Origin: Nitrosospira multiformis
GTDB taxonomy: Bacteria; Pseudomonadota; Gammaproteobacteria; Burkholderiales; Nitrosomonadaceae
Direction of reading: 5' to 3'
DNA length: 64,000 bases
Assembly: GCF_900111585.1 (NCBI RefSeq)
Contig: NZ_FOHI01000011.1
Location: 1-64,000 of the forward strand
A program made the position numbers and the translations under genes. Every line of letters begins with the position of its first letter. Within the stretch, counting starts at the first letter, position 1. The notes under the pieces were generated by a model. The model was not told the origin of the DNA. It ran no database searches and worked only from the letters and a program-made list of their open reading frames with translations. Shown here piece by piece: positions 1 through 64,000 of this stretch.

Positions 1-155
1 GAGGGATGAAGCGGAAGAAATACGTTGGCCAGAACGAGAACCGCAAGCATCACCATCAGCAGCGCCGTCGCCAGGCGCCGCATCCGGTTATTGGCAAGTA
101 ATCGCTTCAGGGAGCCCATGTCGCGACTTGAGGCTGACGATTCGATAGGCTGCAT
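1..155 (-). CDS. N-terminal fragment of a membrane or secreted protein (runs off the left edge)
   Basis: The minus strand opens with ATG at 155 (or an in-frame ATG at 119) and stays open to the window edge. From the second start the product begins with a basic stretch (MGSLKRLLANNRMRR) followed by a hydrophobic run of about 20 residues rich in Leu, Val and Ala, then a Pro/His end. This is the shape of a signal anchor or signal peptide. No Shine-Dalgarno sequence is obvious for either start. Only 39 to 51 residues are visible, so the family cannot be named. It is transcribed away from the gene at 549. Confidence 0.4.
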   Translation of the reverse strand, partial: MQPIESSASSRDMGSLKRLLANNRMRRLATALLMVMLAVLVLANVFLPLHP

Positions 156-311
156 TCGGTGAGACTGAATGTTCAGGAATAAAAACTACTCATTTTTCAA
201 GGCTTTTTTGAGCGAAGTGAATTGAAAGTACATGCTACAAAACCGCGTAGTCAAGATATTTTTTAGTTTTCCGGTTTCCTGATCGACGTGCCTACCCGAA
301 AGCCATGAGCT

Positions 312-455
312 GGAATGGTGCTTGAAGAAAGAAAAGGAATGGGCAGCCGTACGAAAGCTCACCTCGGCTGGGAGGTTTGTGCCCCCACAAGCCCCGTGCT
401 ATTGCAGCGCGGGAATGTACCCTCCTCTAATAGTTCTCATTCCGAGAATGGAATG
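312..455. promoter_or_regulatory. Cluster of five GGAATG hexamers upstream of the DUF5132-like gene
   Basis: The AT-rich gap between the two divergent genes (156-548) holds no gene. It contains the hexamer GGAATG at 312-317, 336-341, 412-417 and 450-455, and its reverse complement CATTCC at 438-443. The last two form an inverted repeat, CATTCC-GAGAAT-GGAATG. Five copies in 144 bp is far above chance for a 6-mer. The array ends about 95 bp before the start of the next gene, so a regulator-binding role is possible. This is inference. Confidence 0.35.
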
Positions 456-548
456 GATTCACGAATATTAAATTTTTGTGTCAACGCTTGAAAAAAAACC
501 AAAATTATCTATAAATTTATTTTGGTTCCCGGAAGCAAGGTGAAAATC

Positions 549-1034
549 ATGGCATCCGAAAACTTCAAGAGCAACCTGATCACGGGCTTGGCGGCGGGGG
601 TGGGGGCGACGCTGCTCGCGCCAGTGCTGCTTCCATTTCTTGCCAGCCTCGTCAGGCCCGCTACCAAGGCCGCTATCAAGGGTAGCGTCCTTCTGTATGA
701 GAAAGGACGTGAATCATTTGCCGAATTGAGCGAAACGGTGGATGACCTCGTGGCAGAGGTCAAGTCGGAGATGGAAGCTGGTGCGGTGGAAGATGAGGCG
801 GTGGGTGCCTCGGCAGCCCAGGCGGGGAGCGCGCAAGGGAGGACTGCTCCGCCACCGCCACAGCCTAGACCGGACTCTGGCCCCAGCCAAAGTTCGGCCA
901 CCCCGGCCGCAAGTCCGCCAGGCGAAGCCGATAAGGCACCGGAAGGTCTTCTCACGCAACCCGCCACGCAGGCGAATCAGGGTAGCCAGCGCCATGAAGG
1001 AGCGCAGGGTCGACCGCCAACCAAGGGGGAATGA
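549..1034 (+). CDS. DUF5132-like small membrane protein
   Basis: A 161-residue protein from the ATG at 549. This start is preferred over one nine codons upstream because it has an AAGGTG ribosome site just before it and gives the typical family start MASENFKSNLITGLAAG. Residues about 10-35 form a glycine/alanine-rich hydrophobic segment ending in a proline-containing turn (LLAPVLLPFLASLV). A charged helix with ESFAELSETVDDLVAEVKSE follows. The last 80 residues are low complexity, rich in Ala, Pro, Gln and Ser. The first half resembles DUF5132, a family of unknown function. The gene overlaps the next one by four bases, so the two are translationally coupled. The association with HMA_2-type proteins suggests a membrane anchor or assembly role, which is inference. 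Confidence 0.7.
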   Translation: MASENFKSNLITGLAAGVGATLLAPVLLPFLASLVRPATKAAIKGSVLLYEKGRESFAELSETVDDLVAEVKSEMEAGAVEDEAVGASAAQAGSAQGRTAPPPPQPRPDSGPSQSSATPAASPPGEADKAPEGLLTQPATQANQGSQRHEGAQGRPPTKGE

Positions 1035-1543
1035 TGGCGCCACTTGCGCGAGTGGTCCACTCTCTGCCGGGCAGGAAGCGGATAAAGATCGACGAAAGGC
1101 GCGGCGATACTGCGTACTTTGAGACGCTGAAAAAAGAACTGGGGGAGTGTCCCGGCGTTGGAGCGGTAATGACGAATTCGCGGACAGGAACGGCGCTCGT
1201 CATTCATACAGTGGAGGATCCGGTTCTGTGGGGCTATATCGCTGAACACGGGTTGCTTCAGCTCGGAAAGAATGAAACCTCAGCCCCTGCAGTTCGCCCT
1301 TCAATCGTTGGTGACATCAGGAACGTCGAACATAAGTCATATCCGAAATCCGGAAAGAAATCAGATATCCGGCGACTGATATTTCTGGGAATGATGGGTA
1401 TGGGTGTCGTGCAGGTAATCAGGGGCAATATAGCGATCTCGGCAATAGCGGCATTCTGGTACGCGTACTGCATTTTTCCGGGGACAAACGGCGATAACCC
1501 GGAACATTCCCTCATTGAAACCAAATTGTCCGAAGAATCTTAG
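1031..1543 (+). CDS. HMA_2-like domain protein with C-terminal membrane segment
   Basis: A 170-residue protein that starts inside the stop of the preceding gene. Residues 7-75 have the pattern of the heavy-metal-associated domain 2 family: a first strand with the motif RVVHSLPGRKRIKI, a helix (YFETLKKELGECPGV), then a strand pair around AVMTNSRTGTALVIH. There is no CxxC metal site, so it is not a classical HMA domain. Residues about 118-150 are hydrophobic (LIFLGMMGMGVVQV and ISAIAAFWYAYCIF) and probably form one or two membrane segments. The same fold signature occurs at 3914 and in the N terminus of the ATPase at 5505-8627, which ties the genes of this region together. The ligand is unknown. 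Confidence 0.72.
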   Translation: MMAPLARVVHSLPGRKRIKIDERRGDTAYFETLKKELGECPGVGAVMTNSRTGTALVIHTVEDPVLWGYIAEHGLLQLGKNETSAPAVRPSIVGDIRNVEHKSYPKSGKKSDIRRLIFLGMMGMGVVQVIRGNIAISAIAAFWYAYCIFPGTNGDNPEHSLIETKLSEES

Positions 1544-1735
1544 ATTTTGGAAATGAATGATGATTTCCGAAAATCTCGCAAAACAAAAATCTGTTGCAAA
1601 AATTCTGAGCGAGCCAAGGGGTTGCAAGATTCCAAACCAGGGAACTCTGCACTGAAGCGGTAGAAAGCAGCAAAATGAGAGAGACATTTTCATCGTCCTA
1701 GTACGGAAATCATAACTATACGAGGAGGAATCGAA

Positions 1736-2566
1736 ATGAATACCCCTAGATCAGGCAGGCACGCAGGGGGAAAACCGCCCCCTGAGGAAAAAAAGCGGAC
1801 CGATATAGAGACGCCCGAGGGAGCAAGGTATGCCCGTGGTGAAACACGCCCGGGAGATGAGGGATATGTGGGAACGACACGCCCTTATCGCTCGGATGCT
1901 GACCGTGCGATGGGAGAGGCCGGCCATACCGTAAAAACAGGCATTGCCAGCAGCTTGAGAGGCATCGATGAAATTGAATCTGATATCGTAAGCCTGGTGC
2001 GCAATACCGTATCCAATACGTTGAGAGCAACCGGGGCAGTCGGTACGGAAGCAGTCGATATAACAAGGGATGTCGTCAAGGGCGCTCTTGCCGCCACCGA
2101 AGACGTAGGGACCGGGTTAATGCTTTCCGCGAAAAGCGTTGCCAAGGGCGTGGTAATGGGCGTATCTGACGTCGGTGGCGACGCCATCACAGCAGCAACA
2201 GAAACCGTAAAAGCCGCAGTCCGGAGTGCTGCTGACGCGGGTGGTGACACATTGCTGGTTGCCAAGCGAACGGTGGATGGTGTGGCAGAGGGAACGAGGG
2301 AGACGGGGGGTAATGTCGTAGAGACGGTCAGGGCGACTGTAAACGCGGCAGCCGGAGGGGTAGGCGATATTGGCACCACCGCTGTCACGAGCGTGCGCGA
2401 CATCCTCATGAGTGTTGTGGAGGGTGTAAAGGACGTGGCAGGTGCCGCAATGCCAAAGTCATATCACATGGACGACCGTGTTCCTCCTGGAGAATATACT
2501 GCTCCCACAGAGCGTACCAGTCCGCCAGAATATGTCCCTCCTGCGGAGAGAAAAAAGCCGACATAA
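1736..2566 (+). CDS. Protein with seven 22-residue amphipathic repeats, function unknown
   Basis: A 276-residue protein with a strong ribosome site (GAGGAGG, 8 nt before ATG). Residues 1-65 are charged and probably disordered. Residues 80-233 are seven consecutive units of exactly 22 residues, most beginning V/A/T/I-G-x-x and containing a central T/S-V-K/R, for example VGTEAVDITRDVVKGALAATED. They lack proline and cysteine and are rich in Ala, Val, Gly, Thr and Asp. The tail has two copies of a PPxEYxxPxER-like motif. Repeats of 11 or 22 residues that fold as amphipathic helices are known from apolipoproteins and LEA-type proteins and often bind membrane surfaces. There is no signal peptide. 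A surface-coating or membrane-shaping role for the neighbouring ATPase/HMA_2 module is inference; I do not recognise the family. Confidence 0.75.
   Translation: MNTPRSGRHAGGKPPPEEKKRTDIETPEGARYARGETRPGDEGYVGTTRPYRSDADRAMGEAGHTVKTGIASSLRGIDEIESDIVSLVRNTVSNTLRATGAVGTEAVDITRDVVKGALAATEDVGTGLMLSAKSVAKGVVMGVSDVGGDAITAATETVKAAVRSAADAGGDTLLVAKRTVDGVAEGTRETGGNVVETVRATVNAAAGGVGDIGTTAVTSVRDILMSVVEGVKDVAGAAMPKSYHMDDRVPPGEYTAPTERTSPPEYVPPAERKKPT
1973..2434 (+). repeat. Seven tandem 66-bp coding repeats (22-residue units)
   Basis: Seven units of 22 codons lie head to tail without indels. They are conserved at the protein level (G at position 2, V at position 13, D/E at position 22) but diverged at the DNA level, so this is an old repeat rather than a recent expansion. 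Confidence 0.75.
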
Positions 2567-2911
2567 TCGTTATCAGGGCAGTGGCGCCTGGCCGCCGCAG
2601 CCCTGTTCTATTCCATTATCCTGCAGCAACGAACTCACATCACCCGATGGAGAGTCAGGATTGCAACACCTGGCATCCCGGCTCGTGCGAGAACCCTGGC
2701 ATCGTGGTACACGATGTGCAGTTGCTTGAGTAAATCCGCCAGCGCCATTTGCACAATACTCCACACATATAAAAGGCCCTGGTACGTGCGTGTGCATACT
2801 CAGACTAATCTAAAGTCGCGGGCAAGTTGCCTTGAGGAGCGCAAACTCTGAGAACTGGCTTTCTTTTGGTAAGAGTGGAGCCGTGGCGAGAGGGGTCAGA
2901 TATCGAGAGCC
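2567..2911. other. Intergenic region with a perfect palindrome
   Basis: No gene is supported here. At 2700-2716 lies a perfect inverted repeat CATCGTG-GTA-CACGATG, not followed by a T-run. It could be an operator, but no regulator for it is known in the window. Confidence 0.4.
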
Positions 2912-3391
2912 TCAGCCACGGCGAGCCGCTTCGATCACACCTATGTCGATCTTTCCCATTTCCATCATGGCTTCGAATGCACGCTTGGCCGCTGCTCGAT
3001 CAGGATCTGTGATCGCAGCCGTCAAGGCACGTGGCGTGATCTGCCATGACACTCCCCACTTGTCCTTGCACCAGCCGCATACGCTTTCCTGGCCGCCGTT
3101 TCCGACAATCGCGTTCCACAAGCGGTCTGTTTCAGCCTGATCGTCGGTCGCAACCTGGAACGAGAATGCTTCGTTGTGCTTGAACGCTGAGCCCCCGTTC
3201 AGGCCGAGACAAGGGATGCCCATTAACGTGAACTCGACCGTTAAGACATCGCCCTGCTTGCCCGCAGGAAAGTCGCCAGGCGCGCGATGGACTGCTTCCA
3301 CCGCGCTGTCCGGAAACGTCTCGGCGTAGAACCTCGCGGCATCCAGCGCGGTGCCGTCGTACCAGAGGCAAATCGTGTTCTTGCTGACCAT
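2912..3391 (-). CDS. PhnB-type VOC family protein
   Basis: A 159-residue single-domain member of the vicinal oxygen chelate superfamily, in the PhnB/3-demethylubiquinone-methyltransferase-like branch. Family features seen are the start MVSKNTICLWYDGTA, the motif ARFYAETFPDS, the middle strand VLTVEFTLMGIPCLGLNGG, and the block CGWCKDKWGVSWQITP near residue 120. The C-terminal helix has the AAAKRAFEAMMEMGKIDI pattern typical of the group. The start has a good ribosome site (AGGAGA, 6 nt upstream). Most members have no established substrate, so no reaction can be assigned. It lies on the opposite strand within the HMA_2 region and may be unrelated to it. Confidence 0.88.
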   Translation of the reverse strand: MVSKNTICLWYDGTALDAARFYAETFPDSAVEAVHRAPGDFPAGKQGDVLTVEFTLMGIPCLGLNGGSAFKHNEAFSFQVATDDQAETDRLWNAIVGNGGQESVCGWCKDKWGVSWQITPRALTAAITDPDRAAAKRAFEAMMEMGKIDIGVIEAARRG

Positions 3392-3913
3392 CTTGGTTCT
3401 CCTGAGTTGGAACAGATACGTACATTCGAGCTGCGCAGGTAAAATCGTACTAATGCTGCAGCTTGTGGACCAAAGAGTAACGAAGTAGTCCTTTAGTAGT
3501 CCTTAAATGACAAATGTCAAAGGGGCGACAAATGCATTCTCGCCGAAAGCCGCCATCCAGGCAGTTTCAAGGCAAATCAAATTTGAACTGCTACATTTCA
3601 TATTCATGATAGAGATTTTTTCCACTAGTGAGTGCAATACCTAATGAACTCTCGAGCAATCGAGAAATCGTTCCTTGGTACTCTCATACGATTCCATGTA
3701 ATTAAATGCTTTGTGTAGAGGTAAGGCTGATTATGGATAAACTTTAATCATGACTCTCAATCTTTGCTTCTATTCCGGTTTCTCTTGGCCCTCATCGAAT
3801 GTACCCAGCCAGCCTGTCAGTTCAGTACTCTCTCCGCCTCTCCGCTTCATCATGTTGTAACAAAGTCCCGCTTAAATACCTCCATGAGAAAGATATCTTA
3901 ATGGAGGTAAATC
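3392..3913. other. AT-rich intergenic region, no gene seen
   Basis: This 520-bp gap between divergent genes is AT-rich. It holds an 11-bp tandem direct repeat (AGTAGTCCTTT / AGTAGTCCTTA, 3484-3505) and a perfect inverted repeat TCTCGA-GCAA-TCGAGA at 3650-3665. No coding pattern or recognisable RNA was found. It presumably carries the promoters of both flanking genes. Confidence 0.5.
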
Positions 3914-4273
3914 ATGGCTCACTATATCCATCATGTGCCTGGCCGGCTGCGTGTCAATACGCCGCTCCTGAAAAAAAACGAGCCCCGCGCCCGGCAGTTG
4001 AAGTCGTACTTGGAAGGGGTAAACGGCATTCTTCAAATTGAAACCAGCATTGTCACCGGCAGTGTGGTGATCAGGTATGACAGATGTCTCGTAAACTCCA
4101 CGTTGATTCTCAATTCCCTGTATGATCTCGGATATATCCAGCATACCGACACTTTATCCGGACCCGCGCACGGAACTTCGGTAACGCCGAAGGTCGTGGA
4201 TATTTTCGTGCAGAAACTCATGGAAACTGCATTGGAACGGTCGGCTATGGCTCTGGTCGCAGCATTGATCTGA
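3914..4273 (+). CDS. Small HMA_2-family protein
   Basis: A 119-residue protein with a good GGAGGT ribosome site. The N-terminal half is a clear HMA_2-type domain: MAHYIHHVPGRLRVNTP forms the first strand with the H-H-V-P-G-R-L-R motif, a Lys/Arg-rich helix follows (RARQLKSYLEGVNGI), then IETSIVTGSVVIRYD and a second helix (LILNSLYDLGYI). The C-terminal part (VVDIFVQKLMETALERSAMALVAALI) is a hydrophobic helix that may insert in the membrane. No cysteines form a metal site. The gene is convergent with the metK-like/ATPase pair. The ligand is unknown; a cation or an interaction with the pump are both possible. Confidence 0.78.
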   Translation: MAHYIHHVPGRLRVNTPLLKKNEPRARQLKSYLEGVNGILQIETSIVTGSVVIRYDRCLVNSTLILNSLYDLGYIQHTDTLSGPAHGTSVTPKVVDIFVQKLMETALERSAMALVAALI

Positions 4274-4317
4274 GCTGGGAGTATCGTTCGAAATGCATTG
4301 ACCCACCCGATATCGAG

Positions 4318-5508
4318 CTAGCGCAGCAATGCAGCCTTGTCCGTGCTCTCCCACGGCAATCCGATATCCATCCGTCCCACCTGACCATAAACCGCAAGCT
4401 TGCGGTAAAACAAACCGCGAAATAGTTGAGGCTGATAGCGCAAATTAAAGGCGCGAATGATTCCGGCAGGCCGGAAATCAAAGTGGTCGAGAATACGCGC
4501 CGTTATTTCGGTATCAGGAATGCGCCCTGTACCAAAAGTATCCACCTGCACGCTTACCGGCCTCGATATTCCTATCGAATACGCCAGATGTACCTCGCAC
4601 GCCTGCGCAAGGCCAGCGGCGACCACATTCTTGGCGGCGTAGCGCGCTGCATAAGCCCCCACCCGATCAATACGAGAGGGGTCCTTACCGGAAAGCGCGG
4701 ACTCCGAATGCCGGGAATATTCGCCGTATGTATCCACTGCGTTCTTGCGGCCAGTCAACCCCGAGTGTAACGATGGTCCTCCGTCGGCGACCAGCCCTTC
4801 CGGATTGATGAAAATATGGGTGCGGGAGTCGGGCCGCAGCGTTTCCGTCGCGAAAACCGGCTCGATCACATGCGCATTGAGATCATCGTGCAGCGGGGCG
4901 AGGCCGCGCATGGCGGTCTTCTGCTGAGTGGCAACGATGGTGATGGAATGAATGCGATACGGTCTGCCTTCGCGATATTCCACCCCTACCTGCGTTTTTC
5001 CATCGGGCGCAAGATAGGGAATCTGCTTCTGAAAGCGTGTGGCCGTAAGCCGACGCGCCAGTTTATGCGAAAGCGAGATGGGTAGCGGCATAAAGGCCGG
5101 GCTCTGATTGCAGGCAAAGCCGAATACATTGGCCTGATTCTTGGCAGTAACGGATTCCAGCTCTTCCTCACTCATTTCCCTCTCATCTATGAACGGATAA
5201 GACGGTGCCGGCAGTTCAGTCAGGCTCGTCATGATCGTGCAATCTCTTGCATTGAAATCCGCTTGCTCGTAGCCAAGCTGGTGTATAACCCGGCGCGCGA
5301 CCTCGGGGATGTCGATAGAAGCCGACGAAGCGAAGCGTGCTGCGATAAAAAGTATTCCTGTGGATACTGCACACTCCGCTATCACCTTCGAAAAGGGATC
5401 TTGCTGCAGAAAGCGGTCGACCACCGCATCGCTCACTTGATCGCAAAGTTTATCCGGGTGCCCGTCAGTTACAGATTCGGAGGTGAACATGAAATTCTGT
5501 TTCATCAT
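4318..5508 (-). CDS. Divergent S-adenosylmethionine synthetase (MetK) paralogue
   Basis: A 396-residue protein of full MetK length. It keeps FTSESVTDGHPDK (H17, D19), a lysine at 171 (PDGKTQ), SGLTGRK, DTYG, SGKDPS, YAARYAAKN and the end PWESTDKAALLR. It differs from canonical enzymes at positions important in E. coli MetK: the aspartate of GAGDQG (D118) is N124 in AKNQAN, the aspartate of GGPMGD (D238) is H248 in GGPSLHSG, and K269 is R279. It begins inside the stop codon of the ATPase gene (ATGA overlap), so the pair is one coupled transcript. A second in-frame ATG follows directly. It may be a SAM synthetase with altered activity or a related nucleotide/cation enzyme. The genome should carry a canonical metK elsewhere, which cannot be seen here. 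Confidence 0.85.
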   Translation of the reverse strand: MMKQNFMFTSESVTDGHPDKLCDQVSDAVVDRFLQQDPFSKVIAECAVSTGILFIAARFASSASIDIPEVARRVIHQLGYEQADFNARDCTIMTSLTELPAPSYPFIDEREMSEEELESVTAKNQANVFGFACNQSPAFMPLPISLSHKLARRLTATRFQKQIPYLAPDGKTQVGVEYREGRPYRIHSITIVATQQKTAMRGLAPLHDDLNAHVIEPVFATETLRPDSRTHIFINPEGLVADGGPSLHSGLTGRKNAVDTYGEYSRHSESALSGKDPSRIDRVGAYAARYAAKNVVAAGLAQACEVHLAYSIGISRPVSVQVDTFGTGRIPDTEITARILDHFDFRPAGIIRAFNLRYQPQLFRGLFYRKLAVYGQVGRMDIGLPWESTDKAALLR

Positions 5509-8500
5509 CCATACTCCCGCGGCGCTGGTGGTAGAGATAGCAGCTCTTTACGTCGCTTGTCTTTGAAGGCAGCGTCTTTGGTTGCTTCATTCAGGAAAAA
5601 AGGCAGTACAGAACCTGCGCCTATCGCCGCCACATCAAGTGGGCCTATCGGGGTATTACCAAGCAGACTGCGGACGCCTGGCACCAGCACCGTAGCCCAT
5701 TGGAGCAAGGCCGTTCCACCGCTCGCCAGGTCGAGATAGCGATTGGAACGGAGCGTCTCGTGGCTGAATATGCCGATATGGTCCGAACGGCAACTATATG
5801 CGTGAAGCAGCTGCCCCATCGTCAGGGTCATGAAGGCAATCGTGCTGGCCTTCTGCCCTCCGCCATAACGTGCCATGGCATAGCCATAACCTCCCATTGA
5901 CCCCGCAGCCATTGTCAGCGACTCCAGACCGTAGCGCTTGAAGTCGGCCGGACCTACAATGGGTTCGCCCGGGTCTCGCGGGGGCTGCTGCAGAACATCC
6001 GGCTCGGGGGGCTCAACAGCAAGCGCCAGCCCGGGGAAGATATCGGTTACCAGGTTGATCCACAGCAAGTGGCTGGTGGTGAGCGGAGTGCCCAGCCCTG
6101 TCCCTACAGAGCCGAGCATCAGCATGATCTCGGACAGGTTGGTGGCGGTAAGGAAATGAATCGATTTGCGAATATTGTTGTAAATCGTCCTGCCTTCCGA
6201 GACGGCCACAATCATGGTACGGAGATTATCGTCTTCCAGTATAACGTCGGCCACGCTGCGCGCCACCTCCGTGCCGGTGCCGCCCATGGCGACGCCAATA
6301 TCCGCGGCCTTGAGGGCGGGGCCGTCATTGATGCCGTCGCCCGTCATCGCGGCGATTTTGCCGCCGCGCTGCAGTGCCTGCACGATTTGCAGCTTGTTGG
6401 CCGGGCTGACGCGGGAGAAGATATTGACCTTTTGAGCAAGCCCGGCCAGGACCTCTGCATCGAGTTGATCAAGCCGGGTAGAATCGAGAATGTCGAGTTC
6501 GCTGCCGCCGGATAACCCCAGTTCCTTCCCTATCGCATATGCGGTGCCGCTCTGATCACCGGTTATCATCACCGTGTCTATCCCGGCCTGATGAAACAAG
6601 GCGATAAGTTCCTTCATCCCCTGCCGCAGGGGATCTGCCATTCCCGTCATTCCCAGCCAGATGAGTTCATCCGCTGAAGATTGATCGGCTTGCTTCGGTT
6701 CGACGTAGGCAAATCCCAGCACACGCAGCGCTTCTGCGGCCATGCGGTCATTTTCCATGAGTATGACTGTTCGCTCGGCCTGCGTGAGGGGCAAACGTGC
6801 GCCGTCCTTCAACCACCACCCGCACATTTCCAGCACCTCGACTGGATTACCCTTGACAGCCACGAGCTTTCCATCCCCTTGGGCGCTATGGGTCGTGCTC
6901 ATGTAGCTCCGCGTTTCGGTCCGGTATTCCACTTGCTCTCTGGGATAGCGCTGGCGCAGCGCCTCAACTGAAACACCTGCCGCTAGCGCAAGGTGCATCA
7001 ATGCGCCTTCTGTTGCGGACCCCTTGAGCAGGTAGTTGCCTTTCTCACCGTTCAGTTCCACTTCGTTGCAAAGAACAGCCACATGGAGGAGCCGCAACAA
7101 TTCATCGCTCTGATAGGGATCGATTCTTACACCCGCATCGTAAAACACATCACTGTCCACTGTAATACGACGCCCTCCGCTATGCAGGGCCAGGACGGAC
7201 ATACGGTTGAGAGTGAGCGTTCCGGTTTTGTCCAGGCAGATTACCTGTACTGCGCCCAAGGTTTCCACTGCATCGAGGCGTCGCACCAGCACCTTGTGAC
7301 GGTTCATTGTCCGGATACCCAAGGCAAGAGTGGTCGTTGCAACGGTGGGCAGGCCTTCCGGGACTGCGGCCACCGCAAGGGAAATGGAGGTTTTCAACAT
7401 TTGCAGCCAAGCGTGACCACGGACCAATCCGATCAGAAACATTGCTCCGCAGATGCTCAGGGACAGCAACACCATCTGATTCCCCAGGATCGCAAGCTGG
7501 CGTTGCATGGGTGTCTCCGGAGGGCGGGTTTCACCTACAAGCGATTGAATCGTGCCGATCTCGGTATATCGTCCGGTCGAAACCACTACGGACAGGCCGC
7601 TGCCCCCCGTTACCACCGTACCCATGTATACCATGTTAAGCCGGTCCGCGAGAGAGACATCCGGCTGGTCCAGCGGGCTTACCCTCTTCGCCACCGGAAG
7701 GCTTTCTCCGGTAAGCATGGATTCATCCACCATCAGATTGCGCGACTCGAGCACCCTGCCATCAGCAGCTACCCGAGCCCCGGGTGTCAGCACCAGGATG
7801 TCGCCCGGCACCAGGGACTTGGCCGGCACCTCCAGAAGCCGTGCATCGCGGATGACCATTGCGTTCTGCTCGGCCACATGTCCGAGCGCATTAATCGTTC
7901 GCTCCGATTGAGATTCAGCAACATAGCCCGTACCCGCGTTGATCAAAACTACCCCGAGGATCACCGCCGCATCGACCAGTCCTCCCGTGGCTGCAGAAAG
8001 GACGGCGGATACACCGAGTAAAGCCACAGGCAGGCTTTTAAACTGCCCCAGAAAAATACTCAGCCCGGAACGGGGCGGCGTCTCCGGTAGGCTATTGACC
8101 CCGAAATGGCCAAGCTTCCGCTCCACGGAAGCTTGGCTAAGACCAAATTCCATGGAAGTTTCAAGCGCAGCCACCACGGTATCGCCAGGCAAGGCATGCC
8201 AATTTTTCCGATCCTGTGGAAGAACTGAATTGGGATCAGAAGAAATGACGGGAGAACCAGGACGTTGGGAGGAACGCAAAGAACCGCTATCATCTATCGG
8301 GTTCTCAGGAATGATTTCATGCCCGGCATCCAGCAGCAGTTGCTCCAACCAGGTCTTGATTTCTTCAAGGTCGCGTGCCGGATCAAAAACGATCAATACC
8401 CGACCCGTGAGAACGTTCGCGGAAGCATGTCTGATCGCATCATGCCTCGGCAGGGCAGACTCGAGCTTACGCCTGACGGATTCGGATCGATACAATCCCC

Positions 8501-8627
8501 GTATCTTAAGCCTTGCGCGGCCCTCCACAGCTGCATGAACGATGCGCACCGGTTCGGGAGGCTCGGCTTCAGTCGCACCTGTCCCGAAGAAAGAAGGACG
8601 TTGCATCTGGTCGAAAAGTAGAGACAT
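5505..8627 (-). CDS. P-type (Ca2+-ATPase-like) cation pump with N-terminal HMA_2-like domain
   Basis: A 1040-residue P-type ATPase. Residues 26-100 form an HMA_2-like domain (RIVHAAVEGRARLKI, then SANVLTGRVLIVFD). Pump motifs follow in order: actuator TGES at 306-309, PEGLP at 423-427, phosphorylation site DKTGT with D466, MITGD near 690, and GDGIND at 763-768. PEGLP instead of CPC/SPC, an N-x-x-E in TM5 (N830, E833) and NLVTD in TM6 (N858, D862) match P2-type Ca2+/Mn2+ pumps rather than P1B heavy-metal pumps. The C-terminal membrane domain has further segments to about residue 1010. The gene is coupled to the MetK paralogue. The transported ion is inferred to be a divalent cation. The start at 8627 has GAGG almost adjacent to ATG; an alternative ATG lies at 8606. 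Confidence 0.9.
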   Translation of the reverse strand: MSLLFDQMQRPSFFGTGATEAEPPEPVRIVHAAVEGRARLKIRGLYRSESVRRKLESALPRHDAIRHASANVLTGRVLIVFDPARDLEEIKTWLEQLLLDAGHEIIPENPIDDSGSLRSSQRPGSPVISSDPNSVLPQDRKNWHALPGDTVVAALETSMEFGLSQASVERKLGHFGVNSLPETPPRSGLSIFLGQFKSLPVALLGVSAVLSAATGGLVDAAVILGVVLINAGTGYVAESQSERTINALGHVAEQNAMVIRDARLLEVPAKSLVPGDILVLTPGARVAADGRVLESRNLMVDESMLTGESLPVAKRVSPLDQPDVSLADRLNMVYMGTVVTGGSGLSVVVSTGRYTEIGTIQSLVGETRPPETPMQRQLAILGNQMVLLSLSICGAMFLIGLVRGHAWLQMLKTSISLAVAAVPEGLPTVATTTLALGIRTMNRHKVLVRRLDAVETLGAVQVICLDKTGTLTLNRMSVLALHSGGRRITVDSDVFYDAGVRIDPYQSDELLRLLHVAVLCNEVELNGEKGNYLLKGSATEGALMHLALAAGVSVEALRQRYPREQVEYRTETRSYMSTTHSAQGDGKLVAVKGNPVEVLEMCGWWLKDGARLPLTQAERTVILMENDRMAAEALRVLGFAYVEPKQADQSSADELIWLGMTGMADPLRQGMKELIALFHQAGIDTVMITGDQSGTAYAIGKELGLSGGSELDILDSTRLDQLDAEVLAGLAQKVNIFSRVSPANKLQIVQALQRGGKIAAMTGDGINDGPALKAADIGVAMGGTGTEVARSVADVILEDDNLRTMIVAVSEGRTIYNNIRKSIHFLTATNLSEIMLMLGSVGTGLGTPLTTSHLLWINLVTDIFPGLALAVEPPEPDVLQQPPRDPGEPIVGPADFKRYGLESLTMAAGSMGGYGYAMARYGGGQKASTIAFMTLTMGQLLHAYSCRSDHIGIFSHETLRSNRYLDLASGGTALLQWATVLVPGVRSLLGNTPIGPLDVAAIGAGSVLPFFLNEATKDAAFKDKRRKELLSLPPAPREYG
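8109..8137. repeat. Perfect 12-bp inverted repeat inside the ATPase gene
   Basis: The arms at 8109-8120 and 8126-8137 are perfectly complementary with a five-base loop (CTCCA) and contain AAGCTTCC/GGAAGCTT. In the mRNA they would form a stable hairpin around codons 164-173. No T-run follows. Confidence 0.6.
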
Positions 8628-8932
8628 CCTCGCAGAAGTTATGTGGTTACATGACGTTTCACTGCTACGGAATATGCTAGGCGACGCTCAGGACAAACAT
8701 ATAATCACCGACCTTGCCACCAAGGCGATCAGTAGTATTTCCAAAAAACTACAACTTCCTCTCCCCGATATCTCGAACGATTGGAGACTTCTTCTTTTTA
8801 GGTTAAAACGACGTTCTCAGCAAGCTGTGCCGGCTCTTTGATGCACTTCGCCGCCAATCAGCGCACCTTGTATTCTGAAGCAGCGGGATTACTGGCACTG
8901 ATTTCTATTTCCGTTCCGCGATCTTCTATCCT
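8628..8932. other. Divergent intergenic region, no gene seen
   Basis: This gap lies between the divergent ATPase and amine oxidase genes. Open frames here are mostly antisense extensions of the ATPase gene and lack ribosome sites. It should hold the ATPase promoter. No clear -35/-10 pair could be assigned for it. Confidence 0.4.
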
Positions 8933-8978
8933 TATAATTCAGGATCAGGCACTGTGCCTGATGCCCTCAAGGCATCAG
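8933..8978 (+). promoter_or_regulatory. Putative promoter and overlapping hairpins in the amine oxidase leader
   Basis: TATAAT at 8933-8938 looks like a -10 box, with only a weak -35. Just downstream, 8944-8962 is a 19-bp perfect palindrome (ATCAGGCAC-T-GTGCCTGAT). A second hairpin, CTGATGCC-CTCAA-GGCATCAG at 8958-8978, shares bases 8958-8962 with the first. The two stems cannot form together in RNA. They lie about 70-100 nt before the chosen start codon, which fits a leader control element or a dyad operator. Inference. Confidence 0.4.
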
Positions 8979-9044
8979 ATTCGGATTCCAGCAGGTTTCG
9001 CAAGCTCCTTGAGGCATGAGGTCACTGAGGTAACGGGAGAAAAA

Positions 9045-11018
9045 ATGCCGGGCAACACATCTCATACGCAGCATACGCAGAAAGCGGAAATACATGATCT
9101 GGTAATTGTCGGCGGCGGTATTGCCGGGCTCTATTGCTGCCACGAGCTTATCAAGAAAGTCCGGAGCGGTTTGCTCGATATCAGGAGCATTCTCCTTCTG
9201 GAAGCTTCCGACCGGTTTGGCGGGCGCATCGAAACATGGTCCCTGCTGAGAAGCAGTGAGGAAAATGGAAAGAAGATCGGTTTTGAAGATACATGGGACC
9301 CGTGTAACTGGAACATCGATGATGGTTACCTTGCTCCCCCTGACCCGCAAACGGGTAAACAGTCTCCATTCAGAGGTCCGACAGAAAAATCATTCAGGAA
9401 TGTGGATGGCAACGATGTCGAAAAGCTGACCGATATCGAATACTTCCGCGCAGAATTTGGGCCTATGAGAATCGAGCCGCGGGACCAGATTTTATTGCAG
9501 GGATTGCTCGACGATCTTGGAATCAGGGAGCCTGATCCGGGGGAGGAAGAAAGCCTGGATGACCTCGTGCCGTTCTCTTCGTACACCTCCGAAGATCCGA
9601 TGGCGCCCCGATTCACCCTTCAGGAGGAGGAAGCTCAGCAGAAAACTCCTTTTGACCTGATGATACTCGCTCTCAGGCGCATCTTCGAACTCGTCCACGG
9701 TCCGAAATTCGACGGCCAGGCTTCGAATCCCTGGTGTACGGAGGCCGCCAATGAACAATGGAGAAAACTGCACAGCGCGCAGTTCTTTTATCGCCATTAC
9801 TGGAAGGGAGAGCTGCTTGAATGGATACAGTATCTTACCGATCCTGACTTCGTAACGATTCGGGAGCACGCGCGGTTCAGGGACCAGCCGTTATGGGACC
9901 TGGGATTCTGGAACGTTCTCAGCGATGTCTTGAGCCATTATGCGGTGGTCAAGATCAGGGATTGGGGAAGCTACTATCACTTTGTTCACGAAAATCTGAA
10001 TGCCGCCGAGTGGATTATCTTCTGGCTCAGGGCAATTCGAAGCACGGGTTCGCTTCGAGGCATACGCGGAGGGATGAGCAGGATAATCTGGAACCTCCTG
10101 GAAGTCTTGCGGAAGCACCAGAGCAGTCACGAATCTCCTCGTCTGAAAATCGCGAAAGGCGCAAGGGTGGTGAGCGTAGAAAGACGGGATAATGCGCTGG
10201 TTGCCCTTACCGTGCAGAAGCAGGATGAGGTCGAGCTTGTGTGCGCACGAAGAGTCATTTTTGCCCTGCCGAAGCGTCCGCTCGAGGAAATGTCATGGAA
10301 TGGGGAGCGTCCAAAAGGCAATCTTCACGAAGCATTCAATGCGGTCGCTTGCCTTCCGCTGCTGAAATGTTTTTTTGTCATCGAGAAGCCCTGGTGGGAA
10401 GACAACCGGTCTCTCAACCGCTATGCATCCGACATACCAACCCGCGAGCTGCTGTATGTGAAAAGCAGGGACCGGACAAAAGGGTTGATCATGATTTATA
10501 CCGACCGCCCGGCAATCACATTCTGGTCCGATTACCTCAGAAGCGAATCCAGCAATAATTCCAAAGGTCCCGAGCAACCGGAGGGGCCACAGGTCGACTA
10601 TCAGGATGCCGCCAGGATCTGGTTCCTGGAGAAAAAACCTTCCCCGACGTGTGGGTCGATTATCGAAATCAAGCCCGGATCGACCCGCCTATGGCAGCGT
10701 TTCGTGCAGTTTGCCAGGGATTATGAGCACCATGACTTTACCACAGGCCGCCTTCTCGCCTGTGGTATGCGCGACTGGGGAAAGGAGCCTTTCGGTGCCG
10801 CGGCGCACGGGTGGCGTCCGGGTGTAAAGTCCCGGGAGCATATCGAGTTTCTCGAGGCATTTTCTCTCGAACAAGAGGAGCAGGAAACCGGGCAAAACAA
10901 CCTGCACGTTTGCGGAGAAGCGTTTTCCGACTACCAGGGATTTATTGAAGGCTCGCTGCGATCAGCACAGCGCGTTCTGGCTGTGATAGAGGAACAGCAG
11001 AAGCCGGGAAAAAACTGA
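9045..11018 (+). CDS. Flavin-dependent amine oxidase (NAD(P)/FAD-binding)
   Basis: A 657-residue protein of the flavin amine oxidase family, which includes monoamine and L-amino-acid oxidases. Residues 18-50 carry the FAD dinucleotide site (DLVIVGGGIAGLYCC, then LLLEASDRFGGRIET). The C-terminal flavin-binding segment is VCGEAFSDYQGFIEGSLRSA near residue 625. The middle part is long, with a tryptophan-rich substrate domain. The ATG at 9045 is chosen because GGGAGA lies just upstream and the FAD motif then starts about 20 residues in, as usual; the frame is open further upstream to 8838. No signal peptide is visible. The substrate cannot be read from sequence; resemblance is closest to lysine/tryptophan-oxidase-like enzymes. 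It converges on the topoisomerase gene with a four-base gap. Confidence 0.85.
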   Translation: MPGNTSHTQHTQKAEIHDLVIVGGGIAGLYCCHELIKKVRSGLLDIRSILLLEASDRFGGRIETWSLLRSSEENGKKIGFEDTWDPCNWNIDDGYLAPPDPQTGKQSPFRGPTEKSFRNVDGNDVEKLTDIEYFRAEFGPMRIEPRDQILLQGLLDDLGIREPDPGEEESLDDLVPFSSYTSEDPMAPRFTLQEEEAQQKTPFDLMILALRRIFELVHGPKFDGQASNPWCTEAANEQWRKLHSAQFFYRHYWKGELLEWIQYLTDPDFVTIREHARFRDQPLWDLGFWNVLSDVLSHYAVVKIRDWGSYYHFVHENLNAAEWIIFWLRAIRSTGSLRGIRGGMSRIIWNLLEVLRKHQSSHESPRLKIAKGARVVSVERRDNALVALTVQKQDEVELVCARRVIFALPKRPLEEMSWNGERPKGNLHEAFNAVACLPLLKCFFVIEKPWWEDNRSLNRYASDIPTRELLYVKSRDRTKGLIMIYTDRPAITFWSDYLRSESSNNSKGPEQPEGPQVDYQDAARIWFLEKKPSPTCGSIIEIKPGSTRLWQRFVQFARDYEHHDFTTGRLLACGMRDWGKEPFGAAAHGWRPGVKSREHIEFLEAFSLEQEEQETGQNNLHVCGEAFSDYQGFIEGSLRSAQRVLAVIEEQQKPGKN

Positions 11019-11022
11019 GTTT

Positions 11023-12108
11023 TTATCCGGTCTTTTGTTTCCGCAGAAAAGACAGCACGGCAGACTCGAGCGAGTCATGCGCGGGATGCGCTGCTTCATC
11101 CAGTTCTTGCACGCAGCGATGAAGATCGCCTTTCTGCCAGGCAGAAAACACCGCCGGATTGATGTAGGATTTCCGGCAGACGGCAGGGGTATTGCGCAGA
11201 TCTTCCGCGACTTGCCGTATCGCCGCGATGATGCCGGCCTTGAGTGCGCGCTTGGTCGGAAATTCAGGCAACGGCGTATTGAGCATGATCTCGAACGCCC
11301 GCAAGGTTCCGCTCCACGTTCGGAAATCCTTCGCGGTAAACTCGGCTTCCATGACTTCGTGGAGGTAGGCGTTTACCTGCTCCGCTTCGACCGACCGCCG
11401 CTTGCCGCTCTCATCCAGATACTGGAAAAGATGCTGGCCCCTCAGCTCCCGGCAAGCCCGGATAATGCTGACGATCCTCCTGTCACTGATAGTGACTTCG
11501 TGCTCGACCCCGCTCTTGCCCCGGAATTTCAGTAATGCGCGCCTGGGGTTGATGAAGGCAAGATGCCGCTTGCGCAGGGTTGTAAGCCCGAAGCTATGGT
11601 TCTCGCGCGCGTAAGACAGGTTACCGATGCGCACCTGCGTCGTATCAAGCAGTCTCACTATTGCAGCAACAACCTTTTTTTGCGGCAAACCTCGTTTTTT
11701 CAGATCCAGGTGTACGCGCTCGCGCAGTTGAGGTAAAGCTTCGCCGAATTCCACCATCCGGTCAAATTTGATAGTGTCTCGCACCGCGCGCCAATCGGAA
11801 TGGTAGCGGTACTGCTTGCGGCTGCGCGCATCCAGTCCCGTGGCCTGCAAGTGACCCAGGGGATGGGGACAAATCCAGACGTCGGTATAAGCGGGAGGAA
11901 TGGCGAGCCGGGCAATGCGCTCAAGCTCATCCTTGTCACTCAAGGGCTTTTCATCCGGACCGACATAAAGAAATCCCTCGCCGGAGACTAACCTTCTGAT
12001 CCCGGGCTCATCGCCGGAGACATAGAGCAATCCCGCGGCCGCCGCTTGCGCCGCCAGAATTTCCATTGCCTGCGGTCGCAACTCCTCCTTATCCGGAAAG
12101 AATGACAT
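11023..12108 (-). CDS. DNA topoisomerase IB (poxvirus type)
   Basis: A 361-residue bacterial type IB topoisomerase, which relaxes supercoils by nicking one strand through a 3'-phosphotyrosine. The N-terminal domain includes GEGFLYVGPDEKPL and the pattern IPPAYTDVWICPHPLGHLQATG that contacts DNA. The catalytic domain carries RIGNLSYARENHSFGLTTL, the lysine in the TLRKRH segment and the active tyrosine near residue 315 in CRKSYINPAVF. The ATG at 12108 is chosen because AGGAGT lies 7 nt upstream; the frame extends to 12228 without a better start. Such enzymes are accessory in bacteria and scattered among proteobacteria. Confidence 0.92.
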   Translation of the reverse strand: MSFFPDKEELRPQAMEILAAQAAAAGLLYVSGDEPGIRRLVSGEGFLYVGPDEKPLSDKDELERIARLAIPPAYTDVWICPHPLGHLQATGLDARSRKQYRYHSDWRAVRDTIKFDRMVEFGEALPQLRERVHLDLKKRGLPQKKVVAAIVRLLDTTQVRIGNLSYARENHSFGLTTLRKRHLAFINPRRALLKFRGKSGVEHEVTISDRRIVSIIRACRELRGQHLFQYLDESGKRRSVEAEQVNAYLHEVMEAEFTAKDFRTWSGTLRAFEIMLNTPLPEFPTKRALKAGIIAAIRQVAEDLRNTPAVCRKSYINPAVFSAWQKGDLHRCVQELDEAAHPAHDSLESAVLSFLRKQKTG

Positions 12109-12428
12109 ATGGTTACTCCTATCGCAGGCTGGTTGTAACAAAGTCAGTATGTCAAGCAGTTTGGAAAACGAAAAACAGGGAATTCGAAGGCCAGGCGCCA
12201 GGATACTGCCAAGCAGCAGACCGGACACGCTTCTATCGACAGCAATGATAGCCCTCCGGTTCCATCCTTTTGGGATGGGTAAAAATCAGGAAGAAAACTT
12301 TATCTGTCCCGACTGGTTTTCTTCATTTATGGAGATACGTAAGCGAGGCATCACCCCGGCGATTGCTCAAAGCGTTCGCACATTCTTTATTTGGTAGGTT
12401 TGGAATTTCCACAAGGAGGACGATGGGG
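12109..12428. other. Intergenic region, no gene seen
   Basis: This 320-bp gap upstream of the topoisomerase gene contains a short hairpin (CCATCC-TTTTG-GGATGG near 12262-12278) without a T-run. No coding pattern or RNA gene is evident. Confidence 0.4.
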
Positions 12429-12785
12429 TTAGTGCGTTGCGAATCTCAAACGGTTACCGTCCGGATCTGTTACCACCATTTCTCGAGTCCCCCACGGGGT
12501 GTCTTGGGGTGCTTCAATAGTGGTAATGCCTTGACCAGTAAATTCACCATAGCAGTTGTCAACATTGGGAACTATGAAGTAGATCGCGCCGCCCACCTGA
12601 CAGTCTCCAGTATGCTCCGTCAGAAAAATAACCTGATCTTTCCTGGTCAATTGTATAAATAGAGGAAAGCCTGGCTCGAACTGATGCTTCCAATCAACGC
12701 TGAAGCCCAAGCCCTCGACATAAAACGGCAGGCTAACAGTGGCGCTGATTATTCGCAGTTGCGGTATAACTGTCTGGTTCAACAT
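12429..12785 (-). CDS. VOC/glyoxalase-like protein (bleomycin-resistance type)
   Basis: A 118-residue single-domain VOC protein. Visible features are the first half-motif PQLRIISATVSLPFYVEGLGF, a central AIYFIVPNVDNCYGEF, and the second half ending in TPWGTREMVVTDPDGNRLRFA, the classical C-terminal VOC signature with the metal-binding glutamate in TREM. The ATG at 12785 is preferred over a GTG at 12809 because AAGGAA precedes it at good spacing. It is divergent from the TetR gene, so the tandem operators between them could also affect it. The substrate is unknown. Confidence 0.82.
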   Translation of the reverse strand: MLNQTVIPQLRIISATVSLPFYVEGLGFSVDWKHQFEPGFPLFIQLTRKDQVIFLTEHTGDCQVGGAIYFIVPNVDNCYGEFTGQGITTIEAPQDTPWGTREMVVTDPDGNRLRFATH

Positions 12786-12930
12786 AAATTCCTTTGTTGT
12801 TTCTGACACACACTTGAATCACGCTATTGCTTCTCACTCTCTTATGTTGCGTCAGAGACTCCATAACAGTGGCGAGAAAGACGGGGCGGATAGCAAGCGG
12901 TTCTCTAAGATAACCCGAGAGTATTCTTGA

Positions 12931-12975
12931 AATACCTGCTGGATGTTATTTAAAAGATACCGTCCAGATGGTATC
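12931..12975. promoter_or_regulatory. Two tandem 6-8-6 dyads, likely TetR operators
   Basis: GATACC-N8-GGTATC at 12956-12975 is a perfect dyad ending 8 bp before the tetR start codon. A second dyad of the same geometry, AATACC-N8-GTTATT at 12931-12950, lies with its centre 25 bp upstream. Both spacers have the form N-GT/GC-N-GAT-like. The position fits autorepression of the TetR gene and possibly control of the divergent VOC gene. Binding is inferred. Confidence 0.6.
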
Positions 12976-12983
12976 ATTTTAAG

Positions 12984-13562
12984 ATGACCGATGCTAATCA
13001 ACGCAATCAACGCAAGAAGCAGCCTGCTCTCGTTCGTCGCAGGTTATTGGATAACGGTGCCCGTCTCTGTGTGGAGCAAGGTGTGGCGGGTTTGACGCTA
13101 CAAGCTGTGGCTGATGCGGCAGACGTGACCAAGGGAGGTTTGCTGCATCATTTTTCGACTAAACAGGCGCTTATCGAGGAAATCTTCAACGAGCGCCTGC
13201 AAGCTTTCGATACGGGCATCAAGCAGGCCATGAAGCTCGACCCTGAACCATCCGGCTGTTTTACCCGCGCTTACATCACAGCGACGCTGGAGCTGATTGA
13301 GAAGGATGATTTCATTCAGTGGGCGGCCCTCATGATGGCGATGCTGACCGAGCCCGGCTTGAAGAAACGGTGGACGCAGTGGCTGGAACAGCGCCTGGAA
13401 CACCACCAGGATACTGATTCTGGTCCCGAAATGCAGCTGGCCCGTTATGCCGTTGACGGACTCTGGTTGGCAGGCCTGCTCGATGAGGAGGAACGAGTGG
13501 CGACCAAACACGAAGCGCTGCATCTGCATTCCCAATTGATCGAGATGACAAGAAAACTATAA
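12984..13562 (+). CDS. TetR-family transcriptional regulator
   Basis: A 192-residue regulator. Residues 17-63 are the TetR helix-turn-helix: RRRLLDNGARLCVEQG, LTLQAVADAADVTKGGLLHHFSTKQALIEEIF. The rest is an all-helical ligand-binding domain of the TetR_C type (TRAYITATLELIEKDDF, WAALMMAMLTEPGL). It stands 170 bp upstream of and codirectional with an RND efflux pair, the usual layout of a local repressor of a pump. Tandem palindromes overlap its own promoter. The inducing ligand is not predictable. Confidence 0.9.
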   Translation: MTDANQRNQRKKQPALVRRRLLDNGARLCVEQGVAGLTLQAVADAADVTKGGLLHHFSTKQALIEEIFNERLQAFDTGIKQAMKLDPEPSGCFTRAYITATLELIEKDDFIQWAALMMAMLTEPGLKKRWTQWLEQRLEHHQDTDSGPEMQLARYAVDGLWLAGLLDEEERVATKHEALHLHSQLIEMTRKL

Positions 13563-13732
13563 ATCAGTCATTGCAACTTCAGGCCTCGGATCCGCCATTA
13601 TTCCGGACTCCGGTAAAGCCGTTTCTTCAGTATGCAAGCCAAACCCGTCAAGTTATTTGAAGCAGGTACTGTCAGGCGTACGTGCTAAAAGCCGTCGAAG
13701 AAGGCGGGATCAACTTTCTTTTCCCCGGAGAT

Positions 13733-14908
13733 ATGCGTTTCAGAAACCTTATTACGACCATTTTCATTGCTCTCTCGACAATCTTCCTTGCCGCATGCAG
13801 CAATACGGAATCCAGCACTTCGGTCGAGCCGCCTCCACCCGATGTTACGGTTGCGGAGGTGCTGTCGCGCTCCGTGCAAGCATGGGACGAATTCAATGGG
13901 CGTGTCCGTGCGGTTCCGACTGTAGAGTTGCGTCCTCGCGTCAGTGGCTACATCGATCGGGTTGCCTATAAGGAGGGTAGCGAGGTCAAACCTGGCGACC
14001 TTCTCTTTGTCATCGATCCCCGTCCATACCGCAATGCACTCCATAGTGCACAGGCGCAGCTCGAACATGCGCGGGCGGCTGCAAATCTCGCACAAAGCAA
14101 GACTGAGCACGCGCAGGCACTGTTCGCAGCACAGGCCATGTCGCGCGAAGAATTCAACGGCAGGCAAACGGAGTTGAACCAAACGGTCGCCGAGGCGCGT
14201 GCAGCGGAAGCCGCTGTGGCCACAGCCAAACTCAACCTCAATTTTACCGAGGTTCGAGCACCGATCGCAGGTCGCGTGGGTCGAGCATACCTCACTGCCG
14301 GCAATCTTGCCCAGGCTGACCAGTCAATACTGACAACCCTAGTCTCGCAGGATCCAATGTACGTGTACTTCGACTGCGATGAGCATAGCTTCCTGCGCTA
14401 TAAGGAATTCGCTCGCAAGAACGATCGCGAGAGCAATGTTTATCAGGTCCGCATCCGTCTGGCCAATGAGGAAGCCTTTTCGCATCTCGGAACTGTAGAT
14501 TTCTTCGACAACCAACTCAATCCCACAACAGGGACAATTCGTGTCCGCGCTGTCGTTGCAAACGCCGACCGCGCGCTGACACCCGGCCTTCACGCTCGGG
14601 TGCAGCTGCAAGGCGGCGATGAGCTGCATGCACTCCTGATCGACGAGAAAGCCATTCTGACCGACCAGGACCGCAAATATGTCTATGTATTGGGGGAGGG
14701 CAACAAGGCGCTCCGCAAGAACATCACATTGGGTCGGCAGGTCGATGGCCTCCGTATCGTGCAGTCCGGCCTCGATACGACGGACAAGATCATCGTCATC
14801 GGGGCACAGAAGATCTTTCACGACGGGATGACCGTAAAGCCCCAGCACGTCGCCATGGAAACGCGAGCGCCTATTCCCTCCTCTACACTCCTGAAAGCAA
14901 CGGAATAA
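13733..14908 (+). CDS. RND efflux periplasmic adaptor (MexE/AcrA type), lipoprotein
   Basis: A 391-residue membrane fusion protein. It begins with a lipoprotein signal (RFRNLITTIFIALST, lipobox LAAC near residue 22). Next come the first barrel/lipoyl half (VELRPRVSGYIDRVAYKEGSEVKPGDLLFVIDPRPY), an alpha-helical hairpin (residues about 100-160), the second lipoyl half (VRAPIAGRVGRAYLTAGNLA) and the beta-barrel with NPTTGTIRVRAVVAN. This is the MexE/TtgA-type adaptor that links an RND pump to an outer-membrane channel. The ATG at 13733 has GGAG 5 nt upstream; the frame is open 17 codons further. The RND gene follows after 9 bp. Confidence 0.93.
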   Translation: MRFRNLITTIFIALSTIFLAACSNTESSTSVEPPPPDVTVAEVLSRSVQAWDEFNGRVRAVPTVELRPRVSGYIDRVAYKEGSEVKPGDLLFVIDPRPYRNALHSAQAQLEHARAAANLAQSKTEHAQALFAAQAMSREEFNGRQTELNQTVAEARAAEAAVATAKLNLNFTEVRAPIAGRVGRAYLTAGNLAQADQSILTTLVSQDPMYVYFDCDEHSFLRYKEFARKNDRESNVYQVRIRLANEEAFSHLGTVDFFDNQLNPTTGTIRVRAVVANADRALTPGLHARVQLQGGDELHALLIDEKAILTDQDRKYVYVLGEGNKALRKNITLGRQVDGLRIVQSGLDTTDKIIVIGAQKIFHDGMTVKPQHVAMETRAPIPSSTLLKATE

Positions 14909-14917
14909 GGGAACGGT

Positions 14918-17900
14918 ATGGACTTTTCCAAGTTTTTCATCGACCGTCCCATATTTGCCATCGTTCTTTCGATCGTTATTTTCGCAGCGGGACTCATCGC
15001 CATCCCGCTCCTGCCTGCGGGCGAGTACCCGGAAGTGGTGCCTCCAAGCGTGGTCGTGCGTGCAATGTACCATGGCGCCAATCCCAAAGAGATCGCGGAT
15101 TCAATCGCCGTTCCGCTGGAAGAAGCGATCAACAGCGTCGAAGGCATCATGTATATGAAGTCCGTTGCGGGCTCCGATGGAAGCCTGCAAGTGACGATCA
15201 CCTTCACGCCCGGCATCGATCCCGATACCGCGGCCGTCCGTGTACAGAATCGCGTCGCCCAAGCCCTGTCCCGCCTGCCCAACGATGTACGCCAGTACGG
15301 CGTAACCACGCAGAAGCAATCGCCGACTCCGCTCATGTACGTGAATCTTTCTTCACCCGACGGTCGATACGACGCGGTCTATCTGCGCAACTATATGACG
15401 CTGAATATCAAGGACCCGCTTTCACGCCTGAAGGGTGTTGGCAACGTCGGATTGTACGGGGAAGGCGATTATGCAATGCGCCTGTGGCTCAACCCGAACA
15501 AGCTCGCCGCACGTGGCTTGACAGCCAGCGACGTGGTGGATGCCGTTCGCGAGCAGAACGTTCAGGTATCCGCGGGTCAACTGGGCGCCGAGCCATCACC
15601 CGGGAGCGCGGATTTCCTCGTTCCGATCAATGTGCGTGGACGGCTTCGCAGCGAGCAGGAATTCGGGGACATCGTCCTGAAAAGTGCCGACGATGGCCAA
15701 TTGGTCCACCTATCGGATGTTGGGCGCGTCGAGCTCGGCTCCAGCGATTACACGCTCCATGCAATGATCGATAACAGGGGCAGCACTAGCGCCGGAATTT
15801 TTCTTACTCCCGGCGCGAACTCTCTGGAGGTGGCCAGGACGGTCTATGCCAAGTTTGAAGAACTTGCAGCAAGCTTCCCCCCGGGTATCGAGTATCGGGT
15901 AGTGTGGGACCCCAATGTTTTTGTCCGGGATTCCATTCGGGCCGTGGGTCAAACACTGATCGAAGCGGTTTTCCTGGTCGTGCTGGTGGTCATTCTCTTT
16001 CTGCAGACTTGGCGTGCATCGATCATCCCTCTGATTGCGGTGCCGGTCTCGATTATCGGCACGTTTGCCTGGCTCTACCTTCTCGGGTATTCCATCAATA
16101 CGCTGACATTGTTCGGACTGGTCCTGGCAGTGGGTATTGTCGTCGACGATGCGATCGTCGTCGTGGAGAACGTTGAGCGCAACATCGAGGAAGGTCTGAG
16201 TCCTCTCGCGGCAGCACATCAGGCCATGAAGGAGGTCTCCGGTCCGATCATCGCCATTGCGCTGGTGCTATGCGCCGTGTTCGTGCCCATGGCATTCCTG
16301 AGCGGTGTCACCGGAGAGTTCTACAAGCAGTTTGCCGTCACCATCGCTATATCCACCGTCATTTCCGCGATCAATTCGCTCACACTGTCGCCGGCACTGG
16401 CGGCAAAACTGCTCAGAGGACATGATGCTCCGAAGGATGCGCCTACCCGGGTGCTCGAGCGCAGCCTGGGATGGCTATTCCGTCCGTTCAATCGGCTGTT
16501 TCTTCGCAGCTCCGACAAATACCACGGCACGGTAGCCCGAACACTGGGCCGGCGCGGCATCGTGTTTACCCTCTATGCAGGACTATTGCTCGCAACAGTC
16601 ATGCTATTCCATATCGTACCGACCGGCTTTATTCCAAATCAGGACAAGCTCTATCTCTTCGCCGGTGCCAAATTGCCGGAGGGCGCTTCACTTGCCCGTA
16701 CTGACGCCGTCACACGTCAATTAAACGACATTGCCAGCAGTATCGAAGGCGTGGAAATGACCGAAAGCTATGTTGGCATGAATGCGTTGCAGTCAGTCAA
16801 CACGCCCAATCAGGCTGCCTCCTACGTCATCCTCAAGCCTTTCGATCAACGCCAGCGTTCCGCGGAATCCATCACGGCTGAACTGAATGCCAGGCTTGTC
16901 GACATCAAGGACGGGCAAGCCTATGCATTACTGCCTCCGCCTATTCAAGGATTGGGCAATGGGTCGGGCTATTCGCTCTATTTGGTCGATCGCGGCGGTC
17001 TGGGATATGGGGCATTGCAAAGCGCAACCACAAAATTCCAGAACGCGATCGCGCAGACGCCAGGCATGACTTTTCCCGTCAGCTCATACCAAGCCAACGT
17101 CCCGCAACTCGAGGTCAAGGTGGATCGGGTCAAAGCCAAGGCCCAAGGAGTAAATTTGACGGACCTCTTCAATACGTTGCAGGTCTACCTTGGATCCTTC
17201 TACATCAACGATTTCAATCTATATGGTCGTGTCTATCGGGTGATGGCACAGGCGGACGCGGCTTTCCGCCAGAATGCTGAAGACATCAACAATCTTTATA
17301 CACGCAATAGTCGAGGAGAAATGGTTCCGCTAGGCTCGATGGTAACGATTCAACATACCTTTGGCCCGGATCCCGTCATCCGCTACAACGGTTATCCCGC
17401 CGCCGACCTTATCGGTGATGCCGACCCCCGCGTGCTCTCCTCGGGACAAGTCATCGCCAGGCTGTCGCAGATTGCCACAGAGGTGCTGCCCCGCGGCATT
17501 ACCCTGGAATGGACCGACCTGAGCTACCAGCAGGTCACCCAGGGCAGCGCGGCGACCATCGTATTCCCCTTATCGATCATGCTGGCCTTTCTGGTGCTGG
17601 CTGCCCTCTATGAGAGCTGGACATTACCCTTGGCGGTCATCCTGATCGTGCCGGTATGCATGTGCGCCGCGCTTTTCGGCATTTGGCTCACAGGCGGGGA
17701 CAACAATATATTCGTGCAGGTGGGACTGGTCGTACTGATGGGTCTGGCATGCAAGAATGCCATCCTGATCGTTGAGTTCGCACGAGAACTGGAGATTCAG
17801 GGCAAGGATACCATCGAAGCCGCACTGGAAGCCTGCCGCCTTCGACTTCGGCCGATTGTGATGACTTCCATCGCCTTCATCGCTGGATCTGTTCCCTTAG

Positions 17901-18046
17901 TGCTCAGTCACGGTGCGGGTAGCGAGGTGCGCTACGCAACGGGTATAACTGTCTTTGCCGGGATGCTCGGTGTGACTCTATTCGGATTGTTCCTTACCCC
18001 TGTCTTCTACGTGGCTTTGCGCAAGCTGGGCCGCCCCAAGCTGTAG
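14918..18046 (+). CDS. RND multidrug efflux transporter (HAE1/MexF type)
   Basis: A 1042-residue proton-driven inner-membrane pump. It begins DFSKFFIDRPIFAIVLSIV, the hallmark of HAE1 pumps. TM4 has the essential aspartate pair (GIVVDDAIVVVENVE) and TM10 the lysine (GLACKNAILIVEFA). Two large periplasmic loops lie between TM1-2 and TM7-8. The closest known type is MexF/OqxB. AAGGGA precedes the ATG. It forms an operon with the adaptor. No outer-membrane factor gene follows, so the pump must borrow a TolC-like channel encoded elsewhere. Substrates are not predictable from sequence. Confidence 0.94.
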   Translation: MDFSKFFIDRPIFAIVLSIVIFAAGLIAIPLLPAGEYPEVVPPSVVVRAMYHGANPKEIADSIAVPLEEAINSVEGIMYMKSVAGSDGSLQVTITFTPGIDPDTAAVRVQNRVAQALSRLPNDVRQYGVTTQKQSPTPLMYVNLSSPDGRYDAVYLRNYMTLNIKDPLSRLKGVGNVGLYGEGDYAMRLWLNPNKLAARGLTASDVVDAVREQNVQVSAGQLGAEPSPGSADFLVPINVRGRLRSEQEFGDIVLKSADDGQLVHLSDVGRVELGSSDYTLHAMIDNRGSTSAGIFLTPGANSLEVARTVYAKFEELAASFPPGIEYRVVWDPNVFVRDSIRAVGQTLIEAVFLVVLVVILFLQTWRASIIPLIAVPVSIIGTFAWLYLLGYSINTLTLFGLVLAVGIVVDDAIVVVENVERNIEEGLSPLAAAHQAMKEVSGPIIAIALVLCAVFVPMAFLSGVTGEFYKQFAVTIAISTVISAINSLTLSPALAAKLLRGHDAPKDAPTRVLERSLGWLFRPFNRLFLRSSDKYHGTVARTLGRRGIVFTLYAGLLLATVMLFHIVPTGFIPNQDKLYLFAGAKLPEGASLARTDAVTRQLNDIASSIEGVEMTESYVGMNALQSVNTPNQAASYVILKPFDQRQRSAESITAELNARLVDIKDGQAYALLPPPIQGLGNGSGYSLYLVDRGGLGYGALQSATTKFQNAIAQTPGMTFPVSSYQANVPQLEVKVDRVKAKAQGVNLTDLFNTLQVYLGSFYINDFNLYGRVYRVMAQADAAFRQNAEDINNLYTRNSRGEMVPLGSMVTIQHTFGPDPVIRYNGYPAADLIGDADPRVLSSGQVIARLSQIATEVLPRGITLEWTDLSYQQVTQGSAATIVFPLSIMLAFLVLAALYESWTLPLAVILIVPVCMCAALFGIWLTGGDNNIFVQVGLVVLMGLACKNAILIVEFARELEIQGKDTIEAALEACRLRLRPIVMTSIAFIAGSVPLVLSHGAGSEVRYATGITVFAGMLGVTLFGLFLTPVFYVALRKLGRPKL

Positions 18047-18259
18047 GGTGAATTTGGCCTTGAATCAACATTCTAACTTTTGCTCGTCAAGAAACGAAAG
18101 ATATTGGTATAGGACAGGATTTGACCGCGCTTCCCCCTGACCGTGCCCCCTCACACTGTATACCGCTGCGGAGTTCATCGGTAAAGATAATGAGGTTGAT
18201 CAGGGGGTCGCAACTAACCGTTATATGAACGTTGATAAGTAAGCTGTAAGCTGCCTTGG

Positions 18260-18946
18260 TTACGCAGTTGCGTATGTCTGTTTATGCCGGCGAGTCATAA
18301 AAATACCTAACATGCCAACCATGACAAGCGCAAGAACTGTGGGCTCCGAGACTGTGTTATTCGGTAGCTCCGCCGCTGGCAGCGACGGTTCAAAATATGT
18401 CTGGCTCGTCAGCCCCTGATTACCCACGTTCAGGTACCCTGACGCAACAAGCTGCGAAGAGGAATTGCTTTTTAACCAATTCATGGTCCAGTTCGCACCC
18501 TGCATGTTGATTTCATAGGTTTTTCCATCGACCACAAAATCTTTCACGAAGAAAAACCCATTGAATACACCATTATTGAATTGTATGGATGGGCCACCCA
18601 GCACATCCCCATCTCCGAACTCGAAACCCAAAGGTCGACTTCCAAAGTCTATGTCGAAAATGGTGCTGTTTGAGGCGCCGGTAACTGCTGCGAGCGCAAT
18701 GGTCACGGTACCGGTACCACTCCCGGGGATGAGGCTTTGATCGAATAATACATTTCCGCTAACGCTGCCGGCAGCGCAACCACTGCATGTACTGGTCTGC
18801 TGCAAGCCCAGGCTATTAGCCAACCCGTCAGTGGTGAGAATTCCACCAGAGAAATCGGCGGTCATATAAATAGGTGTTGCCTGAACAGCCGATATTGCAG
18901 AGAGCAATACTCCAGATGCAATTGCGTCGCGAAAAAATCTATTCAC
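18260..18946 (-). CDS. PEP-CTERM sorting domain protein (SEP variant)
   Basis: A 228-residue secreted protein starting with GTG. Residues 1-23 are a signal peptide ending AVQA. The middle is Gly/Ser/Thr/Asn-rich and beta-type, with two cysteines (TCSGCAAG). The C terminus has the exosortase sorting signal: the tripeptide, here SEP (VSEPTVLALV), a hydrophobic helix (VMVGMLGIFM) and a basic tail (TRRHKQ). Family knowledge: such proteins are cleaved and sorted by EpsH-type exosortase in bacteria that make exopolysaccharide. The exosortase gene is not in the window. It is divergent from metH. Confidence 0.85.
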   Translation of the reverse strand: MNRFFRDAIASGVLLSAISAVQATPIYMTADFSGGILTTDGLANSLGLQQTSTCSGCAAGSVSGNVLFDQSLIPGSGTGTVTIALAAVTGASNSTIFDIDFGSRPLGFEFGDGDVLGGPSIQFNNGVFNGFFFVKDFVVDGKTYEINMQGANWTMNWLKSNSSSQLVASGYLNVGNQGLTSQTYFEPSLPAAELPNNTVSEPTVLALVMVGMLGIFMTRRHKQTYATA

Positions 18947-19259
18947 CTTACCCCCATGGATAGTGAAAAAATAGAACCTGATGCCATCTTATCTACATCA
19001 CATCAGATTCCTATTGGACTTAAGTACACCCTGTACTTCGGTACAAGGCGATGAGCGATGAGAGTGGGGAGACAGCCTTTGCTCTAATACCCGTCGAATG
19101 ACGTTCCGCTCCATCGAATCCACGCCTCATCCAGACAGAAGCTGCCATTGACGCTATCAAGACACGCTTCTCAGCCGGTTGGTTGTCAGGAGTCTGTCGG
19201 AGGGAATGGTGGATAAGGGCATGATAGAATCCAAGCTCCACCTGAACCCTGGTATTGCC
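18947..19259. other. Divergent intergenic region upstream of metH
   Basis: No cobalamin or SAH riboswitch was recognised. A short hairpin with a TTCG tetraloop (TGTAC-TTCG-GTACA, 19032-19045) lies about 215 bp before metH. The rest shows no gene. Confidence 0.35.
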
Positions 19260-22200
19260 ATGAACGAACACCCTCGCATCAAATTACTGGAAGATCTGCT
19301 GGCCCGCCGCATTCTGCTGCTCGACGGTGCGATGGGGACCATGATCCAGAGCCACAAGCTTGGCGAAAAGGACTATCGCGGGGAGCGCTTTGCCGATTTT
19401 CCGCATGACCTCCGGGGCAACAACGATCTCCTGACGCTCACCCAGCCGCAGGTGATCCGTTCCATTCATGAAGCCTATCTGGAGGCAGGCGCAGACATCG
19501 TCGAAACCAACACTTTCAATTCCACCTCGGCCTCGATGGGCGACTACCACATGCAGGACCTGGTGTATGAGCTCAACTTTGCCGGGGCCAGGCTGGCAAA
19601 GGAAGCAGCTCAAGCGATGGAGGCAAAGACGCCCGAGAAGCCGCGCTTTGTCGCGGGCGTGCTGGGCCCGACCACCAAAACCGCTTCGATTTCCCCCGAC
19701 GTGAACGACCCCGGCTTTCGCGGCATCACATTCGACCAACTGGTGGAGGATTATTCCGAATCCATTCGCGGGCTGCTCGACGGTGGAGCTGATATCCTGC
19801 TGGTGGAAACCATATTCGATACCCTCAATGCGAAGGCGGCGCTGTTTGCCATAGACCGGTATTTCGAAACGCATCAGGTGCGTGTTCCCATCATGATTTC
19901 GGCCACGATAACGGATGCTTCGGGGCGCACGCTTTCCGGCCAGACGCCGGAAGCATTCTGGAACTCCGTATCTCATGCCCGTCCGTTGTCCGTAGGACTC
20001 AACTGCGCTTTGGGGGCGGAACTGATGCGCCCTTATGTCGAGGAGCTTTCCAGGGTAGCAGGCGTGTATGTGAGTGCTCACCCTAATGCAGGCCTGCCTA
20101 ATCCGCTGGCGGAGACGGGCTATGACGAATCCCCGGAATATACTGCAGGGTTGATCAAAGGGTATGCGCAATCCGGTTTTGTGAATATCGTGGGCGGTTG
20201 CTGCGGCACCACGCCTGCGCATATCAAAGCCATTGCAGACGCCGTTGGGAGTATCCCCCCTCGGGCCGTGCCGGATATTCCAAAGAAGCTTCGTCTTTCC
20301 GGTCTTGAACCGCTCAACATCGGTGACGACTCCCTGTTTGTAAACGTCGGGGAGCGGACCAACGTCACCGGTTCGAAAGCCTTTGCCCGCCTGATACTCG
20401 GCAACAACTATGCGGAAGCACTGAGCGTCGGACGCAGCCAGGTCGAGAATGGGGCGCAGATCATCGACATCAACATGGACGAGGCGATGCTCGATTCGCA
20501 GAAGGCGATGGTTACTTTCCTGAATCTCGTCGCCGCGGAGCCGGATATCAGCCGTGTGCCGATCATGATCGATTCCAGCAAGTGGTCGGTCATTGAAGCC
20601 GGGCTGAAGTGCGTACAGGGCAAGCCTATCATCAACTCCATCAGCCTCAAGGAAGGTGAAGCCGAATTCATCGAACATGCGAAACTCGCGCGGCGTTATG
20701 GCGCTGCGGTCATCGTGATGGCATTCGACGAGACCGGCCAGGCGGACACTCTGGCGCGTAAGGTGGAGATTTGCACGCGCTGCTACCGCATTCTCGTTGA
20801 TCAGGTTGGCTTCCCTCCTGAGGACATCATCTTTGATCCGAATATCTTTGCAATCGCCACCGGCATCGACGAACATAATAATTACGGGGTGGATTTCATC
20901 GAAGCGACCCATGCCATCAAGGAGAAGCTGCCGTATGCGAAAGTGAGCGGCGGCGTTTCGAATGTTTCCTTCTCCTTCCGCGGCAATGAGCCGGTGCGGG
21001 AGGCGATCCACACCGCCTTCCTCTACCACGCCGTTCGCGCCGGGATGACGATGGGCATCGTGAACGCCGGTCAGCTCGGCGTTTATTCCGATATTCCCAA
21101 GGACCTGCTGGAACGGGTCGAGGATGTATTGCTCAACCGCACCCTTCCGGGAGACGGAGAGGCTACCGCCACCGAGCGCCTGGTGGAATTTGCCGAAAGC
21201 TTCAAGGGACAAAGCAAGGAAAGCACCGAAGACCTTGCCTGGCGGAACGGTTCGCTGCAGGAGCGGCTGACCCATGCCCTAGTCAAGGGGATTACGACCT
21301 ATATTGTGGAAGACACCGAGGCAGTCCGGCAGGAAATAGCCGCACAGGGCGGACGTCCGATCCAGGTGATCGAAGGGCCCTTGATGAATGGCATGAGCGT
21401 TGTCGGCGATCTGTTCGGATCAGGCAAGATGTTCCTGCCCCAGGTGGTGAAATCGGCGCGCGTGATGAAACAGGCTGTAGCGCACCTGCTGCCGTTCATC
21501 GAGGCGGAAAAGAAGCTGCTTGGCGATTCCAAAGCCAAGGGCAAGATTGTCATCGCCACCGTCAAGGGCGATGTGCATGACATTGGCAAAAATATCGTCA
21601 CCGTGGTGCTCCAGTGCAACAATTATGAAGTGGTGAACATGGGGGTGATGGTCCCCAGTGCCAAAATTCTGGAGACAGCGCGACGTGAAAACGCGGATAT
21701 GATCGGGCTTTCAGGGTTGATTACGCCTTCCCTGGAAGAAATGGCGCATGTGGCAAAGGAGATGGAGCGGGAAGGTTTTACCATCCCGCTATTGATTGGC
21801 GGAGCCACCACTTCGCGCGTGCACACGGCGGTGAAGGTGGCGCCCAAATACAGCGGGGTCACCGTGTGGGTGCCGGATGCCAGCCGCGCGGTCGGCGTGT
21901 GCAGCAATCTGTTGTCGGAGGATTTACGGGCGGACTATATTCAACAAATCCAGACCGAGTATGAGAGGGTACGGGCGCAGCATAAAAACAAGAAAGGGCC
22001 CGCGCCGATGCTATCCATTGCGGACGCCCGCAAGAACGCCTTCAAAACGGATTGGAAAACCTACTCCCCTCCTTCCCCGGGTTTTACCGGTGTCCGGTCC
22101 TTGCGAAATTACCCCCTGGAAAAACTGGTCCCTTTCATAGACTGGACGCCGTTCTTTCAGGCATGGGAGCTGTCGGGACGTTTCCCAGCCATCCTGGAGG

Positions 22201-22991
22201 ATGAGGTGGTCGGCGAGGCCGCCAGCAATCTCTACCGCGATGCGCAGGTGATGCTGAAAAAGATCGTGGAGCAGAAATGGCTTACAGCAAATGCCGTATT
22301 CGGCCTGTTTCCAGCCAATACGGTCAACAGTGACGATATCGAAATCTATACGGACAAAGCTCGCGAGCGGATAGCGATGACCTTCCACAACCTGCGCCAG
22401 CAGACCATGAAACCGGACGGCAAGCCCAACCTGTGCCTGGCGGATTTCATTGCCCCCAGGGAAAGCGGCATTGCCGACACTATCGGCGCGTTCGCGGTAA
22501 CTGCGGGAATGGGCATCGAGGCAAAGTTAAAGGTGTTCGAGGAGGCGCATGACGATTACAGTGCAATTATCCTGAAAGCGCTAGCGGATCGTCTGGCGGA
22601 AGCTTTTGCGGAGCACATGCACTGGCGGATACGGCGTGAATTCTGGGGCTTTGTCAAAGATGAAAACCTGAGCAACGAGCAACTGGTTGCGGAAGAATAT
22701 CAGGGCATTCGCCCCGCGCCGGGCTACCCGGCCTGTCCGGATCACACCGAGAAGGGCCCCTTGTTTGAAATGCTGAAAGCGCCTGAAAATGCGGGCATTA
22801 TCGTGACTGAATCCTTTGCCATGGTACCCACGGCCGCGGTATCAGGCTTTTACTTTTCCCACCCGGAAGCCAGGTATTTCGCAGTCGGCAAGATCGCCAA
22901 GGATCAGGTGGAGGATTACGCCAGACGCAAGGGCTGGACACTGGAAGAAACGGAGACGTGGCTGGCGCCTGTTCTGGCGTATGAAAGATAG
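19260..22991 (+). CDS. metH: Cobalamin-dependent methionine synthase MetH
   Basis: A 1243-residue, full-length MetH that transfers the methyl group of 5-methyl-THF to homocysteine through cob(I)alamin. Domains in order: homocysteine-binding barrel ([11 protein letters not shown] at about 20; zinc cysteines in GLNCALG and GGCCGTT near 310), pterin-binding barrel ([13 protein letters not shown] at about 360-610), the four-helix cap (645-740), the B12 domain with the base-off motif VHDIGKN (D-x-H-x-x-G at about 765), and the AdoMet activation domain with [12 protein letters not shown] near 1165. The start is ambiguous: ATG 19260 gives the usual N terminus [14 protein letters not shown] but has a weak ribosome site; in-frame ATGs at 19206 (after GGAGGG) and 19221 would add 18 or 13 residues. 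Confidence 0.96.
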
Positions 22992-23036
22992 CCGTATGCT
23001 CGCAACTCTCTCATATTCTTGATCTCGTAATACACT

Positions 23037-23370
23037 ACCTGGACTGCTTATCACCGCCCGGACGGCGTAGGCATGAAGGATCTGGATCAAGGCATGTGGG
23101 CAGGGATGATAGTGTTGCTGCTGACATCAACAGCGCCCGCCAAGCGGTAGGAGGGTTCAGCGGGAATGAGCCGTATTTTCCTCATCCCTTTATCGCCGGC
23201 CTTGATGGAGCTAACTTGACCGATCTCAATTCCACTTTCATTTACCTGATGATAATGTAATTTTTCGGGGTGGTACTGCCATCAATAACGTAGGTCAGCT
23301 TATTGCTGGCACCATTCCGGAGCCGGAGAATTATGCGCTCCTAGTCAATGACGGAGTTGATAGCTTCTCC
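23037..23370 (+). pseudogene. Remnant of a HAF-repeat / PEP-CTERM extracellular protein gene
   Basis: Three reading frames in succession give parts of one protein. Frame one (from about 23046) reads AYHRPDGVGMKDLDQG. Frame two (from 23105) reads ADINSARQAVGGFSG, then FIAGLDGANLTDLNSTF, and ends at TAA 23258. Frame three (about 23275-23330) reads AINNVGQLIAGTIPEPENYALLV. Known HAF-family repeats have the pattern DINNxGQVVGxS...HAFxxxxGxMTDLG, followed by a PEP-CTERM end beginning P-E-P. At least two frameshifts and loss of the N terminus and of the hydrophobic C-terminal helix make this a decayed copy. The rest of 22992-23442 holds no gene. Confidence 0.65.
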
Positions 23371-23442
23371 GATAGAATCACGAGAAATCTGCCTTATCCG
23401 ACCACTGATTTCTAAACTCCATTAACTCTTACGGAGAATGGG

Positions 23443-24381
23443 ATGTTCGGCAATGCTAAACAAAGCAAAAAAAATGAAGTCATGCTTAGTAACGCCACGT
23501 CGAATACCGGTAAGACCGGCTTCTTTGATTCGGCTGAAAGCGAGAGGCTCGAACATGAACGCTGGAAGGTTGCCATGGATGCAAACTCGGTGTTGGGCGC
23601 GATTACGAAAGGCACTCTTGAACAACTGGGTCAATTGATTCGGAACATCGAAAGATTGGTCGGGTTATTGGATGAGTGCCCAATCTCAGCAGGTTTGGAG
23701 TCTGAGTGGAATGATGAGTACTATGAAAAAGTATCCGAGCTGGCGCGAGAAATAGAAGCGCTTGCGTACAGTACTCGAATTCCGCAGCCCCTTATTCCAT
23801 TTACCGGATTCTACGATACGCTCGGGATTAAAACATATGCCTATGTATCGTTTCTTCATAGTCTTCGTGCAGATCGCTCGACGTGGCTCCCCCGTCCTGA
23901 AGGTTATTTCGGAAACATCGAAGCATTAAAGTTTCCGGATCAGCTCATTACTTTCCATCAAAGAGTGTACGAGATTTATGATCGCTGGACGATGGTTGGG
24001 GATTTACGCCAAGCAGCGGGCAAGCCGAGTGGATATACGCTATCAAAACGGTTTGATGAGCATCAGGTTGAAGAACTCAGTAAGACTCCCCGGCTTCGCA
24101 GAATGCTTGAAAGTGCTCTTAAAGAGGCGTTTACCGATGCTGATCAAAAGGAACTTCTAGGGGAAATAACGAATGCAGCGGTTGTGTACGCAAAGGATTT
24201 TCGCTTGGAACTCCATGGCATCGCCTCGGTTCTGGTATGGATCGAGGCTGCTAAGCATTATGCCCATACCGGCGATAATGCGCCCAGAATGCAGCATTTT
24301 GCTTTGGAGCATGAGCTTGCGAAGGTGTGGGATGCAGGAAGAGTTCAGGAAATCCATTCTCAATCATGCAAGAGTCGATAA
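23443..24381 (+). CDS. Conserved-looking hypothetical protein, 312 aa, unrecognised
   Basis: A 312-residue soluble protein with GGAG 7-8 nt before ATG. It is mainly alpha-helical and charged: a first helical block with VAMDANSVLGAITKGTLEQLGQLI and RNIERLVGLLDE, an aromatic middle part (FTGFYDTLGIKTYAYVSF, STWLPRPEGYFGN), and a C-terminal block (RRMLESALKEAFTDADQKELL, VLVWIEAAKHYAH). No signal peptide, membrane segment, cysteine cluster or nucleotide-binding motif was seen. Its base composition is more AT-rich than metH, in line with an accessory gene. I do not recognise the family. It follows the HAF/PEP-CTERM remnant and converges on the YedK-like gene. Confidence 0.65.
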   Translation: MFGNAKQSKKNEVMLSNATSNTGKTGFFDSAESERLEHERWKVAMDANSVLGAITKGTLEQLGQLIRNIERLVGLLDECPISAGLESEWNDEYYEKVSELAREIEALAYSTRIPQPLIPFTGFYDTLGIKTYAYVSFLHSLRADRSTWLPRPEGYFGNIEALKFPDQLITFHQRVYEIYDRWTMVGDLRQAAGKPSGYTLSKRFDEHQVEELSKTPRLRRMLESALKEAFTDADQKELLGEITNAAVVYAKDFRLELHGIASVLVWIEAAKHYAHTGDNAPRMQHFALEHELAKVWDAGRVQEIHSQSCKSR

Positions 24382-24398
24382 TCTGATTGTCTTTAATT

Positions 24399-25097
24399 TT
24401 AATTTGTGCCAAAAAAGTCTCCCTCTTGTTCTGAAATCAACGGACGAAACAATTCCTCCCCCTGATTCACTACCTTACCCACCGCCTGTGTTACAGGCCA
24501 TGCTTGTATCCTGTTCTCATCACAGGGCTTGAGCAGGGATAGCAGGATCTCATCCGTCCTCAGGTCCGGGTCAAGCCATGTATCCCAGGCATCCTTTGAA
24601 AGTATGACTGGCATCCGATCATGGATCGGTTGCATCAGCGCATTGCACTCGGTCGTGATGATGGCGCAACTCTCTTTTGCTTCTCCCGTATCGGTGACCC
24701 AGGTTTCGTATATGCCGGCAAACGAAAATGGTGTGCCGTCCCGGCTGGATATAAAATACGGCTGCTTGCGCCGGCCCTCCGTTTTCCATTCGAAGAACCC
24801 GGAAGCGGGGATCAAGCAACGCCTCTGGCGGAAGGACTGTCTGAATGCAGGTTTTTCGGCCACCGTTTCTGCCCTGGCATTATTCAATACCGGCAGCTTC
24901 TTCACATCCTTGATCCAGTAAGGAATGAGGCCCCAGCGCATCATGGAGCCCATGCGGCCACTGTCAGTATCGCGTATGGCGAGTATTTCCATGGTGGGCG
25001 CAATGTTGTAGCGGGGTTTCAGTTCCGGCATGAATGAAGCATGGTACCACTCCGTCAATACAGGATCAGGATGATTCAAGCCGTAGCGTCCACACAT
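24399..25097 (-). CDS. SRAP-domain abasic-site processing protein (YedK/HMCES family)
   Basis: A 232-residue SRAP protein. Family members form a thiazolidine crosslink through Cys2 with abasic sites in single-stranded DNA and so protect the lesion. All hallmark elements are present: MCGRYG with Cys2, PRYNIAPT with the asparagine, MRWGLIPYW, NARAETVAEKPAF, RRCLIPASGFFEWK with the active glutamate, and PIHDRMPVIL with the histidine. Length is normal. It is convergent with the hypothetical gene at 23443. Confidence 0.93.
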   Translation of the reverse strand: MCGRYGLNHPDPVLTEWYHASFMPELKPRYNIAPTMEILAIRDTDSGRMGSMMRWGLIPYWIKDVKKLPVLNNARAETVAEKPAFRQSFRQRRCLIPASGFFEWKTEGRRKQPYFISSRDGTPFSFAGIYETWVTDTGEAKESCAIITTECNALMQPIHDRMPVILSKDAWDTWLDPDLRTDEILLSLLKPCDENRIQAWPVTQAVGKVVNQGEELFRPLISEQEGDFFGTN

Positions 25098-25275
25098 TTT
25101 CAGCTATCCTTCCGAGACAGGTTACACTTTTTTCTATTGCATCAGGCCGCATCCCATGGCAAACATTCTGCTCCTTGGGTTCATGACTTCCCCCTGCCTC
25201 GCCTTCATAGGGGCTTCAATCCCCGCTCCGTTATGCGGGTCCGGGGAGAGAAAACAAGCTTGCTCGCCGTTCTTG

Positions 25276-27438
25276 TCACTCCTTCACGCGGCTGATCTTT
25301 GCCACTTCAGGAATTCGCCTCAAACTGCGAATCACCTGTGCCAGATGATGGCGGTTGCGTACCTGTAAGACGAAATTCATGTTGGTATATGTGCCATCAC
25401 CCTCCATGGCGACATTATCGATATTGGAATCCGCATCAGCGATGGCTGCCGCCACCCTGGCTAGTACTCCTCGCTGGTTGGCCACCATCAGCTTGATACC
25501 CACTTCGAACTGCCGGTCGATGTCCTTACCCCAGGCCACATCCAGCCAATTGTCCGAACTGCCCTTGTTTTTGGTTACTGCCGGACAGTCATCGGTGTGG
25601 ATCACGAGCCCCTGATCTTTCTTGATAAACGCTATAACCGGGTCACCGGGAATGGGTCGGCAGCACCTGGCAAATTGTACGGCCATGCCCTCGGTACCGA
25701 GTATCGTGATAACATCCGTAGTTCCGCTTGCGCCGAGAGTGGATTCGCCGGGTGAAGCCGCAAGCCGCCGTGCAATCACTGCCGGTAAATGCTTGCCCAA
25801 GCCCATATCCGCCAGCAAATCGGTTCTGGATTTGGCGCCGCTTTCACGCGTCAGTTTCTCCCATTGCGCCTCGCTGATCGTCTGCGGATCGACCTTGAGC
25901 GTGGCGAATGCCTGATTCAACAGGCGCTCCCCGAGTTTCGCCGATTCATCGTATTGCATGGTCTTGAGAAAACGCCGGATATGCGAGCGTGCCTTACCGG
26001 TAACGACGTAATTCAGCCAGGCCGGATTAGGCTTGGCATGGGATGCGGTCACAATTTCCACCCGGTCTCCGCTTCTGAGCACTGTGCGCAGCGGCGCATT
26101 CTCCCCGCTTATTTTTGCCGCAACACAACAATCGCCGATGTCCGTATGCACCGCATAGGCGAAATCCACTGCGGTCGACCCCTTGGGCAGTGCCAGTATC
26201 TCGCCCTGGGGCGTAAAGACATAGACCTCACCCGGGAACAGGTCAACCTTGATGTGTTCCAGAAATTCCAGCGAATCGGTGGAATCACTCATGGTTTCGA
26301 GCAGGCTCTGCAACCACTGATGGGTTTTCATGTTCAAATCGTTCAGATCCGCATCGGAACTCTTGTAGAGCCAGTGCGAGGCAACGCCCGCCTCTGCAAT
26401 CCGATGCATTTCCGGTGTCCGGATCTGGATTTCGATCGGCGTGCCGTAAGGCCCCCACAAGGTGCTGTGCAGGGACTGGTAGCCGTTGGCCTTGGGGATG
26501 GCGATGTAATCCTTGAATTTTCCGGGAATGGGATTGTAGAGGCTGTGCAGTGCGCCCAGCGCGATGTAGCACGAAGCCACGTCCTTTACGATGATGCGAA
26601 AACCATAGATATCCAGAATCTCGGAAAACGAAAGATGCTTCTCCACCATCTTCTTGTAGATGCTGTAGAGCTGTTTCTCACGGCCGGTTACTTCTGCATC
26701 CAACCCTGCGGTCTTCAGGCGCTGCTTCATGGTCTCGAGAATTTTCGTCACCATTTCGCGGCGGTTTCCGCGCGCCGCCCTGGTGGCGTTGGTCAGAACC
26801 CGATAGCGCCTCGGATACAGGTAACGGAAGCTTAAATCCTGTAATTCATGGTAAATATTGTTGAGTCCTAGCCGATTGGCGATAGGTGCGTAGATTTCCA
26901 TGGTTTCACGCGCGATACGCCGCTTTTTCTCCGGCCGCATGGCCTCCAGCGTGCGCATATTGTGCAACCGATCCGCCAGCTTGATGAGGATGACGCGTAC
27001 ATCCCGCGCCATTGCCAGCAGCATTTTGCGGAAATTCTCCGCTTGCGCATCCGCGTGGCTCTGGAATTCGATCTTGTCCAGCTTGGAAACACCGTCCACC
27101 AGTTCCGCGACCGACTTGCCAAAGCGATCCCCGATTTCGGCTTTGGAAACATGTGTATCTTCCATTACGTCGTGCAGCAGCGCTGCCGCCAGCGTCTGGC
27201 TGTCGAGGCGCAGTTTGCCCAGAATGCTGGCTACTGCGAGGGGATGAGAGATATAAGGTTCGCCGGATTGGCGGAATTGACCCGAGTGGGCGCTCTGACT
27301 GAAGAGATAGGCGTTCTGAAGCTCGGATACGTCTTCCCGCGTGAGATAGCTGGAGAGTTCGTGAAAAAGGAAACTCGCCTCAGGCAAAGTAGCAGAAGAA
27401 CTGGACAGACCTCGCGCCTGCATCGTCATTTCCTTCAT
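25276..27438 (-). CDS. spoT: Bifunctional (p)ppGpp synthetase/hydrolase SpoT
   Basis: A 720-residue RelA/SpoT homologue. The N-terminal HD hydrolase domain looks active: ISHPLAVASIL, LLHDVMEDT and KLADRLHNMRT supply the conserved histidines and aspartates. The synthetase domain has GFRIIVKD, FKDYIAIPKANGYQSLHSTLWG and PIEIQIRT. TGS (VYVFTPQGEILALPKGSTAVDFAYAVHTDIG), helical/zinc-finger (FARCCRPIPGDPVIAF) and ACT (RGVLARVAAAIADADSNI) domains follow. The intact HD and the synthetase motif favour SpoT over RelA. Starts at 27438, 27429 and 27423 are all possible; the last has AAGGAA upstream. rpoZ lies 117 bp upstream on the same strand, the usual rpoZ-spoT arrangement. Confidence 0.96.
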   Translation of the reverse strand: MKEMTMQARGLSSSSATLPEASFLFHELSSYLTREDVSELQNAYLFSQSAHSGQFRQSGEPYISHPLAVASILGKLRLDSQTLAAALLHDVMEDTHVSKAEIGDRFGKSVAELVDGVSKLDKIEFQSHADAQAENFRKMLLAMARDVRVILIKLADRLHNMRTLEAMRPEKKRRIARETMEIYAPIANRLGLNNIYHELQDLSFRYLYPRRYRVLTNATRAARGNRREMVTKILETMKQRLKTAGLDAEVTGREKQLYSIYKKMVEKHLSFSEILDIYGFRIIVKDVASCYIALGALHSLYNPIPGKFKDYIAIPKANGYQSLHSTLWGPYGTPIEIQIRTPEMHRIAEAGVASHWLYKSSDADLNDLNMKTHQWLQSLLETMSDSTDSLEFLEHIKVDLFPGEVYVFTPQGEILALPKGSTAVDFAYAVHTDIGDCCVAAKISGENAPLRTVLRSGDRVEIVTASHAKPNPAWLNYVVTGKARSHIRRFLKTMQYDESAKLGERLLNQAFATLKVDPQTISEAQWEKLTRESGAKSRTDLLADMGLGKHLPAVIARRLAASPGESTLGASGTTDVITILGTEGMAVQFARCCRPIPGDPVIAFIKKDQGLVIHTDDCPAVTKNKGSSDNWLDVAWGKDIDRQFEVGIKLMVANQRGVLARVAAAIADADSNIDNVAMEGDGTYTNMNFVLQVRNRHHLAQVIRSLRRIPEVAKISRVKE

Positions 27439-27555
27439 TTCATTCCATCAACATACGTTTCGGAATAGCGGTATCCTCATTTGATGATTGATCGTCAGTT
27501 TACTTGTTACGCAATGAAACCGGTTTTTTTACATCCCCGGTAGCGCTTGAACGCT

Positions 27556-27762
27556 CTAAAGGGTTCCAGTCGTGAGGATATCCGTTCCAACCAGGCCTTG
27601 TGAAATTTCCCGCAGCGCAATCACGGTGGGTTTATCCCGCGACGGTTCCACCATCGGGCTTCCGCCCACTGAAAGCTGGCGCGCCCGAATGGTTGCAACG
27701 AGGGTCATATCGAAGCGATTGGGAATTCTTTTCAGACAATCGTCAACAGTGATGCGTGCCAT
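27556..27762 (-). CDS. rpoZ: RNA polymerase omega subunit RpoZ
   Basis: A 68-residue omega subunit with the signature [23 protein letters not shown] and ARQLSVGG, then [15 protein letters not shown]. Omega helps assemble the beta' subunit and forms part of a ppGpp-binding site on RNA polymerase. AAGGAAA lies at good spacing before ATG. It stands between gmk and spoT, the standard order gmk-rpoZ-spoT. Confidence 0.97.
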
Positions 27763-27943
27763 GATTTCCTTTACCAGGATATAAGGAAATTACAGTATAG
27801 AGTGTCTGGTTGTGGAAAGGCAACCCGGGGAACATTTCAAGCACTTCATTTTGCACGACAAAGGTACATGCCGTTGCTACCGCTGATGGTTCTATGAAAC
27901 TTCTGGGGGAGGCGGAGGTAGGGAGTCTGCGTGCTTGTCCGGT

Positions 27944-28576
27944 TTATAAAACGGACGTGCGGGTGAGTTGTGCCAGCAGACCATGGTGACGGACAAGCTG
28001 CTTCGCCGTTTTCAGGCGCTCCGCCTGTATGATACATTTCAGATCCTGCAACGCCCTGTCCAGCTTGTCGTTGATGATGATGTAATTATACCCTCCCGCA
28101 TGACTCAACTCCTCACGCGCCGCTGCCAGCCGGCGACTGATCGCTTCGAGGCTGTCCTGGGCTCGATGGCGCAAGCGCATTTCCAGTACTTCGAGTGATG
28201 GCGGCAGAACAAAAATGCCCACCGCTACGGGGAAAACCGCGCGCACCTGACGCGCGCCCTGACTGTCTATTTCCAGCAGAATGTCGCGCCCCGACATCAT
28301 GGTTTCATTGATCCACTTTTTCGAGGTGCCGTAGAAATTCCCATAGAGTTCCGCGCTTTCCAGGAACTCGTCCTCTTGCAGTTTCTGCTCGAATACTTGA
28401 CGCGTTACAAAATGATAATCACGTCCGTCCATTTCTTCGGGGCGAGGCTGCCGTGAGGTATATGAAATGGACAGGCTGAGGTCGATATCCGTTTGCAGCA
28501 GTGCCTTGACCAGACTGGTCTTGCCAGCTCCCGACGGCGCGCTGATGATATATAGAGTACCCGGCGTTGTAGTCAT
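27944..28576 (-). CDS. gmk: Guanylate kinase
   Basis: A 210-residue guanylate kinase that phosphorylates GMP to GDP. The P-loop is SAPSGAGKTSL at 13-23. The GMP-binding region includes SYTSRQPRPEEMDGRDYHFV and the segment LYGNFYGTSK. The lid and end contain RLRHRAQDS, RRLAAAREEL and YNYIIIND. Length is normal. It forms the first gene of the gmk-rpoZ-spoT group. Confidence 0.97.
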   Translation of the reverse strand: MTTTPGTLYIISAPSGAGKTSLVKALLQTDIDLSLSISYTSRQPRPEEMDGRDYHFVTRQVFEQKLQEDEFLESAELYGNFYGTSKKWINETMMSGRDILLEIDSQGARQVRAVFPVAVGIFVLPPSLEVLEMRLRHRAQDSLEAISRRLAAAREELSHAGGYNYIIINDKLDRALQDLKCIIQAERLKTAKQLVRHHGLLAQLTRTSVL

Positions 28577-28747
28577 TGGTTAGGCCTGCTGAAATCCCTC
28601 TTCAGCAATACGTGTTGTTACGGTTTTTTGTTTTTGATTGAGCTCGCGCTCTTTCCGAAGGCTTCCGGCTGGAAGGGTCGAAAGCAGAGTGTAACAGCTT
28701 CCACAACTCAAGGAGTTTCAGGATTTCACCCGCCTCTACCCCTTCAA

Positions 28748-29188
28748 CTAGCCCAAGGCCTGGGATCGCGTCCAGCGCACGATATCCTGGGTTGTCATTG
28801 CGCCCGCCTGTCGTGCAAGCTCCCGACCGCCCTTGAACAGGATGAGTGTCGGAATACTGCGAATGCGGTACTGCGCGCCGACTGTTTGCTCCACATCGGT
28901 ATTCACCTTCACGAGGCGAACATGGGGCTCAAGCAGAGCCGCCGCTTCTTTGAAGGCTGGCGCCATCATTTTGCAGGGTCCGCACCAGGGTGCCCAGAAA
29001 TCGACCAGAACTGGAACATCGTTTTTATTAATGTAGCGTGCGAAGGTTGAATCGGTTAATTCCAACGGCTGGCCGGCGAATATCGGCTGGTGGCATTGTC
29101 CGCAATTGGGCTGTTCGCCGAGGCGCGCAGCGGGGACACGGTTAATCGAGTGACAATGAGGGCAGACGAGATGCAGGGAATCACTCAT
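28748..29188 (-). CDS. trxC: Thioredoxin 2 (TrxC) with N-terminal zinc domain
   Basis: A 146-residue thioredoxin. The N-terminal zinc finger has CPHC (C9, C12) and CGQC (C29, C32), the mark of TrxC as opposed to TrxA. The thioredoxin fold has the active site WCGPC (68-72) and the cis-proline in SIPTLILFKGG. In other bacteria TrxC is induced by oxidative stress. It appears as a single gene. Confidence 0.95.
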   Translation of the reverse strand: MSDSLHLVCPHCHSINRVPAARLGEQPNCGQCHQPIFAGQPLELTDSTFARYINKNDVPVLVDFWAPWCGPCKMMAPAFKEAAALLEPHVRLVKVNTDVEQTVGAQYRIRSIPTLILFKGGRELARQAGAMTTQDIVRWTRSQALG

Positions 29189-29344
29189 AAGAATTTACAC
29201 ATATCATCCAATAATAGCCGGTAAATCGAGTACTCTCGTTTTCAATTCAGGACGATGGCTATTTGTGTCGGGGATTCACGCGGTAGCGGCAAAAAAACAT
29301 GATGCCAATGTTATTTATACATTCAACTACCGATTTTCCTGCAG

Positions 29345-30238
29345 CTATTCGATATTCTGCACCTGCTCCCGCATTTGCTCGATCAATACCTTGAGTTCCA
29401 CCGAAATTTTCGACACTTCCGCATCCACCGATTTCGCGCCGATGGTATTGGCTTCCCGATTGAGTTCCTGCATCAGAAAATCCAACCGCTTGCCGATCGC
29501 TCCGCCTTTCTCCAGAACGCGTTCTACTTCATCGAAGTGCGCCTGAAGGCGCGATAGTTCCTCATCCACATCGATCTTGCTGGCAAACAATGTCAATTCC
29601 TGGCGGATGCGCTCGTCATCACAATTTATCATGGCTTCACACAGCCGGGCTTTGAGCTTTTCCTGAAATGTCGCCAGTAAAGCAGGAATGCGTGGACTGA
29701 CTTCGGATGCGAGCCGGCGCATATTGGCCAGGCGTTCCAGCAATATGGCTTTAAGTTTTGCACCTTCACGACCACGGGCAGCAGCCAGTTCGTCCACTGC
29801 CATATGCAGCAAGTCCATGCATGGCCCGAAAAGGTTCTCAGCGGAGGAGGATTCCGTCGCCAATATTCCGGGCCAACGAAGGACATCTGCCACTGCCAGG
29901 CCCCGAGCCTCAGGTAATACCGCTCTGACGGTACGGTCCAGTTCCAGCAATTTTTGCAACAAATCCGCATTAATATGCTGCAAATCTTCCGCGGGTGTAA
30001 TCCGGGAAAAACTGACGCGGCATTCGATTTTTCCACGCTTGAGGCGGGCGGTCAGAAATTCGCGCATTGCGGTTTCCAGCATGCGGAATTCGTCGGGAAG
30101 GCGAAACTGGATATCGAGATAACGGCTGTTGACCGAGCGAAGCTCGAGATTCAGCGATCCTTGTGGAAGTTCCTTCGCGACTACGGCATAGCCGGTCATG
30201 CTGTAGATCTTGGCTAACTTGTCCACTCGATCATCCAC
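29345..30238 (-). CDS. yicC: YicC family endoribonuclease
   Basis: A 297-residue YicC homologue. The N-terminal signature is YSMTGYA, followed by LELRSVNSRYLDIQFRLP. The C-terminal DUF1732 part has DVDEELSRLQAHFDE, KRLDFLMQELNREANTIG and ISVELKVLIEQMREQVQN. E. coli YicC is an endoribonuclease that clips certain mRNAs and sRNAs. It is divergent from rph, its common neighbour, which also handles RNA 3' ends. The ATG at 30238 lies 13 codons before the motif; AAGGA is about 10 nt upstream. Confidence 0.94.
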   Translation of the reverse strand: MDDRVDKLAKIYSMTGYAVVAKELPQGSLNLELRSVNSRYLDIQFRLPDEFRMLETAMREFLTARLKRGKIECRVSFSRITPAEDLQHINADLLQKLLELDRTVRAVLPEARGLAVADVLRWPGILATESSSAENLFGPCMDLLHMAVDELAAARGREGAKLKAILLERLANMRRLASEVSPRIPALLATFQEKLKARLCEAMINCDDERIRQELTLFASKIDVDEELSRLQAHFDEVERVLEKGGAIGKRLDFLMQELNREANTIGAKSVDAEVSKISVELKVLIEQMREQVQNIE

Positions 30239-30410
30239 TCGAAGGTCCTTGATGCGTTAAAATTGTGGGACTAGGCATTATCGCATATCGTTGCTGCATA
30301 TAAAGGAAACGAGTTGGTGTTTCCGTGCAGTCGAAAAGCGGTATGCATCGTTCGACTTATCCGGTAAATGTATCACCGCTCAGTTAATAGTGAAGGATAT
30401 AGTACAACTT

Positions 30411-31127
30411 ATGCGTCCCAGTAAACGCCGCCCAGATCAACTTCGCTCCGTTCAGATTACCCGGCATTACACTCGGCACGCGGAAGGTTCAGTGCTGATC
30501 GAATGTGGGGATACCCGCATAATCTGTACTGCGAGCGTGGATGAGAAAGTACCTCCTTTTCTACGCGGCAAGGGACAGGGCTGGCTCACAGCAGAATACG
30601 GGATGTTGCCGCGTTCCACCAATGAACGCATGCAGCGGGAAGCCGCCAAAGGCAAGCAGTCCGGCAGGACGATGGAAATTCAGCGGCTGATTGGGCGCGC
30701 CTTGCGTTCGGTAATGGATTTGACAAAACTGGGCGAGCGAACCATTCAGGTGGATTGCGATGTGATCCAGGCTGATGGTGGTACTCGCACGGCGAGCATC
30801 ACGGGTGCATTTGTAGCAGTGCATGATGCGATAGGAACGCTGCTGCACAAGCAGGCGATAGAAGCCACGCCGATCACCGGTCATGTTGCAGCGGTTTCAG
30901 TGGGCGTCTACGAAGGCGTGCCGATGTTGGACCTCGATTATCTGGAAGATTCGCGCTGCGATACGGACATGAACATCGTCATGACGGACGACTTTGGTCT
31001 GGTGGAAATGCAGGGGACGGCCGAAGGCATGCCTTTCAGCCGGAATGATCTGGATATGATGCTGGATCTGGCACAGCAGGGAATACGGGAACTGATCGCA
31101 ACTCAGAAAAACGCATTGAACAGATAA
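30411..31127 (+). CDS. rph: Ribonuclease PH
   Basis: A 238-residue phosphorolytic 3'-5' exoribonuclease that trims tRNA precursors. The family start [21 protein letters not shown] fixes the ATG at 30411 although the frame is open 40 codons further upstream. Other motifs are [50 protein letters not shown], and the phosphate/active-site region [19 protein letters not shown]. It is first in a rph-rdgB-hemW operon with short gaps. Confidence 0.97.
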
Positions 31128-31135
31128 AGCCGGAT

Positions 31136-31729
31136 ATGCAAAAACTGGTCATTGCCAGCAATAATGCCGGCAAACTACGAGAAATTCGCCTCTTGCTGGA
31201 ACCTCTGGGAATCGAAGTGCTGCCCCAGTCGGCATTCGATTTTCCCGAAGCTGAGGAACCTCATTGCACTTTCGTTGAGAACGCGCTTGCCAAGGCACGC
31301 CATGCCAGCAAAAATACCGGGTTGCCGGCACTCGCCGATGATTCCGGCATTTGTGTCAATATCCTTGGAGGCAAGCCCGGTATCTTATCTGCGCGTTATG
31401 CGGGAGAACCGAAATCGGATGAACGCAACAATCAGAAGCTGGTCGAGGCGCTGCAAAACCAGAGTGACCGCCGGGCGTACTATTACTGCGTTATAGCGCT
31501 GCTGCGGCATCCCGAAGATCCGCAACCCATTATTGCCGACGGAAGCTGGCATGGAGAAATTCTGCTGAATCCCCGCGGTAACGGCGGCTTCGGCTACGAT
31601 CCCTATTTTTTTCTGCCAAACCTCGGCAAAACAGCCGCGGAACTGCCGATGGAGCAAAAAAACCGGATCAGCCACCGGGGAAAAGCACTCGCGCAACTCG
31701 TCAAGAGGATCAGACAGGAACAGCCCTGA
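31136..31729 (+). CDS. rdgB: dITP/XTP pyrophosphatase RdgB
   Basis: A 197-residue Ham1/RdgB enzyme that removes non-canonical purine nucleotides such as dITP and XTP. Signatures: LVIASNNAGKLREI at the N terminus, TFVENALAKARHASKNTG, LADDSGICV, the GGxPGxxSARYAG segment, and FGYDPYFFLP with SHRGKAL near the end. It starts 8 bp after the rph stop. Confidence 0.97.
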   Translation: MQKLVIASNNAGKLREIRLLLEPLGIEVLPQSAFDFPEAEEPHCTFVENALAKARHASKNTGLPALADDSGICVNILGGKPGILSARYAGEPKSDERNNQKLVEALQNQSDRRAYYYCVIALLRHPEDPQPIIADGSWHGEILLNPRGNGGFGYDPYFFLPNLGKTAAELPMEQKNRISHRGKALAQLVKRIRQEQP

Positions 31730-31831
31730 TTTGACCGCTTGCCGCTTATTCAGCCGTTGCAAGGAGAAGAGAAAGACAATTTCAATCATTGCTGAAACAA
31801 TGGCTCCTTTTGCTTGTCTCTTCAATTCATC

Positions 31832-33058
31832 ATGACAGCAATTATTTCTCCCGCAGCGATTCTCGGTTCCCAGACCCTCCAGCTGAAGTCTCTGCCCCCA
31901 CTGAGTCTTTACATCCACCTTCCCTGGTGCATGAAAAAATGCCCCTATTGCGACTTCAACTCCTATGAAGCTCGCGACCGGAGCGGCGGCATGCCGGAGG
32001 CCGAGTATGTAGCCGCCCTCATCCGCGACCTGGAAGCTTCATTGCCACAGATATGGGGACGCAAAGTCATCAGTGTTTTTTTCGGCGGTGGAACGCCGAG
32101 TCTGTTCAGTCCTTATTCCATAGATGGAATTCTTGCCGCCGCCAGGGCCTTGCTACCGCTGGAGCACTTGGCTGAAATAACGCTGGAGGCCAATCCCGGA
32201 ACGTTCGAGGCGCAAAAATTTGCGGATTTCCGGGCCGCGGGCATCAATCGCCTCTCCATCGGCATTCAGAGTTTCAACGCCCCTCACCTTGCATCACTCG
32301 GTCGCATACATGACGGCAAGGATGCCCGTCGCGCGATCGAAATCGCCCAAAAGAACTTCGACAACATTAATCTCGACCTGATGTATGGACTACCGAACCA
32401 GACGCTGGAAGAAGCGCGGGAGGATATCGAGACAGCGGTTGCTCACGGCGTGCAGCATATTTCCGCCTATCATCTGACGCTGGAACCCAATACATTGTTT
32501 CATCGTTACCCGCCCTCCTTGCCCGATGATGAGCTGACGGCGGACATGCAGGCAATGATCGAACAAACGCTCGCCCGGGAAGGTTATGCAAATTATGAAA
32601 CGTCGGCCTTTGCCCGGCCCGGGGGCGAATCCCGTCATAACATGAACTACTGGCTGTTCGGAGATTATCTGGGGATCGGTGCCGGAGCGCACAGCAAAAT
32701 AAGCTTTCGGGACAGGATAGTACGTCAGATGCGGTACAGGCAGCCGAAGGAGTATCTGACCAGATCGGCTCCCGAAATGACATCTGAACCCCCTATCATG
32801 GAGCAGCACGAAGTAGGACGGAATGATCGCGCGTTTGAATTCGTGATGAACGCGCTACGCCTGACCGATGGGTTTGCCCCGCAAATGTTCATTGAACGTA
32901 CAGGGCTGGCTCTCACTCACATCCAGCGTCAGCTCGACGAGGCGGAACGGCGGCAGTTGATAACGCGGGATTTTCAGCGTATTGCGCCTACTTTCGCAGG
33001 CAGGCGATTTTTGAACGATTTGCTGCAGATTTTCCTTCCCGGGCAAAGCCGCGCATAA
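31832..33058 (+). CDS. hemW: HemW-type radical SAM heme chaperone
   Basis: A 408-residue radical SAM protein. After a 20-residue lead, PPLSLYIHLPWCMKKCPYCDF gives the C-x3-C-x2-C cluster (C33, C37, C40), and the CPYCDFNSY form typifies HemW. It lacks the extra N-terminal features of the oxygen-independent coproporphyrinogen oxidase HemN. Further motifs are VFFGGGTPSLF, ITLEANPGTF, NRLSIGIQSF and DLMYGLPNQT. HemW-type proteins bind and transfer heme. The ATG at 31832 is preferred to a TTG at 31814. It ends 6 bp from the convergent trmB. Confidence 0.94.
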   Translation: MTAIISPAAILGSQTLQLKSLPPLSLYIHLPWCMKKCPYCDFNSYEARDRSGGMPEAEYVAALIRDLEASLPQIWGRKVISVFFGGGTPSLFSPYSIDGILAAARALLPLEHLAEITLEANPGTFEAQKFADFRAAGINRLSIGIQSFNAPHLASLGRIHDGKDARRAIEIAQKNFDNINLDLMYGLPNQTLEEAREDIETAVAHGVQHISAYHLTLEPNTLFHRYPPSLPDDELTADMQAMIEQTLAREGYANYETSAFARPGGESRHNMNYWLFGDYLGIGAGAHSKISFRDRIVRQMRYRQPKEYLTRSAPEMTSEPPIMEQHEVGRNDRAFEFVMNALRLTDGFAPQMFIERTGLALTHIQRQLDEAERRQLITRDFQRIAPTFAGRRFLNDLLQIFLPGQSRA

Positions 33059-33064
33059 CCCTCT

Positions 33065-33751
33065 TCAGACGGGCTGTTTTTTCCGGAATATCACATCCCA
33101 GACCTCGTGTCCGAGCCGGAGACCCCGCTGCTCGAACTTTGTGAGCGGACGATATTCCGGGCGGGGCGCATAACCAGCTGCGGTATTGGTCAAGTGCGGC
33201 TCACCGCTCAATACCTTCAGTATTTGCTCCGCATAATCCTCCCAGTCGGTCGCCACATGGATATAGCCGCCGGGTTTCAGGCGGCTGCAAAGCAGGTCAA
33301 CGAATTCGGCTTGTATCAGTCGGCGCTTGTGATGGCGCGCCTTGGGCCACGGGTCGGGAAAGAAAACGTGCACCCCGTCGAGGCACTCAAGGGGCAAAGC
33401 GTGTTGCAGGACATCAACCGCATCGTGCTGGATGACGCGTATATTCGTAAGGCCCAGTTCTTCCGCTTGCTTGAGCAGGCTGCCCACCCCGGGAGTGTGG
33501 ACTTCAGCGGCCAGATAATCATTTTGCGGATGCGCCTGGGCGATCAGCGCTGTGGTTTCGCCCATGCCGAAGCCGATTTCCAGGAATTTAGGCGCACTTC
33601 TGCCGAAGATAAGGGCCAAGTCAAGCAGTTTCCCGGAATAAGGGATGCCGTATTTCGGCATCAATGTTTCATGGGCGCGTCGCTGCGCGTTTGAAAGGCG
33701 TCCCTGGCGAAGAACGAAGCTGCGGATGGGACGATGGGGAGAATGTTCCAT
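33065..33751 (-). CDS. trmB: tRNA (guanine-N7-)-methyltransferase TrmB
   Basis: A 228-residue SAM-dependent enzyme that makes m7G46 in tRNA. Signatures: [14 protein letters not shown], the SAM site [43 protein letters not shown] (the DPWPK-x-RHxKRR motif), [14 protein letters not shown] and [12 protein letters not shown]. It lies downstream of thiS-thiG on the same strand and may be cotranscribed. A GGAAAGGA/TCCTTTCC inverted repeat (33766-33799) lies in the thiG-trmB gap. Confidence 0.96.
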
Positions 33752-33804
33752 TTTGTTAAATGCCTGGAAAGGACAGGTGGGGAATGAAAAATCCTTTCCG
33801 GTCC

Positions 33805-34599
33805 TTATTTCCCTGACATGTTGCCGATAACCCCCTCCACCGGAGAACTGGGACTTGCACTGTACAGCTTTTTCGGCATACGGCCGGCGAGATACGCTTC
33901 ACGCCCCGCTTCAACCGCTTTTTTCATCGCTGACGCCATCAGTACCGGATTTTGCGCGGCAGCAATGGCTGTGTTCATGAGCACGCCGTCGCAGCCCAGC
34001 TCCATTGCAATCGCCGCATCCGACGCCGTACCCACTCCGGCATCCACAATGACCGGGACTTTGGCATTATCGATGATGATCTGCAGATTCCATGGATTGA
34101 GGATACCCATGCCCGAACCGATCAGGGATGCCAGAGGCATGATCGCGACGCAGCCGATCTCTTCCAGCTGCCTGGCGGCAATAGGGTCATCCGAGGTATA
34201 GACCATCACCTGGAACCCCTCCTTGATCAGAATCTCGGCCGCCTTGAGGGTTTCAACGATGTTGGGATAGAGTGTTTTCGGATCACCCAGGACCTCCAGC
34301 TTCACCAAGGTATGACCGTCCAGCAATTCGCGCGCAAGGCGCAAGGTTCTTACTGCATCCTCCACCGTATAGCATCCGGCTGTATTGGGTAACAGCGTAT
34401 ATTGCGATGGCGGCAGCACATCCAGCAGACTGGGCTCTTCCGGATTCTGGCCGAGATTGGTTCTGCGGATAGCCACGGTAATGATTTCTGCGCCGCTGGC
34501 GTCCACGGCGGTGCGGGTCTCGTCAAAATCCCTATATTTTCCGGTCCCGACCAGGAGGCGTGAGGAATAAGCTTTATCTGCGATGACAAGTCTGTCCAT
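33805..34599 (-). CDS. thiG: Thiazole synthase ThiG
   Basis: A 264-residue TIM-barrel enzyme that builds the thiazole phosphate of thiamine from DXP, ThiS thiocarboxylate and dehydroglycine. Motifs: [33 protein letters not shown], the Schiff-base lysine in [10 protein letters not shown] (about K100), [13 protein letters not shown], and [32 protein letters not shown]. It follows thiS after 3 bp, so the two are one unit. Confidence 0.97.
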
Positions 34600-34602
34600 G
34601 GA

Positions 34603-34845
34603 CTACCCTCCACCTACGGCAACGACAATTTCAAGCTTGTCGCCGCTGGCAAGCATCGGCTGATCGAATTGGCTGCGCGGTACGATTTCACCGTTGCGCT
34701 CGACCGCGATCCGCTTGCCCTGCAACCCCATGTGCTCCAGTAATTGCCTGATGTTCAGCCTTGCGTCATTCGTTGTCCCTGAATCGGTTCCAGAATCTGG
34801 AGAAGGAACAAGTTGGGATTGGCCATTGACTATAAGTTGTATCAT
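34603..34845 (-). CDS. thiS: Sulfur carrier protein ThiS
   Basis: An 80-residue ubiquitin-like protein ending in GGG; the terminal Gly-Gly carries the thiocarboxylate sulfur for ThiG. The start MIQLIVNGQSQ and the end GDKLEIVVAVGGG are typical. The loop after strand one is longer than usual, with a Ser/Asp/Thr-rich insert of about 12 residues containing DSGTDSGT, which explains a length above the usual 65-70. The frame is open upstream, but the ATG at 34845 fits the family. Confidence 0.93.
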   Translation of the reverse strand: MIQLIVNGQSQLVPSPDSGTDSGTTNDARLNIRQLLEHMGLQGKRIAVERNGEIVPRSQFDQPMLASGDKLEIVVAVGGG

Positions 34846-34902
34846 TTTCCAAAGAGTCGCTTGGCAAAAATGCCGTCTCAGCTTTTGACAATATGCGTAT
34901 TT

Positions 34903-34918
34903 TATAATTTGAATTATA
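34903..34918 (-). promoter_or_regulatory. Near-palindromic AT box upstream of thiS, possible -10 region
   Basis: TATAATT-TG-AATTATA forms a 7-2-7 inverted repeat about 60-75 bp before thiS. On the minus strand it offers TATAAT as a -10 box. No TPP riboswitch was recognised between it and thiS; only an isolated CTGAGA occurs, without the rest of the aptamer. Confidence 0.3.
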
Positions 34919-35008
34919 CGGCGCAGCCACCTCCTAGTCGACTCCGGTGAAACCCGATGTTCACCAAGTGCCCGAGAACATCGCGGATTCCCATTCCAGG
35001 ATACGCGA

Positions 35009-35911
35009 TCAGCGATCAATCGCTTTTATACGCAATGCGTCGACGACGAGCGAGAAGGCAGGGAATGGCTGTCGTCGGCTGGGGTAATACAGGTGGTATC
35101 CAGAAAATGGTTCGCACCAGTCGTCCAGCACACGTATCAGCCGACCTTCCTCGATGTGGGGTGCGAATTCTTCCTCGGGCAGAAATGCAATACCTAGCCC
35201 CGCCAACGTAGCATCCACCATGTTGGGGGAAGTGTTGAAAATAAGCTGCCCATCCACGTGCACATTCAAATGCTGGCCCCGTCGCTGGAAGTCCCAGACA
35301 TAGAGTCCGCCCGCGGTCTGCATACGCTGGTTGATGCAGTTGTGGTTCAGCAGGTCCCGCGGCTTTTTGGGGATGGGGTGCGCGACAAAGTAGGCGGGTG
35401 AGGCCGCGACAGCCATGCGTAATTGCGGCCCAATGGGTACGGCAATCATGTCCTTCTCGATGGTATCTCCCAGGCGCACTCCCGCATCGAAGCGATCTGC
35501 CACGATATCGCGGAAGCCGTAGTTCACATCGAACTCTATCCTGATGTCGGGATACTCGTGCAACAAGGGTGTCAACCTGGGCAGTAATACGGTCCGCAGG
35601 ACGTGATCGCCACAGGTGATGCGCACTGTGCCAGCAGGCTTGTCGCGCAGTTCCGTCAAAACATCCAATTCCGCTTCGATCTCGTCGAAGCGATAGCCAA
35701 TGGCTTGCAAAAGACGCTCCCCAGCTGCTGTGGGCGAAACGCTACGCGTCGTGCGCGTCAGTAACCGAATCTGAAGGCGGGTCTCCAGGCCGCTTATTGC
35801 CTGACTCAACGCCGATTGGGTTACACCGAGCAGCGCGGCGGCGCGCGTGAAGCTGCCTTCCCGCGCCACCGTCACGAAGGACAGGAGATCGTTGAGATTG
35901 CGTCTGACCAT
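35009..35911 (-). CDS. LysR-family transcriptional regulator
   Basis: A 300-residue LysR regulator. The helix-turn-helix is at 1-62: LNDLLSFVTVAREGSFTRAAALLG, VTQSALSQAISGLETRL, LLTRTTRSVSPTAAGERLL. The effector domain includes AGTVRITCGDHVLRTVLLPRL, FDVNYGFRDIVADRFDAGVRLG and the end GLGIAFLPEEEFAPHIEEGRLIRVL. This matches the AaeR/DmlR-like group with the RLG motif. It is divergent from a degenerate SDR gene across a 289-bp gap, the typical regulator-target layout, but the target is broken here. Its ligand is unknown. Confidence 0.92.
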   Translation of the reverse strand: MVRRNLNDLLSFVTVAREGSFTRAAALLGVTQSALSQAISGLETRLQIRLLTRTTRSVSPTAAGERLLQAIGYRFDEIEAELDVLTELRDKPAGTVRITCGDHVLRTVLLPRLTPLLHEYPDIRIEFDVNYGFRDIVADRFDAGVRLGDTIEKDMIAVPIGPQLRMAVAASPAYFVAHPIPKKPRDLLNHNCINQRMQTAGGLYVWDFQRRGQHLNVHVDGQLIFNTSPNMVDATLAGLGIAFLPEEEFAPHIEEGRLIRVLDDWCEPFSGYHLYYPSRRQPFPAFSLVVDALRIKAIDR

Positions 35912-36200
35912 GGTTCAGTTTCCCATGGAAGATTGATTAGTACAACTTATATCCTCTTTAAGAATTTATTAGCTAGTCAAGCTTGCTTTCGTTTGCGAAC
36001 ATTTAGGCCAAATCGACCGGCAGGGCCATCCACTCCGACACGGATAACATCCAGTTCCTACACGACTGCCGTCGGCCGAAGCGACGGGGCGCATCACTGG
36101 CTTGAAGCGCGACAGACAACTAGAGCAGCGTTGCTGTGGCCGTAAGAAGAAAGCCGTCACCACCAAGCCAAATCAATCCATTCACAGAGAGGACCAGAAC

Positions 36201-36595
36201 ATGACCATCAATCAAACTCAACGTTTCGCAGGGAAAGTGGCATTTGTCACCGGTGCTACAAGTGGGCCGCAATTGCTTTCGCGCGAGAAGGTGCGAGCGT
36301 CCTCGTGGCAGACATAGCTGAAAAGGGCGCACAGGAAACAGCACGTCTGATCGAGGAACATGGAAGTCAGGCCCTCGCCGTTACGTGCGATGTGAGGCGA
36401 AACGAGGACGTACAAAGGACGCTGAACGAGGCCATCGAAACCTTCGGACGGTTGGACTTCGCGTTCAACAATGCCGGTATCGAATACACCATCAAGCCTG
36501 CGGCGGACATCATGGAGGAGGAGTGGAACCGAATCATCGACACGAGCTTCGGTGTCGGGAGCGCCATCGTTGTCGATGGTGGCCAGACGGTATAG
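36201..36595 (+). pseudogene. Short-chain dehydrogenase/reductase pseudogene with two deletions
   Basis: A ribosome site (AGAGGA) precedes ATG 36201. Frame one reads MTINQTQRFAGKVAFVTGATSG, then breaks. After a deletion of about 10 nt that removes the IGR part of TGxxxGIG, the sequence resumes in another frame as AAIAFAREGASVLVADIAEKG, through CDVRRNEDVQRTLNEAIETFG and LDFAFNNAGIEY. At EEEWNRIIDT it jumps directly to SFGVGSAIVVDGGQTV, the normal SDR end. About 400 nt that encode the Ser-Tyr-x3-Lys catalytic centre are missing. No functional enzyme can result. Confidence 0.85.
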
Positions 36596-36815
36596 CGACA
36601 GTCGAAGCCAAGAGTCCTGCGGCCAAGCTGCAAGGCGCTGTTGTGCCCATGAGGATACTGACCGCTGTCAGACAGAACCATAAGCAGAATATTATGATAA
36701 CAATCAAAATACATGACTTTTATTTATAGTAATACTGCGTACAATGTTCCAATGTCATGGCCGCATCAGGATGGAGCGGCTTTCACTTCATCCATTTCAT
36801 TGGAGTCTACCTATC

Positions 36816-37211
36816 ATGGAAAAAGAAATAAGGAAGTTTTTAACATCCATATCCATGCTGGGCCTGCTGGCCTCCTGCACTGAGACCAGCACGCTCGAAG
36901 CAAGGAATGACAATGCGAGCATGGCCGCGCAAAGTATCAGAACTTCTATCGACCACGACGAGCTCGCCCGGCGGTATGAAAACCGCGCCAGGAAACTTCT
37001 GGAAATAGCAGCGGAACACGAGAGACGGCTCCAGTATTACGAGGACAAAAGCTACCCTTATGGGAGACACGAGCAGGATTCACAGTCGCACGCCACGCTA
37101 GTGCAAAAATACAAACGGGCGGCAGAGAAAGCCACTAAAGCTGCTTTTCACCATAGGATGGCATCGCAACCGGCGAAACGCGATTATATTGCTTCGATAG
37201 CGTTACATTGA
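36816..37211 (+). CDS. Small lipoprotein, unknown function
   Basis: A 131-residue protein with a lipoprotein signal: EKEIRKFLTSISMLGLLASC, lipobox LLASC with Cys near residue 20. The mature part is highly charged and helical (ARRYENRARKLLEIAAEHERR, LVQKYKRAAEKATKAAFHHR) and likely forms coiled coils in the periplasm. The ATG at 36816 gives the best signal peptide; the frame is open to 36744. The ribosome site is weak. The family is not recognised. Confidence 0.7.
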   Translation: MEKEIRKFLTSISMLGLLASCTETSTLEARNDNASMAAQSIRTSIDHDELARRYENRARKLLEIAAEHERRLQYYEDKSYPYGRHEQDSQSHATLVQKYKRAAEKATKAAFHHRMASQPAKRDYIASIALH

Positions 37212-37865
37212 TTGGGATTGCCTCAGGGCTCGGCAGGTAACCCTGGCCGGAACTGGGGTGTTGCCGGATCTCAGCCACCCCTAAAGCTAGGCTGGGGAGG
37301 GGATGCAAGGCCACATGATCGCCTCTGCGGAATTGATTGGATTGTATCAGAAGCAGTAAGGGCTCCCAGTAAAGCGGGCTGGTATCTTAACGCTCATTTG
37401 GCGCCACCCCTTTTGCGATCTCGGTTCCAAAAGTACGGTGACACATATTATCCCTGTACACGGCGGCGTCCTGGTCGCTGCTGAACACCCATCCACCATC
37501 AACGAGCCTGCGGAACTCATTGAAATTTAGCCGCCGCGGTTCACTTGAAATCCCCTTTAAATTCCCCTTGCACCGGCAGTCCAGTAGCTCCCGCTTCAAT
37601 CCCCACAACGCCCCTTAGGCTTGAGCGAAGGGAACTTGTGGGAGGATGAACGAATACGCGGGAAGCTGGTCCCGCTTATCGATTACGGAGCGGATTTACT
37701 GACGTCCGGCGCTTCTCGGATCGCGCAAGCGGCATGAGGACGACTTTCAGCCGTCTTCAAGAAATCCTATCAAGGGCGGCATACGGGACGGAGCAATCCG
37801 GACACCCTACGATAACTCGCGCTGTGGCCGGCATCGCATCCGCAGGCTATTCCGTTCCACCCTCC
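37212..37865. other. Intergenic region, no convincing gene
   Basis: About 650 bp with no supported gene. A 73-codon minus-strand frame (37608-37387) starts with TTG without a ribosome site and matches no family I know. The region borders decayed genes on both sides, so it may be old degraded coding DNA. Confidence 0.4.
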
Positions 37866-38350
37866 TCAAAACAAGGAGAGAGGGGATTGATCGAGCCAGG
37901 AAACAGGATAGTCAAGCGGAACACTCCAATGAAAACCGGTTCCCAAAGCGCAGTCAGACTGGGAGTGAGCGTGAATCATGATCATCGGATTGGCCCCGGC
38001 TGGAGGATGTACTGTCCTGGTGAGGAGCATATACCACAAGGCCAATACCTGAGCGAGCGCATAGACCCATAGCGAATCGCCGAAGAGCTGATAGCAGGCA
38101 ATGCCAATGAGAGCGCCTCCAGGGTGACCGCCAAAGAGCGCCCGTGGCTGTGCCGCCGGCGCGCGGGTAAGGCCAAATAAAAATACGGCAGAGCCGCCTG
38201 GCGAAGCAAGAACGGCGAGGCAGGCGGCGAAGCAAGAACGGCGAGGCAGGCGGCGAAGCAAGGGACAAAGGCTACTGCGCCACCCACTGCAGCGCCAAGT
38301 CCGCACCACAATAGACGAGCCAAGCTGAACGTTGCACTGTTTATGTCCGC
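37866..38350 (-). pseudogene. HPP-family membrane protein pseudogene broken by a 26-bp tandem duplication
   Basis: Reading from about 38350, one frame gives LARLLWCGLGAAVGGAVAF and FVPCFAACLAVLASP. The protein then continues in another frame as SPGGSAVFLFGLTRAPAAQPR, ALFGGHPGGALIGIACYQLFGD, VYALAQVLALWYMLLTRTVHPPAGANP, which carries the HPP motif of this four-helix membrane family. The shift is caused by one extra copy of a 26-bp unit: removing it restores the frame. After HPPAGANP the hydrophobic continuation (LTALWEPVFIGVFRLTILF) lies in yet another frame, so there is a second lesion. The N terminus also lacks a good start codon. Confidence 0.75.
38200..38262. repeat. 26-bp direct tandem repeat (2.4 copies)
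   Basis: Units at 38200-38225 and 38226-38251 are identical, followed by the first 11 bases again at 38252-38262. One unit flanked by the 11-bp repeat is compatible with the intact reading frame; the second copy adds 26 nt and shifts it. Replication slippage between the short repeats explains the duplication. Confidence 0.9.
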
Positions 38351-38538
38351 TCAAAAAGCAAATTCCCCCAATCGTCCTGAGGATTATCCTAATATAAAAG
38401 ATCAGGGAAATTAAGAACACTGATCGGCTCGTTCGACCCAGACTTGGCCTAATACTCGAGCTCCTGAGAATCTATCCTCTATTTTCGGGAAAAATGACCG
38501 TCCTGATCCTTTGGTTAACACGTGTACTGCTGCTTTTT

Positions 38539-38579
38539 CCAGCAATTGACCCTGCTGGTCCGTTTGTCACCGTACGGAC
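38539..38579. promoter_or_regulatory. Two adjacent inverted repeats upstream of the cysteine-rich copper-protein gene
   Basis: CCAGCA-N8-TGCTGG (38539-38558) and GTCCGT-N10-ACGGAC (38558-38579) share one base. They lie 67-107 bp before the start codon at 38646. They may be operator sites or a leader structure. No cognate regulator gene is next to them. Confidence 0.3.
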
Positions 38580-38645
38580 TTTTCATAGTAACAGGATCAT
38601 GATTTCTCTTGCTTTTTGCTTACCCAATTTAAAGGAGGCTCCGCG

Positions 38646-39035
38646 ATGACCCATACTACCGATCCCAAAATGCAATCATGCATCGATGCTTGTAATCGAT
38701 GCCATCAAACGTGCCTGCACGAAGCGATGACCCATTGTCTGGAGTCGGGCGGCAAACACGTTTCCGCAGACCATATGCGGCTTATGTGGAACTGTGCCGA
38801 GCTCTGTCAGACCTCGGCCAATTTCATGCTGAGCAACTCCACTTTAAGCAACCAGCTCTGCGGAGTCTGCGCCGAAGCCTGCGAAGCCTGTGCCAGGAGT
38901 TGCGAACAGGTAGGTGACATGGAAGAGTGTGCCAGAGTCTGCCGCGAGTGTGCCGAGAGCTGCCGCCAGATGGCTGGCTCCTACGCTAACCAAGCCACCG
39001 GGGCGCAGGAGCGCGTTCCCGCAGATGATTTGTAG
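38646..39035 (+). CDS. Four-helix bundle copper-binding protein (DUF326 type), 16 cysteines
   Basis: A 129-residue protein with an excellent ribosome site (AAAGGAGG). It has 16 cysteines, at 12, 16, 19, 23, 31, 50, 54, 72, 75, 79, 82, 86, 95, 99, 102 and 106, mostly in C-x2-C and C-x3-C spacing (for example CIDACNRCHQTC and CGVCAEACEACARSC). This is the pattern of the DUF326/Csp-like proteins, whose helices line a core that binds many Cu(I) ions. There is no signal peptide, so it is likely cytosolic like Csp3. It stands alone. A copper store or buffer role is family knowledge plus inference. Confidence 0.88.
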   Translation: MTHTTDPKMQSCIDACNRCHQTCLHEAMTHCLESGGKHVSADHMRLMWNCAELCQTSANFMLSNSTLSNQLCGVCAEACEACARSCEQVGDMEECARVCRECAESCRQMAGSYANQATGAQERVPADDL

Positions 39036-39635
39036 CAAGCCCGGTTTCTTCTTTCCTCGGAGGATGCCCTTCTTTAGCGCAGAACTCTGCATCATCTGCT
39101 GCGACTACTCATGACGCAAGGATCGCCAGTGCTGATCCGCTGGCGATGTCCCCTGTATATTAATCTTGATTTACGGAAAGAGGAGCGCATCCTGATTCCG
39201 TTTTATCCCACAGATATCAAATTCCCGAACCAACCGTCGTGTAGGAGATAGATGAATAATAAAAATAATCAAAAATGTCCCCGGTTGTGATACCGGCGAT
39301 TCGACCAAACTCCATCTCATGCTCCACAAACATGTAGGCAACGGCAAAAACCTACACCTCCAGAAAATGTGCGATTAATAGTCCCATCATTACCCGCAAC
39401 ACGGCAATGCGTTTATGTACATGCTCCAATGTGAGTCTAAGAAAACGTAGTGCTTCATAATGGAGCATTACAGATCGCCACGATCATTCCTGCTGATATG
39501 CCCAAAATCACGAGATGGGCAGCATGTTCATTCATGGGTCACTCGTATGCCTAAATTTTTTATTATCCGTGAAGGGACATTGGACAAAGAGAACCGGTAA
39601 CAGCTTGAGTGTCTTTTACTCTTTAAGACTTATTT
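39036..39635. other. AT-rich 600-bp intergenic region, no gene seen
   Basis: No open frame here has both a ribosome site and a family pattern. An inverted repeat ATGCTCCA...TGGAGCAT (39421-39428 and 39461-39468, 32-nt spacer) is present. The region may hold the promoter of the channel gene and degraded DNA. Confidence 0.4.
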
Positions 39636-40547
39636 ATGAAAAAACAGGAACAGGAAAACGTCGCGCCGCGGCCGATCTCAAGAAGCGATATTGCCGCGTA
39701 TTTCGGGAAACCGGAGTCCGGCTTTCGTGACCGTCTCTTTGTAATTATTTTCGAAGCCGAGACCCGCGCTGGGCGATGGTTCGATTTTTCGCTCATCGCT
39801 GCCATTTTGTTAAGTGTGGTCGTGGTGATGCTCGATAGCGTTTCCGAGATTAACCACCGATATGATGGAATCCTGAATGCTCTGGAGTGGTTTTTCACTG
39901 TTGCGTTTACGATCGAATACATAGCTCGGCTGTGGTGCGTAAAACATCCCTTGCGATATGCCAGGAGTTTTTTTGGGATAGTGGATCTTCTTGCAATCCT
40001 TCCAACATATGCTGCCTTTTTCATACCGGAACTGCATGCGTTAGTCGATCTTCGCCTACTGCGATTGCTGCGAATGTTTCGCCTTCTGAAGCTTACTGCG
40101 TACGTGGAGGAGTACTCGCTGCTGGGCAGCGCAATCATAGCGAGCAGGCGCAAAATCCTGATTTTCCTGTCTGTGGTAGCGATCGTGGTGATTTTGAATG
40201 GCACGCTGCTGTATGTAATAGAAGGAGGTCCCAATTCTCCGTTTAGCAGTATTCCGACATCGGTCTATTTCGCTATTACAGCGGTCACAACCGTTGGCTT
40301 TGGCGATATTACTCCTCAAACTGATCTGGGACGCGCCATTACGTCAATCACCATGCTGGTCGGGTGGAGTATCCTTGCTGTCCCAACCGGAATTATCACT
40401 TCGGAAATGACTGCTCAACGGTTCGCGATGAAACGCCCGCCAAACACTCGGACCTGCCCTGTGTGCCTGACAACAGGACTGGAAGAGAACGCAAGATTTT
40501 GCCGGAATTGTGGAGCGAAACTTCCCTTGTTTGCACGCGATCAATAG
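39636..40547 (+). CDS. Voltage-gated-type potassium channel with C-terminal zinc ribbon
   Basis: A 303-residue six-helix cation channel of the bacterial Kv type (KvAP/Kch-like). S1 starts near 50 (FDFSLIAAILLSVVVVML). S4 at about 137-153 has regularly spaced arginines (LVDLRLLRLLRMFRLLKL). The pore loop has the K+ selectivity filter TVGFGD (219-224), and S6 is ITMLVGWSILAVPTGIIT. After a short linker the C terminus forms a zinc ribbon with C274-x2-C277 and C289-x2-C292 (TCPVCLTTG, ARFCRNCGAKL), in place of the RCK/TrkA-N domain of many bacterial channels. The ribosome site is weak. It transports K+ across the inner membrane; the role of the zinc ribbon is unknown. Confidence 0.9.
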   Translation: MKKQEQENVAPRPISRSDIAAYFGKPESGFRDRLFVIIFEAETRAGRWFDFSLIAAILLSVVVVMLDSVSEINHRYDGILNALEWFFTVAFTIEYIARLWCVKHPLRYARSFFGIVDLLAILPTYAAFFIPELHALVDLRLLRLLRMFRLLKLTAYVEEYSLLGSAIIASRRKILIFLSVVAIVVILNGTLLYVIEGGPNSPFSSIPTSVYFAITAVTTVGFGDITPQTDLGRAITSITMLVGWSILAVPTGIITSEMTAQRFAMKRPPNTRTCPVCLTTGLEENARFCRNCGAKLPLFARDQ

Positions 40548-40789
40548 AGGGTTGGCGCGCTAGCGATTGCAGTCAGAGGGGGTTCAGTATCGTGATGAAG
40601 CGGTTTAACTGTCTTACGTAGTGTGCTTTCCGTACCCCGAACTTTGACCGGATAAACGGCATGATGGGCGATTGGAGCTGCGTGTGAAGAGGACGCAAAA
40701 GACTAACGCGAGTCCGTCAAGGCAGCCAGCGAGCCGGAGGCGGTGCATACCCCGAATGAAGAACCTGGTTTCGAATAAGGGAACGGCCC

Positions 40790-40819
40790 CTGCCATTTAT
40801 GGCTTAGTTTCCGTATAAT
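40790..40819 (+). promoter_or_regulatory. Promoter of tRNA-Gly
   Basis: TATAAT at 40814-40819 lies 13 bp before the mature tRNA 5' end, with a weak -35-like CTGCCA at 40790-40795 (18-bp spacing). Confidence 0.5.
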
Positions 40820-40832
40820 CCGCAGCTATGCG

Positions 40833-40906
40833 GCGGGTGTAGCTCAATGGCAGAGCAGAAGCTTCCCAAGCTTACGACGAGGGTTCGATTCCCTTCACCC
40901 GCTCCA
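40833..40906 (+). tRNA. tRNA-Gly (anticodon CCC), CCA encoded
   Basis: The 74-nt sequence folds as a cloverleaf. The acceptor arms GCGGGTG and CACCCGC pair, the D arm contains AGCTCAATGGCAGAGC, the anticodon loop is TTCCCAA with anticodon CCC, and the T arm has GGTTCGATTCC. Discriminator T and CCA are encoded. It closely resembles E. coli glyU. Positions 27 and 43 look like a G-A mismatch at the end of the anticodon stem. The asmA-like gene begins 13 bp downstream. Confidence 0.96.
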
Positions 40907-40919
40907 TTTCTCCCCGCCT

Positions 40920-42440
40920 ATGAACCGCTACCCCCACTGTACCAGATGGGCTTTTTTCCTGTTTGCGGGCTTAACAGTTCTGCTGCTGGGCAGCATCATT
41001 TATATTGTTGTCATTTTTGATCCCAATGCATACAAGCCGGAGATCATCCGGCTCGTGAAAGAGAAAAAGGAGCGGCTGCTCAGGCTCGACGGTCCCATTA
41101 CGCTCGCGTTCTTTCCCAGTCCTGGCTTGAAACTCACCGGACTTTCCCTTAGTGAACATAACAGTGACGAAGAATTCGCGACCATAGAGAAGGTTCACTT
41201 TTCTCTCGAAATCCTGCCATTGCTTCGAAAGGAGCTGGTGCTGGACGAAATCAACATCACAGGACTGAAAGCCAATCTGATCCGTTTTTCCGATGGCAGC
41301 ACGAACATCGATGATCTGATCAGGAGCGAGGAGCAACGGGAACGCTTCCGATTCGATATAGGGCGGGTACATATGGAAAAAACCCTGCTCGCCTTCCGCG
41401 ATGAAGGCAGCGATACGCATTTCGTATTCAGGAACATTGGGTTGGAAGCTGACCGGGCGGACGAACGAGCAGATTCGGAGGAGGATGCGATTCGCAGCAA
41501 AGTGGAATTGGCGTTTAACATAGCTCATCCTGAGCGTGCCGAAGTCGATATAACGACCCGTATACGTTTTCACCTGACTTTGAACGCAGAAAGGCAGTAT
41601 TTCGCACTCAATGGGATGAAGCTCGCTGCCGAGGCGCAGCTTCCGGATACAGGCCGATTGCTCATCCAGTCGAGCGGAAATTTTTCTGCCAGCTTTCTGG
41701 AGGAAGGAGGGGAATTTGGTGCCGAGGAATTCACCTTCGATGCCGGAATAAGGAACGTTGACAGCAGTTTTAATATTGGGGTGAATGCCATCCATCTGGG
41801 CTTAAGGGGACAGAAAGTGACCGCGGATAAAGTTTTGGGAGTGGCACAAATTAACAGGTCCCATAGCCTGACCCGCGGAAAGTTTTCTCTTTCGTCGATA
41901 CAGGGGACCCTGGCGGAGTTCCGGAGTGAGGTGCTCTCGGCCGATCTGGAATCAGAAAGCGAAGGCCGGGTTATAAAGGCCCATTTTTCCTCGCCAGTTG
42001 GCGGCAATATTCAGGCGCTTTGGCTGAGGCTGCCAGAATTGAAAGCAGAAATCGAGGCGAAGGGTGCAAGCCTTCCCGCGAATGGTATTCAAGGAAGCTT
42101 CTTCGGCAGCGCCTCCCTTGACAGCTCGGCTGGCAATGCGTGGACAAAGCTGAACGGAACCTTGGCAGACAGTAATATCACGGTGATATTTTCGGCAAGC
42201 GGCTTCATTCCGCCGCACCTCGCTTTTGAAGCGGATATCGATGAGCTGAATCTGGACCGTTTTTCGGCGCGACAGCAAGATGGGCAGCAGCGACAAAAAG
42301 CCAGCCACCCGCAGCGCTCATTCGAATTAAGCGTGCTGGATGATCTGGAGGGCTTGAACCTGGAAGGGTCGATTCGGGTAGGCGTATTGAAGGCGGGTGA
42401 CTTCACGGCATCAAGGGTCAGAGTGGACATACGCCCCTGA
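40920..42440 (+). CDS. AsmA-family protein, apparently shortened at the C terminus
   Basis: A 506-residue protein with an N-terminal membrane anchor (RWAFFLFAGLTVLLLGSIIYIVVIF) followed by the AsmA pattern DPNAYKPEIIRLVKEKKERLLRLDGPITLAFFPSPGLKLTG. The periplasmic part is beta-rich. AsmA proteins are thought to bridge lipids to the outer membrane. Full-length homologues generally run some 100-200 residues longer; here the frame ends at the segment GDFTASRVRVDIRP, which in relatives leads into the conserved C-terminal repeat. The stop overlaps the start of mutY by one base (TGATG). Whether the shortening destroys function cannot be decided. Confidence 0.85.
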   Translation: MNRYPHCTRWAFFLFAGLTVLLLGSIIYIVVIFDPNAYKPEIIRLVKEKKERLLRLDGPITLAFFPSPGLKLTGLSLSEHNSDEEFATIEKVHFSLEILPLLRKELVLDEINITGLKANLIRFSDGSTNIDDLIRSEEQRERFRFDIGRVHMEKTLLAFRDEGSDTHFVFRNIGLEADRADERADSEEDAIRSKVELAFNIAHPERAEVDITTRIRFHLTLNAERQYFALNGMKLAAEAQLPDTGRLLIQSSGNFSASFLEEGGEFGAEEFTFDAGIRNVDSSFNIGVNAIHLGLRGQKVTADKVLGVAQINRSHSLTRGKFSLSSIQGTLAEFRSEVLSADLESESEGRVIKAHFSSPVGGNIQALWLRLPELKAEIEAKGASLPANGIQGSFFGSASLDSSAGNAWTKLNGTLADSNITVIFSASGFIPPHLAFEADIDELNLDRFSARQQDGQQRQKASHPQRSFELSVLDDLEGLNLEGSIRVGVLKAGDFTASRVRVDIRP

Positions 42441-43591
42441 TGAGCGCGGGAGGAGATATTTCGGATTCTATTGCGAATTCTTTCGCCACTAGACTCATCC
42501 GCTGGCAGCGCGAGCATGGCCGCCACCATCTGCCTTGGCAGAACACGCGTGACCCCTATCCCATCTGGCTCTCGGAAATCATGCTGCAGCAAACGCAGGT
42601 GGGGACAGTTATTCCCTATTACCGGCGATTTCTGCAATGCTTCCCCGACATACAAAGTCTTGCCTCCGCATCGCTGGATGAGGTAATGGTACAGTGGAGC
42701 GGGTTGGGCTACTACTCGCGTGCGAGGAACCTGCATAAAGCGGCGCAGCGGATTGTGGGAGAGCATGGCGGGATTTTTCCCGAGGAGGTTGACATCATTC
42801 GTCAGCTTCCGGGAATCGGCCGCTCCACCGCTGCGGCAATTGCGGTATTCGCATTCGGAAAGCGAGCCGCGATTCTCGACGGCAATGTGAAACGCATTCT
42901 TTCGCGTTGCTTCGGAATCGAGGGTTACCCGGGCGAAAAGCAGGTGGAAGCGCAGTTGTGGCAAAAAGCAGAAGCATTGCTGCCAAAGAGAGATGAGAGC
43001 CCGATTGAGCGCGATATCGAGGACTATACCCAGGCGCTGATGGACTTGGGGGCAACTATCTGCATCCGTGCTCGCCCCATGTGCGGCTCATGCCCGCTTC
43101 GCCTGGAGTGTATTGCTTTCAGGGACAGCCGCGTCGGCAGCCTGCCCACTCCTCGGCCGAGGAAGATATTGCCGGAAAGGGAAGCGGTGCTGCTGCTGGT
43201 GGTGGCACAGGGCAAAATCCTGTTGGAAAAACGGCCGAGCGTGGGGATCTGGGGCGCGCTGTGGAGCCTGCCGGAGATGGGGATGAATGAGAATGTGGTT
43301 GAATACTGCATGCGGTTCGGGATAAATGTGGGCCCAATGTCACAGATGGAAGCATTCACTCACACCTTTACCCACTTCAGATTGCGAATTTATCCGCTCA
43401 TCCTGCAAGTCATTTCCTGCCCGGCGGACCATTTGGCACCAGAGGCGTTATCGCAGTCCGGGAATCCCTGTGTATGGATAATGCCCGAGGACGCGCTGAA
43501 AGCTGCCATCCCCTCCCCCGTGAGGAAAGTGCTTCTACAATATACATCTCAGACAGAGCCGCTTGAAATTCCGGCTATGGCAGATAACTGA
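42440..43591 (+). CDS. mutY: A/G-specific adenine glycosylase MutY
   Basis: A 383-residue base-excision enzyme that removes adenine opposite 8-oxoguanine. Catalytic glutamate E46 is in LSEIMLQQTQV, the helix-hairpin-helix is LPGIGRSTAAAI, and the catalytic aspartate D147 is in ILDGNVKR. The 4Fe-4S ligands C208, C215, C218 and C224 lie in ICIRARPMCGSCPLRLEC. The C-terminal NUDIX-like domain (LLLVVAQGKILLEKRP, GIWGALWSLPE, HTFTHFRL) reads 8-oxoG. Translation is probably coupled to the preceding gene. The order asmA-mutY is common in betaproteobacteria. Confidence 0.96.
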   Translation: MSAGGDISDSIANSFATRLIRWQREHGRHHLPWQNTRDPYPIWLSEIMLQQTQVGTVIPYYRRFLQCFPDIQSLASASLDEVMVQWSGLGYYSRARNLHKAAQRIVGEHGGIFPEEVDIIRQLPGIGRSTAAAIAVFAFGKRAAILDGNVKRILSRCFGIEGYPGEKQVEAQLWQKAEALLPKRDESPIERDIEDYTQALMDLGATICIRARPMCGSCPLRLECIAFRDSRVGSLPTPRPRKILPEREAVLLLVVAQGKILLEKRPSVGIWGALWSLPEMGMNENVVEYCMRFGINVGPMSQMEAFTHTFTHFRLRIYPLILQVISCPADHLAPEALSQSGNPCVWIMPEDALKAAIPSPVRKVLLQYTSQTEPLEIPAMADN

Positions 43592-43616
43592 CGGCGAGTA
43601 TATATTCGAAAGAGTG

Positions 43617-44270
43617 ATGAATAACTGGAAGGACTGGAGAAGGCACCAGCGCGCGGAACTGATGGCGGCCAGGGAATGCATAGGCGCAGCCGACCATCGT
43701 CGCTGGAGCGCTGCCATCACCGAGCTGCTGGAACAAGGCTTTCTCGCGCTCCGGACAAGTACTGTCGGATTTTGCTGGCCTCATCGGGGCGAATATGATC
43801 CCCGTCCGCTCATGTTTTTTTTCCAGACCCGGGGCGCCACGCTTGCGCTCCCCGAGGTAGTGAATAAACATGAGCCACTCCGGTTCCGCAAGTGGTGGCA
43901 GGAAGCGCCCATGAAAATCGGCGCTTATGATATTCCGGTACCTGACAATACCGATGTGGTAACAGTGGATGCCTTGATCATCCCCATGATCGGCTTCGAT
44001 AAACTTGGCTTTCGCCTGGGGTACGGCAGCGGTTATTTCGATCGTACACTAGCCGTCATGAAGCCGCGTCCGCTCGCTATCGGTGTTGCGTTCGAAATTC
44101 TCCGCCTGGAAAATTTGCATCCCCACGCACACGATATTCCCATGGATTTCGTTGTCACCGAGGCGGGAATTTATCATGCAACCCACACGGGATTGAAACC
44201 CGTTTCTGCTGGCCAATGCGCCGATATTCTCACCGCGAGGACAGGAGAAATCAGGGAGACCGAAGGATAG
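43617..44270 (+). CDS. 5-formyltetrahydrofolate cyclo-ligase family protein
   Basis: A 217-residue protein that by family converts 5-formyl-THF to 5,10-methenyl-THF with ATP. The N-terminal Lys/Arg part is WKDWRRHQRAELMAAREC. The central strand is STVGFCWPHRGEYDPRPL. The nucleotide motif is VDALIIPMIGFDKLGFRLGYGSGYFDRTL, with the conserved R-x-G-x-G-x-G-Y-Y/F-D. The end has AIGVAFEI and HDIPMDFVVTEAG. The ATG at 43617 is taken; a TTG at 43563 would overlap mutY. The gene is 25 bp downstream of mutY and converges on ubiX. Confidence 0.92.
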   Translation: MNNWKDWRRHQRAELMAARECIGAADHRRWSAAITELLEQGFLALRTSTVGFCWPHRGEYDPRPLMFFFQTRGATLALPEVVNKHEPLRFRKWWQEAPMKIGAYDIPVPDNTDVVTVDALIIPMIGFDKLGFRLGYGSGYFDRTLAVMKPRPLAIGVAFEILRLENLHPHAHDIPMDFVVTEAGIYHATHTGLKPVSAGQCADILTARTGEIRETEG

Positions 44271-44301
44271 TTCATCGGCACGAGAACGCGCCGCGTCGAA
44301 T

Positions 44302-44988
44302 TCAATCGGCCGTACTTTCTTCGCCCCAGCGCGGCATGAGCGTATGGGCAACTCCCACATGGTCGAGGATACGCGCCACTACAAAATCCACCATGTCGTG
44401 GATATCCCGGGGATGGTGATAGAAGCCGGGATTGGGTGGAAGGATTATTGCGCCGCTACGCGCAAGCTTCAGCATATTTTCGAGGTGAATGGCGGAAAAT
44501 GGGGTTTCCCGGGGTACGAGGATGAGCTTCCGGTTTTCCTTCAGCATTACGTCCGCTGAACGTTCGATCAGCTTTTGACTCATTCCTGCGGCAATTGCAG
44601 CAAGCGTACCCATGGTGCAGGGGCAAACCACCATTGCGTCAGCCGGGTTGGAGCCGGAGGCAACCGGAGCCAACCAATCCTCCCGTCCAAACACGCGCAA
44701 CTGGTCCTGTTCAGTACTGAAACGCCGACGCAACAGCTCCTCGGCTTCCCGGGCGCGAGAAGGCAATACCAGCTGCATTTCCTGATGAGCCACGATCTGC
44801 GCTGCCTGGGAATACATCAGGTAGACGCGAGTGCCGGCTGCGAGCAACAGTTCCAGCAAACGCATGCCATAGGGCATGCCGGACGCGCCGGTAAAAGCAA
44901 GCGTGACAGTTTTCGATGTGCTGGCGCGGGAATTCAATGTCTGGAAATGGATAAGTAATCGGCGAGCGGGGATGCCCTGTTCGCCCAC
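44302..44988 (-). CDS. ubiX: Flavin prenyltransferase UbiX
   Basis: A protein of up to 228 residues that makes prenylated FMN for the decarboxylase UbiD in ubiquinone synthesis. Signatures: TLAFTGASGMPYGMRLLELLL, ASGSNPADAMVVCPCTMGTLAAIAAGMS, RSADVMLKENRKLILVPRETPFSAIHLENML and NPGFYHHPRDIHDMVDF. The start is uncertain: no ATG precedes the conserved domain, and the frame begins with GTG at 44988. An internal TTG is possible. It lies 33 bp downstream of rapZ on the same strand. Confidence 0.93.
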   Translation of the reverse strand: MGEQGIPARRLLIHFQTLNSRASTSKTVTLAFTGASGMPYGMRLLELLLAAGTRVYLMYSQAAQIVAHQEMQLVLPSRAREAEELLRRRFSTEQDQLRVFGREDWLAPVASGSNPADAMVVCPCTMGTLAAIAAGMSQKLIERSADVMLKENRKLILVPRETPFSAIHLENMLKLARSGAIILPPNPGFYHHPRDIHDMVDFVVARILDHVGVAHTLMPRWGEESTAD

Positions 44989-45021
44989 AGGGTTGCAATG
45001 TTGCAGGGGGCGAATGGCGTT

Positions 45022-45861
45022 TTATGCATTCAATTCCCGATGTCGTACCAGAACCTGGTTGTTTTCCGTAAAATAACGCGCCAACCGCTCCACGAAATAA
45101 ACGGAACGGTGCCGCCCTCCTGTGCAACCGATCGCTACCGTGAGGTAATTGCGGTTATCGCGGATGAAACAGGGCAACCAGTCATCGACGAATCGGCGAA
45201 TATCCTCGAACATGCGATTCACGCTGCTGTTTGCATCCATGTATTCGATCACGGCGCCATCCTTTCCCGTCAAAGGTCGCAGAAGGGCCTCATAGTGGGG
45301 ATTGGGAAGGCAGCGAACATCGAACACCATGTCGGAATCCAGCGGGATGCCGTGCTTGAAGCCAAAAGATTGGAACAGCAGCGTCAGGCGCCCGGGCTCC
45401 AGTCCGATGAAATCTCTTATCCAGGCTCGCAGCGAGCTCGCGCTCAAGTCACTGGTATCGATGCGGTTTGCCAGGTCATGAATTTCACGCAACATCTCGC
45501 GTTCCATCTCTATGCATTCCGGCAGGGTGGATTGATTGTCACTGAGTGGATGACGGCGGCGAGTTTCGGAAAAACGCTTCAACAGCGTATCCGTCTTGGT
45601 GTCGAGAAACAACAGATGGATATCCATTTTCTGCCGCCTCAAGTCGGCCAACCGCTGTGGCAGGAGATGCAAGGTTTCGCTGCTTCTGGCGTCAATGCTG
45701 ACGGCGACGCGCTCGTGACCGGATTGCTTCAGATAAACCGTCACCTCCAGCAGCAGGTTGGCCGGAAGATTGTCAACGCAATAGTAGCCGTTATCTTCCA
45801 GAACGGTAAGCGCGATGCTCTTGCCGGAGCCTGACAGGCCGCTGACGACGATCAATTGCAT
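45022..45861 (-). CDS. rapZ: RNase adapter protein RapZ
   Basis: A 279-residue P-loop protein. The N terminus is [33 protein letters not shown] (Walker A GLSGSGKS). Other conserved parts are [19 protein letters not shown] and the end [21 protein letters not shown]. In E. coli RapZ targets the sRNA GlmZ for RNase E and so controls GlmS and cell-wall precursor supply. It stands in the usual place next to hprK. Confidence 0.96.
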
Positions 45862-45948
45862 AGATTCAAATCGTACCGGATAAGAATATCCGTGAGCAGA
45901 AAGGCAGGGAAGGACGAGAAGGTTTTAACTCTGTTTTCGCCCACGTGT

Positions 45949-46893
45949 TTATGTTTGCCCGTTCTCGAGTTCCTGTTGATGGCGCGCGAAAAATTCCTGA
46001 CCGCTGTCTATGCCGCGCAATTGCAAAACATAGTTCCGCACCGCCGCTTCTACCAGCACAGCGAGGTTTCGGCCGGCGGCAACTGGAATGATGACTTTCC
46101 GGATGTTGACATCCAGGATATTCTCAGTGACATCATTGATCGGCAGCCGTTCCATTGCATTGAGATCAGTGCTGCTGGGTTTCTGCAAGTGAACGATGAG
46201 TTTCATGTTTTTTTTGCGCCGTACCGCCGTTTCGCCAAAAATCGTTCGAATGTTCAGCATTCCAAGTCCCCGCACTTCGAGAAAATCGCGCAGCATGGGC
46301 GGGCAGCGTCCTTCGAGCATTTCCGGCGCAATGCGATAGAGCTCCACCACATCATCCGCCACCAATCCATGTCCGCGACTTACCAGTTCCAGCGCCAATT
46401 CGCTCTTGCCGACACTGCTCTCGCCGGTAATCATTACGCCGAGGCCAAGAACGTCGAGCAATACGCCATGCCTGCTGCAGGAAGGAGCAAGGACCTGCCC
46501 GAGATAGGGACGTAATATCCAGAGGATTTCGAGACTGGAGTAGGGTGTACAGAAGAGAGGGGTACGCGTGGAATCCGCCAGGGACCTTATGGAATCGGGG
46601 ACACATGCGCCCGCTGTAACAATGATGCATAGCATGTCGCTTTCGGCAAGCCTGCGCATATGCTGTTCGAGGGAAGCAGGATCGAGCGCGTTGAGATATT
46701 CGGCCTCGGTTTCGCTCAGTACCTGAATCCAGTTGGGATGGATGAAATTGAGGTGTCCGATCATCCCCTGCGTCGAACGCGCGATCGCTTCATTATCGAG
46801 ACTCCTGTCGCCTCCATCCCGCCCTGCTTCCCAGGTGAGATCCAGTTTCTGGCGTTTTTCCTCGAAAAGCTGTCTGGCGTCAATTCCGACCAT
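45949..46893 (-). CDS. hprK: HPr kinase/phosphorylase HprK
   Basis: A 314-residue enzyme that phosphorylates and dephosphorylates HPr at serine. The Walker A motif is GLGVMITGESSVGKSELALEL, followed by GHGLVADDVVELYR, RGLGMLNIRTIFGETAVRRKK and the K3-loop region. The ATG at 46893 is chosen because GGAGGT lies upstream (46904-46909) and the resulting length fits the family; the frame is open to 46935. Many betaproteobacteria have ptsN between hpf and hprK; it is absent here. Confidence 0.95.
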   Translation of the reverse strand: MVGIDARQLFEEKRQKLDLTWEAGRDGGDRSLDNEAIARSTQGMIGHLNFIHPNWIQVLSETEAEYLNALDPASLEQHMRRLAESDMLCIIVTAGACVPDSIRSLADSTRTPLFCTPYSSLEILWILRPYLGQVLAPSCSRHGVLLDVLGLGVMITGESSVGKSELALELVSRGHGLVADDVVELYRIAPEMLEGRCPPMLRDFLEVRGLGMLNIRTIFGETAVRRKKNMKLIVHLQKPSSTDLNAMERLPINDVTENILDVNIRKVIIPVAAGRNLAVLVEAAVRNYVLQLRGIDSGQEFFARHQQELENGQT

Positions 46894-47067
46894 CTGGTTG
46901 AATACCTCCTGATTATCAGGATTGGGAAAAACCACGAGCTTCTTCCCGGGAGTCCCGAAACAAATTCATGGTTTCGGAGCGAAAAGCGGTGTTGAATCTA
47001 TTGATGCAGAACTCTTTATCGTTGCTACACCTGATCGTTGATTCAGATTGTCCTGATCCGGAATTCC

Positions 47068-47370
47068 TTAAACGGCATCCGTGCGTTGGCTTTCATTTTT
47101 CTCCTTGCGGCGGACCAACTGACGATCGAGTTTATCAACGAGATTATCTATGGAAGCGTACATATCGGTGCTGTCTGCCTCGACAAAAATATCATTGCCA
47201 GGCACCCGGACCAGCGCCTCCGCCTTCTGCTCCAGTTTTTCCACGGAAAGGGTCACAGTGATATCCACAATCTGGTCGAAACGTTGAGTGATCCGGCTCA
47301 ATTTGGAAACAACATAATCGCGCAATGGAGAGGTGATTTCGACTTGCCGACCTGTGACGTGGATGTTCAT
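47068..47370 (-). CDS. hpf: Ribosome hibernation promoting factor (short HPF / YhbH)
   Basis: A 100-residue short-type HPF that binds the 30S decoding region in resting cells. Signatures: MNIHVTGRQVEITSPLRDYV, KLSRITQRFDQIVDITVTLSVEK and DMYASIDNLVDKLDRQL. AGGAG precedes the ATG at good spacing. It follows rpoN after 27 bp, the classic rpoN-hpf pair. Confidence 0.96.
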   Translation of the reverse strand: MNIHVTGRQVEITSPLRDYVVSKLSRITQRFDQIVDITVTLSVEKLEQKAEALVRVPGNDIFVEADSTDMYASIDNLVDKLDRQLVRRKEKNESQRTDAV

Positions 47371-47397
47371 TTGTGGCTCCTATGAAATGAACTGGGG

Positions 47398-48864
47398 TTA
47401 AAACGATTTCCGAAGATTGACGGAAGGAATTTGCAAGGACTCCCGATATTTTGCCACGGTGCGGCGAGCAACCATGATACCCTGCTGCCCCAGGACCTCC
47501 GAGATCTGATTATCGCTGAGCGGCTTCCTCGAGTTTTCTGCGCTGATCATTTGCTTGATCAGCGCGCGAATGGCGGTGGCGGAGCAGGCGCCGCCACTAT
47601 CCGTTGATACGTGGCTGCCAAAAAAATACTTCAATTCGAAAATACCGCGCGGCGTACGCATGAATTTCTGCGTGGTAACCCGCGAAATGGTGGATTCATG
47701 CAGATTCAGCACATCGGCGATTTCCCGCAATACCATCGGACGCATTGCAACTGCTCCATGCTCGAAAAACTGCTGCTGGCGTTCCACAATGGCTGCCGAT
47801 GCCTTGAGGATGGTGTTGAAACGCTGTTGTACGTTCTTTACCAGCCATTTTGCTTCGTGCAATTGGCTGATCAGCCGACGGGTAGAGTCATCATTGCATC
47901 CTTTCAGGATCTCGGCATAGAGGCGGTTGATCCTGAGACGCGGCATGGCTTCCGGGTTAAGGCTGGCTACCCAGGAACCGCCGATTTTGGTCACGATGAC
48001 GTCGGGTACGATGTAGCAGGCAACTGCGGAGCTGAAGGCCGTGGCTGGTCTCGGATTCAACCGCGTTATCATCTGCTGGACGGAACGAAGACAGTCGTCG
48101 CTGCAGTGCAGCACCCGCTTGATGGCGCTGAAGTCCCGGGATGCCAGGCTTTCAAGATGATTGTTCACTAGCGCCAACGCCTGCTCCAGGTAGGGCGTAT
48201 CGGGTGGCAGCGCCTGCAGTTGCATGATGAGGCATTCTCTCAAGTTGCGCGCACCGATCCCGGGGGGATCCAGGTGCTGCAAATGTTCGAGGGCAATGTG
48301 CAGGTCGTCGATATCTATTGACAGCTCGGCGGGCAACAGATCGACCAATTCTTCCAGATCTTGGACGAGATAGCCATCATCATCCAGGCTGTCGATCAGT
48401 AATCCGGCGATCTTTCTATCGCGCTGGGAGATTTGGCTCAGGCTGAGCTGCGAGTTGAGGTGGTCGCGCAGACTCGGAGGTTCCACCGCTTGCTGCGGAA
48501 TATCACGTTCGTCCTCATCGTCCCGGTTGTGCCGAAAAACGCTGTCCTCCGGAAGCCACTCCCGCTCGTCGAGCGGCTGCTTCACATCGGTTTCTGCTTC
48601 GACGGAGAGAATAGGGATGCTTTCCTCGGCAACCTCCAGCTCATTTGGCAACGGTGCGGCCAACTCTTCCGGTATGACTTTATGATAATCCGTGCTGTCG
48701 TTACCGATGCTGTCATCAAGTTCCAGAAGGGGATTCTCCTGTACGATGCGCTCTATCTCCTGGTTCAACTCTATGGTGGAGAGTTGCAATAACCGGATGG
48801 ACTGCTGCAATTGCGGCGTAAGCGCCAGATGTTGCGACAGCTTGACTTGAAGAGTTGGTTTCAT
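47398..48864 (-). CDS. rpoN: RNA polymerase sigma-54 factor RpoN
   Basis: A 488-residue sigma-54. The glutamine-rich region I is MKPTLQVKLSQHLALTPQLQQSIRLLQ. An acidic region II follows at about 50-130. The core-binding and DNA-binding domains include LDDDGYLVQDLEEL, GIGARNLRECLIMQL, LHESTISRVTTQKFMRTPRG and the RpoN box ARRTVAKYRESL near the end. It serves nitrogen and other enhancer-dependent genes. It lies downstream of lptB, as in many proteobacteria. Confidence 0.97.
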   Translation of the reverse strand: MKPTLQVKLSQHLALTPQLQQSIRLLQLSTIELNQEIERIVQENPLLELDDSIGNDSTDYHKVIPEELAAPLPNELEVAEESIPILSVEAETDVKQPLDEREWLPEDSVFRHNRDDEDERDIPQQAVEPPSLRDHLNSQLSLSQISQRDRKIAGLLIDSLDDDGYLVQDLEELVDLLPAELSIDIDDLHIALEHLQHLDPPGIGARNLRECLIMQLQALPPDTPYLEQALALVNNHLESLASRDFSAIKRVLHCSDDCLRSVQQMITRLNPRPATAFSSAVACYIVPDVIVTKIGGSWVASLNPEAMPRLRINRLYAEILKGCNDDSTRRLISQLHEAKWLVKNVQQRFNTILKASAAIVERQQQFFEHGAVAMRPMVLREIADVLNLHESTISRVTTQKFMRTPRGIFELKYFFGSHVSTDSGGACSATAIRALIKQMISAENSRKPLSDNQISEVLGQQGIMVARRTVAKYRESLQIPSVNLRKSF

Positions 48865-48913
48865 ATTGGAAAAACAGCGATAAAGCCGGTTTCAGGTAAA
48901 GCGAAGTTTTATT

Positions 48914-49720
48914 TCAAAGGCGGAAATGTTCTCCCAGATAGACTTTTCTCACGTTTTCATTATAAATGATTTCGTCTGGACTGCCGCTCGCAAGCACCCT
49001 GCCGTCGCTTATGATGTAGGCATGGTCGCAGATTCCTAATGTTTCCCGGACATTATGGTCGGTGATCAGCACACCGATGCCCCGCTCCCTCAGAAAGCGG
49101 ATAATTTTCTGGATGTCCAGCACGGCAATGGGATCCACTCCGGCAAATGGCTCGTCCAGCAAGATGAAATGTGGCCCTGTCGCCAGCGCACGGGCAATTT
49201 CGACGCGCCGCCGTTCCCCGCCGGACAAACTGATGGCCGGACTGTTGCGTATATGACTGATATGCAGATCATGCAGCAAATTGTCGAGATGCTGCTGCAT
49301 CTCGTCAGCCCCATGGTTTTTCAATTCCAGTACAGCGCGAATATTGTCGGCTACCGAGAGTCGCCTGAAAATCGAAGCCTCCTGCGGCAAATAGCTCAAA
49401 CCAAGGCGCGCGCGCTCATGCATGGGCATCTGGCTGAGGTCAAGCTCATCGAGGACGATGCTGCCCCCATCCAGCGGCACAAGGCCCACCATCATGTAAA
49501 AACAGGTGGTCTTGCCTGCGCCATTGGGACCCAGCAAGCCGACGACTTCTCCGCTTTTAACCGAAAGGGAAACATCATGCACCACTGTGCGCGACTTGTA
49601 GCTTTTTTTCAGATTTTCCGCCCTGAATTCACTTCTCTTTCCTGAGGAAACCAGGGGAGCTTCAGGGGCTTGGGAAGCATGATCGGCGTGGCCGCGGGCT
49701 GAAGAGAGGGGAAGTTCCAT
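48914..49720 (-). CDS. lptB: LPS export ABC transporter ATP-binding protein LptB
   Basis: A 268-residue ABC ATPase that powers lipopolysaccharide extraction from the inner membrane with LptFG. Walker [14 protein letters not shown]-loop [12 protein letters not shown], signature [16 protein letters not shown], Walker [17 protein letters not shown] and switch [11 protein letters not shown] are intact. The N terminus carries about 30 extra residues before the usual start, without clear function. The ribosome site is weak and lptA ends 12 bp upstream, so coupling is likely. Confidence 0.96.
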
Positions 49721-49732
49721 AATGGTGTTTGT

Positions 49733-50305
49733 TTATGAATTGTCTGCCTCGGGTTTGGGCTCCTTCTTTTTGGGCTGTATCACAGCTCTCACCCTGCCCT
49801 CGGAATGGGTTTGGGTGCTCGTTCCACCCTCGCCATTTACCTGGAAGAATTCGTTGACCGCATCATAGGAAATATAGTCCCCATGAACTTCATCCTTTCC
49901 GCGTCTCAATCTTGCTTTCTTGAAAAGCTGAACCTTGTCGGCCTTGCCATCGTATTCCATACGCTCGCTCCAGCCCTCCACGTATTCATCCTTGCCATCG
50001 CGCTTCTGGCGAAAACTGGCAAGATTGCCGAATGCAGTGGCGTATTGAAAACCGTTGGCGTCTTCCTTCACTGTCATCTTATCCGCGCGAATAATCAGTG
50101 TTCCTTGGGTCAGTACGACATTGCCGATAAAGGTAGCTAGCTTGTTGGCATCCTGCACGGTGGCGCGGTCCGCCTCCAGATGCACAGGCTTCTCGCTGTC
50201 TGCCCGCTCTGCCAGAACCGGTGCGCTGAAGAGCATTACAACGAGAAAAGCGGCAGACAGGGGTTTCATGGGAGCCGTAAAAGAGAACCTAGCGTTTCTT
50301 GTCAT
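49733..50305 (-). CDS. lptA: LPS transport periplasmic protein LptA
   Basis: A 190-residue OstA-like protein that forms the periplasmic bridge for LPS. A signal peptide (PMKPLSAAFLVVMLFSAPVLA) precedes the beta-jellyroll with PVHLEADRATVQDANKLATFIGNVVLTQGTL and the repeat IRADKMTVKED. The tail is Lys/Pro/Glu-rich. It overlaps lptC by 17 bp; AAAGG precedes the first ATG, and a second ATG 12 codons later is also possible. Confidence 0.93.
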   Translation of the reverse strand: MTRNARFSFTAPMKPLSAAFLVVMLFSAPVLAERADSEKPVHLEADRATVQDANKLATFIGNVVLTQGTLIIRADKMTVKEDANGFQYATAFGNLASFRQKRDGKDEYVEGWSERMEYDGKADKVQLFKKARLRRGKDEVHGDYISYDAVNEFFQVNGEGGTSTQTHSEGRVRAVIQPKKKEPKPEADNS

Positions 50306-50861
50306 GCACGACCTTTACTTGCGACAACAACTGTGTGTTGCCCGTACGATTGTTCATTTCCATTCCAATCGCTCTGATAGTGGCGTTCGTTTCAGTTATC
50401 TCCACGGGCTTGTCCGTTCGCGCAATGTCCTGGTCGGGAATGAGATGCAGCAGACTGGTTGTCAAGATTGTCTCACCGCGGCCTTTACCCGCGTTTCGGA
50501 CGATCACCACATTGCCACTCAAATAAATGTCTTCGCCCTCGGCGGACATCTTCGCATGATCCGCCTGCAGTTGTACTGAAGGTTTACCGGGTTCGATAGT
50601 AATTAAGCGGGGTTGTTCCAGCTCAGCCGAATCATCGTCGGGATAATGCACCATTTTTTTTCCGAGAAGCATTTTGTATCCCGCGTCGTTCTCATCCGTG
50701 CGAATGGCAGAAAAATCTTCCAAAACATAATCGGGCGCCCGTACTGATACGCTCTCCGGCGCAAGCAGAGGTGTGTGCCCGTCCTGATTCAGCAGGATTA
50801 GCAATGATGCAAACAGGGCTAATATAACGAAAAGGAACCCGAAGCGAAGGTGACCAATCAT
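50289..50861 (-). CDS. lptC: LPS export protein LptC
   Basis: A 190-residue bitopic protein. Residues 5-24 are a membrane anchor (LRFGFLFVILALFASLLILL). The periplasmic part has PDYVLEDFSAIRTDENDAGYKMLLGKKMVHYPDDDS, the typical LptC opening. It passes LPS from LptBFG to LptA. Its start overlaps the kdsC stop by four bases. Confidence 0.92.
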   Translation of the reverse strand: MIGHLRFGFLFVILALFASLLILLNQDGHTPLLAPESVSVRAPDYVLEDFSAIRTDENDAGYKMLLGKKMVHYPDDDSAELEQPRLITIEPGKPSVQLQADHAKMSAEGEDIYLSGNVVIVRNAGKGRGETILTTSLLHLIPDQDIARTDKPVEITETNATIRAIGMEMNNRTGNTQLLSQVKVVHDKKR

Positions 50862-51382
50862 GTGAGATAAGTCGCAAGATGCGCGTCCAGCGTGTCCTGT
50901 GCCTGCATTATCATTTCGCAGATCTCGCGCGCAGCACCTCGCCCTCCTTCCAGACGGGTGATATAGTGCGCGTGCTTTTTCACGAGGGCAGGTGCGGCAG
51001 GCACAGAGATGGCAAGACCGCAGCGCAGCAGGATTGGCAGATCGATCAGATCATCTCCCACGTATGCACAGGCGGATGCATCCAGGTGTTGATCCTCGAG
51101 CAAGGCCTCGAATGCGGGAAGCTTGTTTTTTGCGCCTTGATAGACGAGGGTAACGCCCCAGTCCTTTGCCTTCAAATCCACGCAGCGGGACTGACGGCCC
51201 GTGATAAGCGCCACCTTGATTCCGGTGGCCTTGAGCATTTTCAGGCCGTGGCCATCCTGGCTGTTGAACGCCTTGATCTCCTCACCTCCGTCCGTGAGAT
51301 AGAGGCTCCCGTCCGTGAGCACGCCATCCACATCGAAGATAACCATCGTGATCTTTCTTGCCTTTTCGTATATGTGTTGCAT
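50858..51382 (-). CDS. kdsC: 3-deoxy-D-manno-octulosonate 8-phosphate phosphatase KdsC
   Basis: A 174-residue HAD phosphatase that frees Kdo for LPS synthesis. Motif I is VIFDVDGVLTDG, followed by KAFNSQDGHGLKML, motif II ALITGRQSRCV and motif IV AYVGDDLIDLPIL. The ATG at 51382 is chosen over a TTG at 51436 by length and codon type. It opens a kdsC-lptC-lptA-lptB-rpoN-hpf operon. The isomerase gene kdsD, often next upstream, is absent; 51383-51600 shows no gene. Confidence 0.93.
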   Translation of the reverse strand: MQHIYEKARKITMVIFDVDGVLTDGSLYLTDGGEEIKAFNSQDGHGLKMLKATGIKVALITGRQSRCVDLKAKDWGVTLVYQGAKNKLPAFEALLEDQHLDASACAYVGDDLIDLPILLRCGLAISVPAAPALVKKHAHYITRLEGGRGAAREICEMIMQAQDTLDAHLATYLT

Positions 51383-51600
51383 TTTGCTATGGGCTGAATA
51401 GTCGGATCGAATGAACTTGTAAAAACTCTGGAACAACCTGCATTGCGTATGAATGCCGAAACTCGGTGAGAACGTAGGAGATGAATGAATGCCGCAGCTA
51501 CCCGCTGTGAGGTTGCCGCGTCAGCCCGAGCGGGCACTGATGGATGGAAGCAAGGAGTTTCCGATCTAAGGGAGTAAAACTATCCGATGAAAAGCCGGGA

Positions 51601-52560
51601 TCAGTTTCTTGGCAATGGGAACACCACTGACTCAACCACTCCTCTCAACTCTTCCACCACCACTTCCCTTTCCGCTTGCTCTGACACGATTTGTCTGAGT
51701 CGCGAGATGACTTCCTGTACAAGCACTTCCGGCGCCGATGCCCCCGCAGTAATACCGATCCGCATTTTGCCTTTCAGCCAGGTTTCCTGCAATTGTTCCG
51801 CCCGGTCCAGCATGTACGCGTCCACTCCGGCATTTCTCGCCACTTCACACAGGCGGTTTGAGTTGGAGCTATTGGGGGAGCCCACCACAATCACGAGATC
51901 GCATTGCTTGACCATCGTTTTTACCGCGTCCTGCCGGTTCTGGGTGGCGTAGCAGATATCATCCTTTTTGGGACCGAGGATGTTGGGAAAACGACCTTTC
52001 AGGGCCTGGATCACCCGATTGGCATCGTCCACGGATAAGGTGGTCTGGGTCACGTAAGCCAGGTGAGCCGGATCCTGCACCTGCAGTTTCTCGACATCTT
52101 CTTCTGTTTCCACCAGATACATGGAAGGACCATCTCCCTCGGCCTGACCCATGGTACCTTCCACCTCCGGATGTCCCGCATGGCCGATCATGATGATTTC
52201 TCTTCCCTGGTCCCGCATCTTTGCCACTTCAATGTGGACTTTGGTCACGAGCGGACACGTGGCATCGAATACCTTGAATTGTCCCGCCTCGGCTTCGCGT
52301 CGCACCGCATGGGAAACTCCGTGAGCACTGAAGATCAGAATGCTGCCGGCTGGGACTTCATCGAGGTTCTCGACAAATACTGCTCCCTTTTTTTCCAGAT
52401 CCTCCACTACGAAACGGTTATGCACCACTTCGTGGCGCACGTAGATCGGCGCGCCATGCACGCTCAGTGCACGCTCGACAATTTCGATTGCCCGGTCCAC
52501 GCCTGCACAGAAACCGCGAGGGTTTGCAAGCAATACCTTGATCATTTCGCCGTTTTCCAT
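51601..52560 (-). CDS. ispH: 4-hydroxy-3-methylbut-2-enyl diphosphate reductase IspH
   Basis: A 319-residue iron-sulfur enzyme, the last step of the MEP isoprenoid pathway. The three cluster cysteines are in [26 protein letters not shown] and [11 protein letters not shown]. Other motifs are [50 protein letters not shown] and [15 protein letters not shown]. The ATG at 52560 has GAGGTG 6 nt upstream. Confidence 0.97.
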
Positions 52561-52831
52561 TAAATACACCTCATTCAAGCACAAATACCGCTGGCGGTAC
52601 GGTTAGCATTCGACATATACCCTCAAATTTAATCCTCTGGATAACCTCTGTATGCCTGCGAGTGCCAGCCATTCTACAAACCATGAGGCATTCAATGCAG
52701 GGCGGGGAAGGCAAAAGCATAAACGCTTATTTTACCATTCATCTGTTTTCTCAAGAGAAATTCTTATCCTCCTGATTGACAAATCCGCTTCTGAGGGCCT
52801 GCCGGTGCATGTTCATGGGGGAGCACGAAAA

Positions 52832-53833
52832 TCAGGAATCAGGCAGGCGGGCGGTTTTCCGGCGGGAACGAACGCGTTCCAGCTGTTCGCAAACCAGACG
52901 TGTCCCCTGCAACACGCGAGTCGTCTGGCGTTGGATCAGATCGGGGTGCACGAAAAATACATTGTTATTCCTCACCGCGCTGAGCGGCGAAAACTGCCGG
53001 AGGAAAGCCTTGACTTCAGCCGTCGCGCTTTCATCCTGCTCCAGTGAGACACTGCTGATGATGGCATCCGGATCCGCCTCGAGCAGGTTTTCCCCGGATA
53101 CCACTGGTGTCAGGGAAGATGCCAGCGCAAACACGTTCGTGCCGCCGCATACATCGATAACATCGCTGATGAGGTGCTGGTCGTTTACCGTCATCAGCGG
53201 CTGATGCCAGATCAACTGGAATACGCTGACCCTGGGCCGGTTGCTGTAGCTGCTCTCGATCCGCTGCAATTCCTCTTCATAGGCTTTCGCTGCCCGTTCC
53301 GCTGGCCCTGATGTTCCCGCCAGCGTGCCGATGGTTCGCAGCAGGCGCGGCACATCAGCCAGCGTGACTGCTTCTGTCGCAAAGACAGTCAGGCCAAGCC
53401 TTTCCAGCTTCTCGATATCGGCTCTGGCGTTGCCACTGCGCCAGGCCAGCAGCAGATCGGGCTGTAGTGCGACAATTCTCTCAAGATCCAGACTGAATGA
53501 GTCCCCTATGTCGGGAATGGATTTTGCGGTATCCGGATAATTGCTGTGCCTGCTGACTCCAACCAGTTTTTTCCCGGCTCCAGCAGTAAATATCAGTTCA
53601 GTGATGTTGGGTGAAAGGGAAATGATGCGCATTGCAGCGTGAGTCATACGAACACTGCGACCGTCATCGTCCGTCATCGTCCCCGGAAAGCCCGATAAAG
53701 ATGTTCCGGTTGCGGGAGTAGCAAAACCTGGGGAGGATGCCGGTCGAATTACGCCGCCAGCATTGCCGGAATCCATGAAAGCCGATGTAAGCAATGCGAA
53801 CAGCAGCATCAGGACCTGGCGTATCACAGTCAC
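52832..53833 (-). CDS. BtuF-like cobalamin-type periplasmic binding protein
   Basis: A 333-residue periplasmic binding protein. An N-terminal signal peptide (LMLLFALLTSAFMDSGNA) and a Gly/Thr/Pro-rich linker precede the binding domain: MRIISLSPNITELIFTAGAGKKLVGVSRHSNYPD, IPDIGDSFSLDLERIVALQPDLLLAW and GGTNVFALASS. This is the PF01497 fold closest to BtuF, the vitamin B12 binding protein. No permease, ATPase or TonB receptor gene is adjacent, so it may be an orphan partner. Cobalamin supply would suit MetH. Siderophore binding is the main alternative. Confidence 0.82.
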   Translation of the reverse strand: MTVIRQVLMLLFALLTSAFMDSGNAGGVIRPASSPGFATPATGTSLSGFPGTMTDDDGRSVRMTHAAMRIISLSPNITELIFTAGAGKKLVGVSRHSNYPDTAKSIPDIGDSFSLDLERIVALQPDLLLAWRSGNARADIEKLERLGLTVFATEAVTLADVPRLLRTIGTLAGTSGPAERAAKAYEEELQRIESSYSNRPRVSVFQLIWHQPLMTVNDQHLISDVIDVCGGTNVFALASSLTPVVSGENLLEADPDAIISSVSLEQDESATAEVKAFLRQFSPLSAVRNNNVFFVHPDLIQRQTTRVLQGTRLVCEQLERVRSRRKTARLPDS

Positions 53834-53955
53834 GCTGCTCCCCTCCCGGCATGTCTATGGAGAAGGACTGGAAAGAATGAGAAAGGGGAAGCTGAGGCAG
53901 CCGGCAGTGCGGCGTGCCTGGAGTGTCTATTCGAAAAGAAGTTCAGACTGGCAAT

Positions 53956-55110
53956 TCAGGCGCTTTGTACCGAGGAGGACAGCGCCGGTTCGGCATCCTC
54001 CTGATAACGCTGGGCAAGGGCAGCACGCTGCTCGTAGGCTTTCCGCGCAATGGCCACGTCTTCCAGGAAAAGCGGCAATTCCCTCATCAACAACGCCTGA
54101 GGTCCATCCACCAGCGCTTTCCCCGGCGCAGGGTGAAAATCCACCAGTATCATATTGGCGCCGGCGATGACGCCTTGCGCAGTTGCATGCATGATATCGA
54201 GTATGCCATCTGGGGACGCGGCTCTCATTCCGACAGAATGCGACGGATCAATGCAGACCGGCATGCGTGTCAGCCGTTTGACCACTGGCACATGGGCAAA
54301 ATCGACAAAATTGCGATGCGGATCGCCCATGTTGGTTTTCATGCCGCGCAGACCGAAAACGACTTTGCGGTTACCCTCGGATGCTAGATATTCTGCAGCG
54401 TTGAGAGATTCATCCAGGGTAATACCAAAACCACGCTTGAGCAGCACCGGAAAATCCTGCTGGCGTCCCACTATTTTCAGTAACTCGAAATTCTGTGTGT
54501 TGCGCGTGCCGATCTGCAGCATGACCCCGGTGGCATTGCCCGTGCGATAAAGCGCATCACAGATTTCCTCAAGATGGGATTCGTGGGTGATTTCCATGGC
54601 TATCACCCTGATCCCGTATTTTCCGGCCAGTTCGAATACGTAGGGTAAACAGGCCTTGCCGTGGCCCTGAAACGAGTAGGGGCTGGTACGGGGCTTGTAG
54701 GCTCCCATGCGGGTGCACACTTGTCCGTTGTCCCGCAGCGCCTGCATCATCAGTTCGACGTGCTCGAGCGTATCCACTGCGCACAGTCCGGCAAAAACGT
54801 TCAGCGTATCCTGACCGAAACGCACTCCGTTATAATCGAAATGGGTAGGCCGGTGATCATCCTTGTGTCGACCAAGAACACGATACTCCTCCGAGATCCG
54901 GACAACCTGCTCTACACATGGCAGGTTTTGCATATCCTCGACCAGCAGCGCCTTCGTGTTCCCGATCAGATACACTTCGGTGAGCGTCTGCTCGCTGCCG
55001 ACCTCGGTGCGCACTCGAGTGGATATTCCCGGCATATTGGCAAGATACGCCAGTAACTGTTTGTAGTCGGGACTTTCAGGTCCGGTATCCGGGCTAAGTA
55101 CAAGAATCAT
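53956..55110 (-). CDS. Divergent DAHP synthase (type I-beta, N-terminal ferredoxin-like domain)
   Basis: A 384-residue protein related to 3-deoxy-7-phosphoheptulonate synthase, first step of the shikimate pathway. Residues 1-75 form the regulatory ferredoxin-like domain seen in Thermotoga-type enzymes. The barrel has YKPRTSPYSFQGHG, MLQIGTRNTQNFELLK, PVLLKRGFG, CIDPSHSVG and KALVDGPQAL. Metal ligands Cys, His and Asp are kept, but several motifs are altered: GPCSVES is GLCAVDT, the E-R-G near residue 260 is L-R-G, and the ligand in VEVHP is VDFHP. It may be a specialised paralogue. The gene is monocistronic. Confidence 0.82.
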   Translation of the reverse strand: MILVLSPDTGPESPDYKQLLAYLANMPGISTRVRTEVGSEQTLTEVYLIGNTKALLVEDMQNLPCVEQVVRISEEYRVLGRHKDDHRPTHFDYNGVRFGQDTLNVFAGLCAVDTLEHVELMMQALRDNGQVCTRMGAYKPRTSPYSFQGHGKACLPYVFELAGKYGIRVIAMEITHESHLEEICDALYRTGNATGVMLQIGTRNTQNFELLKIVGRQQDFPVLLKRGFGITLDESLNAAEYLASEGNRKVVFGLRGMKTNMGDPHRNFVDFAHVPVVKRLTRMPVCIDPSHSVGMRAASPDGILDIMHATAQGVIAGANMILVDFHPAPGKALVDGPQALLMRELPLFLEDVAIARKAYEQRAALAQRYQEDAEPALSSSVQSA

Positions 55111-55354
55111 AAAATAGAATTGGTTTGGGCAAACGCGGCGGGCTTGGGCGCCCAGTCAAGGAATGGATTCTAACCGAAAAAACCAATGCTTGTCATTCAA
55201 TCGAATATCGCGTTTAATCCCTTGAATAAAACAGATTTCAATCCCGGACCACTCGCAACACAAACCGGGAACCATCCGAAGCGCTTTGGCGAAAATATAG
55301 AGGTTGATCCACGAGGCAGGCAATTACCATAGGCATAGCCTTTTCCCCGCTACC

Positions 55355-56353
55355 GTGACTGAACAGGGCAGAAGAATCCGGAATGAAAAAAAAGCGGACT
55401 ATTCCCCCTATCCGTCCGCAATTTTTCTGATGGGGCCGACGGCAAGCGGGAAAAGCGGGCTCGCGCTGCATATCGCACGTTATCTTCCGGTGGAGATCAT
55501 CAGCGTGGATTCGGCGCAGGTCTATCGCCACATGAATATCGGCACTGCGAAACCAGACGCGGAAGCGCTGGCGGCCACGCCTCATCATCTCATCGATCTG
55601 ATCGATCCGCCTGAGCATTATTCTGCTGCCCGGTTCCGCACTGACGCACTGCGCACCATGCGGCAGATTACGGATCGGGGCAATATTCCGCTTCTGGCAG
55701 GCGGCACGATGCTCTATTTCAAGACGCTCCTCGAGGGACTTTCGGAACTTCCTTCCGCGGACAGCGAGTTGCGCGCTGCGATTGAAGCCAAAGCTCGAAA
55801 AAGCGGCTGGCCCGCGATGCACCAGGAGTTGTTCCGGCTGGACTCCGCCAGCGCAGAACGCATCAAACCAACCGACAGCCAGCGCATACAGCGCGCCCTG
55901 GAAGTGTTCTATCTCACCGGCAAACCCATGTCGGAAACACTGAGCAAGCCGAAAAATGTTTCACTACCCTACGAGGTGGTCAAGATTGCGCTCGTTCCCG
56001 GCAACCGTCAGGCACTGCACCAGCGCATCGCAGCCCGCTTCGAGCAGATGCTGAAGCATGGATTAATTGATGAGGTGCGGGCAATCCGTGATAAATTCTA
56101 TCTCAGTGACGAAAACCCTTCGATGCGGTGCGTGGGTTACCGGCAAGTATGGATGCATCTGGAAAAAGAAACCGACGCATTGCGAATGCGGGAAATGGCG
56201 TTGGCCGCAACCCGGCAATTGGCGAAACGCCAACTCACCTGGCTTCGTTCTATGAAAGAAACCAGAGAATTCGACTGCCTGCAAGAAAATCTGCCTGAAC
56301 AGGTGAAAACCTACCTCCTCAATACTGGATTGAAGTTTACAGAGGTTTCATAA
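55355..56353 (+). CDS. miaA: tRNA dimethylallyltransferase MiaA
   Basis: A protein of about 332 residues that prenylates A37 of tRNAs reading UNN codons. P-loop FLMGPTASGKSGLALHIA, then EIISVDSAQVYRHMNIGTAKP, HHLIDLIDPPEHYSAA, LAGGTMLYFKTLLEG, DSQRIQRALEVFYLTG and MRCVGYRQVW. No ATG precedes the P-loop in frame; GTG 55355 gives about 25 residues before it, TTG 55304 is the alternative. The gene is divergent from the DAHP synthase gene. Confidence 0.95.
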   Translation: MTEQGRRIRNEKKADYSPYPSAIFLMGPTASGKSGLALHIARYLPVEIISVDSAQVYRHMNIGTAKPDAEALAATPHHLIDLIDPPEHYSAARFRTDALRTMRQITDRGNIPLLAGGTMLYFKTLLEGLSELPSADSELRAAIEAKARKSGWPAMHQELFRLDSASAERIKPTDSQRIQRALEVFYLTGKPMSETLSKPKNVSLPYEVVKIALVPGNRQALHQRIAARFEQMLKHGLIDEVRAIRDKFYLSDENPSMRCVGYRQVWMHLEKETDALRMREMALAATRQLAKRQLTWLRSMKETREFDCLQENLPEQVKTYLLNTGLKFTEVS

Positions 56354-56412
56354 TCGGTAATTATTTGATCAGCGCGAGATTGGCATTTTTTATTCTGACC
56401 AGGAAAAATAAA

Positions 56413-56769
56413 ATGATCGATAGATATAAACCCGTAGTTTTAGCCGTCGCCCTCGCAGGTGCCCTCTTCCTGGCGAGTTGCGGAAAAGAAGAGAAGGTGC
56501 ATGAATCATGGAAGACGCCGGATCCCCAGGCGATTGTGGATGATAGCACGCTCAACAGTTCGATACAGGGCGCCTTGAAGGCGGATCCGGATGTCCGGCA
56601 TCTCGACGTCCGGGTGGAATCGCATAATGGAACGGTAATGCTGAGCGGTTTTGCGGATAATCAGGCTCAACTGGATCGTGTCAACATGCTCACGTGGATG
56701 GTTGAAGGAGTAAAGAAAGTGGATAACAAGATGAATGTCCGCGGCGCCCCCGCTCCGGCTGACGGCTGA
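56413..56769 (+). CDS. BON-domain lipoprotein
   Basis: A 118-residue protein with AGGAA 8 nt before ATG. Residues 1-23 are a lipoprotein signal (PVVLAVALAGALFLASC, lipobox LASC). One BON domain follows: STLNSSIQGALKADPDVRHLDVRVESHNGTVMLSGFADNQAQLDRV, then VEGVKKVDNKMNVRG. BON proteins of the OsmY/DolP type act at the periplasmic membrane surface, often under envelope stress. It is a single gene between miaA and fadE. Confidence 0.9.
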   Translation: MIDRYKPVVLAVALAGALFLASCGKEEKVHESWKTPDPQAIVDDSTLNSSIQGALKADPDVRHLDVRVESHNGTVMLSGFADNQAQLDRVNMLTWMVEGVKKVDNKMNVRGAPAPADG

Positions 56770-56834
56770 GAAGCCGCACCCGTATAGAGAGCCGGTTTTT
56801 TACAGGTGTCACAAATCTACCAAGGAAAATTACC

Positions 56835-59174
56835 TTGATCTCATCTCTGCTTCTGACGCTGATTTTAGTTGCCAGCGTCATCATTTTCGTACCGCAGGTG
56901 CGCCGCATCCTCATTTCCAGCCGCCTGCTGAAAATCTTCCGTAAGATTCTGCCCCATATCTCGCAAACCGAGCAGGAAGCGCTGGATGCCGGCACAGTAT
57001 GGTGGGAGGCAGAACTGTTCAGCGGCAGACCGGACTGGAGCAAGCTGTTGGCATTTCCCAAGCCCAAGCTGCAGGCGGAAGAAAAAGCCTTTCTAGACGG
57101 TCCTGTGGAAGAACTGTGCGCGATGCTGGATGAATGGCAGATCACGCGGGAATTGCACGATCTGCCGCCCCATGTATGGCAGTTCATCAAGGACAAGGGT
57201 TTTTTTGGCATGATTATTCCCAGGGAGTACGGGGGGCTCGGCTTTTCCGCGTTCGCGCACTCCGAGGTCATCATGAAAATCAGTTCACGCAGCGGCACCG
57301 CTGCAGTGACTGTAATGGTGCCAAATTCGCTGGGCCCCTCTGAACTGCTGCTGCAATATGGCACGGAAGAGCAGAAGAGCTACTATCTTCCGCGGTTGGC
57401 GAAGGGATTGGAGGTGCCGTGTTTCGGGCTCACTGGACCTGAGGCAGGTTCGGATGCAAGCGCCATTCCCGATTCGGCCATTATATGTTATGGCACGTTC
57501 AACGGTAATGAGAAGGTGCTGGGCATGCGCGTGACCTGGGAGAAGCGCTACATCACGCTTGGCCCGGTCGCGACCCTCCTCGGACTTGCATTCAAGCTCC
57601 ATGATCCGGATGGACTTCTGGGCGGCCAGAAGGATCTGGGCATCACCCTGGCGCTGATTCCCACTGATACGCCGGGTGTTGAGATCGGTCGCCGTCATTT
57701 TCCGCTCGATGCCGCGTTTCAGAACGGGCCCAATTCGGGAAAGGACGTTTTCATCCCCATGGAGTATGTGATCGGAGGAATCGAAGGGGTAGGACGGGGG
57801 TGGCGCATGCTGATGAACTGTCTTGCCGCGGGCCGCTCCATCTCCCTGCCCGCCACCAGCACTGGCGGAGCCAAGCTGGCCACACGCGCAACGGGCGCTT
57901 ACAGCAGAGTGCGTGTGCAGTTCAAGCAGCCTATCGGATTTTTTGAGGGTGTTGAAGAAGCACTTGCACGCATCGGAGGCCATACCTACATGATGGATGC
58001 GGCGCGAATGATGACTGCGGGGGCAGTGGATCTCGGGCAAAAGCCTTCCGTGATCTCCGCCATTGTCAAATACCATCTCACTGAGCGGGGACGCGAGGTG
58101 ATCAATGATGCAATGGATGTGCATGGAGGCAAGGGCATCTGCCTGGGACCCGGCAACTACCTGGGACGCAGCTATCAGCAGATTCCTGTCAGCATCACTG
58201 TGGAAGGCGCCAACATCCTCACGCGAAACATGATCATTTTCGGCCAGGGCGCGATACGCTGCCACCCGTACCTGTTGAAGGAAATCCGCGCCGCCGGGGA
58301 CTCCGACACGAAGCGGGGGCTGGTGGAATTCGACAAGGCTCTGGCTGGGCATTTTGTCTTTACGGTCGGCAATGGCTTACGATCGCTCATGCACGGGCTT
58401 ACCGGCGGCAGGTTTGCGAAGGAGCCGCTCAACACAGATCCGGAAGTACAGGGTTACTACAGCCAGCTGGCGTGTTGCTCGGCCGCTTTCGCCTTTCTCG
58501 CCGATATCTCCCTTCTGGTTCTGGGTGGGTCGCTCAAACGCAGGGAGCGTTTGTCTGGGCGCCTGGGCGATATTCTAAGCCTTCTCTATTTATGCTCCGC
58601 TGTGCTGAAACGCTTTAATGACGATAGCAGACCCCCTTCTGACTTGCCGCTGCTGCATTGGTCCATGCAGGATGCGTTGTATCGCGTGCAACAGGCATTC
58701 GATGGGGTACTGGATAATTTTCCCGCTACCGGATTTACACGACGCGTACTGCGATTCATGGTGTTTCCGCTGGGTAAACCGTTCTCTCCGCCCCCGGACG
58801 AACTGGAACACAAAATTGCGACATTGATGCTGGCGCCCAGCGACGCACGTGATCGCCTCACTGCCGGTATTTACATACCCACAGCGAAAGACGAGCCGCT
58901 GAATATTCTGGAACAGGCACTGCAGCATGCAGTGTCCTGTGAGGCAACGGAAGCCAAGCTGCGTACGGCGATAAAGAGCGGGCAGATTCCCGCCCAGGAA
59001 GAAGAGAGTATCGCGGCTGCCCTCAAGCAAAGAGTCATTACGTCTACGGAACTGGAAATATTGAAAAAAATGGGAGCCTTGCGGCGCCGCGTGATCATGG
59101 TGGATGATTTTCCTTCTGACTTTGGCTCCAGGTCGGACAAGGCAACTGAGGCTGCTTCGTTAACCAACGCATGA
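56835..59174 (+). CDS. fadE: Acyl-CoA dehydrogenase FadE
   Basis: A 779-residue acyl-CoA dehydrogenase of the large FadE (YafH) type, which oxidises fatty acyl-CoA to the 2-enoyl-CoA with FAD. It begins with TTG, supported by AAGGAAA 8 nt upstream. Residues 1-25 are a membrane anchor. The dehydrogenase core has KGFFGMIIPREYGGLGFSA, CFGLTGPEAGSDA, GVGRGWRMLMNCLAAGRSISLPA and DVHGGKGICLGPGNYLGRSY. The C-terminal DUF1974 part is typical. It opens a beta-oxidation operon. Confidence 0.95.
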   Translation: MISSLLLTLILVASVIIFVPQVRRILISSRLLKIFRKILPHISQTEQEALDAGTVWWEAELFSGRPDWSKLLAFPKPKLQAEEKAFLDGPVEELCAMLDEWQITRELHDLPPHVWQFIKDKGFFGMIIPREYGGLGFSAFAHSEVIMKISSRSGTAAVTVMVPNSLGPSELLLQYGTEEQKSYYLPRLAKGLEVPCFGLTGPEAGSDASAIPDSAIICYGTFNGNEKVLGMRVTWEKRYITLGPVATLLGLAFKLHDPDGLLGGQKDLGITLALIPTDTPGVEIGRRHFPLDAAFQNGPNSGKDVFIPMEYVIGGIEGVGRGWRMLMNCLAAGRSISLPATSTGGAKLATRATGAYSRVRVQFKQPIGFFEGVEEALARIGGHTYMMDAARMMTAGAVDLGQKPSVISAIVKYHLTERGREVINDAMDVHGGKGICLGPGNYLGRSYQQIPVSITVEGANILTRNMIIFGQGAIRCHPYLLKEIRAAGDSDTKRGLVEFDKALAGHFVFTVGNGLRSLMHGLTGGRFAKEPLNTDPEVQGYYSQLACCSAAFAFLADISLLVLGGSLKRRERLSGRLGDILSLLYLCSAVLKRFNDDSRPPSDLPLLHWSMQDALYRVQQAFDGVLDNFPATGFTRRVLRFMVFPLGKPFSPPPDELEHKIATLMLAPSDARDRLTAGIYIPTAKDEPLNILEQALQHAVSCEATEAKLRTAIKSGQIPAQEEESIAAALKQRVITSTELEILKKMGALRRRVIMVDDFPSDFGSRSDKATEAASLTNA

Positions 59175-59181
59175 GCAATAT

Positions 59182-61173
59182 ATGAACAATGCCTCCGCCA
59201 GCCGGCAGCAGGTTCGATCGGCGTTATCTCCGGCAACAACGCCAAGCGAAGCGGAAATCCCTACAACATCTGGAAGAAAGGACATGGCGGGCATCATTCC
59301 GGTGGAAACTGCGGGAACTCTGGATGGATTGTTCCGCGAGCGGGTACGCCGCACGCCCGAAGCGATAGCCTATCGGGATTATGACCGCTCAAGCGGCAAG
59401 TGGCGTGACCTTACCTGGTCGCGAATGGATGAGCGCATTGCACACTGGGTGATTGCGCTATCGAAGGAAAAGCTCAAACCGGGTGACCGCGTCGGGATAA
59501 TGTTAAGAAACTGCCCGGAATGGGTAATGTTCGAACAGGCTGCGCTGAGGCTTGGGCTGGTGGTAGTGCCGCTCTATCCCACTGATCGCCCGGATAATGC
59601 GGCCTATATCCTTCAGGATGCGGGCGTCAAGATACTTCTGCTGGAGGAACTGGGGCAGTGGCTCGCTTTCTCCGAAGTGCGTGACCAGATGGCAGGGCTT
59701 GTGCGCGTCATCATTATCCAGGGCAGCGTCAGGCAGGGCCATAGAGGGAACGAGCTCGTACTTGCGCTGCATGACTGGCTACCAGAGTGGTTCCCCGGCG
59801 AGAGACCGACCCAGTCGTTGCCAAGCGTGGAACCCGTCTATCAGCTTCCTGCGGAGCCGGACCATCAAGCTTCGGAAGAAGCCGCGCTAAGTCGTGTCCT
59901 CGCTCGTGACCCGCATCAGCTGGCTACCATCATTTATACGTCGGGCACATCCGGGCACCCCAAGGGCGTGATGCTCAGTCATCATAATATACTGACCAAT
60001 GCGCATAGCTGCCTGCAGGTCGTACCGATCGAAGAAAGCGATGTGCTACTCTCCTTTTTGCCGCTGTCTCACACGTTTGAGCGAACTGCCGGTTATTATG
60101 TGCCGATGATGCGGGGTTCGACAGTGGCGTATGCGCGCTCGATTCCCCAGCTGCAGGAGGATTTGCTGATCATCCGGCCGACCATCCTCGTTTCGGTGCC
60201 CCGAATCTATGAGCGCATATATGCCGGCATTCGCGCCAAGCTGGCGGAGGGTCCCCTGCTGAGCCGCAGGCTGTTCGACCTTGCAGTCGAGATCGGGTAT
60301 AACCGGTTCGAGTATCAGCAGGGGCGCGCCGAGAAGCATTTTTCCCATGCGCTGTGGCCATTGCTGGAAATACTGGTGGCAAAGAAGGTGATGAGCAAAC
60401 TGGGAGGGCGGCTACGCGCAGCAATGAGTGGCGGAGCCGCATTATCGAGCGAGGTTTCCCGCGTATTTATCGGCTTGGGCCTACCCATCCTCCAGGGCTA
60501 CGGTATGACGGAAAGCAGCCCGGTGGTTTGCTGCAATACGATCGAGGACAATGCTCCAGCGAGTGTCGGACGGCCTATTCCAGGGGTGGAGGTGAAGCTC
60601 GGCGAGCAGAATGCCTTGCTTATTCGCGGACCCAACGTCATGCTCGGTTACTGGAACAATGAGGAGGCCACTCGAGCGGTAATGACCCCGGACGGGTGGC
60701 TCAATTCGGGCGATATCGCGGAAATCGATGAGTCCGGGCATATCACCATTACCGGTCGGGTAAAGGAAATCATTGTCATGTCGACCGGGGAAAAGATCCC
60801 GCCTGCCAACATGGAAGCAGCGATTCTGCGCGATCCGTTATTTGAACAGGTCATAGTGGTTGGCGAGGGACGTCCTCATTTAGCGGTGCTGGCAGTTCTC
60901 AATTCCAGAAATTGGGAAAGCATGGCAGATGAATACCATCTCGATCGGAACTGGCGCCGTCTGGGGGGCGATCCGAAGTTCGAAGAAATCCTGCTGGAAC
61001 GGATCGCTTATCAGATCAAAGGATTTCCGGGTTATGCCAAGATATATCGCATTGCCGTGGTGACCGAGCCGTGGACAGTCGAGAACCAGATGTTGACACC
61101 GACGTTGAAACTGCGGCGTACTTATGTGCTGAACCACTACAAAAGCGAGGTGGACAGGCTCTACACGAAGTAA
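59182..61173 (+). CDS. AMP-binding long-chain acyl-CoA synthetase (FadD15-like)
   Basis: A 663-residue adenylate-forming enzyme that activates fatty acids with ATP and CoA. The P-loop-like motif is TIIYTSGTSGHPKGVMLSHHN, followed by LSFLPLSHTFERT, GGRLRAAMSGGAALS, LQGYGMTESSPVV, the GWLNSGDIAEIDESGHITITGR hinge and the C-terminal KLRRTYVLNHYK segment. The group is the class including mycobacterial FAAL-unrelated FadD15 and long-chain ligases of proteobacteria. It starts 7 bp after fadE. Confidence 0.93.
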   Translation: MNNASASRQQVRSALSPATTPSEAEIPTTSGRKDMAGIIPVETAGTLDGLFRERVRRTPEAIAYRDYDRSSGKWRDLTWSRMDERIAHWVIALSKEKLKPGDRVGIMLRNCPEWVMFEQAALRLGLVVVPLYPTDRPDNAAYILQDAGVKILLLEELGQWLAFSEVRDQMAGLVRVIIIQGSVRQGHRGNELVLALHDWLPEWFPGERPTQSLPSVEPVYQLPAEPDHQASEEAALSRVLARDPHQLATIIYTSGTSGHPKGVMLSHHNILTNAHSCLQVVPIEESDVLLSFLPLSHTFERTAGYYVPMMRGSTVAYARSIPQLQEDLLIIRPTILVSVPRIYERIYAGIRAKLAEGPLLSRRLFDLAVEIGYNRFEYQQGRAEKHFSHALWPLLEILVAKKVMSKLGGRLRAAMSGGAALSSEVSRVFIGLGLPILQGYGMTESSPVVCCNTIEDNAPASVGRPIPGVEVKLGEQNALLIRGPNVMLGYWNNEEATRAVMTPDGWLNSGDIAEIDESGHITITGRVKEIIVMSTGEKIPPANMEAAILRDPLFEQVIVVGEGRPHLAVLAVLNSRNWESMADEYHLDRNWRRLGGDPKFEEILLERIAYQIKGFPGYAKIYRIAVVTEPWTVENQMLTPTLKLRRTYVLNHYKSEVDRLYTK

Positions 61174-61274
61174 TGAGCAGATAATTGCCTTCATGCCGAA
61201 AAATTCGCGGGAGAGAGTGAGTAGTTGAATCTGCTTCCCTCCAGCGTATACCTTATCCTGTGAAATCATAAAAA

Positions 61275-61694
61275 ATGACAGACAGTGACGCTGAATCTCA
61301 GGTATCGCTGCCTGAGGATTCCGACCCGGTGCTGCGGCTGGTGCCGATGCCCACGGATACGAATTATGCGGGAGACGTATTCGGGGGCTGGATCATGGCG
61401 CAAGTGGATATTGCCGGCAGCCTTCCCGCCATCCGCCGGGCTCGCGGTCGTGTCGTAACCGTGGCCGTGAATTCCTTCGTATTCAAGCAACCGGTATTCG
61501 TCGGCGATGTCGTAAGCTTCTATGCCAATATCGTCCGAATTGGGCGGACTTCCATTACGGTGGATGTGGCCGTGTATGCGCAGCGCGGATTACGGCAGGG
61601 CGACAAGGAAATATGCTATCGGGTGACGGAAGCGGTGCTAACCTATGTTGCGGTCGATGAGCATCGCAAGCCGCGCGTGGTTCCTCCCGGGTGA
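61275..61694 (+). CDS. Acyl-CoA thioesterase (YciA type hotdog fold)
   Basis: A 139-residue hotdog thioesterase that hydrolyses acyl-CoA. Signature: PMPTDTNYAGDVFGGWIMAQVDIAGSLPA, with the active-site aspartate in QVD, then VAVNSFVFKQPVFVGDVVSFYANIVRIGRTSITVDV. It sits inside the beta-oxidation operon, where it could release CoA from surplus or unusable acyl-CoA. Confidence 0.93.
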   Translation: MTDSDAESQVSLPEDSDPVLRLVPMPTDTNYAGDVFGGWIMAQVDIAGSLPAIRRARGRVVTVAVNSFVFKQPVFVGDVVSFYANIVRIGRTSITVDVAVYAQRGLRQGDKEICYRVTEAVLTYVAVDEHRKPRVVPPG

Positions 61695-61721
61695 TGTGGA
61701 CATATCGTATTGGAGGTAAAA

Positions 61722-64000
61722 GTGAATAATTCTGGATTCACCGTGCGCAAGGCCGCCGTTCTCGGCGCAGGAGTAATGGGAGCGCAGATTGCAGCGCATC
61801 TGATCAATGCGAACGTTGAAACCCTCTTATTCGAGCTTTCCGCCGGAGAGGATCCCAATGCGAATGTAGTCAAGGCAATCGAAAATCTTAAAAAGCAGGA
61901 CCCCCAACCTCTGTCGAGCACAGCCAGAGCAACATTCATACAGCCTGCGAACTACGACCAGAACCTTGAACTGCTCGGGGAGTGCGATCTCGTAATCGAA
62001 GCGATTGCGGAGCGCATGGATCTGAAAACGGGGCTGTACGCAAAAATAGCGCCGTATCTGGGGGAACGCACAATTTTTGCCAGCAACACATCGGGACTGT
62101 CCATCAATCAACTGGCGCAGGTGTTCCCGGAAACCCTGCGCCACCGTTTCTGCGGTATCCATTTTTTCAATCCGCCGCGCTATATGCACCTGGTGGAATT
62201 GATACCCTGTACAACCAGTGATAGCGCCATGCTCGACGACCTGGAAGCCTTCCTGGTTACTTACCTGGGCAAGGGTGTCGTCCGCGCGAAAGATACGCCC
62301 AATTTTATTGCCAACCGGATTGGTGTATTTTCCATGCTCGCCACCATGCATCACGCAAGCGAGTTCGGACTTGGATTCGACGTGGTGGATGCTTTGACCG
62401 GTTCCCTCATTGGGCGCCCGAAAAGTGCGACTTTCCGTACTGCCGACCTGGTGGGACTGGATATTCTTGCCCACGTGATCAATACCATGCGCCAAATGCT
62501 GCCGGGTGACCCCTGGCACGAATACTATGCGGTGCCACCCTGGTTGCAAGCCCTGATAGACAAAGGCGCGCTCGGTCAGAAGACGAAGCGGGGGGTATAT
62601 CAGAAAACAGGCAAGGACATTCACGTGCTGGATATTGCGCGAAACGAATATGTGCTCTCGGCGGGCAAGGCGGACCCTGACATAGCGGAACTGCTCAAAG
62701 ACAAAAGCCCTGCCGGCAAACTGGGAGCCCTACGCGCCAGTCCTCATCCGCAAGCTCAGTTCCTGTGGGCGGTGTTTCGCGATCTATTTCATTACTGCGC
62801 GGTGCATCTCGAGGAAATAGCGGACAATGCCCGTGACCTCGATTTTGCCATGCGCTGGGGCTTCGGCTGGACGCAGGGTCCGTTTGAAACCTGGCAGGCC
62901 GCCGGATGGGGCGAGATCAGCGGATGGATCAGCGAAGACATCGCTGCTGGAAAGAGTATGAGCAATGCTCCGCTGCCGGAGTGGGTGCACGAATTGGGAC
63001 AAAGCCCGGCGCAGGCAGTCAACCCGGACATACAGGGGGTACACAGGAAGCCGGGCTCTTACGCGCCTTCCAGCAAGAGTTTTCGGCTACGCTCCTCGCT
63101 ACCGGTATACCGGCGGCAATTGTTTACCGACCGGCTGCTGAGCGAAGAACCCCGGTATGGCCAGACCGTATTTGAAACCCAGGCGGTGAGGATGTGGAGC
63201 ATGCCGGAAAAGGCTGAAGCAGGTGGTCGCATGGAAAAGGGCGACGACGGCATTGCCATACTCAGCTTCAAGAGCAAGATGCACACTATCGGTAGTGACG
63301 TGCTGGATGGAATTCAACAGGCGATAGACGAAGCTGAACGTAACTGGGGTGCCCTGATAATCTGGCAGACCGACCCTCCCTTTTCTGCTGGCGCCAATCT
63401 GAAGAAGGCAACCGAGCGCTTGAAGAACGAAGAACCTCCTTCAGCTCTCAACGTGCTGGCGAAGAAATTCAAGAAAACGGCGCAATCCGCCGTACTCAAG
63501 GCCGCGCGCAAGCTCAATCTTGCGGATGCCCTGATGGCGGGCAAGCTGGCGGAAGTGGAGGCAATGATTGCGCAATTCCAGCAGACTTCGCAGGCGTTGC
63601 GCTATTCGATGATTCCAACGATTGCGGCGGTGGATGGACTTGCGCTCGGTGGCGGATGCGAATTCGTCATGCATTGTGACCGTGCGGTCGCTACCTTAGA
63701 AAGTTATATCGGACTGGTGGAAGCCGGCGTGGGATTGTTGCCAGCGGGAGGAGGCTGCAAGGAGCTGGCGCTGCGCGCAGCGCAGAAGGCGAAAGACGGC
63801 GATCCTTTTCCCGTACTGAAAAATTACTTTCAAAGCGTGGCCACGGCCCAAGTGTCGAAAAGTGCGGAGGAAGCCAAAGAGCTGGGATATCTGCGGCGTG
63901 CCGACGAAATCGTGATGAACCGGTTTGAACTGCTTTATATTGCCAAGGCGCTAGCGGCGGCAATGGCGGAGGCGGGCTATCGCCCTCCGCTGAGAGCGCG
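61722..64000 (+). CDS. 3-hydroxyacyl-CoA dehydrogenase/enoyl-CoA hydratase, FadN type (runs off the right edge)
   Basis: The frame starts with GTG 61722 behind a strong GGAGGT site and is open to the window end (759 codons). The NAD domain comes first: RKAAVLGAGVMGAQIAAHLI, LVIEAIAERMDLK, TIFASNTSGLSI and CGIHFFNPPRYMHLVELI with the catalytic histidine. The hydratase part follows from about residue 505 (AILSFKSKMHTIG, PPFSAGANLK, VDGLALGGGCEFVMHCD, LVEAGVGLLPAGGG). Dehydrogenase before hydratase is the order of B. subtilis FadN, unlike FadB/FadJ. It performs steps two and three of beta-oxidation; a thiolase gene is expected beyond the edge. Confidence 0.93.
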   Translation, partial: MNNSGFTVRKAAVLGAGVMGAQIAAHLINANVETLLFELSAGEDPNANVVKAIENLKKQDPQPLSSTARATFIQPANYDQNLELLGECDLVIEAIAERMDLKTGLYAKIAPYLGERTIFASNTSGLSINQLAQVFPETLRHRFCGIHFFNPPRYMHLVELIPCTTSDSAMLDDLEAFLVTYLGKGVVRAKDTPNFIANRIGVFSMLATMHHASEFGLGFDVVDALTGSLIGRPKSATFRTADLVGLDILAHVINTMRQMLPGDPWHEYYAVPPWLQALIDKGALGQKTKRGVYQKTGKDIHVLDIARNEYVLSAGKADPDIAELLKDKSPAGKLGALRASPHPQAQFLWAVFRDLFHYCAVHLEEIADNARDLDFAMRWGFGWTQGPFETWQAAGWGEISGWISEDIAAGKSMSNAPLPEWVHELGQSPAQAVNPDIQGVHRKPGSYAPSSKSFRLRSSLPVYRRQLFTDRLLSEEPRYGQTVFETQAVRMWSMPEKAEAGGRMEKGDDGIAILSFKSKMHTIGSDVLDGIQQAIDEAERNWGALIIWQTDPPFSAGANLKKATERLKNEEPPSALNVLAKKFKKTAQSAVLKAARKLNLADALMAGKLAEVEAMIAQFQQTSQALRYSMIPTIAAVDGLALGGGCEFVMHCDRAVATLESYIGLVEAGVGLLPAGGGCKELALRAAQKAKDGDPFPVLKNYFQSVATAQVSKSAEEAKELGYLRRADEIVMNRFELLYIAKALAAAMAEAGYRPPLRA

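Follow-up and report, generated by a model that had tools for sequence, protein, structure and literature searches.

The genes at positions 549 to 8627 of the window (the whole stretch of 64,000 nucleotides that was analysed) raise the question of what a protein derived from methionine adenosyltransferase (MetK) does beside a P-type cation pump. Six cluster genes and one intruder gene are found there. The forward strand encodes a DUF5132 protein (549..1034; PF17195, 36.9 bits at a Pfam cut-off of 25), the HMA_2 protein HMA2a (1031..1543), the repeat protein REP22 (1736..2566) and the small HMA_2 protein HMA2b (3914..4273), whereas the reverse strand encodes the MetK-derived protein MetK2 (4318..5508) and a P2A-type P-type ATPase (5505..8627). 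As read from its sequence, the DUF5132 protein has a hydrophobic N-terminal stretch, a charged helix-like part and a tail rich in Pro, Ala and Gln. Overlaps of 4 bases join DUF5132 to HMA2a (1031-1034) and MetK2 to the pump (5505-5508). The remaining gene, 3-dmu-9_3-mt (VOC-like; 2912..3391, reverse strand), lies inside the cluster; tblastn at 1e-3 detected no counterpart in any of the 17 related loci tested, and the gene was therefore taken as a local insertion rather than a part of the cluster. Scans for promoters (4 versus 5.0) and terminators (8 versus 8.6) stayed at chance level and gave no signal of a transcription unit. Across the MetK2 segment, the closest named record among the matches listed, from which near-identical records may be missing, was that of Nitrosospira multiformis Nl18, at 98%.

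A preliminary description had read these genes as a candidate undescribed module in which a DUF5132-like membrane protein and a MetK paralogue are coupled to their neighbours, and this reading was borne out by comparison with other genomes. Within the family, 120 genomes were compared: MetK2 (at an E of 1e-115 or below) was found in 16 and DUF5132 in the identical 16, a coincidence with a chance of 3e-20 if genomes were independent, a figure that their relatedness weakens. HMA_2 was present in the same 16 genomes and in G002, which retains only a frame-broken pump. DUF5132, HMA2a, HMA2b, MetK2 and the pump were matched in all 15 other clusters of the family (L036-L050), with the HMA2b match of L050 split over two frames, and REP22 was matched in 10/10 clusters of genus g1 and 0/5 clusters of genus g3. 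In a class sample of 274 genomes, MetK2-type matches showed 53-68% identity, as opposed to at most 46% for ordinary MetK (among the rows listed), and an HMA_2 pump adjoined MetK2 in all nine MetK2-type loci outside the family. The same arrangement was seen elsewhere in the phylum in G135 (locus L115). In the phylum sample of 398 genomes, MetK2 was detected at 1e-115 in two, the own genome and G135; in this sample it is widespread but uncommon.

A wider scan was performed with one genome per species and the C-terminal segment of MetK2 as the query. It returned at least 559 related stretches, a mixture of MetK2 and ordinary MetK that was left unsorted, and the best (closest) 80 were kept. Judged by record title, these included 39 loci from cyanobacteria, 16 of Nitrospirota type, 14 of deltaproteobacterial/Desulfo-type, four from Nitrosospira/Nitrosovibrio, five from other proteobacteria and one from Brocadia. 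Adjacency was scored in the 72 loci of this best-80 set that had at least 3.3 kb of upstream sequence. In 68 of the 72, a pump encoded on the strand of MetK2 lay at most 1.3 kb upstream of it; 66 of these pumps had an HMA_2 match and 24 overlapped MetK2. The four loci without a pump directly upstream (L186, L191, L193 and L194) were all cyanobacterial. At the thresholds used, the same 72 loci contained DUF5132 in 41 cases, a free-standing HMA_2 protein in 34 and REP22 in 26, and 23 had none of the three. When equal flanks of 1.5 kb were compared, a P-type pump was present at 10/10 distinct MetK2 loci and at 0/21 ordinary metK loci. In many Nitrospirota and deltaproteobacterial loci, DUF5132, HMA2a, REP22, the pump and MetK2 follow one another in this order, all facing the same way, and several of these loci encode HMA2b on the other strand. 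Distances between MetK2 sequences correlate with those between pumps (r 0.92, 92 pairs), which partly reflects shared species history. The conserved gene set and its adjacency, like the domains and the residue changes described below, are direct observations, and the cluster is very likely a genuine conserved module of up to six neighbouring genes that recurs across several bacterial phyla. In the open-licence literature searched, no paper was found with DUF5132, with 'HMA2 domain-containing protein' or with the combination of P-type ATPase, methionine adenosyltransferase and Nitrosospira, and the module was not found described there. At a little under even confidence, we favour the reading that its genes would form one membrane module for handling a divalent cation, in which a repurposed MetK works beside the P2A-type pump.

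The pump had been proposed to be Ca2+-pump-like rather than P1B-type, and its features agree with this: it carries Cation_ATPase_N and Cation_ATPase_C domains and PEGLP in M4, it is matched best by P2A profiles, and its nearest solved chains are SPCA1 and LMCA1. The best NCBIfam profile was the PMR1-type equivalog TIGR01522, whose cut-off it does not reach (600.2 versus 798.3 bits); the MgtA profile TIGR01524 scored 330.1 bits at a cut-off of 610.75. Ligand positions, in SERCA numbering, were inspected in 92 cluster pumps (87 distinct, since the same five duplicate genome pairs occur as in the MetK2 set described below), including pumps from the best-80 scan loci. The P2A ligands are almost invariant, with E309 kept in 91/92 and N768, E771, N796, D800 and a T or S at position 799 in 92/92. 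E908 is a ligand of SERCA site I; its equivalent in the cluster pumps departs from this pattern, being Q in 89/92 and E in 3/92.

Mg2+ channel genes, which the preliminary description did not mention, recur around the cluster. They were counted in 100 distinct loci (15 from the family, nine from the class, L115 and the best 80 of at least 559 scan loci, less five duplicates). The neighbouring proteins were clustered and the many clusters consisting of antisense open reading frames were dropped by eye. CorA was identified by PF01544 (162.1 bits), and an MgtE with a CBS domain by PF01769 (73.7 bits). In 23 of the 100 loci, the cluster or its immediate surroundings encode one of these channels, MgtE in 14 and CorA in nine. 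The MgtE loci are found in the family (genus g1: L043, L046, L047 and L048; genus g3: L036, L037, L038 and L040), in L102, in the cyanobacterial loci L148, L149, L156 and L170 and in the gammaproteobacterial locus L189; two weak matches (L157 and L179) were left uncounted. The CorA gene directly follows MetK2 in all nine of its loci, with spacings that range from a 4-base overlap to a gap of 14 bases. The own genome encodes one MgtE and two CorA proteins in 3.2 Mb, so about two of 100 stretches of 20 kb would be expected to contain one. The binomial probability of 23 against this expectation is 1e-18, a value that is overstated because lineages share ancestry; loci with a channel fall into lineage groups and are not independent cases. 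The remaining 77 loci, many of them cut by contig ends, showed no Mg2+ channel, and the window's own cluster has neither MgtE nor CorA.

The three HMA_2-like proteins had been described as sharing the motif H-x(2-4)-GR-x-R/K without CxxC. The motif is indeed found in HMA2a (HSLPGRKR, residue 10), HMA2b (HHVPGRLR, residue 6) and the pump N-terminus (HAAVEGRAR, residue 31), and the first 130 residues of each protein lack CxxC. Their assignment to HMA_2 (PF19991, Pfam cut-off 30) stood for HMA2a (46.4 bits) and HMA2b (49.0 bits), whereas the N-terminal domain of the pump (residues 30-83; 8379..8540, reverse strand) fell just short at 28.4 bits (E 1.8e-6); only one of the three assignments thus missed the threshold, and the pumps of several relatives exceed it. 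In the own genome, exactly three places match HMA_2 at E up to 0.1, all of them in the cluster. Across relatives, the exact motif was present in 31/44 HMA2a and 33/37 HMA2b proteins, compared with a background of 31/1615 open reading frames of at least 100 aa that match no cluster profile (antisense frames included). A looser form, H-x(1-5)-GR-x-[RKHY] within the first 150 residues, was found in 86/93 pump sequences (the 92 cluster pumps and one outgroup). H10, R15 and R17 of HMA2a are invariant in 38 aligned proteins. HMA2a consists of the HMA_2 domain and two C-terminal helices, perhaps a membrane hairpin, and residues 1-80 are predicted by AF2 to be ferredoxin-like (block pLDDT 84-94). None of the 1541 Foldseek matches of HMA2a reached an E of 0.001. 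When its profile was compared with the PDB, the top row was a designed repeat protein (2.5e-5, with no stretch passing alone), followed by copper ATPase, chaperone and MerP domains at 0.005-0.8.

REP22 had been noted for amphipathic 22-residue repeats, and both properties exceed those of shuffled sequences. The eight repeats span residues ~61-245 (bases 1916-2470). Identity at lag 22 is 0.258, whereas shuffled sequences reach 0.175 at the 95th percentile of their best lag. The hydrophobic moment has its maximum, 1.24, at 98.0 degrees, compared with a 99th percentile of 0.64 in shuffles. This angle corresponds to a helix of 11 residues in three turns (11/3), the amphipathic pattern typical of lipid-surface helices such as those of apolipoproteins. 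Among seven REP22 proteins, the best lag was 22 in that of the window and in L123, L125, L141, L168 and L196, and 33 in L176. The AF2 model is helical but of low confidence (mean pLDDT 53.8), a comparison of the profile with the PDB yielded one chance-level match (E 0.055), and the DNA of REP22 contains no direct repeats. Relatives occur in Nitrospirota, deltaproteobacterial groups and Brocadia. REP22, which the preliminary description had suggested as the possible coat of a compartment, is an accessory part of the module, because it is present in none of the genus g3 clusters and in only 26 of the 72 loci scored from the best 80 of at least 559.

These parts recall ferrosomes. The FezB pump of ferrosomes is of the P1B type, and fez pumps carry an arginine motif. 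Two loci, L111 and L112, which we take to be fez clusters, encode an HMA_2 P-type pump of 687-688 aa that has no Cation_ATPase_N/C domains and appears to be P1B-like, beside HMA_2 and small membrane-type proteins; L113 and L114 resemble them by profile only. FezB and FezC are given as components of ferrosomes, with FezC a DUF4405-like cytochrome (PMC10979944). Membership of this family was rejected on two tests, as a P1B-type pump is absent and none of nine window proteins (549-12228) matched the FezC-type DUF4405 at E up to 1. By these tests the module would stand outside the ferrosome family, though it may work like one. The corresponding alternative is a ferrosome-like storage compartment, in which the pump, the HMA_2 proteins and the amphipathic proteins would make a cation-filled vesicle and the P2A pump would replace FezB. 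The similar layout of L111 and L112 and the lipid-surface periodicity of REP22 speak for such a vesicle, the P2A nature of the pump, the unmatched DUF4405 and the many loci that lack REP22 against it, and we regard it as rather unlikely.

Within the favoured cation-handling module, MetK2 is the most unusual component. It aligns with MetK over nearly its full length, and the window copy passes the NCBI metK equivalog cut-off (TIGR01034, 359.7 versus 309.4 bits). The own genome contains a separate ordinary MetK elsewhere (614.9 bits, versus 360.2 for MetK2), and two or three MetK matches were found in each of nine class genomes with MetK2. In the tree, MetK2 forms one separate clade on a long stem (FastTree support 0.93).

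Active-site residues were scored, in E. coli MetK numbering, in 102 MetK2 sequences, including those of 76 of the best 80 scan loci (L137, L155, L166 and L190 being too short). Five genomes occur twice (L041/L120, L044/L121, L046/L122, L047/L126 and L109/L133), which leaves 97 distinct. As a reference, 21 ordinary MetK proteins were used, namely 19 of 20 control metK loci (L085 was left out, the motif not being found), E. coli MetK and the own ordinary copy; all 21 keep every residue scored. H14, D16, E42, D163, K245 and K265 are kept in 102/102 MetK2 and K17, R244 and D271 in 101/102, so that the Mg2+, K+ and triphosphate residues (H14, D16, E42, K245, K265 and D271) are each retained in 101-102 sequences. 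K165 is kept in 86/102 and replaced in 16/102, and hence even the kept half of the active site is not intact in all MetK2. The methionine- or ligand-side residues E55, Q98, D238 and K269 have been lost, a change that the preliminary description had not noted: E55 is replaced in 102/102 (R in 100, H in 2), D238 is H in 102/102, K269 is replaced in 102/102 (R in 101, otherwise H) and Q98 is lost in 100/102. D118 is still D in 17/102, F230 is still F in 58/102, and the access loop is variable in the alignment with E. coli MetK. Since the methionine-side residues are replaced and the triphosphate/Mg2+ residues mostly kept, methionine is probably no longer a substrate of MetK2, and the triphosphate/Mg2+ half may still be in use. 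The sharpest single claim suggested by these alignments is that MetK2 would not be an ordinary methionine adenosyltransferase.

Two alternatives concern MetK2 itself. It could be a working second S-adenosylmethionine synthetase suited to the ionic environment that the pump creates, consistent with the equivalog match of the window copy and with the near-invariance of the nine residues from H14 to D271 listed above. Yet the substitutions at E55, D238, K269 and Q98 affect all or nearly all sequences, an ordinary MetK is also encoded in the own genome, and each of the nine class genomes has two or three MetK matches. In addition, the figure 5 legend of PMC8727953 lists E55, Q98 and I102 of one chain and H14, D163, R229, F230 and D238 of the other as S-adenosylmethionine-contacting residues of the E. 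coli enzyme, and E55, Q98 and D238 are thus among those lost. We consider a second synthetase clearly unlikely. Alternatively, MetK2 might be an adenosyl- or triphosphate-using enzyme that acts on a new acceptor without an amino group, as E55R and D238H would remove acids, K269R would keep a positive charge and the changes are almost uniform (55 R or H; 238 H; 269 R in 101). No acceptor-making enzyme recurred among the neighbour clusters, inspected by eye rather than systematically, F230 is lost in 44/102 and the access loop varies, which makes this reading quite improbable. A defence system was dismissed, as none of six proteins searched matched PADLOC at 0.001.

For the favoured membrane module, we infer the following arrangement from domains, residues and gene neighbourhoods. 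The P2A-type pump would move a divalent cation. Mg2+ is favoured, given the repeated presence of MgtE and CorA within or beside the cluster; the Ca2+-pump-like ligand set makes Ca2+ and Mn2+ the alternatives. The HMA_2 domains of the pump N-terminus, HMA2a and HMA2b, with their conserved His-Arg-Arg patch and without CxxC, would probably serve to dock the partners on one another or on ligands rich in phosphate, and not to carry copper-like metals. The membrane would be organised by DUF5132, HMA2a and, in the loci that have it, REP22, placed within it or at its surface. Synthesis of S-adenosylmethionine from methionine is probably no longer a function of MetK2. Of the MetK active site, it keeps the greater part of the Mg2+/K+/triphosphate half, and next to the pump it would likely bind Mg-ATP or triphosphate, or hydrolyse either, so as to regulate the pump or to act enzymatically on another acceptor. 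In its fullest form, which we hold tentatively and consider possible but doubtful, the proposal would make MetK2 a neofunctionalised S-adenosylmethionine-synthetase fold and a dedicated Mg-ATP/triphosphate-using pump partner with a previously unknown kind of origin. It would serve a system that organises membranes and stores or buffers Mg2+ (or Ca2+), and that is common to cyanobacteria, nitrifiers, Nitrospirota and sulfate-reducer relatives. If true, such a MetK-derived partner of a P-type pump would tie cation transport to nucleotide/triphosphate chemistry in a new way. The analysis places two poorly characterised families, DUF5132 and HMA_2, in a genomic context and exposes a clade of MetK relatives without the methionine-side residues; if other MetK2 copies also pass the metK cut-off, many genomes would carry a misnamed second methionine adenosyltransferase.

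Compared with known systems, the module resembles ferrosomes in combining a P-type pump of HMA_2-type N-terminus with small HMA_2 and small membrane-type proteins, but it differs in its P2A-type pump, in its MetK2 partner and in that no DUF4405-type FezC was found. With the P2A Ca2+/Mn2+ pumps (PMR1/SPCA, LMCA1 and SERCA), the cluster pump shares the domain set and the cation ligands of M4, M5 and M6; in contrast to them, it has an HMA_2 N-terminal extension and a tie to MetK2, carries Q at the E908 equivalent in 89/92 and misses the equivalog cut-off. The Mg2+ channel systems of MgtE and CorA are linked to it through the 23 of 100 distinct loci that encode one of these channels, although the pump itself is not of the MgtA kind. 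Methionine adenosyltransferase, finally, is homologous to MetK2 over the full length and shares most of its Mg2+/K+/triphosphate residues, whereas MetK2 stands apart as a separate clade with replaced methionine-side residues and a link to a pump.

Two further proteins recur near the cluster and are possible additional members of the module: a DUF3562-like small protein, found in 16 of the 114 loci searched, and a DUF445 protein, found in 15 of the same 114, a number that includes duplicates (places cited for this recurrence, as locus and positions: L179:10494-10808, L043:10954-11292 and L127:1252-2520). In the Nitrosomonadaceae locus L036, a second, short copy of the pump's N-terminal HMA_2 part (L036:7472-7951) is located ahead of the full pump gene. 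Upstream of the cyanobacterial MetK2 copies of L186, L191, L193 and L194 there is no HMA_2 pump. Three of these loci (L186, L191 and L194) have a different P-type ATPase ORF downstream, along with a DUF5132 match.

On the minus strand of the window, a 3-dmu-9_3-mt (VOC-like) gene (2912-3391) is placed between the genes for the 22-residue-repeat protein REP22 and HMA2b; none of the 17 related loci tested gave a match to it. Next to the cluster (window 8838-12228) are genes for an amine-oxidase-like protein and for a type IB topoisomerase. Both also adjoin it in L041, L042 and L049; L044 and L045 carry only the amine oxidase there.

A second DUF5132 was observed at G000:C9:110939-111052 (L052:6015-7188). 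A shortened relative of REP22 accompanies it, as does a DUF3562-like ORF (L052:5676-5912). Neither the pump nor MetK2 was matched in this 14 kb. Genomes G038, G046, G048 and G058 likewise each carry a second DUF5132 away from the cluster.

The gene sets at L111:7145-11426 and L112:5205-9365 each hold a P-type pump (687-688 aa) whose N-terminus is of the HMA_2 type, next to HMA_2 proteins and small membrane-type proteins, and they resemble ferrosome clusters.
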